From an uncultured Pelagibacteraceae bacterium (GTDB lineage Bacteria; Pseudomonadota; Alphaproteobacteria; Pelagibacterales; Pelagibacteraceae), in the NCBI GenBank assembly GCA_902578525.1, contig CACHDJ010000006.1, positions 1-48,183 of the forward strand: a DNA stretch of 48,183 nt, read 5' to 3'. The notes beneath the pieces were generated by a model that worked only from the letters and a program-made list of their open reading frames with translations, was not told the origin of the DNA and ran no database searches. How positions within the stretch are numbered: the first letter of the stretch is position 1; each line of letters begins with the position of its first letter. Below, one piece after another: positions 1-48,183 of the stretch. Both the position numbers and the translations under genes were made by a program.

Positions 1-1
1 T

Positions 2-337
2 CCATTGATGTTTTCAACTCTAGTTTTGATTTTTTTCGATAATCCTTTAACCTCATTTGTATTTTTAGGTTTAATTGGTGTATCTAATGGCCTAGCCAAT
101 GTTTTAGGGTCTTCTACTTGGGCAGAAATTTATGGAGTAAAACATATTGGATCTATTAAAGCTTTAACAACAGCTTTAATGGTATTTTCGACTGCTTTTG
201 GTACTGCTTTATTTGGCCTTTTGATAGATAATGGATATTCCATTGAGCAAATTGCATTAGTATCTTTTGTGTATATCTTTGCGTCTATTATCCTTCTATT
301 TTTTGTAAGAAATAAGCTTAATCCAAAATATATATAA
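2..337 (+). CDS. MFS transporter, C-terminal part (cut by window edge)
   Basis: Open reading frame that enters from the left edge, so only about the last 111 residues are present. It shows three hydrophobic segments (about residues 3-28, 47-72 and 80-100 of the visible part), a small-residue-rich loop with SNGLANVLGSSTWAEIYG, and a basic tail RNKLNPKYI. This arrangement of alternating helices with GLLIDNGYS between the last two is typical of the C-terminal helices of Major Facilitator Superfamily carriers. The substrate cannot be judged from this fragment. It is truncated by the window edge, not by a mutation. It lies 43 nt upstream of rpoZ on the same strand. Confidence 0.6.
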   Translation, partial: PLMFSTLVLIFFDNPLTSFVFLGLIGVSNGLANVLGSSTWAEIYGVKHIGSIKALTTALMVFSTAFGTALFGLLIDNGYSIEQIALVSFVYIFASIILLFFVRNKLNPKYI

Positions 338-345
338 AAATCTCC

Positions 346-372
346 TTGATTTTTTAAATGTCACTGTATAGA
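346..372 (+). promoter_or_regulatory. Possible rpoZ promoter
   Basis: A TTGATT box at 346-351 and TATAGA at 367-372 are separated by only 15 nt, shorter than the usual 16-18. The -10 lies 8 nt before the rpoZ ATG, so a transcript from here would be nearly leaderless. No Shine-Dalgarno motif is visible before rpoZ, which fits a leaderless start. Tentative. Confidence 0.3.
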
Positions 373-380
373 TACTGCGC

Positions 381-902
381 ATGGCAAGAGTTACTGTAGA
401 AGATTGTATTGATAAAGTTGATAGTCCATATGAATTAGTTTTGGTAGCAAAAGAAAGAGCAACTCAACTTAATTCAGGAATTGAACCCACAATAGAAAGA
501 GACAACGATAAAAATACAGTTATAGCTTTAAGAGAAATAGCTGAAGAAAATATTAAAGTTCCAGAACTAACTGAAAGCGCAGTTTACAAATTAAGAAAAC
601 ACGTAGAACAAGTTGATGACGGATCAGAGGAGGATGAAGATATAGGTGATGAATTTGAAAGTTTATACAAAGGTGAGATTTCAAAAAGTGGAGCACCTAT
701 TTTGCCATCTAAAAGAGCTAGAAAATCACCAGAAAAAATTCAAGTTTCAAAAGAGGATTTAGCTGAATTATCTGAAACAGCCAAACCAGATGTAAATTCA
801 TCTGACAATGAAGAAGTAACTAACGAAAATAACGAAGTATCTTTAGAGGAAGTTTCAGATAACGAAGAACAAGCTCAAGAAGATACTCAAGAAGATCAAT
901 AA
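381..902 (+). CDS. rpoZ: DNA-directed RNA polymerase omega subunit with long acidic tail
   Basis: Omega is the small RNA polymerase subunit that chaperones beta-prime and, with it, can form a ppGpp site. The first 60 residues match the RpoZ family: [20 protein letters not shown], then a basic [11 protein letters not shown] stretch and the conserved [12 protein letters not shown] helix. The protein is 173 aa, clearly longer than the E. coli subunit (about 91 aa). From about residue 78 there is a long Glu/Asp/Ser/Asn-rich tail, with one basic patch near residues 110-116 (KRARKSP). The tail looks disordered. It is convergent with the CoA-transferase gene, leaving only 4 nt between the stop codons. 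Family assignment is secure; the role of the tail is unknown. Confidence 0.93.
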
Positions 903-906
903 TTTT

Positions 907-2052
907 TTAATCAACAAATTCCTTTATAATTTTTTCTCTATGCTCATCTAAGTCGGGGATGTCACCTCTCTTGTTGGGATCTTTGTATGTGGACATTTTA
1001 ATAGGATTACCAGCTAATTTAAAATCTCCTATTACTTTGTGATAAGCTTTGACAATCATATTTCTTGCTTCAATTTGAGGGTTTTCAACAGCTTCTTTAA
1101 TGTTGAATATAGGACCACAAGGTATTTTATCTTTTTCCATTTGAGCTACCCATTCACTAGTAGATTTAGCTGAAAGCTTATCTTCTAGCAGAAATTTAAG
1201 TTCATCCATATTTTTTGATCTTGCAGAATTTGAATTAAATTTTTTATCTTTAAAAATTTCAGAAATTTCGAGAATGTTACAAAGTTTTTCAAATAATTTA
1301 TCATTACCAGCTGCAATAATTATATAGCTATCTTTAGTTTTAAAAGCTTCAAATGGAGCAATAGACGGATGTCTTGATCCCATAGGTTTTGGTATTTCGT
1401 TCTTAGATAAATATCTTGCAATTGCATTTTCAAGTATTGCAATTTGACAATCGAGCATTGAAACATCTATATATGTACCTTTCCCAGTTTTTTGCCTATC
1501 ATATAAAGCTGCATTAATACCTATTGTAGTAAATAGACCGGCGGTAATATCACCAATCGAAGTTCCAACCCTTGTAGGCTCTGAGTTAGGTTGACCAGTT
1601 ACACTCATTAATCCACCCATACCTTGTACAACCATGTCATATGCTGGTAGTTCTTTTAAAGGACCAGTTTGTCCAAAGCCTGATGCTGAAGCATAAATTA
1701 ATTTAGGAAACTTTTTATTAACTTCCTCCCAACCATAACCCCATTTTTTTAGAGTGCCGGGTTTAAAATTTTCAACTAAAATATCAGCTTTAGATAAAAT
1801 TTTATCAAATATTTTTTTATCATTTAAATCTTTTAAATTTAAAGCTATACTTTCCTTTCCTCTATTAAGAGACATAAAATAAGCAGAATATTCTTCGACA
1901 AAGGGACCAAATTTTCTTGAGTCATCTCCAATTTCAGGGGCCTCAACTTTAATTACTCTCGCACCAAGGTCTGATAAAATCATTGTGCAGTATGGACCTA
2001 CTAATACTCTTGTTAAATCAACGACTAATAAGTTTTTAAGTGGTCCATCCAT
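907..2052 (-). CDS. Class III CoA-transferase (CaiB/BaiF family)
   Basis: Enzymes of this family move CoA between carboxylic acids (formyl-CoA/oxalate, carnitine, mesaconate and others). The family hallmarks are present: an N-terminal VVDLTRVLVGPYCTMILSDL, IKVEAPEIGD around residues 35-43, NRGKESIALNL near residue 63, and SASGFGQTGP near 122. Asp168 in GTSIGDITAGL aligns with the catalytic Asp of formyl-CoA transferase (GDSNTG in that enzyme). At 381 aa it has the usual subunit length. It starts back to back with dctP across a 99-nt gap. A reasonable inference is that it activates the acid brought in by the TRAP transporter, but the sequence does not name the substrate. Confidence 0.88.
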   Translation of the reverse strand: MDGPLKNLLVVDLTRVLVGPYCTMILSDLGARVIKVEAPEIGDDSRKFGPFVEEYSAYFMSLNRGKESIALNLKDLNDKKIFDKILSKADILVENFKPGTLKKWGYGWEEVNKKFPKLIYASASGFGQTGPLKELPAYDMVVQGMGGLMSVTGQPNSEPTRVGTSIGDITAGLFTTIGINAALYDRQKTGKGTYIDVSMLDCQIAILENAIARYLSKNEIPKPMGSRHPSIAPFEAFKTKDSYIIIAAGNDKLFEKLCNILEISEIFKDKKFNSNSARSKNMDELKFLLEDKLSAKSTSEWVAQMEKDKIPCGPIFNIKEAVENPQIEARNMIVKAYHKVIGDFKLAGNPIKMSTYKDPNKRGDIPDLDEHREKIIKEFVD

Positions 2053-2087
2053 AATTTCTTATTAAATTAACTGTATTTTTTGTTATC

Positions 2088-2116
2088 TTGACTCTTAACG
2101 ATATCTTCATTTTAAT
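2088..2116 (+). promoter_or_regulatory. Promoter of the TRAP operon
   Basis: TTGACT at 2088-2093 (5 of 6 to the sigma-70 -35 consensus) and TTTAAT at 2111-2116 (5 of 6 to the -10) are separated by exactly 17 nt. The expected start near 2123 gives a leader of about 29 nt that contains the purine-rich Shine-Dalgarno AGAGGGAG at 2138-2145, 6 nt before the dctP ATG. This is one of the best promoter matches in the window. Confidence 0.55.
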
Positions 2117-2151
2117 ACAACTATCATAAATAACAATAGAGGGAGAATTAA

Positions 2152-3162
2152 ATGTTAAAAAAAATAACTTTATATTTCACTTCATTCGCTCTTGCGTTCA
2201 CCTTAATTGGTTCTGCTTATGCTGTAACTTTAAAAGCAAGTCACCAATGGCCTGGAACACCGAGAGCTGATGGATCTTTTGATCCTCGTCACGAAATGGT
2301 ACAAATCATTGCTGATGAGGTTAAAAAAGCAAATGTTGGAGTAGATATAAGAATCTATCCAGCTAAATCATTATATAAACCTAAGGAACAGTGGAAACCA
2401 ATGACAACCGGTCAATTGGATATTTCTGCCTTCCCATTAGCTTATGCATCTAAATTTCATCCAGAATTTGATGCAACTTTAATGCCAGGAACTGTAAAAA
2501 ATCACGAACATGCATTGAGATTCAATAAAGGTCCAATGATGACCGAGATAAAGAGAATAATTAATGATGCTGGTGTAGTGGTTTTGTCTGATGCATGGTT
2601 AGGAGGTGGTTTTGCTTCAAAAACAAAATGTATAAAAAATCCTAGCGACGCTAAAGGCCAAGTTATGAGAGCAGCAGGTAAAGCTTTTAACCAAATGTTA
2701 GAAGCAGCAGGAGCTGGTATTCAAAGCATGCCATCATCTGAAATTTACACTGGATTACAAACTGGAGTATTAACAGGTGCAAATACGAGTTCAGGTAGTT
2801 TTGTGAGTTACAAAATTTATGAACAAGTGTCATGTGCTACACCTCCAGGAAAATTTGGATTATGGTTTATGTATGAGCCAATTCTTATGTCAAAAAAGTC
2901 TTTTGATGCTTTAAATTCTAAGCAACAAAAAGCTTTAATGGCCGCTGGTAAAGTTGCTGAAAAATATATGACAGCACAGGTAGAAAACTTGGACAAAAAG
3001 TTCGAAGATGCCTATAAGGCAGCTGGTGTTAAGTTAGTATACATGGATGCAAAGGATCATGCAGCTTGGGTAGAAATAGCCAAGAAGTCTTCACATAAGG
3101 CATTTGCAGAAAAAGTGCCAGGTGGTGATAAGCTTATGGAAATGGCTTTAGCAGTTAAATAA
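2152..3162 (+). CDS. dctP: TRAP transporter solute-binding protein (DctP family)
   Basis: Periplasmic receptor of a TRAP uptake system. Residues 1-24 form a signal peptide (basic MLKK, hydrophobic core, SAYA cleavage region). The mature protein starts TLKASHQWPG and shows DctP features: the QLDISAFPLAY region, and VMRAAGKAFNQMLEAAGA near residue 175, in which the Arg is the expected carboxylate-binding residue. This is followed by SEIYTGLQTGVLTGAN. Length 336 aa is normal. The clear ribosome-binding site and strong promoter suggest high expression. It is separated from the membrane subunits by a terminator-like hairpin. The presence of the conserved Arg suggests a carboxylate or similar organic acid, but the ligand is not determined. 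Confidence 0.93.
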   Translation: MLKKITLYFTSFALAFTLIGSAYAVTLKASHQWPGTPRADGSFDPRHEMVQIIADEVKKANVGVDIRIYPAKSLYKPKEQWKPMTTGQLDISAFPLAYASKFHPEFDATLMPGTVKNHEHALRFNKGPMMTEIKRIINDAGVVVLSDAWLGGGFASKTKCIKNPSDAKGQVMRAAGKAFNQMLEAAGAGIQSMPSSEIYTGLQTGVLTGANTSSGSFVSYKIYEQVSCATPPGKFGLWFMYEPILMSKKSFDALNSKQQKALMAAGKVAEKYMTAQVENLDKKFEDAYKAAGVKLVYMDAKDHAAWVEIAKKSSHKAFAEKVPGGDKLMEMALAVK

Positions 3163-3176
3163 AATAATATATAAAG

Positions 3177-3214
3177 AACCCCTATTTAATTTTCATTAAG
3201 TAGGGGTTTTTTTT
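3177..3214 (+). terminator. Terminator-like hairpin between dctP and dctQ
   Basis: A 13-bp stem (3177-3189 with 3196-3208, one G-T pair) closes a 6-nt loop and is followed by a T-tract that ends at 3214, directly before the dctQ ATG at 3215. The GC-rich half is AACCCCTA/TAGGGGTT. The only Shine-Dalgarno-like bases for dctQ (AGGGG, 3202-3206) lie in the 3' arm. Partial termination here would make more binding protein than permease, and the stem may also hide the dctQ ribosome-binding site. Confidence 0.8.
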
Positions 3215-3709
3215 ATGAAAAATTTATATTTAAAATTATGTGACTATATAGCGAGAGCTTGTGGTGCATTTGCTGTTTCTGCTTTGCTTTTATCTATTTT
3301 AGTAATTGTTGAGCTGGTATTTGAAAGATATTTTTTTCAAAGAGCGATTACCTGGCAAACTGAATTAGTTACAATGCTTTTGGTTGCATCTACTTTTATT
3401 GGAAGTGCATATGTATTAAGTGAAAAGGCTCATGTAAGCATGGAATGGGTTTATGATTTTTTATCAAAAAAGAATGTTATTAGATTAAAAATTTTTACCT
3501 CTTTTTTAAGTTTACTTTTTTTTCTAATTTTATTTTATTTTGGATTTTTGATGGTGGAAGAGGCGTTTACAAAAAACTATTCTACAGGAACTGTGTGGGA
3601 TCCACCATTATGGATACCATATTCGTCTATGATGTTGGGAGCTGTATTAATGATTTTACAGTATATAGCGGAAATTATTAAGCTTAATGATGAAAAGGAT
3701 AGCAACTAA
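3215..3709 (+). CDS. dctQ: TRAP transporter small membrane subunit (DctQ family)
   Basis: Four-helix small subunit that partners DctM. The 164 residues contain hydrophobic segments at about 15-36, 47-66, 91-113 and 132-152, the standard DctQ topology. The motifs ITWQTELVTMLLVASTFIGSAY and EKAHVSMEWVYDF match the conserved DctQ core, where W(Q/A)xE and the AH..(M/V) segment recur. The start is the ATG immediately after the hairpin T-tract. The stop codon overlaps the dctM start by 1 nt (TAATG), so the two subunits are translationally coupled. Confidence 0.9.
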   Translation: MKNLYLKLCDYIARACGAFAVSALLLSILVIVELVFERYFFQRAITWQTELVTMLLVASTFIGSAYVLSEKAHVSMEWVYDFLSKKNVIRLKIFTSFLSLLFFLILFYFGFLMVEEAFTKNYSTGTVWDPPLWIPYSSMMLGAVLMILQYIAEIIKLNDEKDSN

Positions 3710-5040
3710 TGGACCCGCTAATAATAGCATTAATAGTTGCAATTTTTACTTTGATTGTCCTTTTTTCAGGAATTCCTATTGCTTTTGGCTTAAGTTTTGT
3801 TTCCATAGCTCTTTTAGTAGCATTTGAGGGTTTTCAAATGTTAGATGTTTTTGCAGAAACATTTTATGCAGGACTAAATTCTTTCGTCTTACTTTCAATA
3901 CCAATGTTTATATTAATGGGAATGGCTGTAGCAAATTCTCCAGCTGGAAAAGATTTATATACTGGCTTGGATAGATGGCTTTGGAGACTTCCAGGAGGAT
4001 TAGTAATTTCCAACATAGGTGCTTGTTCAATATTTGCTGCTTTAAGTGGATCTAGCCCTGCAACTTGTGCTGCAATTGGAACTATGGGAATTCCAGAGAT
4101 GAGAAAAAGAGGTTATTCTGATCAAATTGCTACTGGTACTATAGCGGCTGGGGGAACTCTAGGAGTTTTAATTCCTCCAAGTATAGTTTTAATAGTCTAT
4201 GGAATTGCAACGGGTACATCTATTGGTAGATTATTTTTATGTGGTTTAGTGCCTGGCTTTATGTTAGCAGGAATGTTTGCAATTTGGGCTCTTATACACA
4301 GTTATTTTATCGATAAAGATGCTGCTAAAGCATTAAGGAACAGGACACCTCCAACTTTAAAAGAAAAACTCGAAGTTTTACCAAGAATTCTTCCTTTTTT
4401 AGCAATAATAGCTGGGGTGCTATATGTTTTGTATGGAGGCGTAGCTACTCCTTCAGAGGCGTCAGGTGTAGGAGCATTTTTAGTTTTTGTTTTGATTGCC
4501 GTTGTCTACAAAATTTATCAGCCAAAAAAAATATGGAACATAGTCAAAGTTTCTATGAAAGAAAGTGTAATGATTATGTTTATTATAGCTGCTTCCTATC
4601 TTTTTGCATTTACACTTTCACAACTTTACGTCACTCAGTCCTTAGCTCAAAGCATGGTAGAATTAAGTTCTAATAAATGGGTTGTATTTATTTTAATAAA
4701 TATATTTCTTTTAATAGCTGGTTTCTTTTTACCTCCAGTTGCTGTTATTGTAATGACTTCAGCAATCTTATTGCCAGTTATTACAACATTAGGGTTTGAC
4801 CCTTATTGGTTTGCTATTGTATTTACGATCAACATGGAAATAGGATTAATAACACCACCAGTTGGATTGAATCTTTATATTATTAAAGGAATTACCCCAG
4901 ATGTAAGCTTGTCAGAAATTTTAAAAGGATCTATACCGTTCATGATTATCATGGCTTTGGCTATATTAATTTTATGTATTTTTCCAGAAATAGTGACATG
5001 GCTGCCTGATAAAATAATGGGTAAACCTCTTGGATACTAA
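3709..5040 (+). CDS. dctM: TRAP transporter large permease subunit (DctM family)
   Basis: Ion-coupled transport subunit of the TRAP system. The 443-aa polytopic protein has about 12 hydrophobic segments. Typical DctM signatures are GIPIAFGLSF near residue 21, LLSIPMFILMGMAVANS near 60, the FAALSGSSPATCAAIGTMGIPEM element near 103-125, GGTLGVLIPPSIVLIVYG near 143-160, TPSEASGVGAF near 246, and MEIGLITPPVGLNLYIIKG near 376. Length and motifs are complete. It overlaps dctQ by 1 nt and the downstream dusA by 11 nt, so the transport operon probably reads on into tRNA modification and a further permease. Confidence 0.93.
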   Translation: MDPLIIALIVAIFTLIVLFSGIPIAFGLSFVSIALLVAFEGFQMLDVFAETFYAGLNSFVLLSIPMFILMGMAVANSPAGKDLYTGLDRWLWRLPGGLVISNIGACSIFAALSGSSPATCAAIGTMGIPEMRKRGYSDQIATGTIAAGGTLGVLIPPSIVLIVYGIATGTSIGRLFLCGLVPGFMLAGMFAIWALIHSYFIDKDAAKALRNRTPPTLKEKLEVLPRILPFLAIIAGVLYVLYGGVATPSEASGVGAFLVFVLIAVVYKIYQPKKIWNIVKVSMKESVMIMFIIAASYLFAFTLSQLYVTQSLAQSMVELSSNKWVVFILINIFLLIAGFFLPPVAVIVMTSAILLPVITTLGFDPYWFAIVFTINMEIGLITPPVGLNLYIIKGITPDVSLSEILKGSIPFMIIMALAILILCIFPEIVTWLPDKIMGKPLGY

Positions 5041-6034
5041 AAAAAAAATTAATAGAAAAGTTTCAGTTGCTCCAATGATGGATTGCACTGATAGGCATGA
5101 TCGTTTCTTTTTAAGATTAATGAGCAAAAACGTTATGCTTTATTCTGAAATGGTAGCTACAAAATCAGCAATTCATGGTGATAGAAAAAAAATCTTATCT
5201 TATAGCCCAGAAGAAAAACCTTTAGCTTTACAGGTAGGTGGATCAGATAAAAATGAGTTAGCAGAAGTGGCAAAAATTGCTGAAGATATGGGATATGATG
5301 AAATTAATATTAATTTAGGTTGTCCAAGCAAAAAAGTTCAAAAGAATATGTTTGGTGCATGTTTAATGAAAGAGCCAGATTTAGTAGCTGAATGTATCAA
5401 CTCCATGGTTAATGCTTGTAAAATTCCAGTAACTGCAAAAACTAGAATAGGGTTTGATGACACAGAAGATTTTGACTATCTAAATAATTTTATTCATAAG
5501 ATGCACTATGCGGGGTCAAAAACATTCATTCTACATGCTAGAAAAGCCATGCTTTCCGGTTTGTCTCCAAAACAAAATTTGAATATACCTAAATTAAACT
5601 ACGATATGGTTTATAATATTAAAAAAGAAAACCCAGAATTAGAGATAATCATAAATGGAGGTATAACAAAAGTTGAAGAAATAAATAACCACTTAAAATT
5701 TTGTGATGGGGTAATGATTGGTAGATCAATTTATCAAAATCCTTATTCTTTAATTGAAATTGAAAAAGAGATATACAAAACAACAGAACATCCTTCTCGA
5801 GAACAAGTAGCTGAAAAACTTTTAGAGTATCTAGATAGAGAAGTAAAATTGGGCACCAAAGTAAATCATATAATGAGACATACGGTTGGACTGTATCATG
5901 GTCAAGTAGGTTCAAAAGAATGGAAAAGATATTTGAGCGATAATATGATGGCAAGAGACTCGGATTTTCAAAAAGCAAAATATATTATGAAAATTGTTCA
6001 AAATAATGAAAAAGCTAATCAAGCTACTTCTTAA
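5030..6034 (+). CDS. dusA: tRNA-dihydrouridine synthase A
   Basis: FMN enzyme that reduces uridines in the tRNA D-loop (U20/U20a for DusA). Motifs: SVAPMMDCTDRHDRFFLR at the N-terminus, the YSEMV segment, LQVGG, the INLGCPSKKVQ element with the catalytic Cys of the Dus family, HARKAMLSGLSPKQN (characteristic of the DusA subfamily) and the FMN-phosphate site IINGGI plus DGVMIGRSIYQNP. Length 334 aa is normal. The start is TTG at 5030, inside the last codons of dctM. No earlier ATG exists, and the next Met is already in the conserved VAPMM motif. Confidence 0.92.
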   Translation: MDTKKKINRKVSVAPMMDCTDRHDRFFLRLMSKNVMLYSEMVATKSAIHGDRKKILSYSPEEKPLALQVGGSDKNELAEVAKIAEDMGYDEININLGCPSKKVQKNMFGACLMKEPDLVAECINSMVNACKIPVTAKTRIGFDDTEDFDYLNNFIHKMHYAGSKTFILHARKAMLSGLSPKQNLNIPKLNYDMVYNIKKENPELEIIINGGITKVEEINNHLKFCDGVMIGRSIYQNPYSLIEIEKEIYKTTEHPSREQVAEKLLEYLDREVKLGTKVNHIMRHTVGLYHGQVGSKEWKRYLSDNMMARDSDFQKAKYIMKIVQNNEKANQATS

Positions 6035-6870
6035 TGGAAATATTAAATTCATCTGAATTAATTAATTTATTAATTGTTTTGGCATCTGCGGCAGCAGTTG
6101 CAGGTTTTATGGCAGGATTATTAGGAGTAGGTGGTGGAATTATAATGGTACCTGCATTGTACTATGCTTTTACTGTTTTAGACTTTGATATCGTTACAAG
6201 AATGCATCTATCTGTTGGAACATCATTAGCAATCATTATACCAACATCAATTATCTCAACTAAAACACACATGGAATATGATGCAGTAGATTTCAAAATG
6301 GTTAAGTCATTCGGTATTTTTATTCTTTTAGGTGTAATTGCAGGAACATTTTTAGCTGTGAGTTTAAAAACACCTGCGTTAGTTTTATTTTTTTCAATAT
6401 TTGCGTTTATTGTAGGATTATTTTTTATTTTTGTAAGAGAAAAACTTATGGAAAATCCAAAAAAAATTTCTGATTTAATAAAAAATATTTCTGGAATAAT
6501 AATTGGTTTTATTTCAGTACCACTTGGAATTGGTGGTGGTTCTTTGATGGTTCCTTTCATGAGAACATTTGGTTATGATATAAGAAAGTCTATTGGTACT
6601 GCTGCTGCTGTTGGTTTTTTGATAGCCATAAGTGGAACGATCACTATGATAGTTGGCGGTAAGATAGTAGACAACATTAATACACCATTTAGTATTGGGT
6701 ACGTTAATTTATTAGGTTTTATAGTATTTGTTCCTGTGACGATGATTATGGCAAGGATTGGTGCTAAAGCGGTTTATAAAATAAATAAAAGATTATTAAG
6801 CAAAATTTTTGGAACATTTTTAATTATTGTTTCTATTAGGTCATTTATTGAATACTTATCTATAAGTTAG
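6034..6870 (+). CDS. TauE/SafE family membrane permease
   Basis: Putative exporter or importer of small sulfur or organic anions. The 278-aa protein has about eight membrane helices and two pseudo-repeats, each starting with a Gly-rich loop: GLLGVGGGIIMVPALYY near residue 28 and VPLGIGGGSLMVPFMRTFG near residue 160. This internal duplication defines the TauE/SafE (formerly DUF81) family. The ATG overlaps the dusA stop by 1 nt. Known members move sulfite, sulfoacetate or other anions. Nothing in this sequence fixes the substrate or the direction. Confidence 0.85.
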   Translation: MEILNSSELINLLIVLASAAAVAGFMAGLLGVGGGIIMVPALYYAFTVLDFDIVTRMHLSVGTSLAIIIPTSIISTKTHMEYDAVDFKMVKSFGIFILLGVIAGTFLAVSLKTPALVLFFSIFAFIVGLFFIFVREKLMENPKKISDLIKNISGIIIGFISVPLGIGGGSLMVPFMRTFGYDIRKSIGTAAAVGFLIAISGTITMIVGGKIVDNINTPFSIGYVNLLGFIVFVPVTMIMARIGAKAVYKINKRLLSKIFGTFLIIVSIRSFIEYLSIS

Positions 6871-6884
6871 AAAACTAAATAATT

Positions 6885-7085
6885 TTAATCAGTTCCCCAC
6901 TTTACTTTGTTCCAAATTCTCTCATGAAAATAGTAAAAAAACAGTGGAATAATTGAACCAAAACCAAGTATTCCTGCACCTATAAAGGTGCCAGTATAAA
7001 TATAACCAAAAATAACCCAATATACAAAAATGAAAAATCTCCATGAAAAAGTTTTGGCAACGGATCTAATTTTTTTGTCTGCCAT
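6885..7085 (-). CDS. DUF2061 small membrane protein
   Basis: 66-aa protein with one long hydrophobic region (about residues 15-50, probably two short helices) between a basic N-terminus (MADKKIRSVAKTFSWRF) and the C-terminal YYFHERIWNKVKWG. The SVAKTFSWR...F start and the YxHERxW end are the signature of DUF2061, a small family of unknown function found in many marine bacteria. It is convergent with the TauE/SafE gene. On the minus strand an 8-bp hairpin and eight T residues sit directly before its ATG, so its expression is probably conditional. Confidence 0.8.
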   Translation of the reverse strand: MADKKIRSVAKTFSWRFFIFVYWVIFGYIYTGTFIGAGILGFGSIIPLFFYYFHERIWNKVKWGTD

Positions 7086-7125
7086 AAAAAAAAAGGAGGT
7101 GATTTCAGTCTCCCTCCATCACCTC
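7086..7125 (-). terminator. Terminator/attenuator-like hairpin in front of the DUF2061 gene
   Basis: Read on the minus strand, GAGGTGAT (7125-7118) and ATCACCTC (7103-7096) form a perfect 8-bp stem around a 14-nt purine-rich loop. One C and then a run of eight or more T residues follow, and the run ends at the ATG of the gene at 7085. A stem followed by a U-tract is an intrinsic terminator layout. Its position suggests either attenuation of the gene or the end of a short upstream transcript. A TATAAA box lies at 7134-7129 on the same strand. Confidence 0.55.
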
Positions 7126-7357
7126 ACATTTATAATTTTAATTGATTCTTTAAAATTTTATGAACACTTATTAGTTGAAAATAAAGATTACTTTAAAAAG
7201 TTTTAATAATAAGAATTTTTAAATTAAAAAAAAATATTACACGTATAGATTGTATTTATATGAATATATTGAATTTTACTGAATTTATTAATTACAGAAA
7301 TTTAATTTGAACACATCTATTTATTTAAAATATCTCAAAATTTGTTAGCTTTTACCT
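7126..7357. other. AT-rich intergenic region without a recognised gene
   Basis: About 230 nt of very AT-rich DNA between the divergent DUF2061 and coiled-coil genes. I see no conserved ORF, tRNA or known riboswitch core. For the rightward gene a weak pair TTGAAC (7307-7312) and TATCTC (7331-7336) is possible. A GTG-initiated frame at 7099 runs 36 codons but has no plausible ribosome-binding site or codon pattern. Nothing here is called with confidence. Confidence 0.4.
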
Positions 7358-8503
7358 ATGAGCTCAAAAAAAAGAGCAAAGATAAAAAATACGAGTTTGA
7401 AAAATATTCAATCTCTAATTCCAAAAAATTTTAGTATAGAAAAAATTAAAATAAATCCTTTAGGCGTCATAGAAAAGACAAAAAATAAAATTGGAAATTT
7501 TTATAGCAATATTCAAAAAGAAAGAGAAAAAGAAAAAAAGAGATTAGATAAAAAAAGAAAATCGGATGAAAAAAAGGAATTACAAAATCAAAGAAAACAA
7601 GCACAAAAAGAAAGATTAGACAAAATCAAGGAAGAAAAACGTCAAATTTTAGCACAAAAAAAATTAATAATTTTTAATGAAAAACAAAATAGAAAAAATG
7701 AGGAAAGAAGAAAAAAAATTGAGGAAAAAAGAATTAAAATTGAACAACAAAAAATTAAAGATGAGGAAACTAGAAAAATAAGAGAGGATGCTATAGCACT
7801 TAAACACGAAGAACTTAGATTAAAGATGCTCGAAAGGCAAAAAATTCGTGAAGCAAAGATTAAAGAAAAAGAAGAGGCTCTTAAAGAAAAAGAAATCAAA
7901 GCTCAAAGAATAAGAGAGGAAAAAGAGAAGGAAAGACAAGAATTAATCAGGTTAAAAGATATAGAAAGACAAAAAAGATTAGATGAAGAACAAAAGATTA
8001 GAGAAGCAGCTAGAAAACTTAAATATGAGGAAGAAAAATTAAGAGAAACTGAAAATAGATTAAAACAATTAGAAATAGATAGACATCAAGAAATCCAAAG
8101 ACAACTTCTTAATGAACAAGCAGAACAAAGACAAAAAGAGGAAGAACTGAGATTAAAAGAGGAAAAATTAAAAGCTATTGAAAAAGAAAAAATAGCAATA
8201 GAAAAAGAAGAGAGGGAAAAAGCAGAGGAGTTAAGAATAGAGGAAGAAAAACAAAAAAGATTTGAAGAGGAAAAACAAATTGCTATTAAACAAAAAAGAG
8301 AGGAAGAAGAGAGAATTGAGGAAGAGAACCGCAGAATTAAAGAATGGGAAGATAAATTTGATCAAGAACAGAAAATAAAAGAGGAAGCTTTAATTAAAAA
8401 ATTTTATTCTGATCAACAATCTAGCCAAAATAATGATGAAATTAGTAATAATTCTGACCCAAATTTTGATAATGTGGAAAATGAAGAGAATAAGAATAAC
8501 TAA
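7358..8503 (+). CDS. Hypothetical Lys/Glu/Arg-rich coiled-coil protein
   Basis: I do not recognise a family. The 381-aa protein has a basic N-terminal segment (about residues 1-55), then about 290 residues of almost uninterrupted charged helix (residues 50-345) rich in K, E, R, Q, I and L. This is the pattern of a long coiled coil or single alpha-helix, with repeats such as IREE, RLKEE and KIRE. It ends with a short acidic, Asn/Ser-rich tail. No signal peptide or membrane segment is visible. It ends one base before the convergent phosphomannomutase stop. Similarity searches will give many spurious coiled-coil hits, so composition-corrected comparison is needed. The uninterrupted frame with a start codon and low stop density supports a real gene. 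Confidence 0.7.
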   Translation: MSSKKRAKIKNTSLKNIQSLIPKNFSIEKIKINPLGVIEKTKNKIGNFYSNIQKEREKEKKRLDKKRKSDEKKELQNQRKQAQKERLDKIKEEKRQILAQKKLIIFNEKQNRKNEERRKKIEEKRIKIEQQKIKDEETRKIREDAIALKHEELRLKMLERQKIREAKIKEKEEALKEKEIKAQRIREEKEKERQELIRLKDIERQKRLDEEQKIREAARKLKYEEEKLRETENRLKQLEIDRHQEIQRQLLNEQAEQRQKEEELRLKEEKLKAIEKEKIAIEKEEREKAEELRIEEEKQKRFEEEKQIAIKQKREEEERIEEENRRIKEWEDKFDQEQKIKEEALIKKFYSDQQSSQNNDEISNNSDPNFDNVENEENKNN

Positions 8504-9958
8504 TTAAATTTTTTGATCGTAATCACCAATTTTGCCTGTTTTTTGAAGCATATCATCAATAAATTTGAAAATTTCTATTTTTCTTTCATTTGAAGTAGGA
8601 CTTTCCGTAACTACAACTAATGAGGGTTTATTTGAAGAAGCTCTAATTAAACCCCAGGATCCATCCTCTAAAGAAAACCTAATACCATTTACAGTCAAGG
8701 TATTATCAATTTTTTGACCATCTATTGTTATTTTATTTTCTTTTATTTTTTCTATTTCCTTAATTAAGTTATCAACAACTTTATATTTTTCTTCATCTTT
8801 ACAATAGGGAGCCATTGTAGGCGATTGAAAAGTTTTTGGGAGTTCATTTATAATTTCACTTATTTTTTTATTTTGATTATTTAATAAATGACAAACTTGA
8901 ATAGCTGAATTAATTCCATCATCATATCCAAAGCCTAAAGGTTCATTGAAGAAAAAATGGCCACTTTTTTCAAATCCAGCTAAAGCTTTTTCTAAGTGAA
9001 CTTTTCTTTTAATATGTGAATGACCTGTTTTCCAGTAAATTGTTTCACACTGATTTTCATTTAAAACTTTATCATTTGTATAAAGTCCCGTAGACTTTAC
9101 ATCCACTACGAACTTAGAATTTTTATATGATTTAGATAAATTTCTAGCTATTAATAAACCAATCTTATCAGAAAAGATTTCGTTACCTTTATCATCAATT
9201 ATTCCAACTCGATCACCATCTCCATCAAAACCAAAACCAATATCAGCTTTATTTTCTTTTACAATTTTTGCTATTTCATTCAGCATTTTTAAGTCCTCGG
9301 GGTTTGGATTATATTTTGGAAATTTCCAATCAAGATTACAATCTAATTCAATTACATCACAACCTATACCTCTTAAAACATCAGGGGCAAAAATTCCTGC
9401 AGTTCCATTACCACAAGCAACAACTGCTTTAATCTTTTTTTTGATTTTATTTTTATTAATTAAATTTTCTTTGTATATTTCCTTGAAATCTTTAATTTCT
9501 TTCTCTTTCCCTTTTCCATTAATGAATTTTTCACTTAAAGTTATTTCCTTTAATTCACGCATTTCCTCTGGTGCATGTGTAAGGCCTTTTTTGATACCCA
9601 TTTTAACCCCAGTCCATCCATTTTCATTATGACTGGCTGTTATCATTGCAATAGCATCTGCATTTAAGTTGAATTGAGCAAAATAAACCATTGGGGATAA
9701 GGATAGTCCAATATCTTCAACATAACACCCAGTTGAAAGTAAACCTTTTTTTAATGCTTTCTTAATTTGTTCACTATAAGACCTATAATCATGACCGACT
9801 ATTATTCTAGGGTTATTTTTTTTTGTATGATTTATTATTTGAGTTCCTAGTCCTTTACCTAGGTTGGTGATTCCTAGGTCATTTATGTCTTTTTTGTACA
9901 ACCATCGGGCGTCATATTCTCTAAATCCGTATGGATCTATTTTTAAATTTTCAGACAT
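8504..9958 (-). CDS. Phosphomannomutase/phosphoglucomutase
   Basis: Alpha-D-phosphohexomutase that interconverts hexose 1- and 6-phosphates for sugar-nucleotide and glycan synthesis. All four domain signatures are present. FREYDARW is at the N-terminus. The phosphoserine loop MITASHNENGWTGVKMG contains Ser109. The metal loop is GFGFDGDGDRVG near residue 243. The sugar-specificity loop EKSGHFFFNE lies near residue 330, where GEKSGH-type residues are seen in PMM/PGM enzymes. A phosphate-binding tail RASSNKPSLVVVTES follows. Length 484 aa is normal for the bifunctional ManB/AlgC type. It stands alone and divergent to nrdA. Whether mannose or glucose phosphates are preferred cannot be read from the sequence. 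Confidence 0.9.
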   Translation of the reverse strand: MSENLKIDPYGFREYDARWLYKKDINDLGITNLGKGLGTQIINHTKKNNPRIIVGHDYRSYSEQIKKALKKGLLSTGCYVEDIGLSLSPMVYFAQFNLNADAIAMITASHNENGWTGVKMGIKKGLTHAPEEMRELKEITLSEKFINGKGKEKEIKDFKEIYKENLINKNKIKKKIKAVVACGNGTAGIFAPDVLRGIGCDVIELDCNLDWKFPKYNPNPEDLKMLNEIAKIVKENKADIGFGFDGDGDRVGIIDDKGNEIFSDKIGLLIARNLSKSYKNSKFVVDVKSTGLYTNDKVLNENQCETIYWKTGHSHIKRKVHLEKALAGFEKSGHFFFNEPLGFGYDDGINSAIQVCHLLNNQNKKISEIINELPKTFQSPTMAPYCKDEEKYKVVDNLIKEIEKIKENKITIDGQKIDNTLTVNGIRFSLEDGSWGLIRASSNKPSLVVVTESPTSNERKIEIFKFIDDMLQKTGKIGDYDQKI

Positions 9959-9993
9959 TTCGTTAATTACTTACATTTTTTTTGATTTTTTTA

Positions 9994-10021
9994 TTGATTT
10001 TTTTTTGCCATGTTCTATAAA
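9994..10021 (+). promoter_or_regulatory. Probable nrdAB promoter
   Basis: TTGATT at 9994-9999 and TATAAA at 10016-10021 with a 16-nt spacer. The predicted start is near 10028, giving a leader of about 90 nt before the nrdA ATG. The leader contains the inverted-repeat elements described at 10036-10084, so a repressor bound there would sit just downstream of the start. Confidence 0.45.
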
Positions 10022-10035
10022 TGTTCTGTTGATTT

Positions 10036-10084
10036 GATGTTTATATAGTGTATTAACTAATAACGCATACAACATGTAGTTGTT
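10036..10084 (+). promoter_or_regulatory. Candidate NrdR-box pair upstream of nrdA
   Basis: The first 16-mer (10036-10051) ends TATATAGTGT, identical to the right half of the NrdR-box consensus ACACTATATATAGTGT (11 of 16 overall). The second element (10069-10083) is an imperfect palindrome, ACAAC-ATGTA-GTTGT, with 8 of 16 matches. Their starts are 33 nt apart, close to the three-helical-turn spacing (31-32 nt) typical of NrdR boxes. NrdR is the usual regulator of ribonucleotide reductase operons in bacteria. The match of the second box is weak. Confidence 0.3.
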
Positions 10085-10116
10085 TTCGTAAAATAACTAA
10101 ATACAACACTAAATTT

Positions 10117-12057
10117 ATGAATAAGATTTTATCTCAAGCCTTAAAGAAAGCTGTCTCTGAATACAGCCCCGAAGTAAAAGAAGTTTCAAAAGATAATAGA
10201 CCTGATCTCTTTTCTTTAAATAATGAAACAGAGCTTTTTCAAAATGAAAAAGGTATTATCATTAAAATTGATCGATCAAGAGACTCAAACTTAACTGACT
10301 TTGGTAAAGCAACTTTAAAGGATAGATATCTAGGACATAATGAGTCCTTTCAAGATTTATTTGCGCGAGTTGCAAGTTCGTACTCAGATGACAATTTACA
10401 CGCACAAAGAATTTATAATTACATAAGTAATCTTTGGTTCATGCCAGCCACTCCTGTTTTATCCAATGGTGGAACTAAAAGAGGATTACCTATTTCATGT
10501 TTTTTAAATGAAGCTTCTGATAGCTTAGGAGGCATACTTGATCTTTGGAGTGAAAATGTTTGGTTAGCTGCTAAAGGTGGTGGTATAGGAAGTTATTGGG
10601 GCAATCTCAGATCTATTGGTGAAAAAATTGGTAAAGTTGGAAAAACTTCTGGAATAATTCCATTTATCAAAGTAATGGATTCTTTAACAATGGCAATTAG
10701 CCAAGGTTCTTTGAGAAGAGGTTCAGCTGCATGTTATCTTCCTGTTGACCATCCTGAAATAGAAGAATTTATTGAAATGAGAAGACCAACCGGAGGAGAC
10801 CCAAATAGAAAAGCTTTAAACTTACATCATGGAGTTTTGCTTTCAGATGCATTTATGAGAGCAGTAGAAACAGATGAGCAGTGGGCTTTAAAAAGTCCTG
10901 CTGATGGCACTGTTCAACAAACAGTTTCTGCAAGAAATTTATGGATAAGATTATTAACTGCAAGAATTGAAACCGGAGAACCTTATATTATATATATTGA
11001 TACTGTTAATAGGTTAATTCCACAACACCACAAGCTTGCTAATTTGACGGTTAAAACTTCTAATTTATGTAGTGAAATAACCCTTCCTACAGGTGTAGAT
11101 AAAGATGGAAGAGATAGAACAGCTGTTTGTTGTTTATCTTCTTTAAATTTAGAAAAATATGATGAATGGAAAGATGATCCAAATATGATTGGTGATGTTA
11201 TGAGATTTTTAGATAATGTTTTATCTGACTTTATTAATAAAGCTCCAGACCAGTTTAAGGATGCAAAATATTCTGCTGAAAGAGAAAGAAGTGTAGGATT
11301 AGGAGTAATGGGTTTTCATTCTTTTTTACAAAAAAATAGAATACCACTTGAATCTGTAATGGCAAAATCTTGGAATAAAAAAATATTTAAACAAATTGAT
11401 GAACAAGTTAACCAGGCTTCAAAAGACTTAGCAGAAGAAAGAGGAGCTTGTCCAGATGCTGCAGAATATGGATTTAAAGAGAGATTTTCTAACAAAACAG
11501 CAATTGCTCCAACAGCTTCTATTTCAATTATTTGCGGTGGAGCCTCACCTGGAGTAGAGCCAGTAGCTGCAAATAGCTATACACACAAAACTTTATCGGG
11601 ATCTTTTAATGTTAGAAATAGATATTTAGAGGAAATTCTAGATAGTCACGGTAAAAATGATGATGAAATTTGGTCTACAATTACAACAAATCAGGGCTCA
11701 GTATCTCATTTAGATTTCCTAACTGATCTGGAAAAAGATGTTTTTAAAACAGCTTTTGAATTAAATCAAAAGTGGATTATTGAATTAAGTGGAGATAGAA
11801 CGCCTTTTGTCTCACAAGCACAGTCAGTTAATTTATTTTTACCAGCAGATGTTCATAAAAAAGAATTACATAGAATTCATTTTGATGCTTGGAAAAAGGG
11901 TCTTAAAAGCCTTTACTATTGTAGATCAAAATCAATTCAAAGAGCTGAGAATATTAATGATGCAAAATCAACCGATATTACAGCCAATGTATATAAATCA
12001 AAAAATAATCAATCTAACCAAGAGCAAGAATACGAGGAGTGTCTTTCATGTCAGTAG
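10117..12057 (+). CDS. nrdA: Ribonucleotide reductase class I, alpha subunit (no ATP-cone)
   Basis: Catalytic subunit that reduces ribonucleotides to deoxyribonucleotides. Catalytic residues are visible: Asn316, Cys318 and Glu320 in SNLCSEI, redox Cys128 in GLPISCFLNE, the partner Cys in TAVCCLSSLNLE (338/339), the radical-transfer Tyr pair in SLYYCRSKS, and the C-terminal CLSCQ cysteine pair that is re-reduced by thioredoxin. The 646-aa protein is shorter than E. coli NrdA (761 aa). The N-terminal ~60 residues lack the nucleotide-binding ATP-cone, so the dATP off-switch is probably absent. The stop overlaps nrdB by 10 nt. Confidence 0.95.
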   Translation: MNKILSQALKKAVSEYSPEVKEVSKDNRPDLFSLNNETELFQNEKGIIIKIDRSRDSNLTDFGKATLKDRYLGHNESFQDLFARVASSYSDDNLHAQRIYNYISNLWFMPATPVLSNGGTKRGLPISCFLNEASDSLGGILDLWSENVWLAAKGGGIGSYWGNLRSIGEKIGKVGKTSGIIPFIKVMDSLTMAISQGSLRRGSAACYLPVDHPEIEEFIEMRRPTGGDPNRKALNLHHGVLLSDAFMRAVETDEQWALKSPADGTVQQTVSARNLWIRLLTARIETGEPYIIYIDTVNRLIPQHHKLANLTVKTSNLCSEITLPTGVDKDGRDRTAVCCLSSLNLEKYDEWKDDPNMIGDVMRFLDNVLSDFINKAPDQFKDAKYSAERERSVGLGVMGFHSFLQKNRIPLESVMAKSWNKKIFKQIDEQVNQASKDLAEERGACPDAAEYGFKERFSNKTAIAPTASISIICGGASPGVEPVAANSYTHKTLSGSFNVRNRYLEEILDSHGKNDDEIWSTITTNQGSVSHLDFLTDLEKDVFKTAFELNQKWIIELSGDRTPFVSQAQSVNLFLPADVHKKELHRIHFDAWKKGLKSLYYCRSKSIQRAENINDAKSTDITANVYKSKNNQSNQEQEYEECLSCQ

Positions 12058-13064
12058 TAGAAAAAATTAAAACGCCGAACAAAGAAATAATTCAACCTAA
12101 AAAAATGGGATTATTAGTTGAAAACCCAGTTTATAAACCTTTTAGATATCCATGGTGCTATGATGCATGGCTAACTCAGCAAAGAATTCATTGGTTGCCA
12201 GAAGAAGTACCACTAGGTGATGATGTCAGAGATTGGCAGAAAAATTTATCTCAGTCAGAAAAAAATTTATTAACTCAAATATTTAGATTTTTTACACAAG
12301 CTGATGTAGAAGTTAGCAATTGTTATTTAAGACATTATACAACTGTATTTAAACCTACAGAAGTATTAATGATGATGACTGCTTTTGCATCAATGGAAAC
12401 AGTTCACATTGCTGCTTACTCTCATTTACTAGATACTATTGGAATGCCAGAGTCTGAATATTCAGCTTTCATGAAATATAAAGAGATGAAAGATAAATAT
12501 GATTATATGCAAGACTTTAATGTGAATTCAAAAGAGGATATTGCAAAAACAGTTGCAGTATTTAGCGCATTTACTGAAGGGCTACAATTATTTGCGAGTT
12601 TTGCAATTCTTTTAAATTTTCCAAGACATAATAAAATGAAAGGAATGGGTCAAATTGTTACTTGGTCTGTAAGAGATGAAACTCTTCACTGCAACTCTAT
12701 GATTAGAATATTCAAAGAATTCATAAAAGAAAATCCAGAAATTTGGACCCCAAAACTTAAAAAAGAACTTTATGAAGCTTGCAGAACTATAATAGAGCAT
12801 GAGGATGCTTTTATTGATCTAGCTTTTGAAATGGGTCCCATGGAAGGTTTAACCGCACAGGAAGTTAAAGATTACATTAGATTTATCGCTAATAGAAGAT
12901 TAGATCAATTGGGATTAGAACCAATTTATGATGTACAAAAAAATCCACTTGGATGGTTAGATACTATGTTGAATGCCGTTGAACACATGAACTTCTTTGA
13001 AGGTAGAGCAACAGAATATTCTAAAGCATCAACTCAAGGTACTTGGGTTGAAGCATTTAGCTGA
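12048..13064 (+). CDS. nrdB: Ribonucleotide reductase class I, beta subunit
   Basis: Di-metal radical-generating subunit. Metal ligands can be placed: Asp in FFTQADVEVSN, Glu and His in SMETVHIAAY, Glu in TEGLQLFASF, and Glu/His in VRDETLHCNS. The Tyr four residues after the first His (ETVHIAAY) is at the position of the E. coli Tyr122 radical, so a tyrosyl-radical class Ia type is likely. I chose ATG 12048 over GTG 12039, because GAGGAG at 12034-12039 is a good Shine-Dalgarno site 8 nt before the ATG. It overlaps the nrdA end, so the two are co-translated. Length 338 aa is normal. Confidence 0.95.
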   Translation: MSVVEKIKTPNKEIIQPKKMGLLVENPVYKPFRYPWCYDAWLTQQRIHWLPEEVPLGDDVRDWQKNLSQSEKNLLTQIFRFFTQADVEVSNCYLRHYTTVFKPTEVLMMMTAFASMETVHIAAYSHLLDTIGMPESEYSAFMKYKEMKDKYDYMQDFNVNSKEDIAKTVAVFSAFTEGLQLFASFAILLNFPRHNKMKGMGQIVTWSVRDETLHCNSMIRIFKEFIKENPEIWTPKLKKELYEACRTIIEHEDAFIDLAFEMGPMEGLTAQEVKDYIRFIANRRLDQLGLEPIYDVQKNPLGWLDTMLNAVEHMNFFEGRATEYSKASTQGTWVEAFS

Positions 13065-13069
13065 TTTAA

Positions 13070-13696
13070 TTGAAATATAAAAAATATTTTAGAAAAACAA
13101 GCCTTAAACAAAAAGGTGATGGTGAGTTTTTTTTAGAGGAAATAAAAAAAAGAAAACCTAAATTTTTTTTAGAAGTAGGAGTTTTTCATGGCGTAACAGC
13201 TAGAAATGTTTGTGAGTTACTTTTTAATATACATAACAATGATTTTAAATATATAGGCCTTGATTTATTTGAAAAAAATGATGAAAATAAATCTGAGATA
13301 ATTCCTAACACAAATTTCTCAAATCCTTTAAAACAAATTTATTTTAAATATATAAAGAAACAAGATCCCTACACTATTGAAGCAGTTCAAGATTTGTTAA
13401 AAAAATTTAAGGATAATGTTCATTTGATAAAAGGAAATTCAAATAAAGTATTAAAAAAAATTGATATGACCAAAATTGACTATGTATTTTTAGATGGAGG
13501 GCATGATTATGATACTGTTAAAAATGATCTAGGTTTTTGTAGTGAGGTTATTGAAAATAATGGTACTATTTTATGTGATGATTACAACTTGTCATATGCA
13601 CCAGGTGTTAAAAAAGCAATTGATGAATATGTTAAAAAAAATAATTACAAATGTGAAATTATGCGAAATTCTAGATTTGCCAAGATAGAAAAGTAA
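13070..13696 (+). CDS. Class I SAM-dependent methyltransferase (Methyltransf_24-like)
   Basis: 208-aa protein with a Rossmann-type methyltransferase core: FFLEVGVFHGVTARNVCEL (motif I, about residues 32-50), YIGLDLFEKND (motif II acidic residue), KGNSNKVLKKI, DYVFLDGGHDYDTVKNDLGF (motif IV-like) and the late CDDYNLSYAPGVKKAIDEY. DGGHDY and DDY are features of the class_24/CmcI-type group, often encoded with glycan-modifying genes. The start appears to be TTG at 13070, 5 nt after the nrdB stop, because no suitable ATG precedes motif I. Substrate unknown. It probably shares the nrdAB transcript. Confidence 0.75.
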   Translation: MKYKKYFRKTSLKQKGDGEFFLEEIKKRKPKFFLEVGVFHGVTARNVCELLFNIHNNDFKYIGLDLFEKNDENKSEIIPNTNFSNPLKQIYFKYIKKQDPYTIEAVQDLLKKFKDNVHLIKGNSNKVLKKIDMTKIDYVFLDGGHDYDTVKNDLGFCSEVIENNGTILCDDYNLSYAPGVKKAIDEYVKKNNYKCEIMRNSRFAKIEK

Positions 13697-13700
13697 TAAA

Positions 13701-14825
13701 TTATCTTTGATTTAGTGGAACAACTTTTCTATGTTGATTACCTTTGTAACTAGCAAGCGGCCTGATTAGTTTGTTGGCTGCATGTTGCTCAAATATATGG
13801 GCTGACCAACCAGTAATTCTTGAAATAACAAAAATTGGCGTAAAAAAATCAGTATCAAACCCCATTAAATGATAAGTAGGTCCTGTTGGATAGTCTACAT
13901 TTGGGTGTATATTTTTTCTTTCAATCATTACCTTCTCTACAATATCGTAGATTTTTTCAAATTTTTTATCTTTTTTAATTTTAGCAACTTTTGAGAAATA
14001 TTTTCTCATTGTTGGAACTCTTGAATCACCAGATTTATAAACTCTGTGACCAAAACCCATAACAACTTCTTTCTTATCTAAGGCATTATTAATCCACTTA
14101 AGTGCATTGTTGGGTGTTTTAATTTTATTCATCATATGCATTACCTCTTCGTTAGCACCACCATGAAGAGGACCTTTTAAACTTGCTATTGCTCCTGTAA
14201 TAGCTCCATGAATATCAGATAAACTACTTGTAATAGTTCTTGCGGTAAATGTTGATACATTAAAACTATGTTCTGCATATAAAATTAAAGAAACATCAAA
14301 AGCTTTTACAATCTCTTTTTGTGGCACTTTTCCAAAACACATATAGAAAAAATTTTCAGCAATATTTAAGTTTTTTTTTGGTTTGATAATTTTTTTACCT
14401 TTTCTCAACCTATAGAAGGCTGCTAAAGCTGTAGGTGTTTTGGCTAAAATTCTTATAGTTTTTCGCATATTTGACTCTGGTGATGAGTCTACTGTTTCTT
14501 TATCCTCAAGACCCATTATACTTACAGCTGTCCTAGCCACATCCATTGGGTGAGACTTTTTTGGCATTTTTTTTAAAATTGCATAAAGATCTTTAGACAA
14601 CTCTCTATTATTCTTTTCTTCCTTTTCAAATTTTCTAAGCTCTAAGGTATTTGGAAGATCTTTGTTTAAAATTAAATAAGCAACTTCTTCAAATCTGCAA
14701 TATTCACATAAATCTTGTGCAGCATATCCTCTATAAGTAAGAGAATTAATTTCTGGCATAACTTTAGAAACTTCTGTTTCATCAACAACTATTCCTAACA
14801 AACCTTTTTTTATATCATCACTCAT
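13701..14825 (-). CDS. prpC: 2-methylcitrate synthase (citrate synthase family)
   Basis: Condenses propionyl-CoA with oxaloacetate in the methylcitrate cycle. Citrate-synthase signatures: YRGYAAQDL near residue 32, the active-site His in KGPLHGGANEEVM (about 218), GFGHRVYKSGDSR (about 259) with the second active-site His, and the Asp-bearing segment NVDYPTGPTYHLMGF (about 315). The 374-aa length matches the short, PrpC-type enzymes. Sequence alone does not exclude ordinary citrate synthase, but its place as third gene of prpD-prpB-prpC decides the call. The start overlaps the prpB stop by 1 nt. Confidence 0.88.
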   Translation of the reverse strand: MSDDIKKGLLGIVVDETEVSKVMPEINSLTYRGYAAQDLCEYCRFEEVAYLILNKDLPNTLELRKFEKEEKNNRELSKDLYAILKKMPKKSHPMDVARTAVSIMGLEDKETVDSSPESNMRKTIRILAKTPTALAAFYRLRKGKKIIKPKKNLNIAENFFYMCFGKVPQKEIVKAFDVSLILYAEHSFNVSTFTARTITSSLSDIHGAITGAIASLKGPLHGGANEEVMHMMNKIKTPNNALKWINNALDKKEVVMGFGHRVYKSGDSRVPTMRKYFSKVAKIKKDKKFEKIYDIVEKVMIERKNIHPNVDYPTGPTYHLMGFDTDFFTPIFVISRITGWSAHIFEQHAANKLIRPLASYKGNQHRKVVPLNQR

Positions 14826-15721
14826 TATTCATGACCTTCTGAACTAAAGTTATAAATTTTTTCGTCTAAACTATTGTACTTTTCATAATCAACAAGCTCA
14901 TACAATCTTTTTCTCGTTTGCATTTTATCAATAATATTATTTTGATGTCCATTTACAAAAATGTCTCTCAATCCATCTTCAACGTTTTTCATTGCTAATC
15001 TTTGACTAGTAACGGGATAAATTACAATATTATAACCAAATTTTTCCAATTCTTTGTAATTGAATAATTTAGATTTACCGAATTCAGTCATATTAGCAAG
15101 TAAGTAGCACGACAGTTCTTTTCTAACTTTTTCAAAATCTTTCTCATCACTTAAGGCTTCAGGAAAAATTATTTCAGCTCCAGCATCAATATAAGCCTTA
15201 CATCTTTCAATCATTTTATTTAATCCTTCAACACTTTTTGCATCTGATCTTGCAATAATCTTAAAATTTTCATCTTTTCTAGCTTTTACACATTCGTTAA
15301 TTTTTTTTACCATAGCTTCAGTTGTGATTAACTCTTTGTTATCTAAGTGACCACATCGTTTTCTCTCGATTTGATCTTCTAAATGGACTGCAGAAATTCC
15401 AAATTCCTCAAAAGTTTCTATAGTTTCTTTACAAGATTTAAAACCAGTATCTATATCAACAATGGTTGGAAGATTTGTTACTCTTGAAATTAAATAAGAT
15501 CTAGTACTGACATCCTGTAATGTTGTTAATCCAATATCTGGAAAACCAAGATCATTAGCCATCACACCTCCTGAAACATAAACTGCATCATAACCAATTT
15601 CTTCAATTAATTTTGCAGTAAGAGGATTGTATGCTCCTGGAACTCTCAAGATTTTATTAGATTTTAATTTTTTAACTAAATCTGATCTTTTTTGTCTGGG
15701 ATCTTTCTCAACAAAGTGCAT
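14825..15721 (-). CDS. prpB: 2-methylisocitrate lyase
   Basis: Cleaves 2-methylisocitrate to pyruvate and succinate. Member of the isocitrate lyase/PEP mutase barrel family, 298 aa like E. coli PrpB. Visible elements: RVPGAYNPLTAKLIEEIGYDA at residues 26-46, YVSGG, PTIVDIDTGF with the Mg-binding Asp pair, and the active-site loop KRCGH (about residue 120, the PrpB variant of the isocitrate lyase KKCGH). Also present are ARSDA and NMTEFGKS. It sits between prpD and prpC with 1-nt overlaps at both ends, so the three genes are one translational unit. Confidence 0.93.
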   Translation of the reverse strand: MHFVEKDPRQKRSDLVKKLKSNKILRVPGAYNPLTAKLIEEIGYDAVYVSGGVMANDLGFPDIGLTTLQDVSTRSYLISRVTNLPTIVDIDTGFKSCKETIETFEEFGISAVHLEDQIERKRCGHLDNKELITTEAMVKKINECVKARKDENFKIIARSDAKSVEGLNKMIERCKAYIDAGAEIIFPEALSDEKDFEKVRKELSCYLLANMTEFGKSKLFNYKELEKFGYNIVIYPVTSQRLAMKNVEDGLRDIFVNGHQNNIIDKMQTRKRLYELVDYEKYNSLDEKIYNFSSEGHE

Positions 15722-17223
15722 TAAAAAATTCCTTCTTTTAAATTTCTTTTTAGTTTATTTCTTTTAATTTCTATATTTAATTTATCTAATTGACCATTTT
15801 TTAATTTTTTGAGATTTTGAACAGTTTTTAAAAATCTATCACATTCTTTTTTACTCAAAATATTTTCTGTTAAAGTCAAAAATTTGTTTATATAGTTTTT
15901 TCTTTTAAATGGTCTTGATCCATAGGGATGAGCATCAGCTCTTTCTTGTTGTTCTGTGATTTTTTTTCCATTTTTAAGTGTTATTATTACTTTAGCTCCA
16001 AAAGATTTCTTTTTTGGGTTAGGATCATGGTACTTTTTAGTCCATTTTTTATCTTCATGAGTTCTAATTGATCGCCAAATTTTGATAGTACTTTTTCTTT
16101 TAGCTCTAGCTTTTGAGTATGATCTTATATGGTGCCAATTACCATCTTCTAAAGCTACAGCAAATATATACATTATTGAATGATCTAATGTTTCCCTACT
16201 TGCATTAGGATCCATTTTTTGGGGATCGTTTGCTCCAGTTCCAATAACATAATGTGTATGATGACTGGTATAAATATCAATTTTTTTTATTTGATTTAAA
16301 TTAGGTACTTTCTTTTTGAGTTTTTTAGCAAGGTCAATTAAAGCTTGTGATTGGTATTCTGCAGAATATTCTTTTGTATAAGTCTCTAAAATTGCTTTTT
16401 TAGTTTCATTTTTTTTAGGAAGAGGAACTTTATAGAGTGCTTTTTTACCATCCAGAATTCTTGCTATAACACTATCTTCTCCTTCATAAATTGGACTTGG
16501 CGAACCTTCACCTCTCATTACTCTATCTACAGACTCTATTGCAAGTTTACCCGCATGAGCTGGAGCAAAAGCTTTCCAACTTGAAATCTCACCCTTTCTT
16601 GATTGCCTTGTAGAAATAGTTGTATGTAAAGCCTGCTGAACAGCTTGATAAATTATTTCTGTATTTAATTTCAACATTGAGCCAATTCCTGCTGCAACAC
16701 TTGGTCCCAAGTGAGCTATGTGATCAACTTTATGTTTGTGTAAACAAATTCCTTTTACTAAATTTACTTGGATTTCATATGCTGTTATAATTCCTCTCAA
16801 TAGGTCTAAACCACTTTTTTTGTTTTGTTGTGCCACACTCATTAAAGGGGGAATATTATCACCTGGGTGACTGTAATCTGCTGCTAAAAAGGTGTCATGA
16901 AAATCAAGCTCTCTTACAGCTGTTCCATTTGACCAAGCTGCCCACTCACAATCAAATTTTAATTTGTTACTTACTCCAAATAGAGTAGCACCATTTCTTC
17001 GAGGATGTTTTAAAGCCATCTCTCTAGACGAAATAACTGGTTTTCTATTAAGAGAAGCTATTGCAACTGAAGCATTGTCAATTATTCTATTGATAACCAT
17101 TTCTATAGCCTCATTATCTAATTTCGCATTATCACTCGCAATTTCAGCTATTTTCCATGCCAGCTGTTTTTTTTTAGGTAGGTGGATTTTAGATGGGTAA
17201 ACTTTAACTTTATGAACTATCAA
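15721..17223 (-). CDS. prpD: 2-methylcitrate dehydratase (MmgE/PrpD family)
   Basis: Dehydrates 2-methylcitrate to 2-methyl-cis-aconitate. The 500-aa protein shows MmgE/PrpD family features: an N-terminal helical domain with [11 protein letters not shown], the segment [16 protein letters not shown] followed by [14 protein letters not shown] (active-site region, residues about 112-140), [15 protein letters not shown], and [19 protein letters not shown]. The start is TTG 17223, supported by TAGGAG at 17234-17229, 5 nt upstream. It is first of prpD-prpB-prpC and follows gph by 53 nt without a clear promoter of its own, so it may be co-transcribed with gph. Propionyl-CoA from methylated-sulfur or amino-acid catabolism is a likely feed, by inference. 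Confidence 0.92.
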
Positions 17224-17228
17224 AATAA

Positions 17229-17234
17229 CTCCTA
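17229..17234 (-). promoter_or_regulatory. Ribosome-binding site that fixes the prpD TTG start
   Basis: TAGGAG on the minus strand (17234-17229) lies 5 nt before a TTG codon at 17223. Good Shine-Dalgarno sites are rare in this window, and no in-frame ATG occurs at this point, so the site supports TTG initiation of prpD. Confidence 0.55.
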
Positions 17235-17276
17235 ATTATCGAAATTGGTTTTAATAGGTAAAAAAAAATAATCAAC

Positions 17277-17960
17277 CTAAAGATATTTCAATATGATTTT
17301 TTCAATACCTATAAAGTCTTTTACCAAGTGATTATGATACATTTCGCTAGTTTTTTTTTCTGTATAACCATCTTCTAATAAGATTATAGGTATTCCAGCA
17401 TTTTTTGCAGCATTAGCATCAGTTTCGCTATCACCAATCATTAAGGTTTTTTTTATATCTCCGCCCAATATCTCTACAACTGATGTTAAGTGTCTTGGAT
17501 CAGGTTTGCAATATTCAAAAGTATTATGACCAGCAACAAATTCAAAAAAATTATAAATACCAATTTTTTTTAAAAGGTCGATTGCTAAATGTTCTTGTTT
17601 ATTTGTACAAACAGCCATTGATATTTTTTTTTCCTTACACCAAATTAAAAAATCTTTAACACCATTTATAAGAGTACTTTCGTTAACAATATTTTTTCCA
17701 TAAAAATCTACAAAATCTTTGACCATTTCTTTTTTAATTTTTTCATCTTGAACTTTACCAAACTCCTTTTTTGCTTGACCCCAAATAGATCTACCAAGCA
17801 TAGCTCCAGCACCTTGACCAACTAAATTTCTAATTTCTTGAGTTGATTTAGTTGGATAACCAAATTTTTTCATAACATGATTATGAGCTCGCATTAGATC
17901 AGGTGCTGTATCTACTAAAGTACCATCTAAATCAAAAAGAATTGTATATTGTTGACTCAT
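17277..17960 (-). CDS. gph: HAD-family phosphatase, phosphoglycolate phosphatase-like
   Basis: HAD-superfamily phosphatase of the Gph type, which removes 2-phosphoglycolate. HAD motif I is FDLDGTLVDTAPDL (residues 9-22, both Asp present), motif II is VCTNK near residue 118, motif III is the Lys in CKPDPRHL near 151, and motif IV is IGDSETDANAAKNAG near 177. A helical cap with RNLVGQGAGAML (residues 44-55) matches the Gph/PGP subclass. Length 227 aa is typical. Substrate assignment within this promiscuous family remains uncertain. It is divergent to the glmU-like gene and upstream of prpD. Confidence 0.8.
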   Translation of the reverse strand: MSQQYTILFDLDGTLVDTAPDLMRAHNHVMKKFGYPTKSTQEIRNLVGQGAGAMLGRSIWGQAKKEFGKVQDEKIKKEMVKDFVDFYGKNIVNESTLINGVKDFLIWCKEKKISMAVCTNKQEHLAIDLLKKIGIYNFFEFVAGHNTFEYCKPDPRHLTSVVEILGGDIKKTLMIGDSETDANAAKNAGIPIILLEDGYTEKKTSEMYHNHLVKDFIGIEKIILKYL

Positions 17961-18031
17961 AATTAAAAGTATTTTTAAGAAATATTTTGTGAATTAATAA
18001 AGGTATATACTTAATATAAAGAATTTCCTAG

Positions 18032-18655
18032 ATGAAACAATTAAATTTACAAAAACTACAAAGTAGACTTAGAAATAAATTTTTAAAGTTAGGTGTAAAA
18101 ATGTCAGGAGCTGAGACAATTTATTTTTCAAAAGATACAAAAATTGGAAAAAATGTAAGTATTGAACCTTATGTTGTTATTGGCTCAAAAGTAAAAATTG
18201 GAAACAATGTAAATATAAAATCCTTTTCACATCTTGAGAATTGTAGAATTGAAAATAAAGTTGATATTGGTCCATATGCAAGAATAAGACCCGGAACAGT
18301 CCTTAAAGAAGGTTCAAAAGTTGGAAATTTTGTAGAAATAAAAAAAAGTATAATTGGTAAAAATTCGAAAGTGAACCATCTATCATACATAGGTGATAGT
18401 GATTTAGGCAAGTCAGTTAATATTGGAGCAGGGACTATAACTTGTAATTACGACGGTGTTAAAAAAAATAAAACAAAAATAAGAGATAATGTATTTGTAG
18501 GATCTAATTCATCTTTAGTGGCACCAGTGACTATTGAAGAAGGTAGTTTCGTTGGTGCTGGTTCAGTTATAACGAAAAGAGTAAGAAAAAAATCTTTAGC
18601 ATTATCCAGAAGTGTACAAACTGAAGTTAAAAATTATAAAAGAAAATTAAAATAA
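18032..18655 (+). CDS. glmU: Stand-alone glucosamine-1-phosphate acetyltransferase (C-terminal half of GlmU)
   Basis: Left-handed beta-helix protein of 207 aa that matches only the acetyltransferase half of bifunctional GlmU (E. coli GlmU 456 aa). Active-site elements are kept: GPYARIRPGT (Arg equivalent to E. coli 333), VGNFVEIKKS (Lys351), NHLSYIGD (His363 and Tyr366) and NIGAGTITCNYDG (Asn386 region) followed by KKNKTKI (Lys392). The N-terminal LxxGxGTRM uridylyltransferase domain is missing. The first 30 residues are a short basic helix. It is followed after 2 nt by glmS, so the pair makes GlcN-6-P and GlcNAc-1-P for the UDP-GlcNAc pathway. The uridylyl step must be encoded elsewhere. Confidence 0.85.
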   Translation: MKQLNLQKLQSRLRNKFLKLGVKMSGAETIYFSKDTKIGKNVSIEPYVVIGSKVKIGNNVNIKSFSHLENCRIENKVDIGPYARIRPGTVLKEGSKVGNFVEIKKSIIGKNSKVNHLSYIGDSDLGKSVNIGAGTITCNYDGVKKNKTKIRDNVFVGSNSSLVAPVTIEEGSFVGAGSVITKRVRKKSLALSRSVQTEVKNYKRKLK

Positions 18656-18657
18656 TT

Positions 18658-20478
18658 ATGTGTGGTATTATTGGTATAAATAGTAATAAGTCAGTTTCAG
18701 CTGCAATAATTAATTCATTAAAAAAACTTGAGTATAGAGGGTATGATTCTGCTGGAATTGCGACTCTTTCAAGTGGTTTGATTAATGAGGTAAAATCTGA
18801 GGGTAGAGTAGATAGTCTTGAAAAAAATTCCTTTGTTCAAAAAATGGAGGGCACAATAGGTATTGGCCATGTGAGATGGGCTACGCATGGTTTACCAAAT
18901 AGTATAAATGCACATCCACATTCATCACAAAATGTGTCTGTAGTTCATAATGGAATTATTGAAAATTCAACATCTTTAAAAAATTTTTTAGTCAGCAAAG
19001 GTCATAAATTTAAATCTCAGACGGATACAGAGGTTATTGTTCATTTAATTACAGAAAATTTAAAATCAGAAAATATAGTTAACTCAATTAAAAAAACTTT
19101 GAAAGCTCTTCAAGGAAGTTTTGCTCTAGGAATTATATTTAAAGATGAACCTGATTTAATTGTGGGAGCAAGAAGAGGTTCACCTTTAGCAGTAGGATAT
19201 GGTCCAATGGAAAATTATTTAGGATCAGACTCTTATGCACTTAAATCAATGACAAATAAAATAACTTATTTAAATGATGGAGAATTTTGTGTCATTAAAA
19301 AAGATCATGTAGATTTTTTTAATGAAGATGGGGATAAAATTAATAAAAAAGTTTTAGAGTTATCTAGTGAAGAAGAAAAATATGATAAAGGTGACTATAA
19401 ACACTTCATGGCAAAAGAAATTGAAGAACAGCCAACAACCCTTAAAAATGGAATTAAAGAGTATATTGATACAGTAAATAACGACATAAACATCTATAAT
19501 ATTCCTTGGAAGATAAATGAAATTTCCTCAATTAATTTGATTGGTTGTGGTACAGCATATCACTCTTGTTTGATGGCTAAATATTGGTTTGAAGAATTAA
19601 CATCACTAGATGTAAATGTAGATATAGCATCAGAATTTAGATACAGAAAAAATAGGTTTAAAAAAGATAGTTTATATGTCTTTGTTTCTCAATCTGGGGA
19701 AACAGCAGATACTTATGCTGCATTAGATTTGTGTAATAAAAATAATATGAAAACTTGTGCTATTGTAAACGTTATTGAAAGTTCTATAGCAAGAGACTCT
19801 AAATTTGTTTTACCTATTCATTGTGGACCTGAAATTGGAGTAGCTTCTACAAAAGCTTTTCTAGGTCAAATTCTAATATTGTATATTTTAGCAATGAAAC
19901 TAGGATTTTTAAAAGGTGATTTGGAAAAAAAAGAACTATCTGAAAAATTAAAATACTTAAAAGAGTTGCCAAAATTAGTTGAACAAACTTTATTGACAGA
20001 TAATAAAATTCAAAATATTTCAAATACATTTAATCAGGCAAAAGGTTCTATGTTTTTAGGTAGAGGATTTTCTTATCCCATTGCATTAGAAGGTGCACTC
20101 AAGTTAAAAGAATTATCATATATTCATGCAGAAGGTTATCCTGCTGGTGAAATGAAACATGGACCATTAGCTTTAATTGAAGAGGGAATGCCAGTAGTAG
20201 TTTTAGCTCCAAGAGATAATTATTATAAAAAAACTATTTCTAATATGCAGGAAGTTATAGCTAGAGGAGCAAAAGTTTTATTAATAACAAATAAAAGTAA
20301 CGATGAAATAATATCTGAAAATATTTGGGAAACAATTGAAGTTGAAACTACAAATAATGAGCTTTTACCATTTCTTTTAACTATACCTTTGCAAAAACTT
20401 GCTTATTATTCGGCTCTTAAAAAAGGTTATGATATAGATAAGCCTAGAAATTTAGCTAAATCTGTCACCGTTGAATAA
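18658..20478 (+). CDS. glmS: Glutamine-fructose-6-phosphate aminotransferase
   Basis: Makes glucosamine 6-phosphate from fructose 6-phosphate and glutamine, the first step to UDP-GlcNAc. The N-terminal MCGIIGI leaves Cys2 as glutaminase nucleophile, followed by RGYDSAGIA and GHVRWATHG. Two SIS sugar-isomerase domains follow, with CGTAYHSC and SQSGETADT (about residues 300-350), then LGRGFSYPIALEGALKLKE (about 465-483). The C-terminus DKPRNLAKSVTVE carries the conserved ...KSVTVE end. Full length at 606 aa. No glmS ribozyme core is seen upstream, as expected outside Gram-positives. It is coupled to the glmU-like gene. Confidence 0.97.
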   Translation: MCGIIGINSNKSVSAAIINSLKKLEYRGYDSAGIATLSSGLINEVKSEGRVDSLEKNSFVQKMEGTIGIGHVRWATHGLPNSINAHPHSSQNVSVVHNGIIENSTSLKNFLVSKGHKFKSQTDTEVIVHLITENLKSENIVNSIKKTLKALQGSFALGIIFKDEPDLIVGARRGSPLAVGYGPMENYLGSDSYALKSMTNKITYLNDGEFCVIKKDHVDFFNEDGDKINKKVLELSSEEEKYDKGDYKHFMAKEIEEQPTTLKNGIKEYIDTVNNDINIYNIPWKINEISSINLIGCGTAYHSCLMAKYWFEELTSLDVNVDIASEFRYRKNRFKKDSLYVFVSQSGETADTYAALDLCNKNNMKTCAIVNVIESSIARDSKFVLPIHCGPEIGVASTKAFLGQILILYILAMKLGFLKGDLEKKELSEKLKYLKELPKLVEQTLLTDNKIQNISNTFNQAKGSMFLGRGFSYPIALEGALKLKELSYIHAEGYPAGEMKHGPLALIEEGMPVVVLAPRDNYYKKTISNMQEVIARGAKVLLITNKSNDEIISENIWETIEVETTNNELLPFLLTIPLQKLAYYSALKKGYDIDKPRNLAKSVTVE

Positions 20479-20513
20479 AAAAAAAACTCTGATACAACAA
20501 TCTTAGGTTGAAC

Positions 20514-21893
20514 ATGAAAAATTGGAAAGTAAATAGCTGGAGAAAATATCCAGTCAAACATATTCCGGAATATCCGGATAAAAAAGAATTGGATCAAGTT
20601 TTAGATAAGATTAAAACTTTTCCACCTCTTGTTTTTGCTGGTGAAACTAGACATCTTAAACAGCAACTTGCTGAAGTTGTTGACGGTAAAGCCTTTCTTT
20701 TGCAAGGAGGAGATTGTGCAGAAAGTTTTGCAGAATTTCATCCTGATAATATAAGAGATACATTTAAGTTGATGTTACAAATGTCTTTGGTTTTAACATA
20801 TTCTGCTTCATTACCGGTTGTTAAGCTCGGAAGAATTGCTGGACAATTTTCAAAACCTAGAAGTTCTCCTGTAGAGGTTAAGAATGGAATAGAATTACCA
20901 AGTTATTTAGGTGATAATATTAATGGAATTGAATTTAGTGAAAAGGCAAGAGTTCCAGATCCAAAAAGACTGTTTAAAGCTTACTCTCAATCTGCGGCTA
21001 CTTTAAATTTAGTTAGAGCTTTCTGTCATGGTGGTTTTGCAGATTTAAAAAATGTACATACCTGGAATTTAGGATTTATAAAAAAAAGTCCTGAAGCTAA
21101 AAGATTTAAAGATTTAGAAGATCAAATAGCTAAAGCTTTAGCTTTTATGGATGCATGTGGAATTAATTCGGATTTCAACAGAAGATTAAAAACAGTTAAT
21201 TTTTGGACTTCTCATGAAGCTTTGTTATTACCTTTTGAGGAGTCAATGACTAGATTAGACTCAACTACTGGTGAAAATCACGATACATCAGCCCACTTTG
21301 TTTGGATTGGAGATAGAACTAGACAGCTTGATGGTGGACATGTTGAATTTTGTAGAGGAATAGAAAATCCTATTGGTATTAAATGTGGCCCAACATTAAA
21401 AGCAGACGATTTAATTAATTTATGTAATCGAATTAATCCATCTAATGAAAAAGGGAAGATAACATTAATTTCAAGATTCGGTCATCAAAATGTTTCTAAA
21501 CATTTACCAAAACTTATTAGGGCAATTAAAAAAGAAGGTCTTAACGTAATTTGGTCTTGCGATCCATGTCATGGCAACACAATTCAAGCATCAACTGGAT
21601 TCAAAACAAGACCATTTAATAGTGTATTAAGTGAGGTAAAAAATGTATTTGCTTGTCATCAGAGTGAAGGAAGTTATGCAGGAGGATTACATATTGAATT
21701 AACTGGTCAAAATGTAACTGAATGTACAGGTGGAGCTCAAAAAATATCTGACAAAGATTTATCTTCAAGATATCACACTCATTGTGATCCTAGATTAAAT
21801 GCAAATCAAGCTTTAGAATTAGCATTTTTGATTTCAGATGAGATTAAAAAGAATAGCAGCTATTCTAAAAATGCTATTCAAGCGGCATCTTAG
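20514..21893 (+). CDS. Class II DAHP synthase (3-deoxy-7-phosphoheptulonate synthase)
   Basis: First step of aromatic amino-acid (shikimate) synthesis. Plant/type II AroA motifs are clear: WRKYPVKHIPEYPD near the N-terminus, LLQGGDCAESF with the metal-binding Cys, KLGRIAGQFSKPRSSP, FWTSHEALLLPFEE, WIGDRTRQLDGGHVEF, SRFGHQNVSKHLP, SCDPCHGNT and GGLHIELTGQNVTECTGG. The protein is about 459 aa, the usual length. I place the start at ATG 20514, not at TTG 20508 two codons earlier. It follows glmS by 35 nt. The short length indicates the bacterial form without long plant transit sequences. Confidence 0.95.
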   Translation: MKNWKVNSWRKYPVKHIPEYPDKKELDQVLDKIKTFPPLVFAGETRHLKQQLAEVVDGKAFLLQGGDCAESFAEFHPDNIRDTFKLMLQMSLVLTYSASLPVVKLGRIAGQFSKPRSSPVEVKNGIELPSYLGDNINGIEFSEKARVPDPKRLFKAYSQSAATLNLVRAFCHGGFADLKNVHTWNLGFIKKSPEAKRFKDLEDQIAKALAFMDACGINSDFNRRLKTVNFWTSHEALLLPFEESMTRLDSTTGENHDTSAHFVWIGDRTRQLDGGHVEFCRGIENPIGIKCGPTLKADDLINLCNRINPSNEKGKITLISRFGHQNVSKHLPKLIRAIKKEGLNVIWSCDPCHGNTIQASTGFKTRPFNSVLSEVKNVFACHQSEGSYAGGLHIELTGQNVTECTGGAQKISDKDLSSRYHTHCDPRLNANQALELAFLISDEIKKNSSYSKNAIQAAS

Positions 21894-21931
21894 TCTATTG
21901 CTTTCAATAAAAAGATTATTAAATATAAATT

Positions 21932-22669
21932 ATGAATCCTTCTCAAAAAACTAAATATATCTCAAATTGGATCAAAAATTATGTTGATCAAATGCCAAAT
22001 AAAGCCGAGTCCTTAGTAATTGGAATATCAGGAGGAATAGACTCATCTGTATCAAGCACCTTAAGTGCAATGACAGGTATCAAAACTATTGTATTAACAA
22101 TGCCAATAAAACAAAAAGAAAATCAACATGATTTAAGTTTAAAGCACCAACAATGGCTGGTTAAAAATTTTAAAAATGTCGAAGCTCATACTTTAAGTCT
22201 TGATAAACTTTTTGAAACATTTTCAACAACATTAAATAAATTTGATAATGAACATGGATTTGCTAACTCAAGAGCGAGACTCAGAATGACCACTCTTTAC
22301 CAGGTTGCAGCTGCAAATAAAGGAATAGTAGTTGGAACAGGAAATAAAGTAGAGGATTTTGGAGTAGGTTTTTATACGAAATATGGGGATGGTGGTGTTG
22401 ATATATCTCCAATAGCAGATTGTAACAAAACTGAAGTATGGGAACTTGGAAAAGAATTAGGAATATTAAAAGAAATTATCGATGCTCCACCCACAGATGG
22501 TTTGTGGGATGATGGAAGAACAGATGAAGGCCAGTTAGGATTTAAATACTCAGAGCTCGAAGATGCTATGGGCAACCCAAATTCTCCCCACAAAGAACAA
22601 TACGAAAAAATTCGAAATCAAAATTTGCATAAAATGGAGCCAATTCCAGTTTGCAAGATTCCTAATTAA
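21932..22669 (+). CDS. nadE: NH3-dependent NAD synthetase
   Basis: Converts deamido-NAD to NAD with ATP and ammonia. The PP-loop motif VIGISGGIDSSVSS is at residues 29-42. ANSRARLRMTTLYQVAA (about 110-126), GTGNKVEDFGVGFYTKYGDGGVD (about 137-159) and DISPIADCNKTEVWELG match the NadE core, as does the PPTDGLWDDGRTDE segment. At 245 aa there is only the synthetase domain. The glutaminase (nitrilase) domain of the larger eukaryotic/mycobacterial type is absent, so free ammonia is the expected nitrogen donor. NAD kinase lies in the same window (47070), but far away. Confidence 0.95.
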   Translation: MNPSQKTKYISNWIKNYVDQMPNKAESLVIGISGGIDSSVSSTLSAMTGIKTIVLTMPIKQKENQHDLSLKHQQWLVKNFKNVEAHTLSLDKLFETFSTTLNKFDNEHGFANSRARLRMTTLYQVAAANKGIVVGTGNKVEDFGVGFYTKYGDGGVDISPIADCNKTEVWELGKELGILKEIIDAPPTDGLWDDGRTDEGQLGFKYSELEDAMGNPNSPHKEQYEKIRNQNLHKMEPIPVCKIPN

Positions 22670-22720
22670 TCAATTAGATTAACAAATCATCAAATAAGGT
22701 ATATTTCTTAATCAATTGAT

Positions 22721-24064
22721 ATGGATATTTTTTTAACAAATAACTTAAATAATAAAAAAGAACATTTTGTTCCTAAAGAAAGAAAAAATGTTGGAATGTA
22801 TGTTTGTGGACCCACAGTTTATGATGATCCACACATAGGAAATGCAAGACCCTTAGTAATTTTTGATATTTTATTTAAATTATTAAAAAATGAATTTCCC
22901 TTAGTCACATACGTAAGAAATATAACTGATATTGATGATAAAATAATTAAATCTTCACAAGACCAAAAAATTTCTGCAAAAGAACTTACAGAAAAAGTAA
23001 CTTCAAGTTTTTTTAAAGACTGCGAGTTTTTAAATTGTGAAAAACCCACTCATCAGCCAAAAGCTACTGAACACATTGATCTTATGATTGAAATGATTAA
23101 TGGTTTAATTAAAAAAGGATTTGCATACGAAAATAAAAAACATGTTTATTTTGAGGTTAAAAAATTTTCTGATTATGGAAAATTATCAAATAAAAATTTA
23201 GAGGATTTGGTTGCTGGATCTAGAATAGAAATTAGTGAAAATAAAAAAAATTCAGAAGATTTTGTTTTATGGAAACCATCAAATAATGATGAACCTGCTT
23301 GGGATTCACCTTGGGGTAAAGGCAGGCCAGGTTGGCATTTAGAGTGTTCAGCTATGTCAAAAAAATTCTTAGGTAATGAATTTGATATTCATGGTGGGGG
23401 TATAGACTTAATTTTTCCTCATCACGAAAATGAAATAGCTCAATCTAGATGTGCCAACGATACAAAAGTTTTTGCAAATTATTGGGTCCACAACGCATTT
23501 ATTACAATTTCCAATGAAAAAATGGCTAAATCCCAAGGCAACATTCTTAAGATTAAAGATTTTAGAAATAAGATTAGTGGTCAAATAATTAGATTAGCTT
23601 TGATGAGCGCGCATTACAAACAACCATTAGATTGGAACGACAAATTATTAAGTGATTGCGAAAGTACTTTAGATAAATGGTATAAAGTTTATTCATCTAA
23701 TTTTAAATCTGTTAAAGTTTCAGATGAAATTTTGAAACCATTGTATGAAGATTTAAATACTCCCGGATATATTGCAAACCTTCATAAATTATATGAAAAA
23801 GCTAATAAAGGTGAAAACATAGATTTATTTATTTCTGCATGTAAATTTATTGGTTTGATGAATGAAACTAGCAAGGAATGGAATGACTTTAAAAAGAATA
23901 GAGTATCTATAACTGAGTCTGAAATTGAAAGTTTGCTTAGTTTAAGAGATAAAGCTAGAGAAAATAAGAATTATAAAGAAGCTGATAGAATTAGAGATGA
24001 GCTCTTAGACAAAGGTGTTTTAATAGAGGATAAAGATGGTAAAACACTCTGGAAATTTAAATGA
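22721..24064 (+). CDS. cysS: Cysteinyl-tRNA synthetase
   Basis: Class I aminoacyl-tRNA synthetase for cysteine. Motifs: MYVCGPTVYDDPHIGNARP, with a Zn-ligand Cys and the HIGH-like HIGN; WHLECSAMS and the HGGGIDLIFPHHENEIAQS segment with the remaining Zn ligands (Cys, His, Glu); and the KMSKS-loop variant KMAKSQGN near residue 268. An anticodon-binding helical domain with RDKARENKNYKEADRIRDEL follows at the C-terminus. Length 447 aa. The stop overlaps the cimA ATG by 4 nt (ATGA). The Ala in the KMSKS loop is a tolerated variation at this position. Confidence 0.96.
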   Translation: MDIFLTNNLNNKKEHFVPKERKNVGMYVCGPTVYDDPHIGNARPLVIFDILFKLLKNEFPLVTYVRNITDIDDKIIKSSQDQKISAKELTEKVTSSFFKDCEFLNCEKPTHQPKATEHIDLMIEMINGLIKKGFAYENKKHVYFEVKKFSDYGKLSNKNLEDLVAGSRIEISENKKNSEDFVLWKPSNNDEPAWDSPWGKGRPGWHLECSAMSKKFLGNEFDIHGGGIDLIFPHHENEIAQSRCANDTKVFANYWVHNAFITISNEKMAKSQGNILKIKDFRNKISGQIIRLALMSAHYKQPLDWNDKLLSDCESTLDKWYKVYSSNFKSVKVSDEILKPLYEDLNTPGYIANLHKLYEKANKGENIDLFISACKFIGLMNETSKEWNDFKKNRVSITESEIESLLSLRDKARENKNYKEADRIRDELLDKGVLIEDKDGKTLWKFK

Positions 24065-25662
24065 GTAAAGAAAGATTATACATATTTGATACAACTTTAA
24101 GAGATGGAGCTCAAACGCAAGGAGTTGACTTTTCATTGGAAGACAAAGAAAAAATTGCTTTAGCTTTGGATAGTCTGGGTGTGGATTATATAGAGGGAGG
24201 ATGGCCTGGGGCTAACCCAACAGATACTGAATTTTTTCAAAAGAAACATGATTTTAAAAATTCAAAACTAACATCTTTTGGAATGACGAAGAGATCTGGT
24301 CGAAGTGCAGAAAATGACACTGGTTTGTCTGCACTTATGAACTCAAATACATCTGCAGTATGTTTAGTAGGTAAGTCTTGGGACTTTCATGTTGATGTCG
24401 CTTTAGGGATAAAAAATGAGGAAAATTTAGATAATATTTCTGAGAGTGCTAAGCATTTCGTTAAAGCAAAAAAAGAATTTATGTTTGATGCAGAACATTT
24501 TTTTGATGGTTATAAAGCAAACCCAAAATATGCAATTTCTTGTATCAAAGCTGCTTATGATCAAGGTGCTAGGTGGGTAATACTTTGCGATACAAATGGA
24601 GGAACACTTCCACATGAAGTTACACAAATAGTGAAAGAAGTTACAAAAGTAGTACCAGGAAAAAACTTAGGAATTCATGCTCATAATGATACTGGCAATG
24701 CGGTAGCTAATTCGTTAGCAGCAGTATTGTCTGGTGTAAGACAAATTCAAGGTACAATAAATGGATTAGGTGAAAGATGTGGAAATGCAAATTTGATGTC
24801 ATTAATACCAACATTCTTTTTGAAGAAAGATTTTTCATCTCAATTTGAAATTGGAATAAAATCAAATAACATCAAAAATCTTACTGATTGTTCGAGACTT
24901 TTAGATGAAATTTTAAATAGAAAACCTAACCAACATTTACCCTATGTAGGTGCTGCAGCTTTTTCACATAAAGGTGGATTGCATGTATCCGCTGTTCAAA
25001 AAGATCCAAAAACTTATGAACATATCAATCCAGAAAAGGTCGGAAACGCAAGAAATATTGTTGTCTCTGATCAATCAGGAAAATCAAATATTATTTCAAG
25101 ATTAAAAAGTATTAAAATTGATATTAAAGAAAATGATCCAAAAATTAAAAAATTATTAGACGAAGTAAAAGACAGAGAATTTATTGGTTATAGTTATGAT
25201 GGTGCCGATGCATCATTTGAATTATTGGCTAGAAGAATTATAGGAGAAATACCAAGATACATATCTATTAACGAATATGATGTTTCTGTAAAAAAAAATA
25301 AAACTGGTGAAATAGTTTCTTCTGCAAAAGCTCAATTGGAGGTTGATGGAGAAAAAATTATGTGTGAGGGAGAAGGTAATGGGCCAGTAAATGCTTTAGA
25401 TAATGCTATAAGACAAAACGTTGATAGATTAGCAAAATACTCAAAATACTTAAAAGATTTAAAGCTGGTGGATTATAAAGTTAGAATTTTAAATACAGGA
25501 ACAGAGGCTGTAACAAGAGTATCAATTGAAAGCACAGACTCTAATGGAAAAAATTGGTTTACTATTGGTGTATCAACAAACATCATCGATGCTTCGTTCA
25601 AAGCATTAATAGATAGTTTGGACTACAAACTATTTAAAGATAATGCACCTGCAAGTAAATAA
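24061..25662 (+). CDS. cimA: (R)-citramalate synthase
   Basis: Condenses pyruvate and acetyl-CoA to citramalate, a threonine-independent entry into isoleucine synthesis. The N-terminal TIM barrel shows IFDTTLRDGAQTQGVDF, with the metal-binding Asp and catalytic Arg of the LeuA family. It also has EGGWPGANPTD and LGIHAHNDTGNAVANSLAA with the metal-binding HxH. AAFSHKGGLHVSAV marks the CimA/HMGL extension. Residues about 390-530 form a LeuA-type allosteric domain. At 533 aa it fits the archaeal/bacterial CimA group better than isopropylmalate or homocitrate synthase. It lies between cysS and trmJ with overlapping or abutting ends. Confidence 0.9.
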   Translation: MSKERLYIFDTTLRDGAQTQGVDFSLEDKEKIALALDSLGVDYIEGGWPGANPTDTEFFQKKHDFKNSKLTSFGMTKRSGRSAENDTGLSALMNSNTSAVCLVGKSWDFHVDVALGIKNEENLDNISESAKHFVKAKKEFMFDAEHFFDGYKANPKYAISCIKAAYDQGARWVILCDTNGGTLPHEVTQIVKEVTKVVPGKNLGIHAHNDTGNAVANSLAAVLSGVRQIQGTINGLGERCGNANLMSLIPTFFLKKDFSSQFEIGIKSNNIKNLTDCSRLLDEILNRKPNQHLPYVGAAAFSHKGGLHVSAVQKDPKTYEHINPEKVGNARNIVVSDQSGKSNIISRLKSIKIDIKENDPKIKKLLDEVKDREFIGYSYDGADASFELLARRIIGEIPRYISINEYDVSVKKNKTGEIVSSAKAQLEVDGEKIMCEGEGNGPVNALDNAIRQNVDRLAKYSKYLKDLKLVDYKVRILNTGTEAVTRVSIESTDSNGKNWFTIGVSTNIIDASFKALIDSLDYKLFKDNAPASK

Positions 25663-26376
25663 ATGAGTAAAAATAATATCTCATTTATTCTTCATAAACC
25701 TCAATTATCTGAAAATATTGGCGCTTGTGCTAGAGCGATTAAGAACTTTAATTTTAAGAAATTAGTTTTAATTAATCCTAAACCTATTTTTCCAAATGAT
25801 AAAATCTTAGCCACATCTGTGGGAGCTAAAGATATTATTAAACAAAGCAAAAAGTATGATAATTTAGAGAAGGCTATAAGTAAAATTGATATTGTTATTG
25901 CCACCTCTGCAAGATTTAGAAATAAAAATATTAAACATATAAATTTAGATTATTTAAAAAAGATTAATTTTAAAAAGAAAATTGGGTTTTTGTTTGGTTC
26001 AGAAGCATCAGGATTGTCTAATAATGAGGTCAGTTATGCTAATTATACTTTACAAATACCTACAAATCCTGATTTTAAATCATTGAATTTATCACATAGT
26101 CTAATCATAATTGCTCAATATGTAGCTGAACTTATTAAAATTAAAAATATTCCATTTAAAAAATCAAAAAAAATTAAATCAGCTAGTAAAAAAGAAATTC
26201 AGTTAATGTTAAATCTTTGTATTAAAAATCTTGATGAAATTAATTTCTTTAGACCCAAGGAAAAGAGACCAAAAATGATTGAGAACCTAAGAAATATTTT
26301 TTATAAAATGGACTTATCTGATAAAGAAACACGCATATTATCTGGTGTATTTGCTAGTTTAGGAAAAAAACGTTGA
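25663..26376 (+). CDS. trmJ: tRNA (cytidine/uridine-2'-O-)-methyltransferase, TrmJ-like
   Basis: SPOUT-fold methyltransferase. Motifs: ISFILHKPQLSENIGACARA (residues 6-25, the N-terminal SpoU element with Asn18), NFKKLVLINPK, the LATSVGAKDI loop, KKIGFLFGSEASGLSNNEV (the knot, Gly-Ser-Glu) and LNLSHSLIIIAQYV (C-terminal knot with LNLS). The extended C-terminal helix domain of about 70 residues and the 237-aa length are typical of TrmJ, which methylates position 32 of tRNAs. The start follows the cimA stop directly. The -35 box of the rpsD promoter begins at the base after its stop codon. Confidence 0.87.
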   Translation: MSKNNISFILHKPQLSENIGACARAIKNFNFKKLVLINPKPIFPNDKILATSVGAKDIIKQSKKYDNLEKAISKIDIVIATSARFRNKNIKHINLDYLKKINFKKKIGFLFGSEASGLSNNEVSYANYTLQIPTNPDFKSLNLSHSLIIIAQYVAELIKIKNIPFKKSKKIKSASKKEIQLMLNLCIKNLDEINFFRPKEKRPKMIENLRNIFYKMDLSDKETRILSGVFASLGKKR

Positions 26377-26404
26377 TTGACAAAACAAAGAGTAAGTTTA
26401 TAAG
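26377..26404 (+). promoter_or_regulatory. Strong promoter for rpsD
   Basis: A perfect TTGACA (26377-26382) starts one base after the trmJ stop codon and is followed after 16 nt by TATAAG (26399-26404, 5 of 6). The predicted start lies about 6 nt before the rpsD ATG, so the mRNA would be almost leaderless. There is no Shine-Dalgarno motif in the gap, which agrees. Confidence 0.6.
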
Positions 26405-26416
26405 ACGCAATATTAA

Positions 26417-27034
26417 ATGACAAAAAGATTAAACTCTAAACATAAAGTAGACAGAAGATTAAAAGTAAATTTATGGGGTAGACCTAAAAGCCCTTTTAAT
26501 ACTAGAGCTTATGGTCCAGGCCAGCATGGTCAATCTAAACAAGGCAAACCTTCTGATTATGGGATTCAATTGCAGGCAAAACAAAGATTAAAAGCTTATT
26601 ATGGCAATATTAACGAAAGACAATTTAGAAATATTTATAAAAAAGCATCAATGCTTAAAGGCGATACAAGTGAAAACTTAATAGGTCTTTTAGAAAGAAG
26701 ACTAGATGCAATTATTTACAGAGCAAAGTTTGCCACTACAATTTTTTCTGCAAGACAATTAATTAACCATGGACATGTTAAAGTTAATGGAAAAAAAGTA
26801 AATATTGGCAGCTATGTGGTTAAAGAAGAAGATTCAATAGAGATAAGAGATAAGTCTAAGCAGTTAGCGATTATAGATATCGCTCTTGCAAATAAAGAAA
26901 GAGAAACTCCAGAGTATATTCAAATGGATGAAAAAAACAAAAAATTGAAATTTGTTAGAGTACCTAAATTTGAGGAAGTTCCTTATCCAGTTGTAATGGA
27001 GCCAAATTTAGTTATTGAATACTATTCAAGATAA
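26417..27034 (+). CDS. rpsD: 30S ribosomal protein S4
   Basis: Primary 16S rRNA-binding protein that starts assembly of the small subunit body. The protein has the S4 pattern: a basic N-terminal part with [40 protein letters not shown], then [21 protein letters not shown] and the S4 RNA-binding domain [24 protein letters not shown]. Length 205 aa is standard. It lies alone outside the large ribosomal clusters, as is common in alphaproteobacteria. It has its own promoter and is followed closely by a small methyltransferase gene. Confidence 0.97.
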
Positions 27035-27039
27035 TAATT

Positions 27040-27651
27040 TTGATTAAACGATCATCAAAAGAATTTATAGACAATCTTTTAAAGAAAAATTCTGAATGGA
27101 AAATCCTTGATATAGGTTGCGGTTATAATGCTCATAAAGATGCATCTGTAATTTGTGATGTTCAAGATTTATCAAATTTTTATAAAGATAAAGAATTTAT
27201 AAAATTAAATGATAAAACTTTACCTTTTAAAGACAAAGAGTTTGATTTTGTAATTGCCTCACATGTCATTGAGCATGTTGAAGATACAGATTTTTTTATT
27301 AATGAATTGGAAAGAGTATCATCCAAAGGTTATATTGAATTACCTACAATTCTTGAAGACAATTTAGTTTTTGAAAACAAAAAAGATCATTTATGGCATA
27401 TGGAATTTGATGATAATGAAAATAAATTATTAATATCAAAAAAAATTCAGTATTTAGAACCTATAATTACTGTTTCATCTATTAAAAAAATGTCTAAATA
27501 TTTTAGGCAAAGTTTGATTCTCGAATTATATTGGGAAAATTCTATAGAGTATAAGAAAATAGAAAAAAAATTTGATAGTTACGAAAAAATATCCAGATCT
27601 ACTTTAGTAAGAAAATTTTTATCTAAATTATTTAGAAATATATTTAGATAA
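27040..27651 (+). CDS. Class I SAM-dependent methyltransferase (Methyltransf_11-like)
   Basis: 203-aa protein with a compact methyltransferase core: WKILDIGCGYNAHKDASV (motif I, residues about 20-37), VICDVQDL (acidic motif II), FDFVIASHVIEHVEDTDFFINELERV (motif IV/V, with the IEHV element typical of the UbiE/Methyltransf_11 group) and KGYIELPT. The C-terminal 60 residues are Lys-rich and not assigned. The start seems to be TTG 27040, 5 nt after the rpsD stop. Substrate unknown. It most likely shares the rpsD transcript. Its end is 2 nt from the convergent grxD stop. Confidence 0.75.
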   Translation: MIKRSSKEFIDNLLKKNSEWKILDIGCGYNAHKDASVICDVQDLSNFYKDKEFIKLNDKTLPFKDKEFDFVIASHVIEHVEDTDFFINELERVSSKGYIELPTILEDNLVFENKKDHLWHMEFDDNENKLLISKKIQYLEPIITVSSIKKMSKYFRQSLILELYWENSIEYKKIEKKFDSYEKISRSTLVRKFLSKLFRNIFR

Positions 27652-27653
27652 AA

Positions 27654-27986
27654 TTATTTTTTAAAACCAATACCTTTATCTTCAAGAATTTTTTTTAGCT
27701 CACCATTTTCGTACATTTCTTTTACAATATCACAACCACCAACAAATTCTTTTTTTATATATAATTGTGGTATAGTAGGCCAGTCACTAAAAACTTTAAC
27801 ACCTTCTCTAATATTTTGATTTTCTAAAACATCTATACCTTGAAATTTTACATCGAGAATTTTTAAAATATTTGATACAGCCATTGAAAATCCACATTGA
27901 GGAGCTTCAGGGGTTCCTTTCATAAATAAACATACTTCGTTATTATCGATATGATTTTGAATTAAATTCTTTGTTTGATCATCCAT
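27654..27986 (-). CDS. grxD: Monothiol glutaredoxin, Grx4 family
   Basis: Monothiol glutaredoxin that binds a [2Fe-2S] cluster with glutathione. The sequence carries the diagnostic CGFS active site (FMKGTPEAPQCGFSMAVSNIL, Cys near residue 31), WPTIPQLYIKKEFVGGCDIV with the cis-Pro and the GG..D glutathione site, and a total of 110 aa. It is encoded directly behind a BolA-type gene with a 1-nt overlap. Grx4-BolA proteins form complexes in Fe-S trafficking, so the pair makes sense. It is the last gene of the nine-gene purine operon. Confidence 0.95.
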   Translation of the reverse strand: MDDQTKNLIQNHIDNNEVCLFMKGTPEAPQCGFSMAVSNILKILDVKFQGIDVLENQNIREGVKVFSDWPTIPQLYIKKEFVGGCDIVKEMYENGELKKILEDKGIGFKK

Positions 27987-28216
27987 TATTGTTCCTTTGT
28001 TTTAATTGCTAAAGCATGTAATTCGTTACCCATTTTACCTTTAAGAGAATTGTATACCATTTTATGTTGTTCAATTTTACTTTTACCTGAAAACTCAGAT
28101 GATGTTATAGTTGCAGAATAATGATTTCCATCACCTGCTAAATCTTGTATTTCAACTTTTGCATCTGTTAAAGCTTCTTTAATTAAACTCTCAATTTCTT
28201 TTAAATTCATTGCCAT
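27986..28216 (-). CDS. BolA family protein
   Basis: Small 76-aa BolA/IbaG-type protein, partner of CGFS glutaredoxins in Fe-S cluster handling. It shows the short helix ESLIKEALTDAKVEIQDL, the beta segment GDGNHYSATITSSEFSGKSKIEQHKMVYNSL with the conserved His and the FxGKSxxxxHxxV(Y) element, and a C-terminal GNELHALAIKT with the family's (L/H)AL.(I/L)KT ending. It lies between purL and grxD with 1-nt overlaps, so the three are co-translated. Confidence 0.9.
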   Translation of the reverse strand: MAMNLKEIESLIKEALTDAKVEIQDLAGDGNHYSATITSSEFSGKSKIEQHKMVYNSLKGKMGNELHALAIKTKEQ

Positions 28217-30408
28217 TATTTATTCATATAACTTTTTAACCAACTTGTATTAGAAGTTTTTAATTCGTCAATTGTAACTTTTGTCCTTTCATCAATAAAC
28301 AGTTGATCTTTGTTAATTATTCCTAGTTCATCATAATAAACTGCATTTTTATTTAATATATCAGTAACTTTTTTAAAATCATTTTTAGAAATTTCTATAA
28401 TATATCTGCCTTGGTCCTCAGCAAAAAAATATTCTATTTCATTTATTAAATATTTAGGTTTTTTTAGATTTATACCTTTGTTTCCTTTAATACACATTTT
28501 ACTTATAGCAGTAATTAAGCCACCTAAAGAAACATCATGTGCACTTTTAATGAAATCACATTCAATTAATTTTAATAATGTTTCTCCATTATTTTTTTCG
28601 TTAAAAAGATTTATCTCAGGGGGTGGACCATTTTTTTCATCTAAAATATTTCTGGCGAATAAACTTTGGTCTAAATGTCCTTCAGTCTTACCAATAGTTA
28701 ACACGATGTTGTCTACTTCTTTAAAACCCATTGTGATCATTTTTTTATAATCTTTAATTAAACCAACACCCCCAATTGATGGAGTAGGTTTTATACCTTC
28801 TTCTTTGGTTTGATTGTAAAAAGATACGTTTCCTGAAACTATAGGAAATTTTAAATAATCAGCTGCTTCCCCAATGCCTTGAACACACTCTACAAACTCT
28901 CCCATATTCTCTTCATTTTCTGGACTACCAAAATTTAGACAATTTGTAATTGCTATTGGTTTGGCACCAACTGAAATAAGATTCCTAAAACTTTCACAAA
29001 CTACTTGCTTGCCTCCTGTTAAAGGATGAGCCCAACAATAAACTGCAGAGGAATCTACAGAAGCTGCAACTGCTTTATTAGTTCCGTGAACTCTTACTAC
29101 ACCTGAATCCCCACCTGGTTTTTGGATAGTATCGCCCATGACTGTATGATCGTATTGTTGCCAGATCCATTCTTTACTGCACACATTTGGGTTAGATAAA
29201 ATCTTTTTTAAAACATCAATTATCTTTAAATTATTGAGATCTTCTTTTTTAATTTTATTTTTTTTGGGTAGTTTTGCTTTTTTCCATTTACGGTCATACA
29301 TAGGGGAGTTTTCAACTAAAGTATTTACTGGAATATCTGCAACTTGCTTATCATCAAAATAAAGTTCTATCTTTTTAGACTTAGTAGTTTTACCAATTAT
29401 AGCAAAATCTAAGTTCCATTTATCAAATATCTTTTTGGCCAAATCTTCCTTACCATTTTCTAAAATAATCAACATCCGCTCTTGACTTTCAGAAAGCATA
29501 ATTTCATAAGGAGTCATTTTTGTTTCTCTACATGGAACTTTGTTTAAATTGATTTCTATTCCTAGATTTCCCTTAGAGGCCATTTCAATACTAGAGGAGG
29601 TTAATCCTGCAGCACCCATATCTTGAATAGCTATAATTGAATCTCCTGCCATAAGCTCTAAACAAGCTTCAAGAAGTAATTTTTCAGTAAAAGGATCACC
29701 AACTTGAACTGTGGGTTTTTTTTCTTCAATTTTTTCATCAAAACTAGCTGATGCCATGCTTGCACCATGAATTCCATCACGACCAGTTTTTGAACCAACA
29801 TAAATTACTGGTTTGTTTAATCCCGCTGCTTTCGAATAAAAAATCTTATCTTTTTTAACAAGACCTAAAGTCATCGCGTTTACTAAAATATTACCATTAT
29901 AGGAACTATCAAAATTAGTTTGGCCAGCAATCGTTGGAACACCCATACAGTTACCGTATCCTCCGATACCGTGAACTACACCTCTAAGTAAATTTTTTGT
30001 TTTTCTGTGTTGAGGAGATCCGAAATGAATAGAATTAAGATTTGCAATTGGTCTTGCTCCCATAGTAAATACATCTCTCATAATTCCACCAACTCCTGTA
30101 GCAGCTCCTTGATAAGGTTCAATAAAAGAAGGGTGATTATGACTCTCAATTTTAAAAACAATTGCATCATTATCACCAATATCGACTACACCAGCGTTTT
30201 CCCCTGGACCTTGAATAACTTGTTTTCCCTTTGTTGGAAGTTTTTTTAAATGAAGTCTAGATGATTTATAAGAACAGTGTTCATTCCACATTGCAGAAAA
30301 AATACCAAGTTCTGTGATATTTGGTGTTCTTTTAAGAAGATTACATATTTTAGCATACTCATCTTTTTTAAGACCGTGGTCTATAGCTATTTGTTCATTT
30401 ACTATCAT
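28216..30408 (-). CDS. purL: Phosphoribosylformylglycinamidine synthase subunit PurL
   Basis: Catalytic subunit of the three-part FGAM synthase (PurLQS), fourth step of purine synthesis. Signatures: [19 protein letters not shown] near residue 42, [40 protein letters not shown] near 88-110, [13 protein letters not shown] near 211, the [10 protein letters not shown] segment, [11 protein letters not shown] near 430, and GNVSFYNQT. At 730 aa it is the small PurL form that needs separate PurQ and PurS, both of which are upstream in the same operon. Its start overlaps the purQ end by 4 nt. Confidence 0.96.
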
Positions 30409-31088
30409 TTAAGGTTGTTAATTAAATTTTTAAAAAAAAGCGAGCCATCTTCCCCTGAAAGAGAAGTATCAATCATTCTTTCGGGATGAGGCATCATTCC
30501 TAAAACATTTTTTTCTTTATTAAATATACCTGCAATATTTTTTATAGAACCATTAGGATTAAATCTATCTTCCATTTTACCATCTTTATCACAGTAATTA
30601 ATTGCAACTTGTTCATTGTCTTCAATTTCTTTTAATTGATCATTTGTACAAAAATAATTTCCTTCATTATGTGCAATATGAAATTCTAAAACATTATTAT
30701 CTAAATTTTTAAAATAAGTATTTTTTTTATTATTAATTTTCACAAAAACATTTTTACAAATAAATTCTAAATATTTGTTTCTTAATAAAACACCTGGAAC
30801 TAAACCGGTTTCAACTAAAATTTGAAAACCATTACAAATTCCCATTACTAGTCCACCAGAGTTTGCAAAATTAATCACAGATTTCATTATTTTTGATTTA
30901 GAAGCCATGCTTCCACATCTTAAATAATCCCCATAAGAAAAACCACCTGGAAGTACTATTAAATCACTTTTAGGAAGTTCTAAATCATCGTGCCAAACCA
31001 TCTTATTTTTAAAACCAAATTTTTTAAGAGCTACATCCATGTCTCTATCACAATTAGATCCTGGAAATGTAATTACTGATGATTTCAT
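30405..31088 (-). CDS. purQ: FGAM synthase glutaminase subunit PurQ
   Basis: Class I glutamine amidotransferase that delivers ammonia to Pur[18 protein letters not shown] at the N-terminus, [17 protein letters not shown] near residue 47, the nucleophile elbow [13 protein letters not shown] (Cys near residue 85), and the His/Glu of the triad in [10 protein letters not shown] near the C-terminus. 227 aa is the normal size. It follows purS by 6 nt and overlaps purL by 4 nt. Confidence 0.96.
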
Positions 31089-31094
31089 TAATTA

Positions 31095-31334
31095 TTATGT
31101 ATCAATAATCTTATAATTTTCGATGACAAGATTAGCCAAAAGTTTTTTACACATTTCTTCAACTTTATCTTTAGCTTTTTTAATATCACTTTCTTTAGTA
31201 TCTATTTCAAAATACTTTCCTTGCCTTATTTCAGTAATATTATTAAAACCCATTCCATCTAATGTTTGATGAATAACTTTACCTTGTGGATCCAAAACAT
31301 CTTTTTTGAGGGTTATAATTACAGAAATTTTCAT
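31095..31334 (-). CDS. purS: FGAM synthase subunit PurS
   Basis: Small structural subunit that bridges PurL and PurQ. The 79-aa sequence has the PurS pattern ISVIITLKKDVLDPQGKVIHQTLDGMGF, followed by IRQGKYFEID and an amphipathic helix KKAKDKVEEMCKKLLANLVIENY. Its presence confirms that the purine operon uses the three-subunit FGAM synthase. It overlaps purC by 1 nt. Confidence 0.94.
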   Translation of the reverse strand: MKISVIITLKKDVLDPQGKVIHQTLDGMGFNNITEIRQGKYFEIDTKESDIKKAKDKVEEMCKKLLANLVIENYKIIDT

Positions 31335-32116
31335 TATTTTTTTCTTCTAATAGAAGATAATTTTGTAACGTTTACAGCCGAAACATTTGATTGTTCATGA
31401 AGAATTCCAAGTCTTTTAGCCACTTCTGTATAAGCTGGGATTAAATCTCCTAAATCTTTTCTAAATCGGTCTTTATCAAGTTTTTTATCAGTAACACTAT
31501 CCCAAAGTCTACATGTATCAGGACTAATTTCATCAGCCAATATAATTTCGTTTTTTGAGTTAATTTTAATTCTTCCGAATTCTAATTTAAAATCAATTAA
31601 TTTAATTCCAACACCTCTAAACATGCCAATCATGAAATCATTAATTCTTAAAATAATTTTTTTAACTTTATCTATTTCCTTTTTTGATGCCCAATCAAAA
31701 GCTATAATATGCTCTTCTGCTACTAAAGGGTCTCCCAATTTGTCATCCTTTAAACAGTATTCAATTAAAGGTTCTTTTAAAACTGTACCATCCTCAATAC
31801 CTAATCTTTTTGTAATAGAACCAGTTGCAACATTCCTAACAATAAATTCTATAGGAATAATTTCTACTAACTTTATAATTTGTTCTCTCATATTGAGTCT
31901 TTTTACCAAGTGATTTTTAATTCCAATTTGTGAAAGATTTGAGAGTATATGTTCAGAAATTCTATTATTTAAAACACCTTTACCCTCTATTGTAGTTTTT
32001 TTTTGATTATTAAAAGCAGTAGCATCATCTTTAAAATATTGGATAACTAAATTTTTATCATTTGTAGCATAAAGAATTTTAGCTTTTCCCTCGTATAATT
32101 TTTTACCTTTTTTCAT
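31334..32116 (-). CDS. purC: SAICAR synthase (phosphoribosylaminoimidazole-succinocarboxamide synthase)
   Basis: ATP-dependent ligation of aspartate to CAIR. Typical features: [14 protein letters not shown] at residues 7-20 (nucleotide-binding Gly-Lys loop), [41 protein letters not shown] near residue 91, and the signature pair [12 protein letters not shown] and [15 protein letters not shown]. Length 260 aa is a little longer than E. coli PurC (237 aa), and the extra residues lie in a C-terminal tail. Coupled by 1-nt overlaps to purB and purS. Confidence 0.95.
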
Positions 32117-33408
32117 TATTTAAAAACTCTTCTAAAAATTAAATTTACATTTTTAAAGTGCTTAGAATAACTAAATATAGACTTTAATTTTTTTTGATTA
32201 ATTTTATTCATGATGAATTTATCTGTTGAAATGACATCTAATAAATTCAAATTTTCTGCAAAACATTTTTTTGAATATTTTTGGACCATTTTATATGATT
32301 GTTCTCTACTTAAACCAGATTTAGTCAACTCCAACATTAATTCTTGAGAAAAAATTAAACCTTTAGTTAAATTCAAATTTTCTAACATCTTTTTTGGATA
32401 AACAATCATGTTATTTAAAATATTAGTTAATCTGACTAAAGCAAAGTCAATTGTAATGTTTGCATCAGGGCCAATATTTCTTTCCACACTAGAATGAGAG
32501 ATATCTCTTTCATGCCATAAAGCAATATTTTCTAATGCCGGCAAAACTGCACTTCTAACCATTCTCGAAAGTCCTGTTAAGTTCTCACTCAAGATTGGAT
32601 TTTTTTTATGAGGCATAGCTGATGAACCTTTTTGATTTTTTGAAAAATATTCTTGCAATTCATAAACTTCGGTTCTTTGCAAATGTCTTATTTCAACTGA
32701 AATTCTTTCAATAGATCCAGCAATAATTCCCAAAACTGAAAAATAAAATGCATGTCGGTCTCTTGGAATTACTTGTGTAGAAATTGGTTCAATCTTTAAA
32801 CCTAGTTTTTTAGCTACATGTTGCTCAACTTTTGGATTAATATTTGCAAAAGTTCCAACTGCTCCTGAAATAGCACAAGTAGAAACCTCATTTATAGCAT
32901 CAATTAATCTTTTTCTATTTCTTTTAAACTCTTCGTAAAAAGATGCCAATTTTAGTCCAAAAGTAATAGGCTCAGCATGTATACCGTGACTTCGACCCAT
33001 ACAAGGTGTAAATTTATATTTTTTAGCTTGTTTTTTTAAAACTTTTAAAATCCCATCAATATCTTTAAGGATTATTTTACCTGATTGGACCATTTGAATA
33101 TTAAAACTAGTATCCAATACATCTGATGAGGTCATTCCTTGGTGCAAGTATCTAGCTTTAATTCCCGCTTTTTCTGTTACTGAAGTTAAAAATGCTATTA
33201 CATCGTGTTTGACTTGATTTTCTATTTGATGAATTCTTTTAACATTTATTCTAGCTTTTTTTCTTACAACTGCGGAAACTCCCTTGGGTATTTGTCCAAG
33301 CTTTTCCATTGCTTGTGCAGCAGCCACTTCGACATCTAGCCAAATTTTATATTTATTTTCCTCAGACCATATGTCAGCAAGTTCTTTTCGAGAATATCTT
33401 TTAATCAT
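32116..33408 (-). CDS. purB: Adenylosuccinate lyase
   Basis: Acts twice in purine synthesis, cleaving SAICAR and adenylosuccinate. Member of the fumarase/aspartase superfamily: [11 protein letters not shown] and [18 protein letters not shown] (residues about 68-115), [18 protein letters not shown] near 140 with the active-site His, and the flexible signature loop [20 protein letters not shown] near 262-281 with the catalytic Ser. 430 aa is normal. Upstream of purC with a 1-nt overlap. The adjacent map gene overlaps its start by 1 nt. Confidence 0.96.
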
Positions 33409-34181
33409 TAATTAAAGTATGGGGGCTTTGAATAACCTTTAACAGATTCTGTAAAGATTTCATAACCATTTTCAGTGATACCGATCGTATGTTCAAATTG
33501 TGCTGATAAAGATTTGTCTTTTGTAACTGCAGTCCAACCATCATTTAACATCTTTGTATCATATTTACCTGCATTGATCATTGGTTCTATTGTAAAAGTC
33601 ATACCAGGTCTCAAATCCATTCCAGTATTTTTTTTACCATAATGTAAAATATTTGGAGGTTCATGAAAAGTTGTGCTAATTCCATGACCACAAAAATCTC
33701 TTACAACAGAAAATCCTTTATCCTCTACAAAAGTTTGAATTTCATAACCTATATCTCCCAATTTGATCCCAGGTTTAAGAATCTTAATTGCTCTTATCAT
33801 TGATTCATAAGTAGCATCAATTAGATTATTTAATTTGACTGAAGTATTACCGATACAAAACATTCTACTAGTATCACCATAATGTTCATTAACAATAGCC
33901 GTAACATCTATATTAACTGCATCTCCATCTTTTAAAATTCTATCTGAAGGAATACCATGACATACAACATGGTTGATAGATGTGCATAAAGATTTTGTAT
34001 ATCCCCTATAATAAAGTGGGGCGGAATATCCACCATGATCTCTAATAAACTCATAACCCAATTTATCTATATGATCCGTAGAAATACCTTCTTCAATGTT
34101 ATCTGTTAACATATCTAAAGTTTGAGCAGCTAACTTTCCAGCTATTCTCATTTTTTCAAACTTTTCTTTATAATCAGTCAT
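33408..34181 (-). CDS. map: Methionine aminopeptidase type I
   Basis: Removes the initiator methionine from nascent proteins. The dinuclear metal site is complete: Asp in NIDVTAIVNEHYGDTSRMF (two Asp), His in DFCGHGISTTFHEPP, Glu in TFTIEPMIN, and Glu in SAQFEHTIGIT. The substrate-side His lies in NHVVCHGIPSDR. Length 257 aa is typical of the bacterial type I enzyme without N-terminal extension. Housed in the purine operon. It overlaps the sfsA end by 8 nt. Confidence 0.95.
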   Translation of the reverse strand: MTDYKEKFEKMRIAGKLAAQTLDMLTDNIEEGISTDHIDKLGYEFIRDHGGYSAPLYYRGYTKSLCTSINHVVCHGIPSDRILKDGDAVNIDVTAIVNEHYGDTSRMFCIGNTSVKLNNLIDATYESMIRAIKILKPGIKLGDIGYEIQTFVEDKGFSVVRDFCGHGISTTFHEPPNILHYGKKNTGMDLRPGMTFTIEPMINAGKYDTKMLNDGWTAVTKDKSLSAQFEHTIGITENGYEIFTESVKGYSKPPYFN

Positions 34182-34872
34182 TTATAATCTTTAGTTTTTT
34201 ATCAATATAAATTTTCTTTGAACTTATATCACATCTATAAGCTAAAAAGTTAACTCCTGCTTTTTTAGCAATTAAATAATTTTTATAATATTCCTCATCA
34301 ATATCTTTAGCTATTCTAAAATATTTCATATTTTGAATTTGAACTAAGAATAATAAGTAACTTTTATACCCTTTTTTTATGGCATCAATAAGAGTAAGTA
34401 AATGTTTTGAACCTCGCAAAGTTATTGCATCAGGAAATTCGGCAGTATTATTATCCCTAAAAAGAGTAACATTTTTAACTTCAACAAAGCTTTTAACCTT
34501 ATTTTTCTCAATTAAAAAATCAAATCTAGTATCCTTATTAAAAAATACCTCAGATCTAATGGAATCATTATTTTTAAGTTCTCTTATAAGATTATTTTCA
34601 AAAGCATGTTGTGCTATCCTATTTGCAAAGTGAGTATTTACTCCTACTAAATTTTTTTTACTTTTTATAATTTCAAGACCATATTTTAACTTTCGTTTAG
34701 GATCGTTATTTGGAAGCAAATATACGTCATTTCCTTCATCTAGCAATCCCATCATCGATCCTGTATTTGGACAATGAGCGGTAACAATTTCTTTATTAAG
34801 CTTAACGTCTGCAAAAAAACGTTTATAACGTTTGACAAGTTTGCCTTTTATTAAAGACTTGGTAAATTCCAT
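34174..34872 (-). CDS. sfsA: SfsA family protein
   Basis: Sugar-fermentation-stimulation homologue, a family with a nuclease-like fold (a PD-(D/E)XK-type core has been proposed) and unclear physiological role. Matches: MEFTKSLIKGKLVKRYKRFFADV, the HCPNTGSMMGLLDEGNDVYL element, KYGLEIIKSKKNLVGVNTHFANRI, RFDFLIEKNKVKSFVEVKNVTL (the D..EVK motif near residue 120) and FPDAITLRGSKHLLTLI. I use ATG 34872, which matches the family's usual MEF start, not ATG 34887. A TATAAT lies just before it, so the transcript may be leaderless. First gene of the purine operon. Confidence 0.9.
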   Translation of the reverse strand: MEFTKSLIKGKLVKRYKRFFADVKLNKEIVTAHCPNTGSMMGLLDEGNDVYLLPNNDPKRKLKYGLEIIKSKKNLVGVNTHFANRIAQHAFENNLIRELKNNDSIRSEVFFNKDTRFDFLIEKNKVKSFVEVKNVTLFRDNNTAEFPDAITLRGSKHLLTLIDAIKKGYKSYLLFLVQIQNMKYFRIAKDIDEEYYKNYLIAKKAGVNFLAYRCDISSKKIYIDKKLKIIND

Positions 34873-34886
34873 GACTAAATTATACA
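34859..34886 (+). promoter_or_regulatory. Possible promoter of the cinA-like gene
   Basis: TTGGTA at 34859-34864 and TATACA at 34881-34886, spacer 16 nt. The -10 is 6 nt before the ATG at 34893, so initiation would be close to the start codon. It shares bases with the opposing -10 of sfsA. Both boxes are imperfect. Confidence 0.3.
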
Positions 34887-34908
34887 TTTAAAATGATAAA
34901 AAACACAA
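34879..34908 (-). promoter_or_regulatory. Probable promoter of the sfsA-map-pur operon
   Basis: On the minus strand TTGTGT (34908-34903) and a perfect TATAAT (34884-34879) are separated by 18 nt. The -10 ends 6 nt before the ATG at 34872, so the mRNA should start at or next to the start codon. No Shine-Dalgarno sequence is present, consistent with leaderless translation. Confidence 0.4.
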
Positions 34909-35642
34909 AAGTTAATGCCGCAATATTAATCATAGGTAATGAAATTTTATCTGGAAGAACAAAGGATACTAATACTTCAACATTAGCTACATGGCTTAAT
35001 TCAATCGGAGTAAAAGTTGAAGAAGTAAGAATAGTTCCTGATGTTGAAAAAATGATAATAGATACTTTAAATGTTTTAAGAAAAAATTATGATTATGTTT
35101 TCACCTCAGGTGGCATAGGTCCTACACATGATGACATAACAGCAGAGAGTGTTTCAAAAACATTTGGATTAAAATATGAAATACACAAGGAGGCATTTAA
35201 AATTTTAGAAGCATATTATAAACCTGGTGAATTTAATGAAGGAAGACAAAAAATGGTAATGATGCCAGAAAACGCTGAACTAATTTTAAATCCAACTAGT
35301 GGAGCTCCAGGTTTTAGTATAGAAAATGTTTTTTGTCTACCTGGCGTACCATCGATATTAAAGTCTATGTTAGGTGGATTAAAAAATAAGATTGTAGGAG
35401 GGGAACCTATCTTGAGTCAAACGATAAGCTTAAGAACAGTTGAAAGTGAAATTGCTAATTCACTGACCAAAGTTCAAGATAATAATAAGGATGTTGAAAT
35501 AGGAAGCTATCCATTTTTCCACGCTGGTAAGTTAGGAGTTTCAATTGTTTTGCGTTCAGAAAATCAATCTAAAATTGATGAATGTAATTTACAAATACTA
35601 AAATTTGTAAGTGAAAAAAAAATAGAAATTGTAGATCGCTAG
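34893..35642 (+). CDS. CinA N-terminal domain (MoaB/Mog-like) protein
   Basis: Molybdopterin-binding-fold protein of the CinA/competence-damage family. Recognised by AAILIIGNEILSGRTKDTNT at residues 9-28, YDYVFTSGGIGPTHDDITAESV near residue 65-86, MVMMPENAELILNPTSGAPGF, and FCLPGVPSILKSML. At 249 aa it has only the N-terminal domain. The C-terminal nicotinamide-nucleotide amidase domain of full CinA is absent. This short form is known in alphaproteobacteria and is often annotated simply as molybdopterin-binding protein. NMN deamidation should not be assumed. It is followed directly by a gamma-glutamylcyclotransferase-like gene. Confidence 0.85.
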   Translation: MIKNTKVNAAILIIGNEILSGRTKDTNTSTLATWLNSIGVKVEEVRIVPDVEKMIIDTLNVLRKNYDYVFTSGGIGPTHDDITAESVSKTFGLKYEIHKEAFKILEAYYKPGEFNEGRQKMVMMPENAELILNPTSGAPGFSIENVFCLPGVPSILKSMLGGLKNKIVGGEPILSQTISLRTVESEIANSLTKVQDNNKDVEIGSYPFFHAGKLGVSIVLRSENQSKIDECNLQILKFVSEKKIEIVDR

Positions 35643-36041
35643 ATGCTTTATTTTGCATATGGTAGTAATTTAAATCATTTTCAAATGAAAAGAAGATGCA
35701 AAGATAGTATTTTTTTAAAAAGAATTAATTTAAAAAATTTTAAGCTTACTTTTAGAAGTAAATATAGGGCTGCAGATATAGAGCCAAAAAAAAATTCAAT
35801 TGTACCAGGAGGGTTATTTGAAATTTCTAAAAGCGATGAAAAAAAATTAGATATTTATGAAGAATATCCCACTTTATATAAAAAGCATTATTTTTATTAT
35901 TATCGAAAAAAAGTAATGACTTATACAATGTTAAAAAAAACAAAATTTAGATCTCCAACTGAACGTTATTTAAATACCATTATACAAGGATATAAGGATT
36001 GTCTTATTGATAAAAAATTTCTTAAAAAAGCTTTAAAGTAA
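35643..36041 (+). CDS. Gamma-glutamylcyclotransferase-like (AIG2-fold) protein
   Basis: 132-aa protein with the GGCT/AIG2 signature: YFAYGSNLNHFQMKRRC at the N-terminus (the YGSN substrate loop) and KLDIYEEYPTLYKKHYFYY near residue 76, which provides the catalytic Glu. Known relatives cyclise gamma-glutamyl dipeptides or gamma-glutamylamines to 5-oxoproline. The C-terminal half is shorter and more Lys-rich than in characterised enzymes. The start abuts the cinA-like stop codon, so the two are likely co-expressed. The exact substrate is not known. Confidence 0.8.
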   Translation: MLYFAYGSNLNHFQMKRRCKDSIFLKRINLKNFKLTFRSKYRAADIEPKKNSIVPGGLFEISKSDEKKLDIYEEYPTLYKKHYFYYYRKKVMTYTMLKKTKFRSPTERYLNTIIQGYKDCLIDKKFLKKALK

Positions 36042-36047
36042 AAACAA

Positions 36048-36842
36048 ATGGTAAAATTTCCAAAAGAATTTAAACCAATATTTGTTGATAACGAAGATTT
36101 GATAAGACTGGGGTCAATTGACGACGGTGGATATGTGGTACCAATTGAAACCGTAAAGTCCTCAGATACGCTAATATCTTTTGGAATAAGTGATAATTGG
36201 GATTTTGAAAAAGATTTTTTTAAAAAATCTTCAGCAAATATTTTTGCTTATGACTATTCTATAGATAATAATTTTTGGTTATTAAAATTTAAAAATGATT
36301 TGATTAAATTTTTACAACTTAAGATATTTAAGCCTAAAAAACTCTACAAAATGTTTCAATATGTTGATTTTTTACTTTTTTTTAGGATGAACAAAAAAAA
36401 CAGATTTTTTTTAAAAAAAATTGGTAAAGGAAAAAACTGTATAAGTTTAACTGAAATTATTCAAAATTTTTTCAATAATAATAAGAAATTATTTTTGAAG
36501 GTAGATATTGAAGGATTTGAATATGAAATTTTAGAAGATATCATCTTATATAAAGACAAGTTTCAAGGAATTGTAATTGAATTTCATAATTTAACGAAAA
36601 ATTTTAATAAAATTATTGAATTTATAAATAAAATTAGTTCTAGCTTACATCTGGTTCATATACATGCTAACAATTATTCAGTGAAAGAGATTGATAAATT
36701 TCCTGAAGTAATTGAATTAACTTTTTCAAAAAAAACAATTCATACCAATGATAAATCTAATGATAAAGATTATCCTTTAAAAAATCTTGATCATCCTAAT
36801 TCAAAAAGATCACCCGATATTAAAATATCATTTGATATTTGA
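36048..36842 (+). CDS. FkbM family methyltransferase
   Basis: 264-aa SAM-dependent methyltransferase of the FkbM type. The N-terminal third has RLGSIDDGGYVVP and DTLISFGISDNWDFEKDFF, a degenerate motif I with GIS/DNW. The strongest element is LFLKVDIEGFEYEILEDI (about residues 148-165), the Asp-x-Glu-Gly signature of the FkbM C-terminal half, followed by IVIEFHNL. FkbM members methylate sugars, lipids or peptides. Substrate unknown. It ends 2 nt from the convergent second FkbM-type gene. Confidence 0.78.
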   Translation: MVKFPKEFKPIFVDNEDLIRLGSIDDGGYVVPIETVKSSDTLISFGISDNWDFEKDFFKKSSANIFAYDYSIDNNFWLLKFKNDLIKFLQLKIFKPKKLYKMFQYVDFLLFFRMNKKNRFFLKKIGKGKNCISLTEIIQNFFNNNKKLFLKVDIEGFEYEILEDIILYKDKFQGIVIEFHNLTKNFNKIIEFINKISSSLHLVHIHANNYSVKEIDKFPEVIELTFSKKTIHTNDKSNDKDYPLKNLDHPNSKRSPDIKISFDI

Positions 36843-36844
36843 TT

Positions 36845-37597
36845 TTAAATACCTAATCTTTTAAAAACATAATCTTCTTTATGTAACTTTTTGATAAACT
36901 TATATCTTTTTTTTTTCATAAATTTATCTAGTTTTTTAAAATTATAGCTTTCAATACACAAATAATTGATTTTTGTTTTTGAAAAATCTATTCCATTAAG
37001 AAGCTCTATCTCAGAGCCCTCAACATCAATAATAGCTAAATCGATTTTTTTTATTTTATTTTTTTTAAAAATATTTTTTAAAATTTCAACTTTACATTTA
37101 TAGCTTTTAAAATTTCCAGATTGGGTCTCTTTAGCCAACACTTCAATACGTTTAGCTGGATAATTATTAAAATACAATTTATTATCATCATCTACGATAT
37201 ACGACATTTGATTTAAGTTTTTTAAAAATATCTTTTTTTTAAGAAATTTTTTACTTAAACATATAAAATTCAGACAAAGATTTTTTGGTCTATTTTTTTT
37301 TAAATATTTAAAATGTATTGGATTGGGTTCGATTAGAATTCCATTCCAATTAAGTTCTTTTTCAAATCTCAAAGACACAGACTCTGAAATTCCATTATAT
37401 GCACCTATTTCTAAATAGACACCCTTTTTTTTTGCATTTATCAGATTAATTAATTTTTCATCAATTGAGCCTCTGCAAGAATATTTATTTGTTATTTTAA
37501 ATTTAATAAGTTGATAATAAGAAATAATCTCAATCCAAAAGTAATAAGGAATAAATTTTTTGAATATATTTATTAATTTATACATATAATTAAACAA
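36845..37597 (-). CDS. FkbM family methyltransferase
   Basis: 250-aa protein with a complete FkbM methyltransferase core: GVYLEIGAYNGISESVSLRF (motif I, residues about 54-73), WNGILIEPNPIHFKYLKKNR (motif II), and KKIDLAIIDVEGSEIELLNGI (the D-x-E-G-x-E signature near residue 190), then YLCIESYNF. The N-terminal 45 residues are Lys- and aromatic-rich. It is convergent with another FkbM-type gene, although the two share only the family signature. Possible roles lie in surface-glycan methylation, by inference from the family. Confidence 0.8.
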   Translation of the reverse strand: MFNYMYKLINIFKKFIPYYFWIEIISYYQLIKFKITNKYSCRGSIDEKLINLINAKKKGVYLEIGAYNGISESVSLRFEKELNWNGILIEPNPIHFKYLKKNRPKNLCLNFICLSKKFLKKKIFLKNLNQMSYIVDDDNKLYFNNYPAKRIEVLAKETQSGNFKSYKCKVEILKNIFKKNKIKKIDLAIIDVEGSEIELLNGIDFSKTKINYLCIESYNFKKLDKFMKKKRYKFIKKLHKEDYVFKRLGI

Positions 37598-37736
37598 GTA
37601 CTAGACCAGTAACTTACGAGTTAAAATAAAAAATTTTTTATATTTATCTTGACGAATTATAAATATTATCATAATTACCCATAAAATTCGTTAATATCCT
37701 CGATGTAAAATCATATAAAAAAGGGACTTAAGATAT

Positions 37737-39458
37737 TTATTTATTACTTAACCAAATTGTTTCAAAGGGTTTTAATATTAAAAGTTTATTTCTTATTTCT
37801 ATTTTAGGTCCAATTAGATTTTTCCAATTATGGTAAATTCTATTAAGTTTGGCTTTTTGAAATTTTGATGACAAATTTGTAATACAAATTATAGTTTGTT
37901 TTTTTTTGATACTTATTCTTTTGAAAGAAAAAATTTTTGAGCCAAGGTTTACATTTTGTCTTAATGCATTTGGATGAAATGCTTTTTGTTTTCTTTTGAC
38001 ACTAAGTAAACTTGAAATTTTCTGATAAAATATGCTTTGTTTGGAATTTTTATTATCAAGTTTTTTTGAAATATTTTTATAATTCCATTTATACCTATTA
38101 ACGTCTCTATTATTTCCAGTTATTATATATTTAGCTTCATCATTAGATTTTCCAAACAAAGAATTAAAATATACAGCAGGGATTCCTTCAAAAGAAATCA
38201 TAATTGAATGTGCAGAAATATATCTTTCTAAAAAAAATTTTCCTTTTGGATCATAATCTGATTTTTTAAGTGCATCAAAAACAGTTATATTTGCTTCATA
38301 TACTTTTTTTGATTTATCTTTAACTTTTCTATAAGAAAATTTTGATCCATTTTTTTTTAGTCTTTTAAGAAAATTATTTAATATTTTTTTGTTAAATATT
38401 CCCTCTGTAGGTCTAATTCCAATTCCATCATGAGACGATATGAAGTTTAAATAGCAATTTCCTTTTTTTGTAATTGGAAGTTTTCTACTCCATTGATTTA
38501 GATAAGAACTATTTTCAAATAAAAAAGCATGAATTAGCAATGGAGGAAGGGAAAAATTATAAATCCATTGAGCCTCATCACTTTTACCAAAATAACTTAA
38601 ATTTTCTTTTTCGGGTAAATTCGTTTCTGTAACAATTATAGTTCCTACATTCAAATTACTGCAAATTATTCTTAAAAGTTTAATTATTTCATGTGTTTGT
38701 TTTAAATTTATGCATTTTGTACCACTCTCTTTCCAAAGATATGCTATAGCATCCAACCTAAAAACAGTTACCCCATGATTAATAAGATTAATCATAATTT
38801 TTATAAATCTTAATAATACGGATGGATTTTTGAAATTTAAATCTAATTGATCTGCACTAAAAGTTCTCCAAAGGTATTCTTTTTTATTAAAAATATTTAT
38901 TCTTTTTAATAATCTATGATCTCTTGGTCTTATTACTTTTGAAGTATCAAATTTAGAATCTACTTTTAAAAAATAATCTTTACCTGGTTTTTTATTTTTT
39001 AAAAAATTTCTAAACCATAAACCTCTTGCTGATGAATGATTAATTACTACATCAGCCATAATATTGTTTGATTTTGAGATCTTTTTTATATCAGACCAAT
39101 TACCAAGTTTGTTTTCAATTTTATAGTGATCTTTTACAGCAAAACCACTATCACTGCTTGAGGGATAAAAAGGTAAAAAGTGAATTGTATTAAAATATTT
39201 CTTTAATTTTTTTTGAAAAAAATTTTGAAATACTTTGATAGAACTTTTTTTGTTTGAATATACACTGTCTCCATAACAAATTATTAATGAAGTTTCCTCT
39301 GAAATATTCTTTTTCTTTTTTGGATTGTTTTGATTAAATTTTTTGATTATATGAACTATTTCGTTTTCAAAATTATCAATATCTTTTTTAGATGAATATA
39401 ATTTGAAAATATTATTTAGTTTTAATCTTATTTTTTTCTGATCTTTTTGAGTTAACAT
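37737..39458 (-). CDS. GH13_18 glycoside phosphorylase, probable glucosylglycerate phosphorylase
   Basis: Alpha-amylase-family enzyme of the sucrose-phosphorylase subgroup, which splits an alpha-glucoside with phosphate to give glucose 1-phosphate. Barrel motifs: FLPFYPSSSDSGFAVKD, DVVINHSS near 136, RTFSADQLDLNF near 198, FRLDAIAYLWKESGT with nucleophile Asp236, VTETN with acid/base Glu278, and SSHDGIG with Asp344. Length 573 aa. Subfamily members act on sucrose, sucrose-6'-phosphate, glucosylglycerol or glucosylglycerate. The two upstream genes make glucosylglycerate, so that substrate is favoured (inference). Start overlaps the gpgS stop by 1 nt. Confidence 0.78.
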   Translation of the reverse strand: MLTQKDQKKIRLKLNNIFKLYSSKKDIDNFENEIVHIIKKFNQNNPKKKKNISEETSLIICYGDSVYSNKKSSIKVFQNFFQKKLKKYFNTIHFLPFYPSSSDSGFAVKDHYKIENKLGNWSDIKKISKSNNIMADVVINHSSARGLWFRNFLKNKKPGKDYFLKVDSKFDTSKVIRPRDHRLLKRINIFNKKEYLWRTFSADQLDLNFKNPSVLLRFIKIMINLINHGVTVFRLDAIAYLWKESGTKCINLKQTHEIIKLLRIICSNLNVGTIIVTETNLPEKENLSYFGKSDEAQWIYNFSLPPLLIHAFLFENSSYLNQWSRKLPITKKGNCYLNFISSHDGIGIRPTEGIFNKKILNNFLKRLKKNGSKFSYRKVKDKSKKVYEANITVFDALKKSDYDPKGKFFLERYISAHSIMISFEGIPAVYFNSLFGKSNDEAKYIITGNNRDVNRYKWNYKNISKKLDNKNSKQSIFYQKISSLLSVKRKQKAFHPNALRQNVNLGSKIFSFKRISIKKKQTIICITNLSSKFQKAKLNRIYHNWKNLIGPKIEIRNKLLILKPFETIWLSNK

Positions 39459-40678
39459 TAATAATATTTTTTATTATCATCATTAACTACTTTTTCAAGT
39501 CTTCCTAGAAAATTTGGTATAGCACTTTTAACTCTACTCCATGTTGGTATAAATGGGGTATCCATAGGATTAAGAATAAATGCCTCCCCAGCTTTCATTA
39601 TGTTCATTGCAAATAACTCAACTGCTTTTTCTTCGTTATGAGAATCAAACTTTAAACCATTCATAACAGCATCGCTTCTATATATATCAATTAAATCTAA
39701 TGCAGATCTATAATAAGTTGCTTTTAACGATCTAAACTTTTCTCTACTAAAAGTATTACCCTGAGTTGCTAATTTTTTTATAAAAGTTTTGATAATATCA
39801 ATAGACATTCTCGATAGTCCTTTAGTTTCATCTTCAATTGATAGTACTTGGTGTTTGTGATCATAAGTATCTGCTAAATCCACTTGGCAGATATTCTGAG
39901 GAGAAAAACTTCGTTGCATTTCAGATAGAATTCCAACTTCAATTCCCCAGTCAGAAGATATTCTTAATTCAGGTAAAACATTTCGCCTAAACGAAAACTC
40001 ACCTGCAAGAGGATATTTAAATGATTTCATGAAGTCTAAATAATCACTTTTGCCAATAGTTTTTTCTAATGCAGTTAGTAATGGAAAAACTAGTAACCTG
40101 GCAACTCTTCCATTCATTTTTTCATTTGCAACTCTTGGATAATATCCTTTACAGAATTCGAAGTTGAATAGGGGATTTACGACTGGATAGAAGAGTTTGG
40201 CAAGCATTCTTCTATCATAGGTTTTTATATCACAATCATGTAAAGCAACTGAACGAGCACTATCTCTTGCTATACACATACCTATGCAATACCAAACATT
40301 CCGACCCTTACCCAGTTCACTTGGTGCAAGGTTGTTTTTTTTTAATTCTTGATCAAGTTTTTTTAAACTTGGTCCATCATTCCAAAGAATCGAAAAGGGT
40401 GATTTTAATTTTTTAAAAAATTTCCAAGCTTTTTTAGCTTGGATTTCGTTAGCTTTATCTAATCCAATAATTATATGATCTAAATATTTTGTTTTACTTA
40501 TCTCTTCTACTATTTTTGGTAACGCCTTACCTTCTAATTCCGAATAAAGACATGGTAAAATTAATTCCATTTTTCTTTGTTTTGAAAATTTTGATAATTC
40601 ATTTTCTATGACTGACGTAGACTTAGTGCCAAAGTCATGTAAAGTTGAGATTACACCGTTTTGTGAAAAATCACTCAT
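39458..40678 (-). CDS. gpgS: Glucosyl-3-phosphoglycerate synthase
   Basis: Retaining glycosyltransferase (GT81 type) that transfers glucose from an NDP-glucose to 3-phosphoglycerate. Visible: LILPCLYSELEGKALPKIVEE near residue 40, IIGLDKA, FSILWNDGPSL, GKGRNVWYCIGMCIAR near 124-138, the metal-binding HDCDI (DxD at 148-150), NPLFNFEFCKGYYPRV, and the GEFSFRR segment with the DWGIEVG element near 243. The 406-aa length fits the long bacterial/archaeal GpgS group, not the ~320-aa actinobacterial one. Encoded directly behind its cognate phosphatase and in front of the phosphorylase. Confidence 0.88.
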   Translation of the reverse strand: MSDFSQNGVISTLHDFGTKSTSVIENELSKFSKQRKMELILPCLYSELEGKALPKIVEEISKTKYLDHIIIGLDKANEIQAKKAWKFFKKLKSPFSILWNDGPSLKKLDQELKKNNLAPSELGKGRNVWYCIGMCIARDSARSVALHDCDIKTYDRRMLAKLFYPVVNPLFNFEFCKGYYPRVANEKMNGRVARLLVFPLLTALEKTIGKSDYLDFMKSFKYPLAGEFSFRRNVLPELRISSDWGIEVGILSEMQRSFSPQNICQVDLADTYDHKHQVLSIEDETKGLSRMSIDIIKTFIKKLATQGNTFSREKFRSLKATYYRSALDLIDIYRSDAVMNGLKFDSHNEEKAVELFAMNIMKAGEAFILNPMDTPFIPTWSRVKSAIPNFLGRLEKVVNDDNKKYY

Positions 40679-40687
40679 GGCGGACTT

Positions 40688-41494
40688 TTAGTCCTTATAT
40701 CTGATTTTAACTAGTGCCGTTTTAATCACATCAGCCCAGCCCTCAGGTGATGGCTTGTTTGAAACTATTAAATTATCTAGGTTTATTAGATCTTGTTTAA
40801 ATTGATCATTGAACACCAAACATGCAATATCTGCATTTTTTAACATATCCAAATCATTATAGTTATCTCCAACAGCAATCGTTTTTATTTTTTTTTTATC
40901 TTTTTTTAAAAATCTAAGAAAAATTTGCATTGATTTAGCTTTATTAACATTATCACAGAGATTAACTACTCTGCCTCCATCTTGTAATGTTAATCCTAAA
41001 ATTTTTAAGATTTTGTTTAATTCAATTTTTTCATTTTTAGTACCCTCAAAAATAAAAGGAATTGTAAATTTTCTGTCTAATGCAAAGTCAAGATTATCTT
41101 TTGATAAACCCAAAATGTTAGATTGAATATTTTTATCCATTAAATATATCCATTTACATTTTATGATTAAATTTTTTGGTACCTCGTTGTTAAAAATTTT
41201 TAACAACTCATTCTTGTCTCTACTAAGTATTAATTTTTGTGGTAAATCTTTTTTGAGTAAGTTTAATCCGTTGATTACAGACCCATTCTCAGATATAAAA
41301 GGAAGTTTTGAGCCCAGTTGTTTTAAAAATTCTTCAGTTTCTCTTTCAGTTTTACTAGTGTTTGGAATTATAATTATCCCATCATCAATAAGATTTTTTA
41401 AATAATCTTTTATTTCATCAAATTCAAAATTATCTCTGTGTAGTAATGAGCCATCTAAATCAGTAAAAATAATTAATGAAAATTTTTTACTCAA
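40688..41494 (-). CDS. Mannosyl/glucosyl-3-phosphoglycerate phosphatase (HAD-IIB)
   Basis: HAD-superfamily phosphatase of the MPGP branch, expected to remove the phosphate from glucosyl-3-phosphoglycerate and release glucosylglycerate. Motif I is IFTDLDGSLLHRDNF (residues 9-23), motif II is IIPNTSKTERET near 57, then PFISENGSVI near 74 (typical of MPGP/Cof-like IIB proteins), a Lys in the motif-III region near 195, and motif IV is AVGDNYNDLDML near 218. At 268 aa it has the IIB cap. The literature calls such enzymes MpgP or GpgP. The neighbour GpgS decides for the glucosyl substrate. It lies 6 nt downstream of the ABC ATPase and 9 nt upstream of gpgS. Confidence 0.83.
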   Translation of the reverse strand: MSKKFSLIIFTDLDGSLLHRDNFEFDEIKDYLKNLIDDGIIIIPNTSKTERETEEFLKQLGSKLPFISENGSVINGLNLLKKDLPQKLILSRDKNELLKIFNNEVPKNLIIKCKWIYLMDKNIQSNILGLSKDNLDFALDRKFTIPFIFEGTKNEKIELNKILKILGLTLQDGGRVVNLCDNVNKAKSMQIFLRFLKKDKKKIKTIAVGDNYNDLDMLKNADIACLVFNDQFKQDLINLDNLIVSNKPSPEGWADVIKTALVKIRYKD

Positions 41495-41500
41495 AGATAT

Positions 41501-42553
41501 CTATCTTATTCTATTGTTATTTTTATCAAAAAATAAAACCTTATCTTTTGAAAAAGATATGGTGAGTGATTGCTCGTTAATATTTTCTGACGACTTAATT
41601 ATAATTTGGTTTTCTAGTAATTTTGTATAAATAATTTTTTCAAAACCTAAATTTTCTATAAGATCAATTTTAACCTCTACTTGAATTTCTTGATCATTTT
41701 TTATACTTATATCTTCAGGTCTAATACCTAGATAAATTTCATCATTAAATTCAAAATTTTTAAAAGTTATTTTACTATTGAACAATTCTAATGTGTTAGA
41801 ATTGAAAATTTGTTCTTTATTAATCTTAATAATGTTCATCTTTGGTGACCCTATAAATTCTGCAACAAAAATATTATTAGGGTCTGAATAAATTTCATTA
41901 GGTGTTCCATACTGTTCGATATTTCCGTTATTAAGAACTACGATTCTATCAGCTAACGTCATTGCCTCTATTTGATCGTGAGTAACATAAATTATATTTG
42001 ATTTTAGTTTTTTATGTAATTTAGATATTTCAACTCTCATTTCAGATCTTAAAGCTGCATCTAGATTTGATAATGGTTCATCAAATAAAAAAACTTTTGG
42101 ATTTCTTGTGATTGCTCTACCAATTGCAACCCTTTGTCTTTGTCCACCCGAAAGTTGTTTAGGTTTTCTATTAAGTAAATCCTCAATTTGAAGTATGGCA
42201 GCAGCACTATTGACTTTTTGAGCAATTTCGCTTTTTGGAATTTTTTCCATCTTTAAGCCAAAGGACAAATTTTCAAAAACATTCATGTGTGGATATAAAG
42301 CATAGGACTGAAACACCATTGCAATTTCACGTTTGGAAGGAAGAATATTATTTATTAATTTCTGATCTAAAAAAATTTCTCCCTGATCAACATTTTCTAG
42401 TCCGGATATCATTCTTAATAAAGTAGATTTTCCACAACCTGAAGGACCTACTAAAACAATAAATTCTCCATTTTCTATATCGATATTGAAATTATTTATA
42501 ATTTTATTATCACCAAAAGATTTTTCGAGATTTTTTATTACAATTTTTGACAT
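41501..42553 (-). CDS. Carbohydrate ABC transporter ATP-binding protein (MalK/UgpC type)
   Basis: Energising subunit of a sugar importer. All ABC motifs are present: Walker [11 protein letters not shown] (residues 34-43), Q-loop [10 protein letters not shown], signature [14 protein letters not shown] near 134, Walker [14 protein letters not shown] near 154, and H-loop [15 protein letters not shown] near 189. A C-terminal TOBE domain follows, with GSPKMN and the IRPEDISI element near 280, typical of MalK/MsmK/UgpC. Length 350 aa. It starts the minus-strand operon that continues into the phosphatase, gpgS and the phosphorylase. It is divergent to the binding-protein and permease genes, so its expression is tied to both arms. 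Confidence 0.93.
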
Positions 42554-42587
42554 TATAAAATTTTAAAGGATTTTAGATACCCATTAT

Positions 42588-42615
42588 GTAATACTATAAC
42601 ATTAATCGTTGTCAA
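42588..42615 (-). promoter_or_regulatory. Promoter of the ABC ATPase-gpgS operon
   Basis: On the minus strand a perfect TTGACA (42615-42610) is followed after 16 nt by TATTAC (42593-42588, 4 of 6). The expected start near 42581 leaves a leader of about 28 nt. Its -35 box overlaps, on the opposite strand, the -35 box of the binding-protein promoter. Confidence 0.45.
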
Positions 42616-42637
42616 AAATTTATTACACTGCTAGATT
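42609..42637 (+). promoter_or_regulatory. Promoter of the binding-protein/permease operon
   Basis: TTGTCA (42609-42614, 5 of 6) and TAGATT (42632-42637, 4 of 6) with a 17-nt spacer. A strong GGGGGG ribosome-binding run at 42655-42660 precedes the ATG at 42665 by 4 nt. Transcript start predicted near 42644. Confidence 0.5.
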
Positions 42638-42664
42638 TATGGCAATAAAAAAAAGGGGGGTCAT

Positions 42665-43993
42665 ATGATTAAAAAAATCATAATCAATATATCTGTGTTA
42701 GTATTTTTAATTTCTAATACTAGTTTTGCAGATATAAAATTTTGGACTACAGAAGTCCAACCAGCAAGAATGGCAAAACAAGAGGAAATGGCAAAAGCTT
42801 TTGAAGCAAAAACAGGTATCGGAGTTGAGGTCATACCAATTGAAGAAAAAGATCTTGGAACAAGAGCTACTGCGGCAGCAGCAGCGGGAGATCTACCAGA
42901 TGTGATTTATCACACTCTACAATATGTTTTACCATGGGCTGAAGCAGGCATATTAGATGTTGACGCAAATAATGCCGTAGTAAAATCGTTAGGAAAAAAA
43001 ACATTTGCACCTGGAGCATTGAACATGGCTAAGAAAGGTTCAAAAATTGCAGCTGTTCCTGTTGATGGATGGACACAAATGGTCGTTTATAGAAAAGATC
43101 TATTTGAAAAAGCTGGTTTAGAACCACCAACTACATATGCAAACATAGTTAAAGCAGTTAATACACTATCAAGTAGTGATATGTTTGGTTTTGTAGCAGC
43201 TACTAAAACAGATGAAAATTTTATGAGCCAAGTACTTGAACACGTACTTTTAGCTAATGGAGTTAATTTCGTTAAAAAGGGTGGAACTAAAAAGCAAGGT
43301 AAAGCTTTAAAAAATTCTTTAGAATTTTACAAAGTAATTGCTAAAGCAAGTCCTCCAGGAGAATTATTCTGGAAACAATCTAGAGCTCTATACTTTGCTG
43401 GTAAGACACCAATGATTATTTGGTCTCCATTTATTATGGATGAGCTAGCAGGATTAAGAGACTCCGCTCCTCCAACTATAAATAGTGATCCAACATCCCC
43501 TGAGTTAGCTTCTAAAACTGGTTTCATTACTAATTTTAGTGGACCTAACAACAAGAAGGGTGCTGCTTGGGCTGATGTAAGATACTTTGGTATCACTGCG
43601 GATGCAGACACTGATGAAGCTAAAAAATTCATAGAGTATTCTATGAGTGAGGGTTATACAGCAACATTAGGAATAGCTCCGGAAGGAAAATTTCCAGTAA
43701 GAAGAGGAAACAAGAGTGATCCTAGTGCTTACACTAAAGCTTGGAGTAAATTACCAGTAGGTGTTGATAGAAAAGCACCTTTAACTGATCTTTATTCAGC
43801 AGATGTTATTGATAATATCGTTGCGGGTTTAGATACTGCAAACAGATGGGGTGTTAAAGAGGGCGAACTATCTCGAGCATCAAAAATCATTAATTCTCAA
43901 TTCTTAAACAGAATCACTAGAGAATATATTGATGATCAAATCTCAGTTGATGAAGCAGTTAAGAAAATTAACGCTGAATTAGCTAAGTTTTAA
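42665..43993 (+). CDS. ABC transporter solute-binding protein, carbohydrate family 1
   Basis: Periplasmic receptor of the sugar ABC importer. Residues 1-22 are a signal peptide (MIKKIIINISVLVFLISNTSFA), and the mature chain begins DIKFWTTEVQ. Family-1 binding-protein features: AFEAKTGIGVEVIPIEEKDLGTR, AAAAGDLPDVIYHTLQYVLPWAEAG near 75-98, and AVPVDGWTQMVVYRKDLFEKAGLEPPTTY near residue 125-153. Length 442 aa is normal. The aromatic and acidic residues in these stretches suit a sugar or polyol ligand. By context it should bind a glucosylated solute, by inference only. Followed by a terminator-like hairpin before the permeases. Confidence 0.9.
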   Translation: MIKKIIINISVLVFLISNTSFADIKFWTTEVQPARMAKQEEMAKAFEAKTGIGVEVIPIEEKDLGTRATAAAAAGDLPDVIYHTLQYVLPWAEAGILDVDANNAVVKSLGKKTFAPGALNMAKKGSKIAAVPVDGWTQMVVYRKDLFEKAGLEPPTTYANIVKAVNTLSSSDMFGFVAATKTDENFMSQVLEHVLLANGVNFVKKGGTKKQGKALKNSLEFYKVIAKASPPGELFWKQSRALYFAGKTPMIIWSPFIMDELAGLRDSAPPTINSDPTSPELASKTGFITNFSGPNNKKGAAWADVRYFGITADADTDEAKKFIEYSMSEGYTATLGIAPEGKFPVRRGNKSDPSAYTKAWSKLPVGVDRKAPLTDLYSADVIDNIVAGLDTANRWGVKEGELSRASKIINSQFLNRITREYIDDQISVDEAVKKINAELAKF

Positions 43994-44007
43994 ATAATAA
44001 ATTTATA

Positions 44008-44040
44008 AAGAGCGGATAATATTTTATTATCCGCTTTTTA
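44008..44040 (+). terminator. Terminator-like hairpin between binding protein and permeases
   Basis: Perfect 10-bp stem AGCGGATAAT (44011-44020) with ATTATCCGCT (44026-44035), extended by A-T and G-T pairs to 44008/44038, with a 5-nt loop and a T-tract up to 44039. The permease ATG begins at 44043, 2 nt after the tract. A partial terminator here would keep binding protein in excess over permease. Confidence 0.78.
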
Positions 44041-44042
44041 TT

Positions 44043-45302
44043 ATGAGTGATTCATTATCAAAATTAGAAAAAAGAACTGCCTACACTTTAGTTTTACCAG
44101 CAGTCTTACTAGTATTTGCAATTGTATTATTTCCAATATTTGCAAATGTTTGGATAAGTTTTAAAGATATTGAATTAAAAGATATTAGAATTCCAGAACC
44201 CAGAGCTAAAAAAATTGTAAAATCAATTTCAGAAAAACAATCGGAATTAAAAATTGTTTATAAATTACGAAACAGCTCATTAATCCAAGAAATTAGAAAT
44301 GTTCAGTTTCAAGATAAATTTCCAAAAGATATTTCACCAATCAATCTAGATCCAAGATGCAACTTTCAATCTAAAAAGGTGATTTGTAATTTTGGAAATT
44401 GGGAAGCAAAATATAGAGAAAATTTTGAGATAAATATAAAGCATAATAATGGAGAAAAAATTGATAAAAAAATAATTAAATCACAAAAACCAATTTTAAG
44501 TGGAAAAGCAGACAATCCACTACTAACTACAAATTTTACTTTAGAAAATTTTAAAAAAGTTTTTTATGAAAATAATTTTGTTGAATTGCTTTTAACTACA
44601 TTTTATTTCACTTTTTTTGGCACTGTAGGAGCAATAATTTTTGGAATTTTAGCAGCTCAATTAGTTAATCAAAATATTCAAGGTCGAACTTATATGCGAG
44701 GTATTTTACTTTTTCCTTATGTGGGTCCTGTGGTTGCTTTAGCTTATACATGGACTTTATTACTAGATCCTAATAGCGGAACTTTAAACGCATTATTAGT
44801 TAATTTTAATATTATAGAGACCCCAATAAATTTATTAGGCCAAAAATATATAACAATGAGTATTTTAGGTTTTGAATTTAAATTAAGGCTGGCTTTAACT
44901 ACAGTAATATTTTTTGAAATTTGGCGTTATTTTCCACTCGCTTTTCTTTTTATTTTAGCAAGATTACAAGCAATTCCACAAACTTTGTATGAAGCAGCTG
45001 ATGTGGATGGTGCAAGCCCAATCCAAAAATTTATTCATATCACACTACCACAAATTACAGCAATCATCTCAATCTTATTTATGATTAGGTTTATTTGGAA
45101 CTTTAATAAATTTGAGGATATCTTTTTATTAACGGGTGGAGCGTCAGGTACAAGAACGTTACCTATTAATGTTTATCAACAAGGCTTTGCGGTATCAGAT
45201 ATTGGGATGGGCTCTGCTGTTTCAATAGTAATTGTAATGTTACTTCTTAGTTTCATGGTTATTTATTTTAGATTAATTGGAAAGAGAGCAAATGAAGTTT
45301 AA
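44043..45302 (+). CDS. ABC transporter permease (MalF type) with periplasmic insertion
   Basis: First membrane subunit of the sugar importer. Helix 1 spans about residues 14-39. Residues about 41-165 are an extra hydrophilic domain, and the transmembrane core resumes at about 181. The EAA loop, EAADVDGASPIQKFIHITLPQ, lies at about 317-337. 419 aa is long for this family (about 290-330), and the excess is the insertion. It is rich in Lys and beta-prone, with two nearby cysteines (106 and 115) that could form a disulfide in the periplasm. The start is the ATG just behind the hairpin. It overlaps the next permease by 11 nt. Confidence 0.9.
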   Translation: MSDSLSKLEKRTAYTLVLPAVLLVFAIVLFPIFANVWISFKDIELKDIRIPEPRAKKIVKSISEKQSELKIVYKLRNSSLIQEIRNVQFQDKFPKDISPINLDPRCNFQSKKVICNFGNWEAKYRENFEINIKHNNGEKIDKKIIKSQKPILSGKADNPLLTTNFTLENFKKVFYENNFVELLLTTFYFTFFGTVGAIIFGILAAQLVNQNIQGRTYMRGILLFPYVGPVVALAYTWTLLLDPNSGTLNALLVNFNIIETPINLLGQKYITMSILGFEFKLRLALTTVIFFEIWRYFPLAFLFILARLQAIPQTLYEAADVDGASPIQKFIHITLPQITAIISILFMIRFIWNFNKFEDIFLLTGGASGTRTLPINVYQQGFAVSDIGMGSAVSIVIVMLLLSFMVIYFRLIGKRANEV

Positions 45303-46485
45303 ATCTCTTTCAATATTTTTGATCATTTCGTCTTTTTTTCTCTCATGTATTTTGTCAATTTGGAAGATTATGTCTACCTTGCAGGGTTTAAGTTTTACTA
45401 ATTTAAACATCACACCTGTTTTCATAATTGGTATCCTGTTATCATTAGTATTTGTTTTAATCGGTAATAAGTTAAGCCACTTAGTAAAGATTTTCTCATT
45501 ATCATTGATATTTTCAATTTTATATTTTTATTTAAATGAAACATCACCATATTGGTATATTTTTGGAGTTTTCTTAATAACCTTATTTTTTACGAACAAA
45601 CTCAAAAAGTATAGTATACAATCTTTGAAGGAAGATTTTATATCTGAAAAAATTATTTTTGATTTTATCACCTTATTTGGCATTGTTTTCTTTGCATTTG
45701 TAATTTTATTTCCATTTTACATTATGCTTGTTACAAGTTTTAAAACTCAGATAGCTTTATTAGTTAATCCTTTAGATTTTAGTCTAGATTTTACAAAAAG
45801 CTTAAGTGAGCTATTCAAGTCTTATTTTGTTATTTTTGAAACATATAATTTTGGAAGATATATCTTAATAAGCTCAGCTGTTTCAATCGGAACTGTTATT
45901 GTGACATTATTATTTGCAATCCCTGCAGCTTACGCAGTTGCTAGATTAAATTTCTTTGGAAAAAACTTTTTATCTACATCGATTTTAATTATTTATATGT
46001 TTCCAGCTATAGTATTAGTGATCCCTTTATATACTGTGTTTAGTCAACTCGGATTAAGAAACTCAATCTTTGGTCTATTAATTGTTTATACAGCTACAAC
46101 CTTGCCAGTCGCTATCTATATGTTGCAAGGATATTTTAAAAGTATTCCTAAAGAAATTGAAGATGCTGGTATAATGGATGGTCAAAATTGGTTTGGTATA
46201 ATTTTAAAAATTATCATTCCTTTAAGTTTACCAGCTATTGCATCCGTAGCTCTTTACGTTTTTATGATAGCATGGAATGAATTCCTTTTTTCTTTGATGT
46301 TTTTAGACAGCCCTAAATCTTTTACTTTATCAAGAGCTATTCAATATTTAAGTGGAGATGCCGAGACTCCTCGTCAATATTTAATGGCCGGATCAGTCAT
46401 AGTAACTGTGCCAGTACTTTTAATTTTCATATATTTTGAAAAATATCTTGTGAGTGGTTTAACTGCTGGAAGTGTAAAAGAATAA
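45292..46485 (+). CDS. ABC transporter permease (MalG type) with extra N-terminal helices
   Basis: Second membrane subunit. The core from about residue 125 has the usual six helices, with ETYNFGRYILISSAVSIGT, the EAA loop EIEDAGIMDGQNWFGIILKIIIPLS near 280-300, and WNEFLFSLMFLDS. In front of it lie about four additional hydrophobic segments (residues about 7-27, 41-58, 65-81 and 86-101) that ordinary ~280-aa MalG proteins lack. I chose ATG 45292 (purine-rich AAAGAGAG just upstream) over TTG 45277, giving 397 aa. It overlaps the end of the first permease by 11 nt. Confidence 0.9.
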   Translation: MKFKSLSIFLIISSFFLSCILSIWKIMSTLQGLSFTNLNITPVFIIGILLSLVFVLIGNKLSHLVKIFSLSLIFSILYFYLNETSPYWYIFGVFLITLFFTNKLKKYSIQSLKEDFISEKIIFDFITLFGIVFFAFVILFPFYIMLVTSFKTQIALLVNPLDFSLDFTKSLSELFKSYFVIFETYNFGRYILISSAVSIGTVIVTLLFAIPAAYAVARLNFFGKNFLSTSILIIYMFPAIVLVIPLYTVFSQLGLRNSIFGLLIVYTATTLPVAIYMLQGYFKSIPKEIEDAGIMDGQNWFGIILKIIIPLSLPAIASVALYVFMIAWNEFLFSLMFLDSPKSFTLSRAIQYLSGDAETPRQYLMAGSVIVTVPVLLIFIYFEKYLVSGLTAGSVKE

Positions 46486-46491
46486 AAATTT

Positions 46492-46635
46492 TTATCGAGT
46501 AAGAAGCAAAGTTTTCTTATCTTTTTTACTTTTTACTTCATTTTTTTGATCACAATATCTTTTAAAAGCATAAGCTGATACACCACCAATTAGTACAAAT
46601 TTTAATATCTTTAATTTAATGAGTGTTTTAATCAT
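46492..46635 (-). CDS. Small hypothetical membrane protein (47 aa)
   Basis: Unrecognised. An ORF of 47 codons with a start overlapping the stop of the upstream small gene as ATGA. It has a single hydrophobic segment at about residues 10-24 (ILKFVLIGGVSAYAF), then a basic and acidic Lys-rich tail (KRYCDQKNEVKSKKDKK). The exact 4-nt overlap and the absence of any other gene in this 490-nt stretch argue that it is real. It ends 6 nt from the convergent permease stop. No function is proposed. Confidence 0.5.
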   Translation of the reverse strand: MIKTLIKLKILKFVLIGGVSAYAFKRYCDQKNEVKSKKDKKTLLLTR

Positions 46636-46841
46636 GATTTAATATCAAACTTTTCTAATAAGAAGTTGATTACTAAATTGTAGAGAAATACAAAACAAAA
46701 AATATAGAATAAAAAAATTAACCCTTTAGAATTAAAGATGTACCCAGTTGAGGTTAAAAGCACGATAAATAGGCTAATTGATAAAGCAAGCTTTGATTGT
46801 GCTTTTTTTTTTAAGTGAGATTTGACAATATCTTTTTTCAT
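46632..46841 (-). CDS. Small hypothetical membrane protein (69 aa)
   Basis: Unrecognised. It has a basic amphipathic N-terminus (MKKDIVKSHLKKKAQSK) followed by two hydrophobic segments at about residues 18-34 and 40-62, which predicts a two-helix inner-membrane protein with both ends in the cytoplasm. It overlaps the following 47-aa ORF by 4 nt. It is transcribed toward the ABC permease. Similar short two-helix proteins are common orphans in streamlined marine genomes. No function is assigned. Confidence 0.5.
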   Translation of the reverse strand: MKKDIVKSHLKKKAQSKLALSISLFIVLLTSTGYIFNSKGLIFLFYIFCFVFLYNLVINFLLEKFDIKS

Positions 46842-46917
46842 TAGGTATAATGATAATTATTAAAGATATTTATTCATCATTAATTTTGTCCTACTTAGAC
46901 TTTTCTATTATTTTTTA

Positions 46918-46945
46918 TTGGACTATGTTAAGACAAGAATATAAA
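46918..46945 (+). promoter_or_regulatory. Probable promoter of tRNA-Leu and nadK
   Basis: TTGGAC at 46918-46923 and TATAAA at 46940-46945 with 16 nt between them. The start would be near 46952, about 26 nt before the tRNA 5' end. No other promoter can fit between the tRNA and nadK, so this one should serve both. Confidence 0.4.
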
Positions 46946-46977
46946 AAATAATGCAAAACCAAGACTTTTTCAGCAAT

Positions 46978-47063
46978 GCCCTCGTGGTGAAATTGGTAGA
47001 CACAAAGGACTTAAAATCCTTGCCGCTTGCGGAGTGCCAGTTCGAGTCTGGCCGAGGGCACCA
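46978..47063 (+). tRNA. tRNA-Leu (anticodon UAA)
   Basis: 86-nt cloverleaf with encoded CCA. The acceptor stem GCCCTCG pairs with CGAGGGC (47053-47059), and the D-arm has the AATTGGTAGAC type sequence. The anticodon stem AAGGA/TCCTT closes a loop with anticodon TAA at 47012-47014. A long variable arm (GCCGCTTGCGG region) marks a class II tRNA (Leu). The T-arm contains TTCGAGTC. All features agree with tRNA-Leu reading UUA/UUG, frequent codons in this AT-rich genome. Confidence 0.97.
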
Positions 47064-47069
47064 TAGTTA

Positions 47070-47840
47070 ATGAGTAAAATTCATATTATTTCTGATAATA
47101 ATAAAAAATCTATAAAGTTTAAAAGACTAATAAAGAATAAAATTAATAAATCTAAATTTATTTTTAATAATCTTATAATTGTAATTGGTGGAGATGGTTT
47201 TATGCTTCAAGCCTTAAAAAAAAATATTGATAATAATAAGTTTTTTTATGGAGTTAATTCTGGGAACTATGGTTTTTTGATGAATAAATTTTCATCAAAA
47301 AATATTTTAAAAAACATTTCTAAAGCAAAAATGATTTCTATTTCACCATTAGAAATGACTGTTAACTCTAAATCAAAACAGAAAAAAAAATTTTTAGCAA
47401 TAAACGAGATATCTATATTAAGACAAAGTAGACAGGCAGCTTCTTTATCAATTAAATATGGATCAAAACAAATTATAAAAAAGTTGGTTTCAGATGGTGT
47501 TTTAGTTTCAACACCTGCTGGTAGCACAGCTTATAATCTATCTGTATATGGACCAATATTAAGCCTTAATTCAAAAAAATTATCTATTGCGCCTATAAGC
47601 CCCTTCAGACCTAGAAGATGGAAGGGAAAGATAGTTAACGATAAATCTTTAATAAGTATTAGAAATTTAAACCCCATTAAAAGACCCATAAGTGCAGTTG
47701 CAGATAATTATGAAGTAAGAAATGTAAAAAAAGTAAATGTAAGATCTCAAAAAAAAATATCTCTTAAACTTTTATATAATTCAAACAGCAGTCTTGAAAA
47801 AAAAATTAAATTAGAACAGATCAAAAAAGAAATTAGATAA
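47070..47840 (+). CDS. nadK: NAD kinase
   Basis: Phosphorylates NAD to NADP. Key motifs: LIIVIGGDGFMLQALKK near residue 35-52, with the GGDG catalytic Asp, YGVNSGNYGFLMN near 60-72, the NEIS element, and DGVLVSTPAGSTAYNLSVYGPIL near 145-168, diagnostic for NAD kinases. Then comes a late APISPF. Length 256 aa is usual for the alphaproteobacterial enzyme. The start codon is only 6 nt behind the CCA of tRNA-Leu and has no Shine-Dalgarno site, so translation probably relies on a processed or leaderless message. Confidence 0.94.
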   Translation: MSKIHIISDNNKKSIKFKRLIKNKINKSKFIFNNLIIVIGGDGFMLQALKKNIDNNKFFYGVNSGNYGFLMNKFSSKNILKNISKAKMISISPLEMTVNSKSKQKKKFLAINEISILRQSRQAASLSIKYGSKQIIKKLVSDGVLVSTPAGSTAYNLSVYGPILSLNSKKLSIAPISPFRPRRWKGKIVNDKSLISIRNLNPIKRPISAVADNYEVRNVKKVNVRSQKKISLKLLYNSNSSLEKKIKLEQIKKEIR

Positions 47841-47845
47841 TTTTG

Positions 47846-48183
47846 ATGTCAATTTTTAATAAAAAGCTATCACTTTTTTTTTTCTTTTTTTTATCTCTCA
47901 TTTTTTCATTATATTTTGGTGAAGACTCAAGTGGTGGTGGACAGCACGATTATCTAGAGGCAGAAAAATTTATAGAGGCATTTAAGCAGGATTTTTTTTT
48001 TGGTATAAATTTTTTTTCAAATCCACATGCGTTACATTTACCTACTTTTTATATATTGATAGGAAATTTATCAAAAATTTTAGGAGATGATTCAATTAGA
48101 TATCTTTATTTGATTATTTCATCTTTAATACCCTTAGTTTTGTATTCTGCATTAAAAAAAAAATTTATTAATGTAAATAATGA
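47846..48183 (+). CDS. Membrane protein, N-terminal part (cut by window edge)
   Basis: ORF that starts at ATG 47846, 5 nt behind the nadK stop, and stays open to the end of the window (112 complete codons). It shows a Phe-rich hydrophobic segment at about residues 8-24, then a periplasmic-looking part with FGEDSSGGGQHDYLEAEKFI, and more hydrophobic stretches near residues 66-78 and 88-102. The layout (first helix, then an acidic loop with D..E, then more helices) is reminiscent of GT-C or PMT-type glycosyltransferases, but too little is visible to assign it. Confidence 0.6.
   Translation, partial: MSIFNKKLSLFFFFFLSLIFSLYFGEDSSGGGQHDYLEAEKFIEAFKQDFFFGINFFSNPHALHLPTFYILIGNLSKILGDDSIRYLYLIISSLIPLVLYSALKKKFINVNN

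Follow-up and report, generated by a model that had tools for sequence, protein, structure and literature searches.

The gap between the TRAP transporter genes dctP and dctQ of this SAR11 genome holds a stem-loop, followed directly by a U-tract and then by the dctQ start codon. The most probable reading, to which we give roughly two chances in three, is that a leaky intrinsic terminator, joined to the start region of dctQ, reduces dctQM output compared with that of dctP and so determines the balance between binding protein and permease. It is supported by the order of the elements (hairpin, then U8, then ATG) and by the hairpin being kept in 89 of 89 distinct orthologous gaps. The rule is also wider than dctP-dctQ, as gap hairpins in this genome are largely confined to junctions behind genes of solute-binding proteins (SBP).

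The window, which means the whole stretch of 48,183 nt that was analysed, belongs to a SAR11 genome of 1,007,830 bases (G000, called the own genome below), and its named relatives belong to the Pelagibacteraceae and Pelagibacterales. The features under discussion are the following.

2152..3162, + strand: dctP, TRAP solute-binding protein, 336 aa (PF03480, E 3.9e-40; NCBIfam TRAP_S1)
3160-3162, + strand: dctP stop codon TAA (sequence)
3163..3176, + strand: spacer from the dctP stop to the stem, containing TATATAAAG at 3168-3176, with AAAG able to pair with the U-tract
3177..3208, + strand: stem-loop, 3177-3190 pairing with 3195-3208, loop 3191-3194 (covariation support)
3202..3206, + strand: AGGGG in the 3' arm of the stem, possible weak Shine-Dalgarno (SD) sequence, 8 nt from the ATG
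3207..3214, + strand: eight T ending at the dctQ start codon (sequence)
3215..3709, + strand: dctQ, TRAP small permease, 164 aa (PF04290, E 3e-26; ORF list)
3709..5040, + strand: dctM, TRAP large permease (PF06808, E 1.2e-92; ORF list)
43994..44042, + strand: second example in the window, a hairpin of 17 bp that stops 1 nt short of an ABC permease ATG (fold, Pfam, occlusion)

The dctP-dctQ gap is 52 nt long and consists of a short AT spacer, the stem-loop and the T-tract. The preliminary description had placed a hairpin with a T-tract here and the ATG right after the last T, and the sequence agrees with it; the stem it named is also present and is strong, but with 14 consecutive pairs and not 13. 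One of these pairs is G-U and four are G-C, and the loop has 4 nt. The first two bases of the tract (T3207-T3208) can pair with A3177-A3178, the stem can be extended by four pairs into the U-tract (3173-3176 with 3209-3212), and beyond one mismatch past this extension the predicted pairing reaches the start codon. The fold of 3160-3234 has an energy of -22.5 kcal/mol (z -5.0), which was equalled by none of 200 dinucleotide shuffles. Upstream of the dctQ ATG (3215-3217) an in-frame TAA occupies 3197-3199, and the interval between the two is free of ATG, GTG and TTG. As dctQ and dctM share one overlapping base, regulation at dctQ probably extends to the large permease subunit, so that dctM would be gated together with dctQ.

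A GC-containing stem with a short loop and a U-tract directly behind it is the make-up of an intrinsic (Rho-independent) terminator, and a stem-loop between the SBP gene and the translocator genes (DctP, DctQ and DctM by Pfam) is that of an internal terminator of SBP operons. The malE type, which is a stable hairpin without U-tract, does not describe the dctP-dctQ element with its U8. A simple terminator scan of positions 1-8000 returned 5 matches (3.5 expected), and the dctP-dctQ hairpin was not among them. The locus does not look like a riboswitch or conditional attenuator, as the gap is only 52 nt, no aptamer or competing antiterminator fold was found and the MFE and centroid folds are the same. 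A known RNA family was rejected, the three Rfam matches within 1900-3800 being all far below the gathering score.

Start occlusion was calculated for 414 sampled genes as the predicted energy to open positions -15 to +5 around the start. With 21.4 kcal/mol dctQ ranked first of the 414 (median 4.7, 90th percentile 8.5), while its neighbours dctP and dctM ranked 44 and 119. The ABC permease at 44043 came second and an SBP_bac_3-linked permease in L229 third, both of them at SBP-to-permease junctions, and the SelO gene came fourth. Ranks 5 to 7, at 14-15 kcal/mol, were L226:17079, L216:18603 and L218:9376. The predicted unpaired probability was 0 for the GGGG of AGGGG and 0.10-0.26 for the dctQ ATG, so that both the SD-like run and the start codon are predicted to be inaccessible, as in hairpins that sequester an SD. 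The modelling supports occlusion of the dctQ start region by the hairpin.

The preliminary description had named AGGGG at 3202-3206 as the only SD-like bases, and it is indeed the sole such run just before the ATG. A weak SD at dctQ is plausible from the sequence: its anti-SD pairing of -6.4 is equalled or bettered by 9.4% of genes, and its G-run lies on or beside a modest maximum in G content between -11 and -8 before the sampled starts. SD use in the own genome is weak. Only 15% of sampled genes have a core SD motif in front of them, and anti-SD duplex energies average -1.5 at starts against -2.0 in an in-gene control, which means that starts are no better, although duplexes as strong as -7 or better occur a little more often there (7.0% of genes against 3.6% in the control). 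The earlier idea that the hairpin hides the ribosome-binding site is matched with dctQ being the hardest predicted start of 414, but a hidden SD is not the general point. As a general reason for these hairpins it was rejected, because SD use is weak and the arms outside DctP junctions are non-SD.

Orthologous gaps were collected from DctQ searches, DctP-family loci and genome stretches. The resulting 178 loci are redundant (the window itself occurs three times, some places twice, and the same genomes are in two collections), so we counted the 89 distinct sequences, all from Pelagibacteraceae and mutually related. DctQ identity across the collected loci is 32-100%, with genus labels g1, g2, g3, g4 and g8, and the distinct gaps are 43-69 nt long. 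The cultured isolate HTCC9565 (L025) is among the carriers of this gap. All 89 fold at z <= -5.3 (100 mononucleotide shuffles each), 66 have a T run of 7-9 at the ATG and 82 have a G-run 7-11 nt from it.

Alignment of the gap in relatives for compensatory changes in the stem had been proposed as a check, and the pairing proved to be conserved, with two-sided changes at 9 of 18 pairs. The alignment comprised 81 of the 89 gaps, four g3 rows (misplaced by MAFFT) and L150-L153 (the most divergent of the rest) being omitted. In its 18-pair helix 90.8% of cells are paired, compared with 44-66% when the helix is slid by 1-3 columns and a mean of 87.0% in 3'-letter shuffles. The 9 pairs with two-sided changes compare with 0-6 in slid controls and a shuffle mean of 4.8, and the 56 cells carrying such changes with 0-26 and 22.9, respectively. 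None of 500 3'-letter shuffles reached the observed values of the paired-cell and two-sided measures; the value for further pair types, the fifth of five covariation measures, was reached in 34 of 500. RNAalifold independently predicts 10 of the helix pairs (columns 15-24 with 39-48), five of them with two-sided changes, and L028 and L030 carry several compensated stem changes at once.

The four gaps of genus g3 keep the long stem, with a U-tract that is short or broken in L154 and L155 and absent in L156 and L157. In L151 and L153 some 30 nt separate the hairpin from the ATG. Judged from these sequences, the stem is conserved most and the U-tract next, and contact with the ATG is common yet not absolute. 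It means that termination is unlikely to be the sole selected function, since g3 keeps the stem with a poor U-tract or none.

The own-genome sample comprised 414 kb (the window and 20 further stretches), in which a home-made scorer called 443 genes with 96% coverage and unverified starts. There were 339 codirectional junctions, from which 5 with tRNA-like sequence were removed. The search for hairpins (8 bp or longer) covered only those gaps that have 20 nt or more. A hairpin was found at 9 of 10 SBP junctions and at 4 of 324 others (Fisher 5.5e-14); restricted to gaps of at least 20 nt, the counts were 9 of 10 and 4 of 95 (2.3e-9). The four non-SBP hairpins follow genes for proteorhodopsin, formate dehydrogenase (before SelO), a GSDH-like protein and a protein without Pfam match (before a proC-like gene). 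L218 carries hairpins both before a proC-like gene and behind a Peripla_BP_6 gene. At L221:3020-3098 a hairpin with a U-tract leads from the proteorhodopsin gene to a ferredoxin-like gene, and the hairpin between formate dehydrogenase and SelO (L230:4842-4892) abuts the next start, being the sole non-SBP case among the four start-abutting hairpins of the sample. The called gap was below 20 nt in 37 of 42 convergent pairs of this sample, which leaves scant space for ordinary terminators.

The second example in the window, at 43994-44042, follows an SBP_bac_1 gene (42665-43993) and precedes the ABC permease start at 44043 (region 42665-45302). It is the same device as the one at dctP-dctQ.

For nine SAR11 genomes we tabulated SBP genes of five Pfam families only, and 119 of 139 family matches were entered. 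Left out were eight DctP matches without locus, four of PF13416 (two long, two below the cut-off), seven weak ones of PF04069 and one truncated one of PF13458. Another 20 of the 119 entries had no next gene on the same strand, which gave 99 SBP junctions. Of these 99, 83 carry a stem no more than 100 nt from the stop codon (0.9% in shuffles), or 84 under a looser hairpin rule, so that 15 junctions are hairpin-free by the looser and 16 by the stricter rule. The median distance of all 83 hairpins to the next start is 16 nt.

Thirty of the 83 hairpins abut the next start (within 8 nt), namely 14 behind DctP, 9 behind SBP_bac_8 and 7 behind SBP_bac_3 genes. A U-rich tract is present in 18 of the 30 (9 DctP, 9 SBP_bac_8, no SBP_bac_3) and missing in 12; among the 53 hairpins that leave more than 8 nt, 43 have a U-rich tail and 10 have none by a stem finder that absorbs T-tracts and may undercount such tails. 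An SD-like run occurs in 13 of the 30 start-abutting hairpins, 12 of 14 at TRAP (DctP) junctions, 1 of 9 at SBP_bac_8 and 0 of 7 at SBP_bac_3 junctions. Since the SD-like arms are mostly from TRAP operons, the feature common to the abutting junctions of all three families is that a stem covers or adjoins the start, and not that an SD is hidden.

One family of SBP_bac_3 junctions from six genomes (L238, L240-L244) has a conserved 40-nt gap and a GTG start and no GC hairpin. This family and the 15-16 hairpin-free junctions of 99 mean that the hairpin is not compulsory, and ratio control at L238 and L240-L244, if any, must differ. Behind OpuAC-type genes (L288-L290, L299, L300, L302) there is a conserved hairpin with a G-rich 3' arm and a T-tract, and the gene after it is a small frame of 125-154 aa with low hydrophobicity.

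Outside SAR11 we used a class sample of 58 genomes of Alphaproteobacteria, of which 36 had a DctP match, own genome included, and compared 30 DctP loci, one each from 30 other genomes, with unverified starts. Of the 30, 17 have a stem no farther than 100 nt from the stop (10% in mononucleotide shuffles); 11 of these stems are inside the gap, and the closest leaves 15 nt before the next start. No stem in that range was found at three low-GC loci of this sample (L357, L359, L360). A general alphaproteobacterial rule was rejected, as stems occur in only 17 of the 30 loci and none abuts the start. As far as this sample goes, fusion to the start thus seems to be a SAR11 form of a familiar type of element.

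For the dctP-dctQ locus we suggest the following course of expression. Transcription would begin upstream of dctP, and the hairpin with its U-tract would halt part of the RNA polymerases, as a leaky intrinsic terminator does. Many messages would then carry dctP only, and the stem may also shield their 3' end. The fraction of RNA that reads through would carry the hairpin folded against the dctQ start codon and the weak SD, and the coupled dctQM pair on it would be poorly translated. One compact structure could thus cut permease output at two steps and would probably keep the membrane protein scarce relative to an abundant binding protein.

The same structure could act mainly on RNA decay. If the whole message were cut by RNase, with a protective 3' hairpin of the malE type shielding dctP RNA while dctQM RNA decays, little termination would be required. 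The U-tract is missing from 12 of 30 abutting and 10 of 53 non-abutting SBP hairpins and from two g3 dctP-dctQ gaps, as expected for such protection, and sections of PMC5927463 describe for E. coli stabilised SBP messages in five ABC operons and hairpins without U-tracts at their stabilised 3' ends. The start-abutting hairpins without U-rich tract, which include all seven of SBP_bac_3, also speak against termination alone. But a protective hairpin requires neither a T-tract nor contact with the start codon, and 7-9 T run up to the ATG in the window gap and in 66 of 89 distinct orthologous gaps, and U-rich tails are found on 43 of the 53 non-abutting SBP hairpins. We consider protection as the main function unlikely. 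It might also be that the unit is a conditional valve rather than a constant control of the ratio, with terminator and start opened at one time by RNA melting (for example by the cold-shock proteins CspE/CspL) or by initiation within the stem; CspE and CspL are proposed as regulators in PMC2864753. Such a valve is distinctly improbable, and if it were true, the ratio of permease to binding protein would shift with nutrient state for many importers at once.

Two explanations give the fused arrangement no role in setting the ratio. A complete terminator followed by a separate dctQM promoter would make two units, the short gap reflecting genome streamlining only. As the dctQ ATG follows the T-tract, such a promoter could only be located inside dctP, in the spacer upstream of the stem, or within the stem itself. 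The TATATAAAG upstream of the stem is nearly invariant in the closest relatives, even where several stem pairs are changed (L028, L030), and RNA starting at 3182-3187 would lower the start opening to 6.9-8.2 kcal/mol, about the upper range of ordinary genes (90th percentile 8.5). On the other side, promoters in window positions 1-8000 show no excess (33 found, 38.8 expected from shuffles), and TATATAAAG is lost in other lineages that retain the hairpin. An internal promoter is weakened by these results, and we give it little weight. Pure compaction would make the hairpin an ordinary, functionally unimportant terminator that stands beside a start since gaps in SAR11 are short, and codirectional gaps in the own-genome sample are short indeed (median 4 nt). 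Compaction does not force contact, as 53 of the 83 SBP hairpins lie more than 8 nt from the next start, and the near confinement of the sampled hairpins to SBP junctions and the retention in all 89 orthologous gaps also tell against it, so that we regard it as very improbable.

A leaky terminator fused to the start of the permease gene would give a simple account of binding-protein and permease output in a genome with very short gaps. The chief interest lies in the way that gap hairpins are so largely restricted to SBP junctions, and in their start-fused subset. A terminator and a start-site lock within about 50 nt make a compact design, which could be tried in synthetic operons. According to passages of PMC8437039, SAR11 cells produce the binding protein PotD abundantly, and excerpts of PMC5069720 list several SBP genes, one dctP among them, with the most-read HTCC7211 genes in seawater. 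Under iron limitation of Ca. P. ubique, transcripts of sfuC (SBP), sfuB (permease) and sfuA (ATPase) rose 16.0, 10.4 and 5.0 fold according to sections of PMC2864753. By analogy, the iron-array and HTCC7211 data fit the ratio-setting view in general, and they do not cover the dctP-dctQ gap.

SD-sequestering translational hairpins are known as a class. Like them, dctQ has its start region and its only SD-like run inside or against a stem; it differs in that no ligand or competing fold was seen, the gap has only 52 nt and no Rfam match lies above gathering. The top-ranked matches of the open-licence literature included no paper on hairpins between SBP and permease genes as a class in SAR11. A stem-loop may exist in dctPQM of Rhodobacter capsulatus, and the literature search found no report of it. 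The word stem-loop is absent from the accessible part of a TRAP review (PMC5812351), and that of PMC5069961 holds nothing further on SBP-permease hairpins.

The terminators behind SBP genes of Ruminiclostridium cellulolyticum and other Clostridia, as far as the abstract and sections 7 and 9 of PMC9045158 describe them, are internal terminators that cut downstream transcripts with an efficiency of 20.7-96.1% in a clostridial reporter. They are alike in having a single stem-loop between SBP and translocator genes and no alternative fold, in the expected lowering of downstream genes and in U-tract pairing with 5' bases. The SAR11 hairpins differ in serving TRAP as well as ABC transporters, in a streamlined alphaproteobacterium, and, as at dctP-dctQ, in a U-tract that ends at the permease start codon, an arrangement undescribed in that abstract and those sections. 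The decay hairpins of malE-malF and pufBALMX, in the sections of PMC5927463 cited above, are also stable hairpins in an SBP-permease gap with SBP in excess; they are without U-tract, gaps with a terminator motif having been excluded by design, whereas dctP-dctQ has U8. The SAR11 hairpins without U-tract resemble these malE-type hairpins more than dctP-dctQ does. Within SAR11, the rhtB element of Ca. P. ubique is a conserved hairpin near rhtB, proC, livM and livK, about half of the copies with U6-9, and the part of PMC2704228 consulted treats it as a motif standing alone, not as a member of a family that follows SBP genes. Both kinds of element, terminators inside operons and protective stems downstream of SBP genes, have been published before; the start-fused form and the SAR11-wide rule look like the new part.
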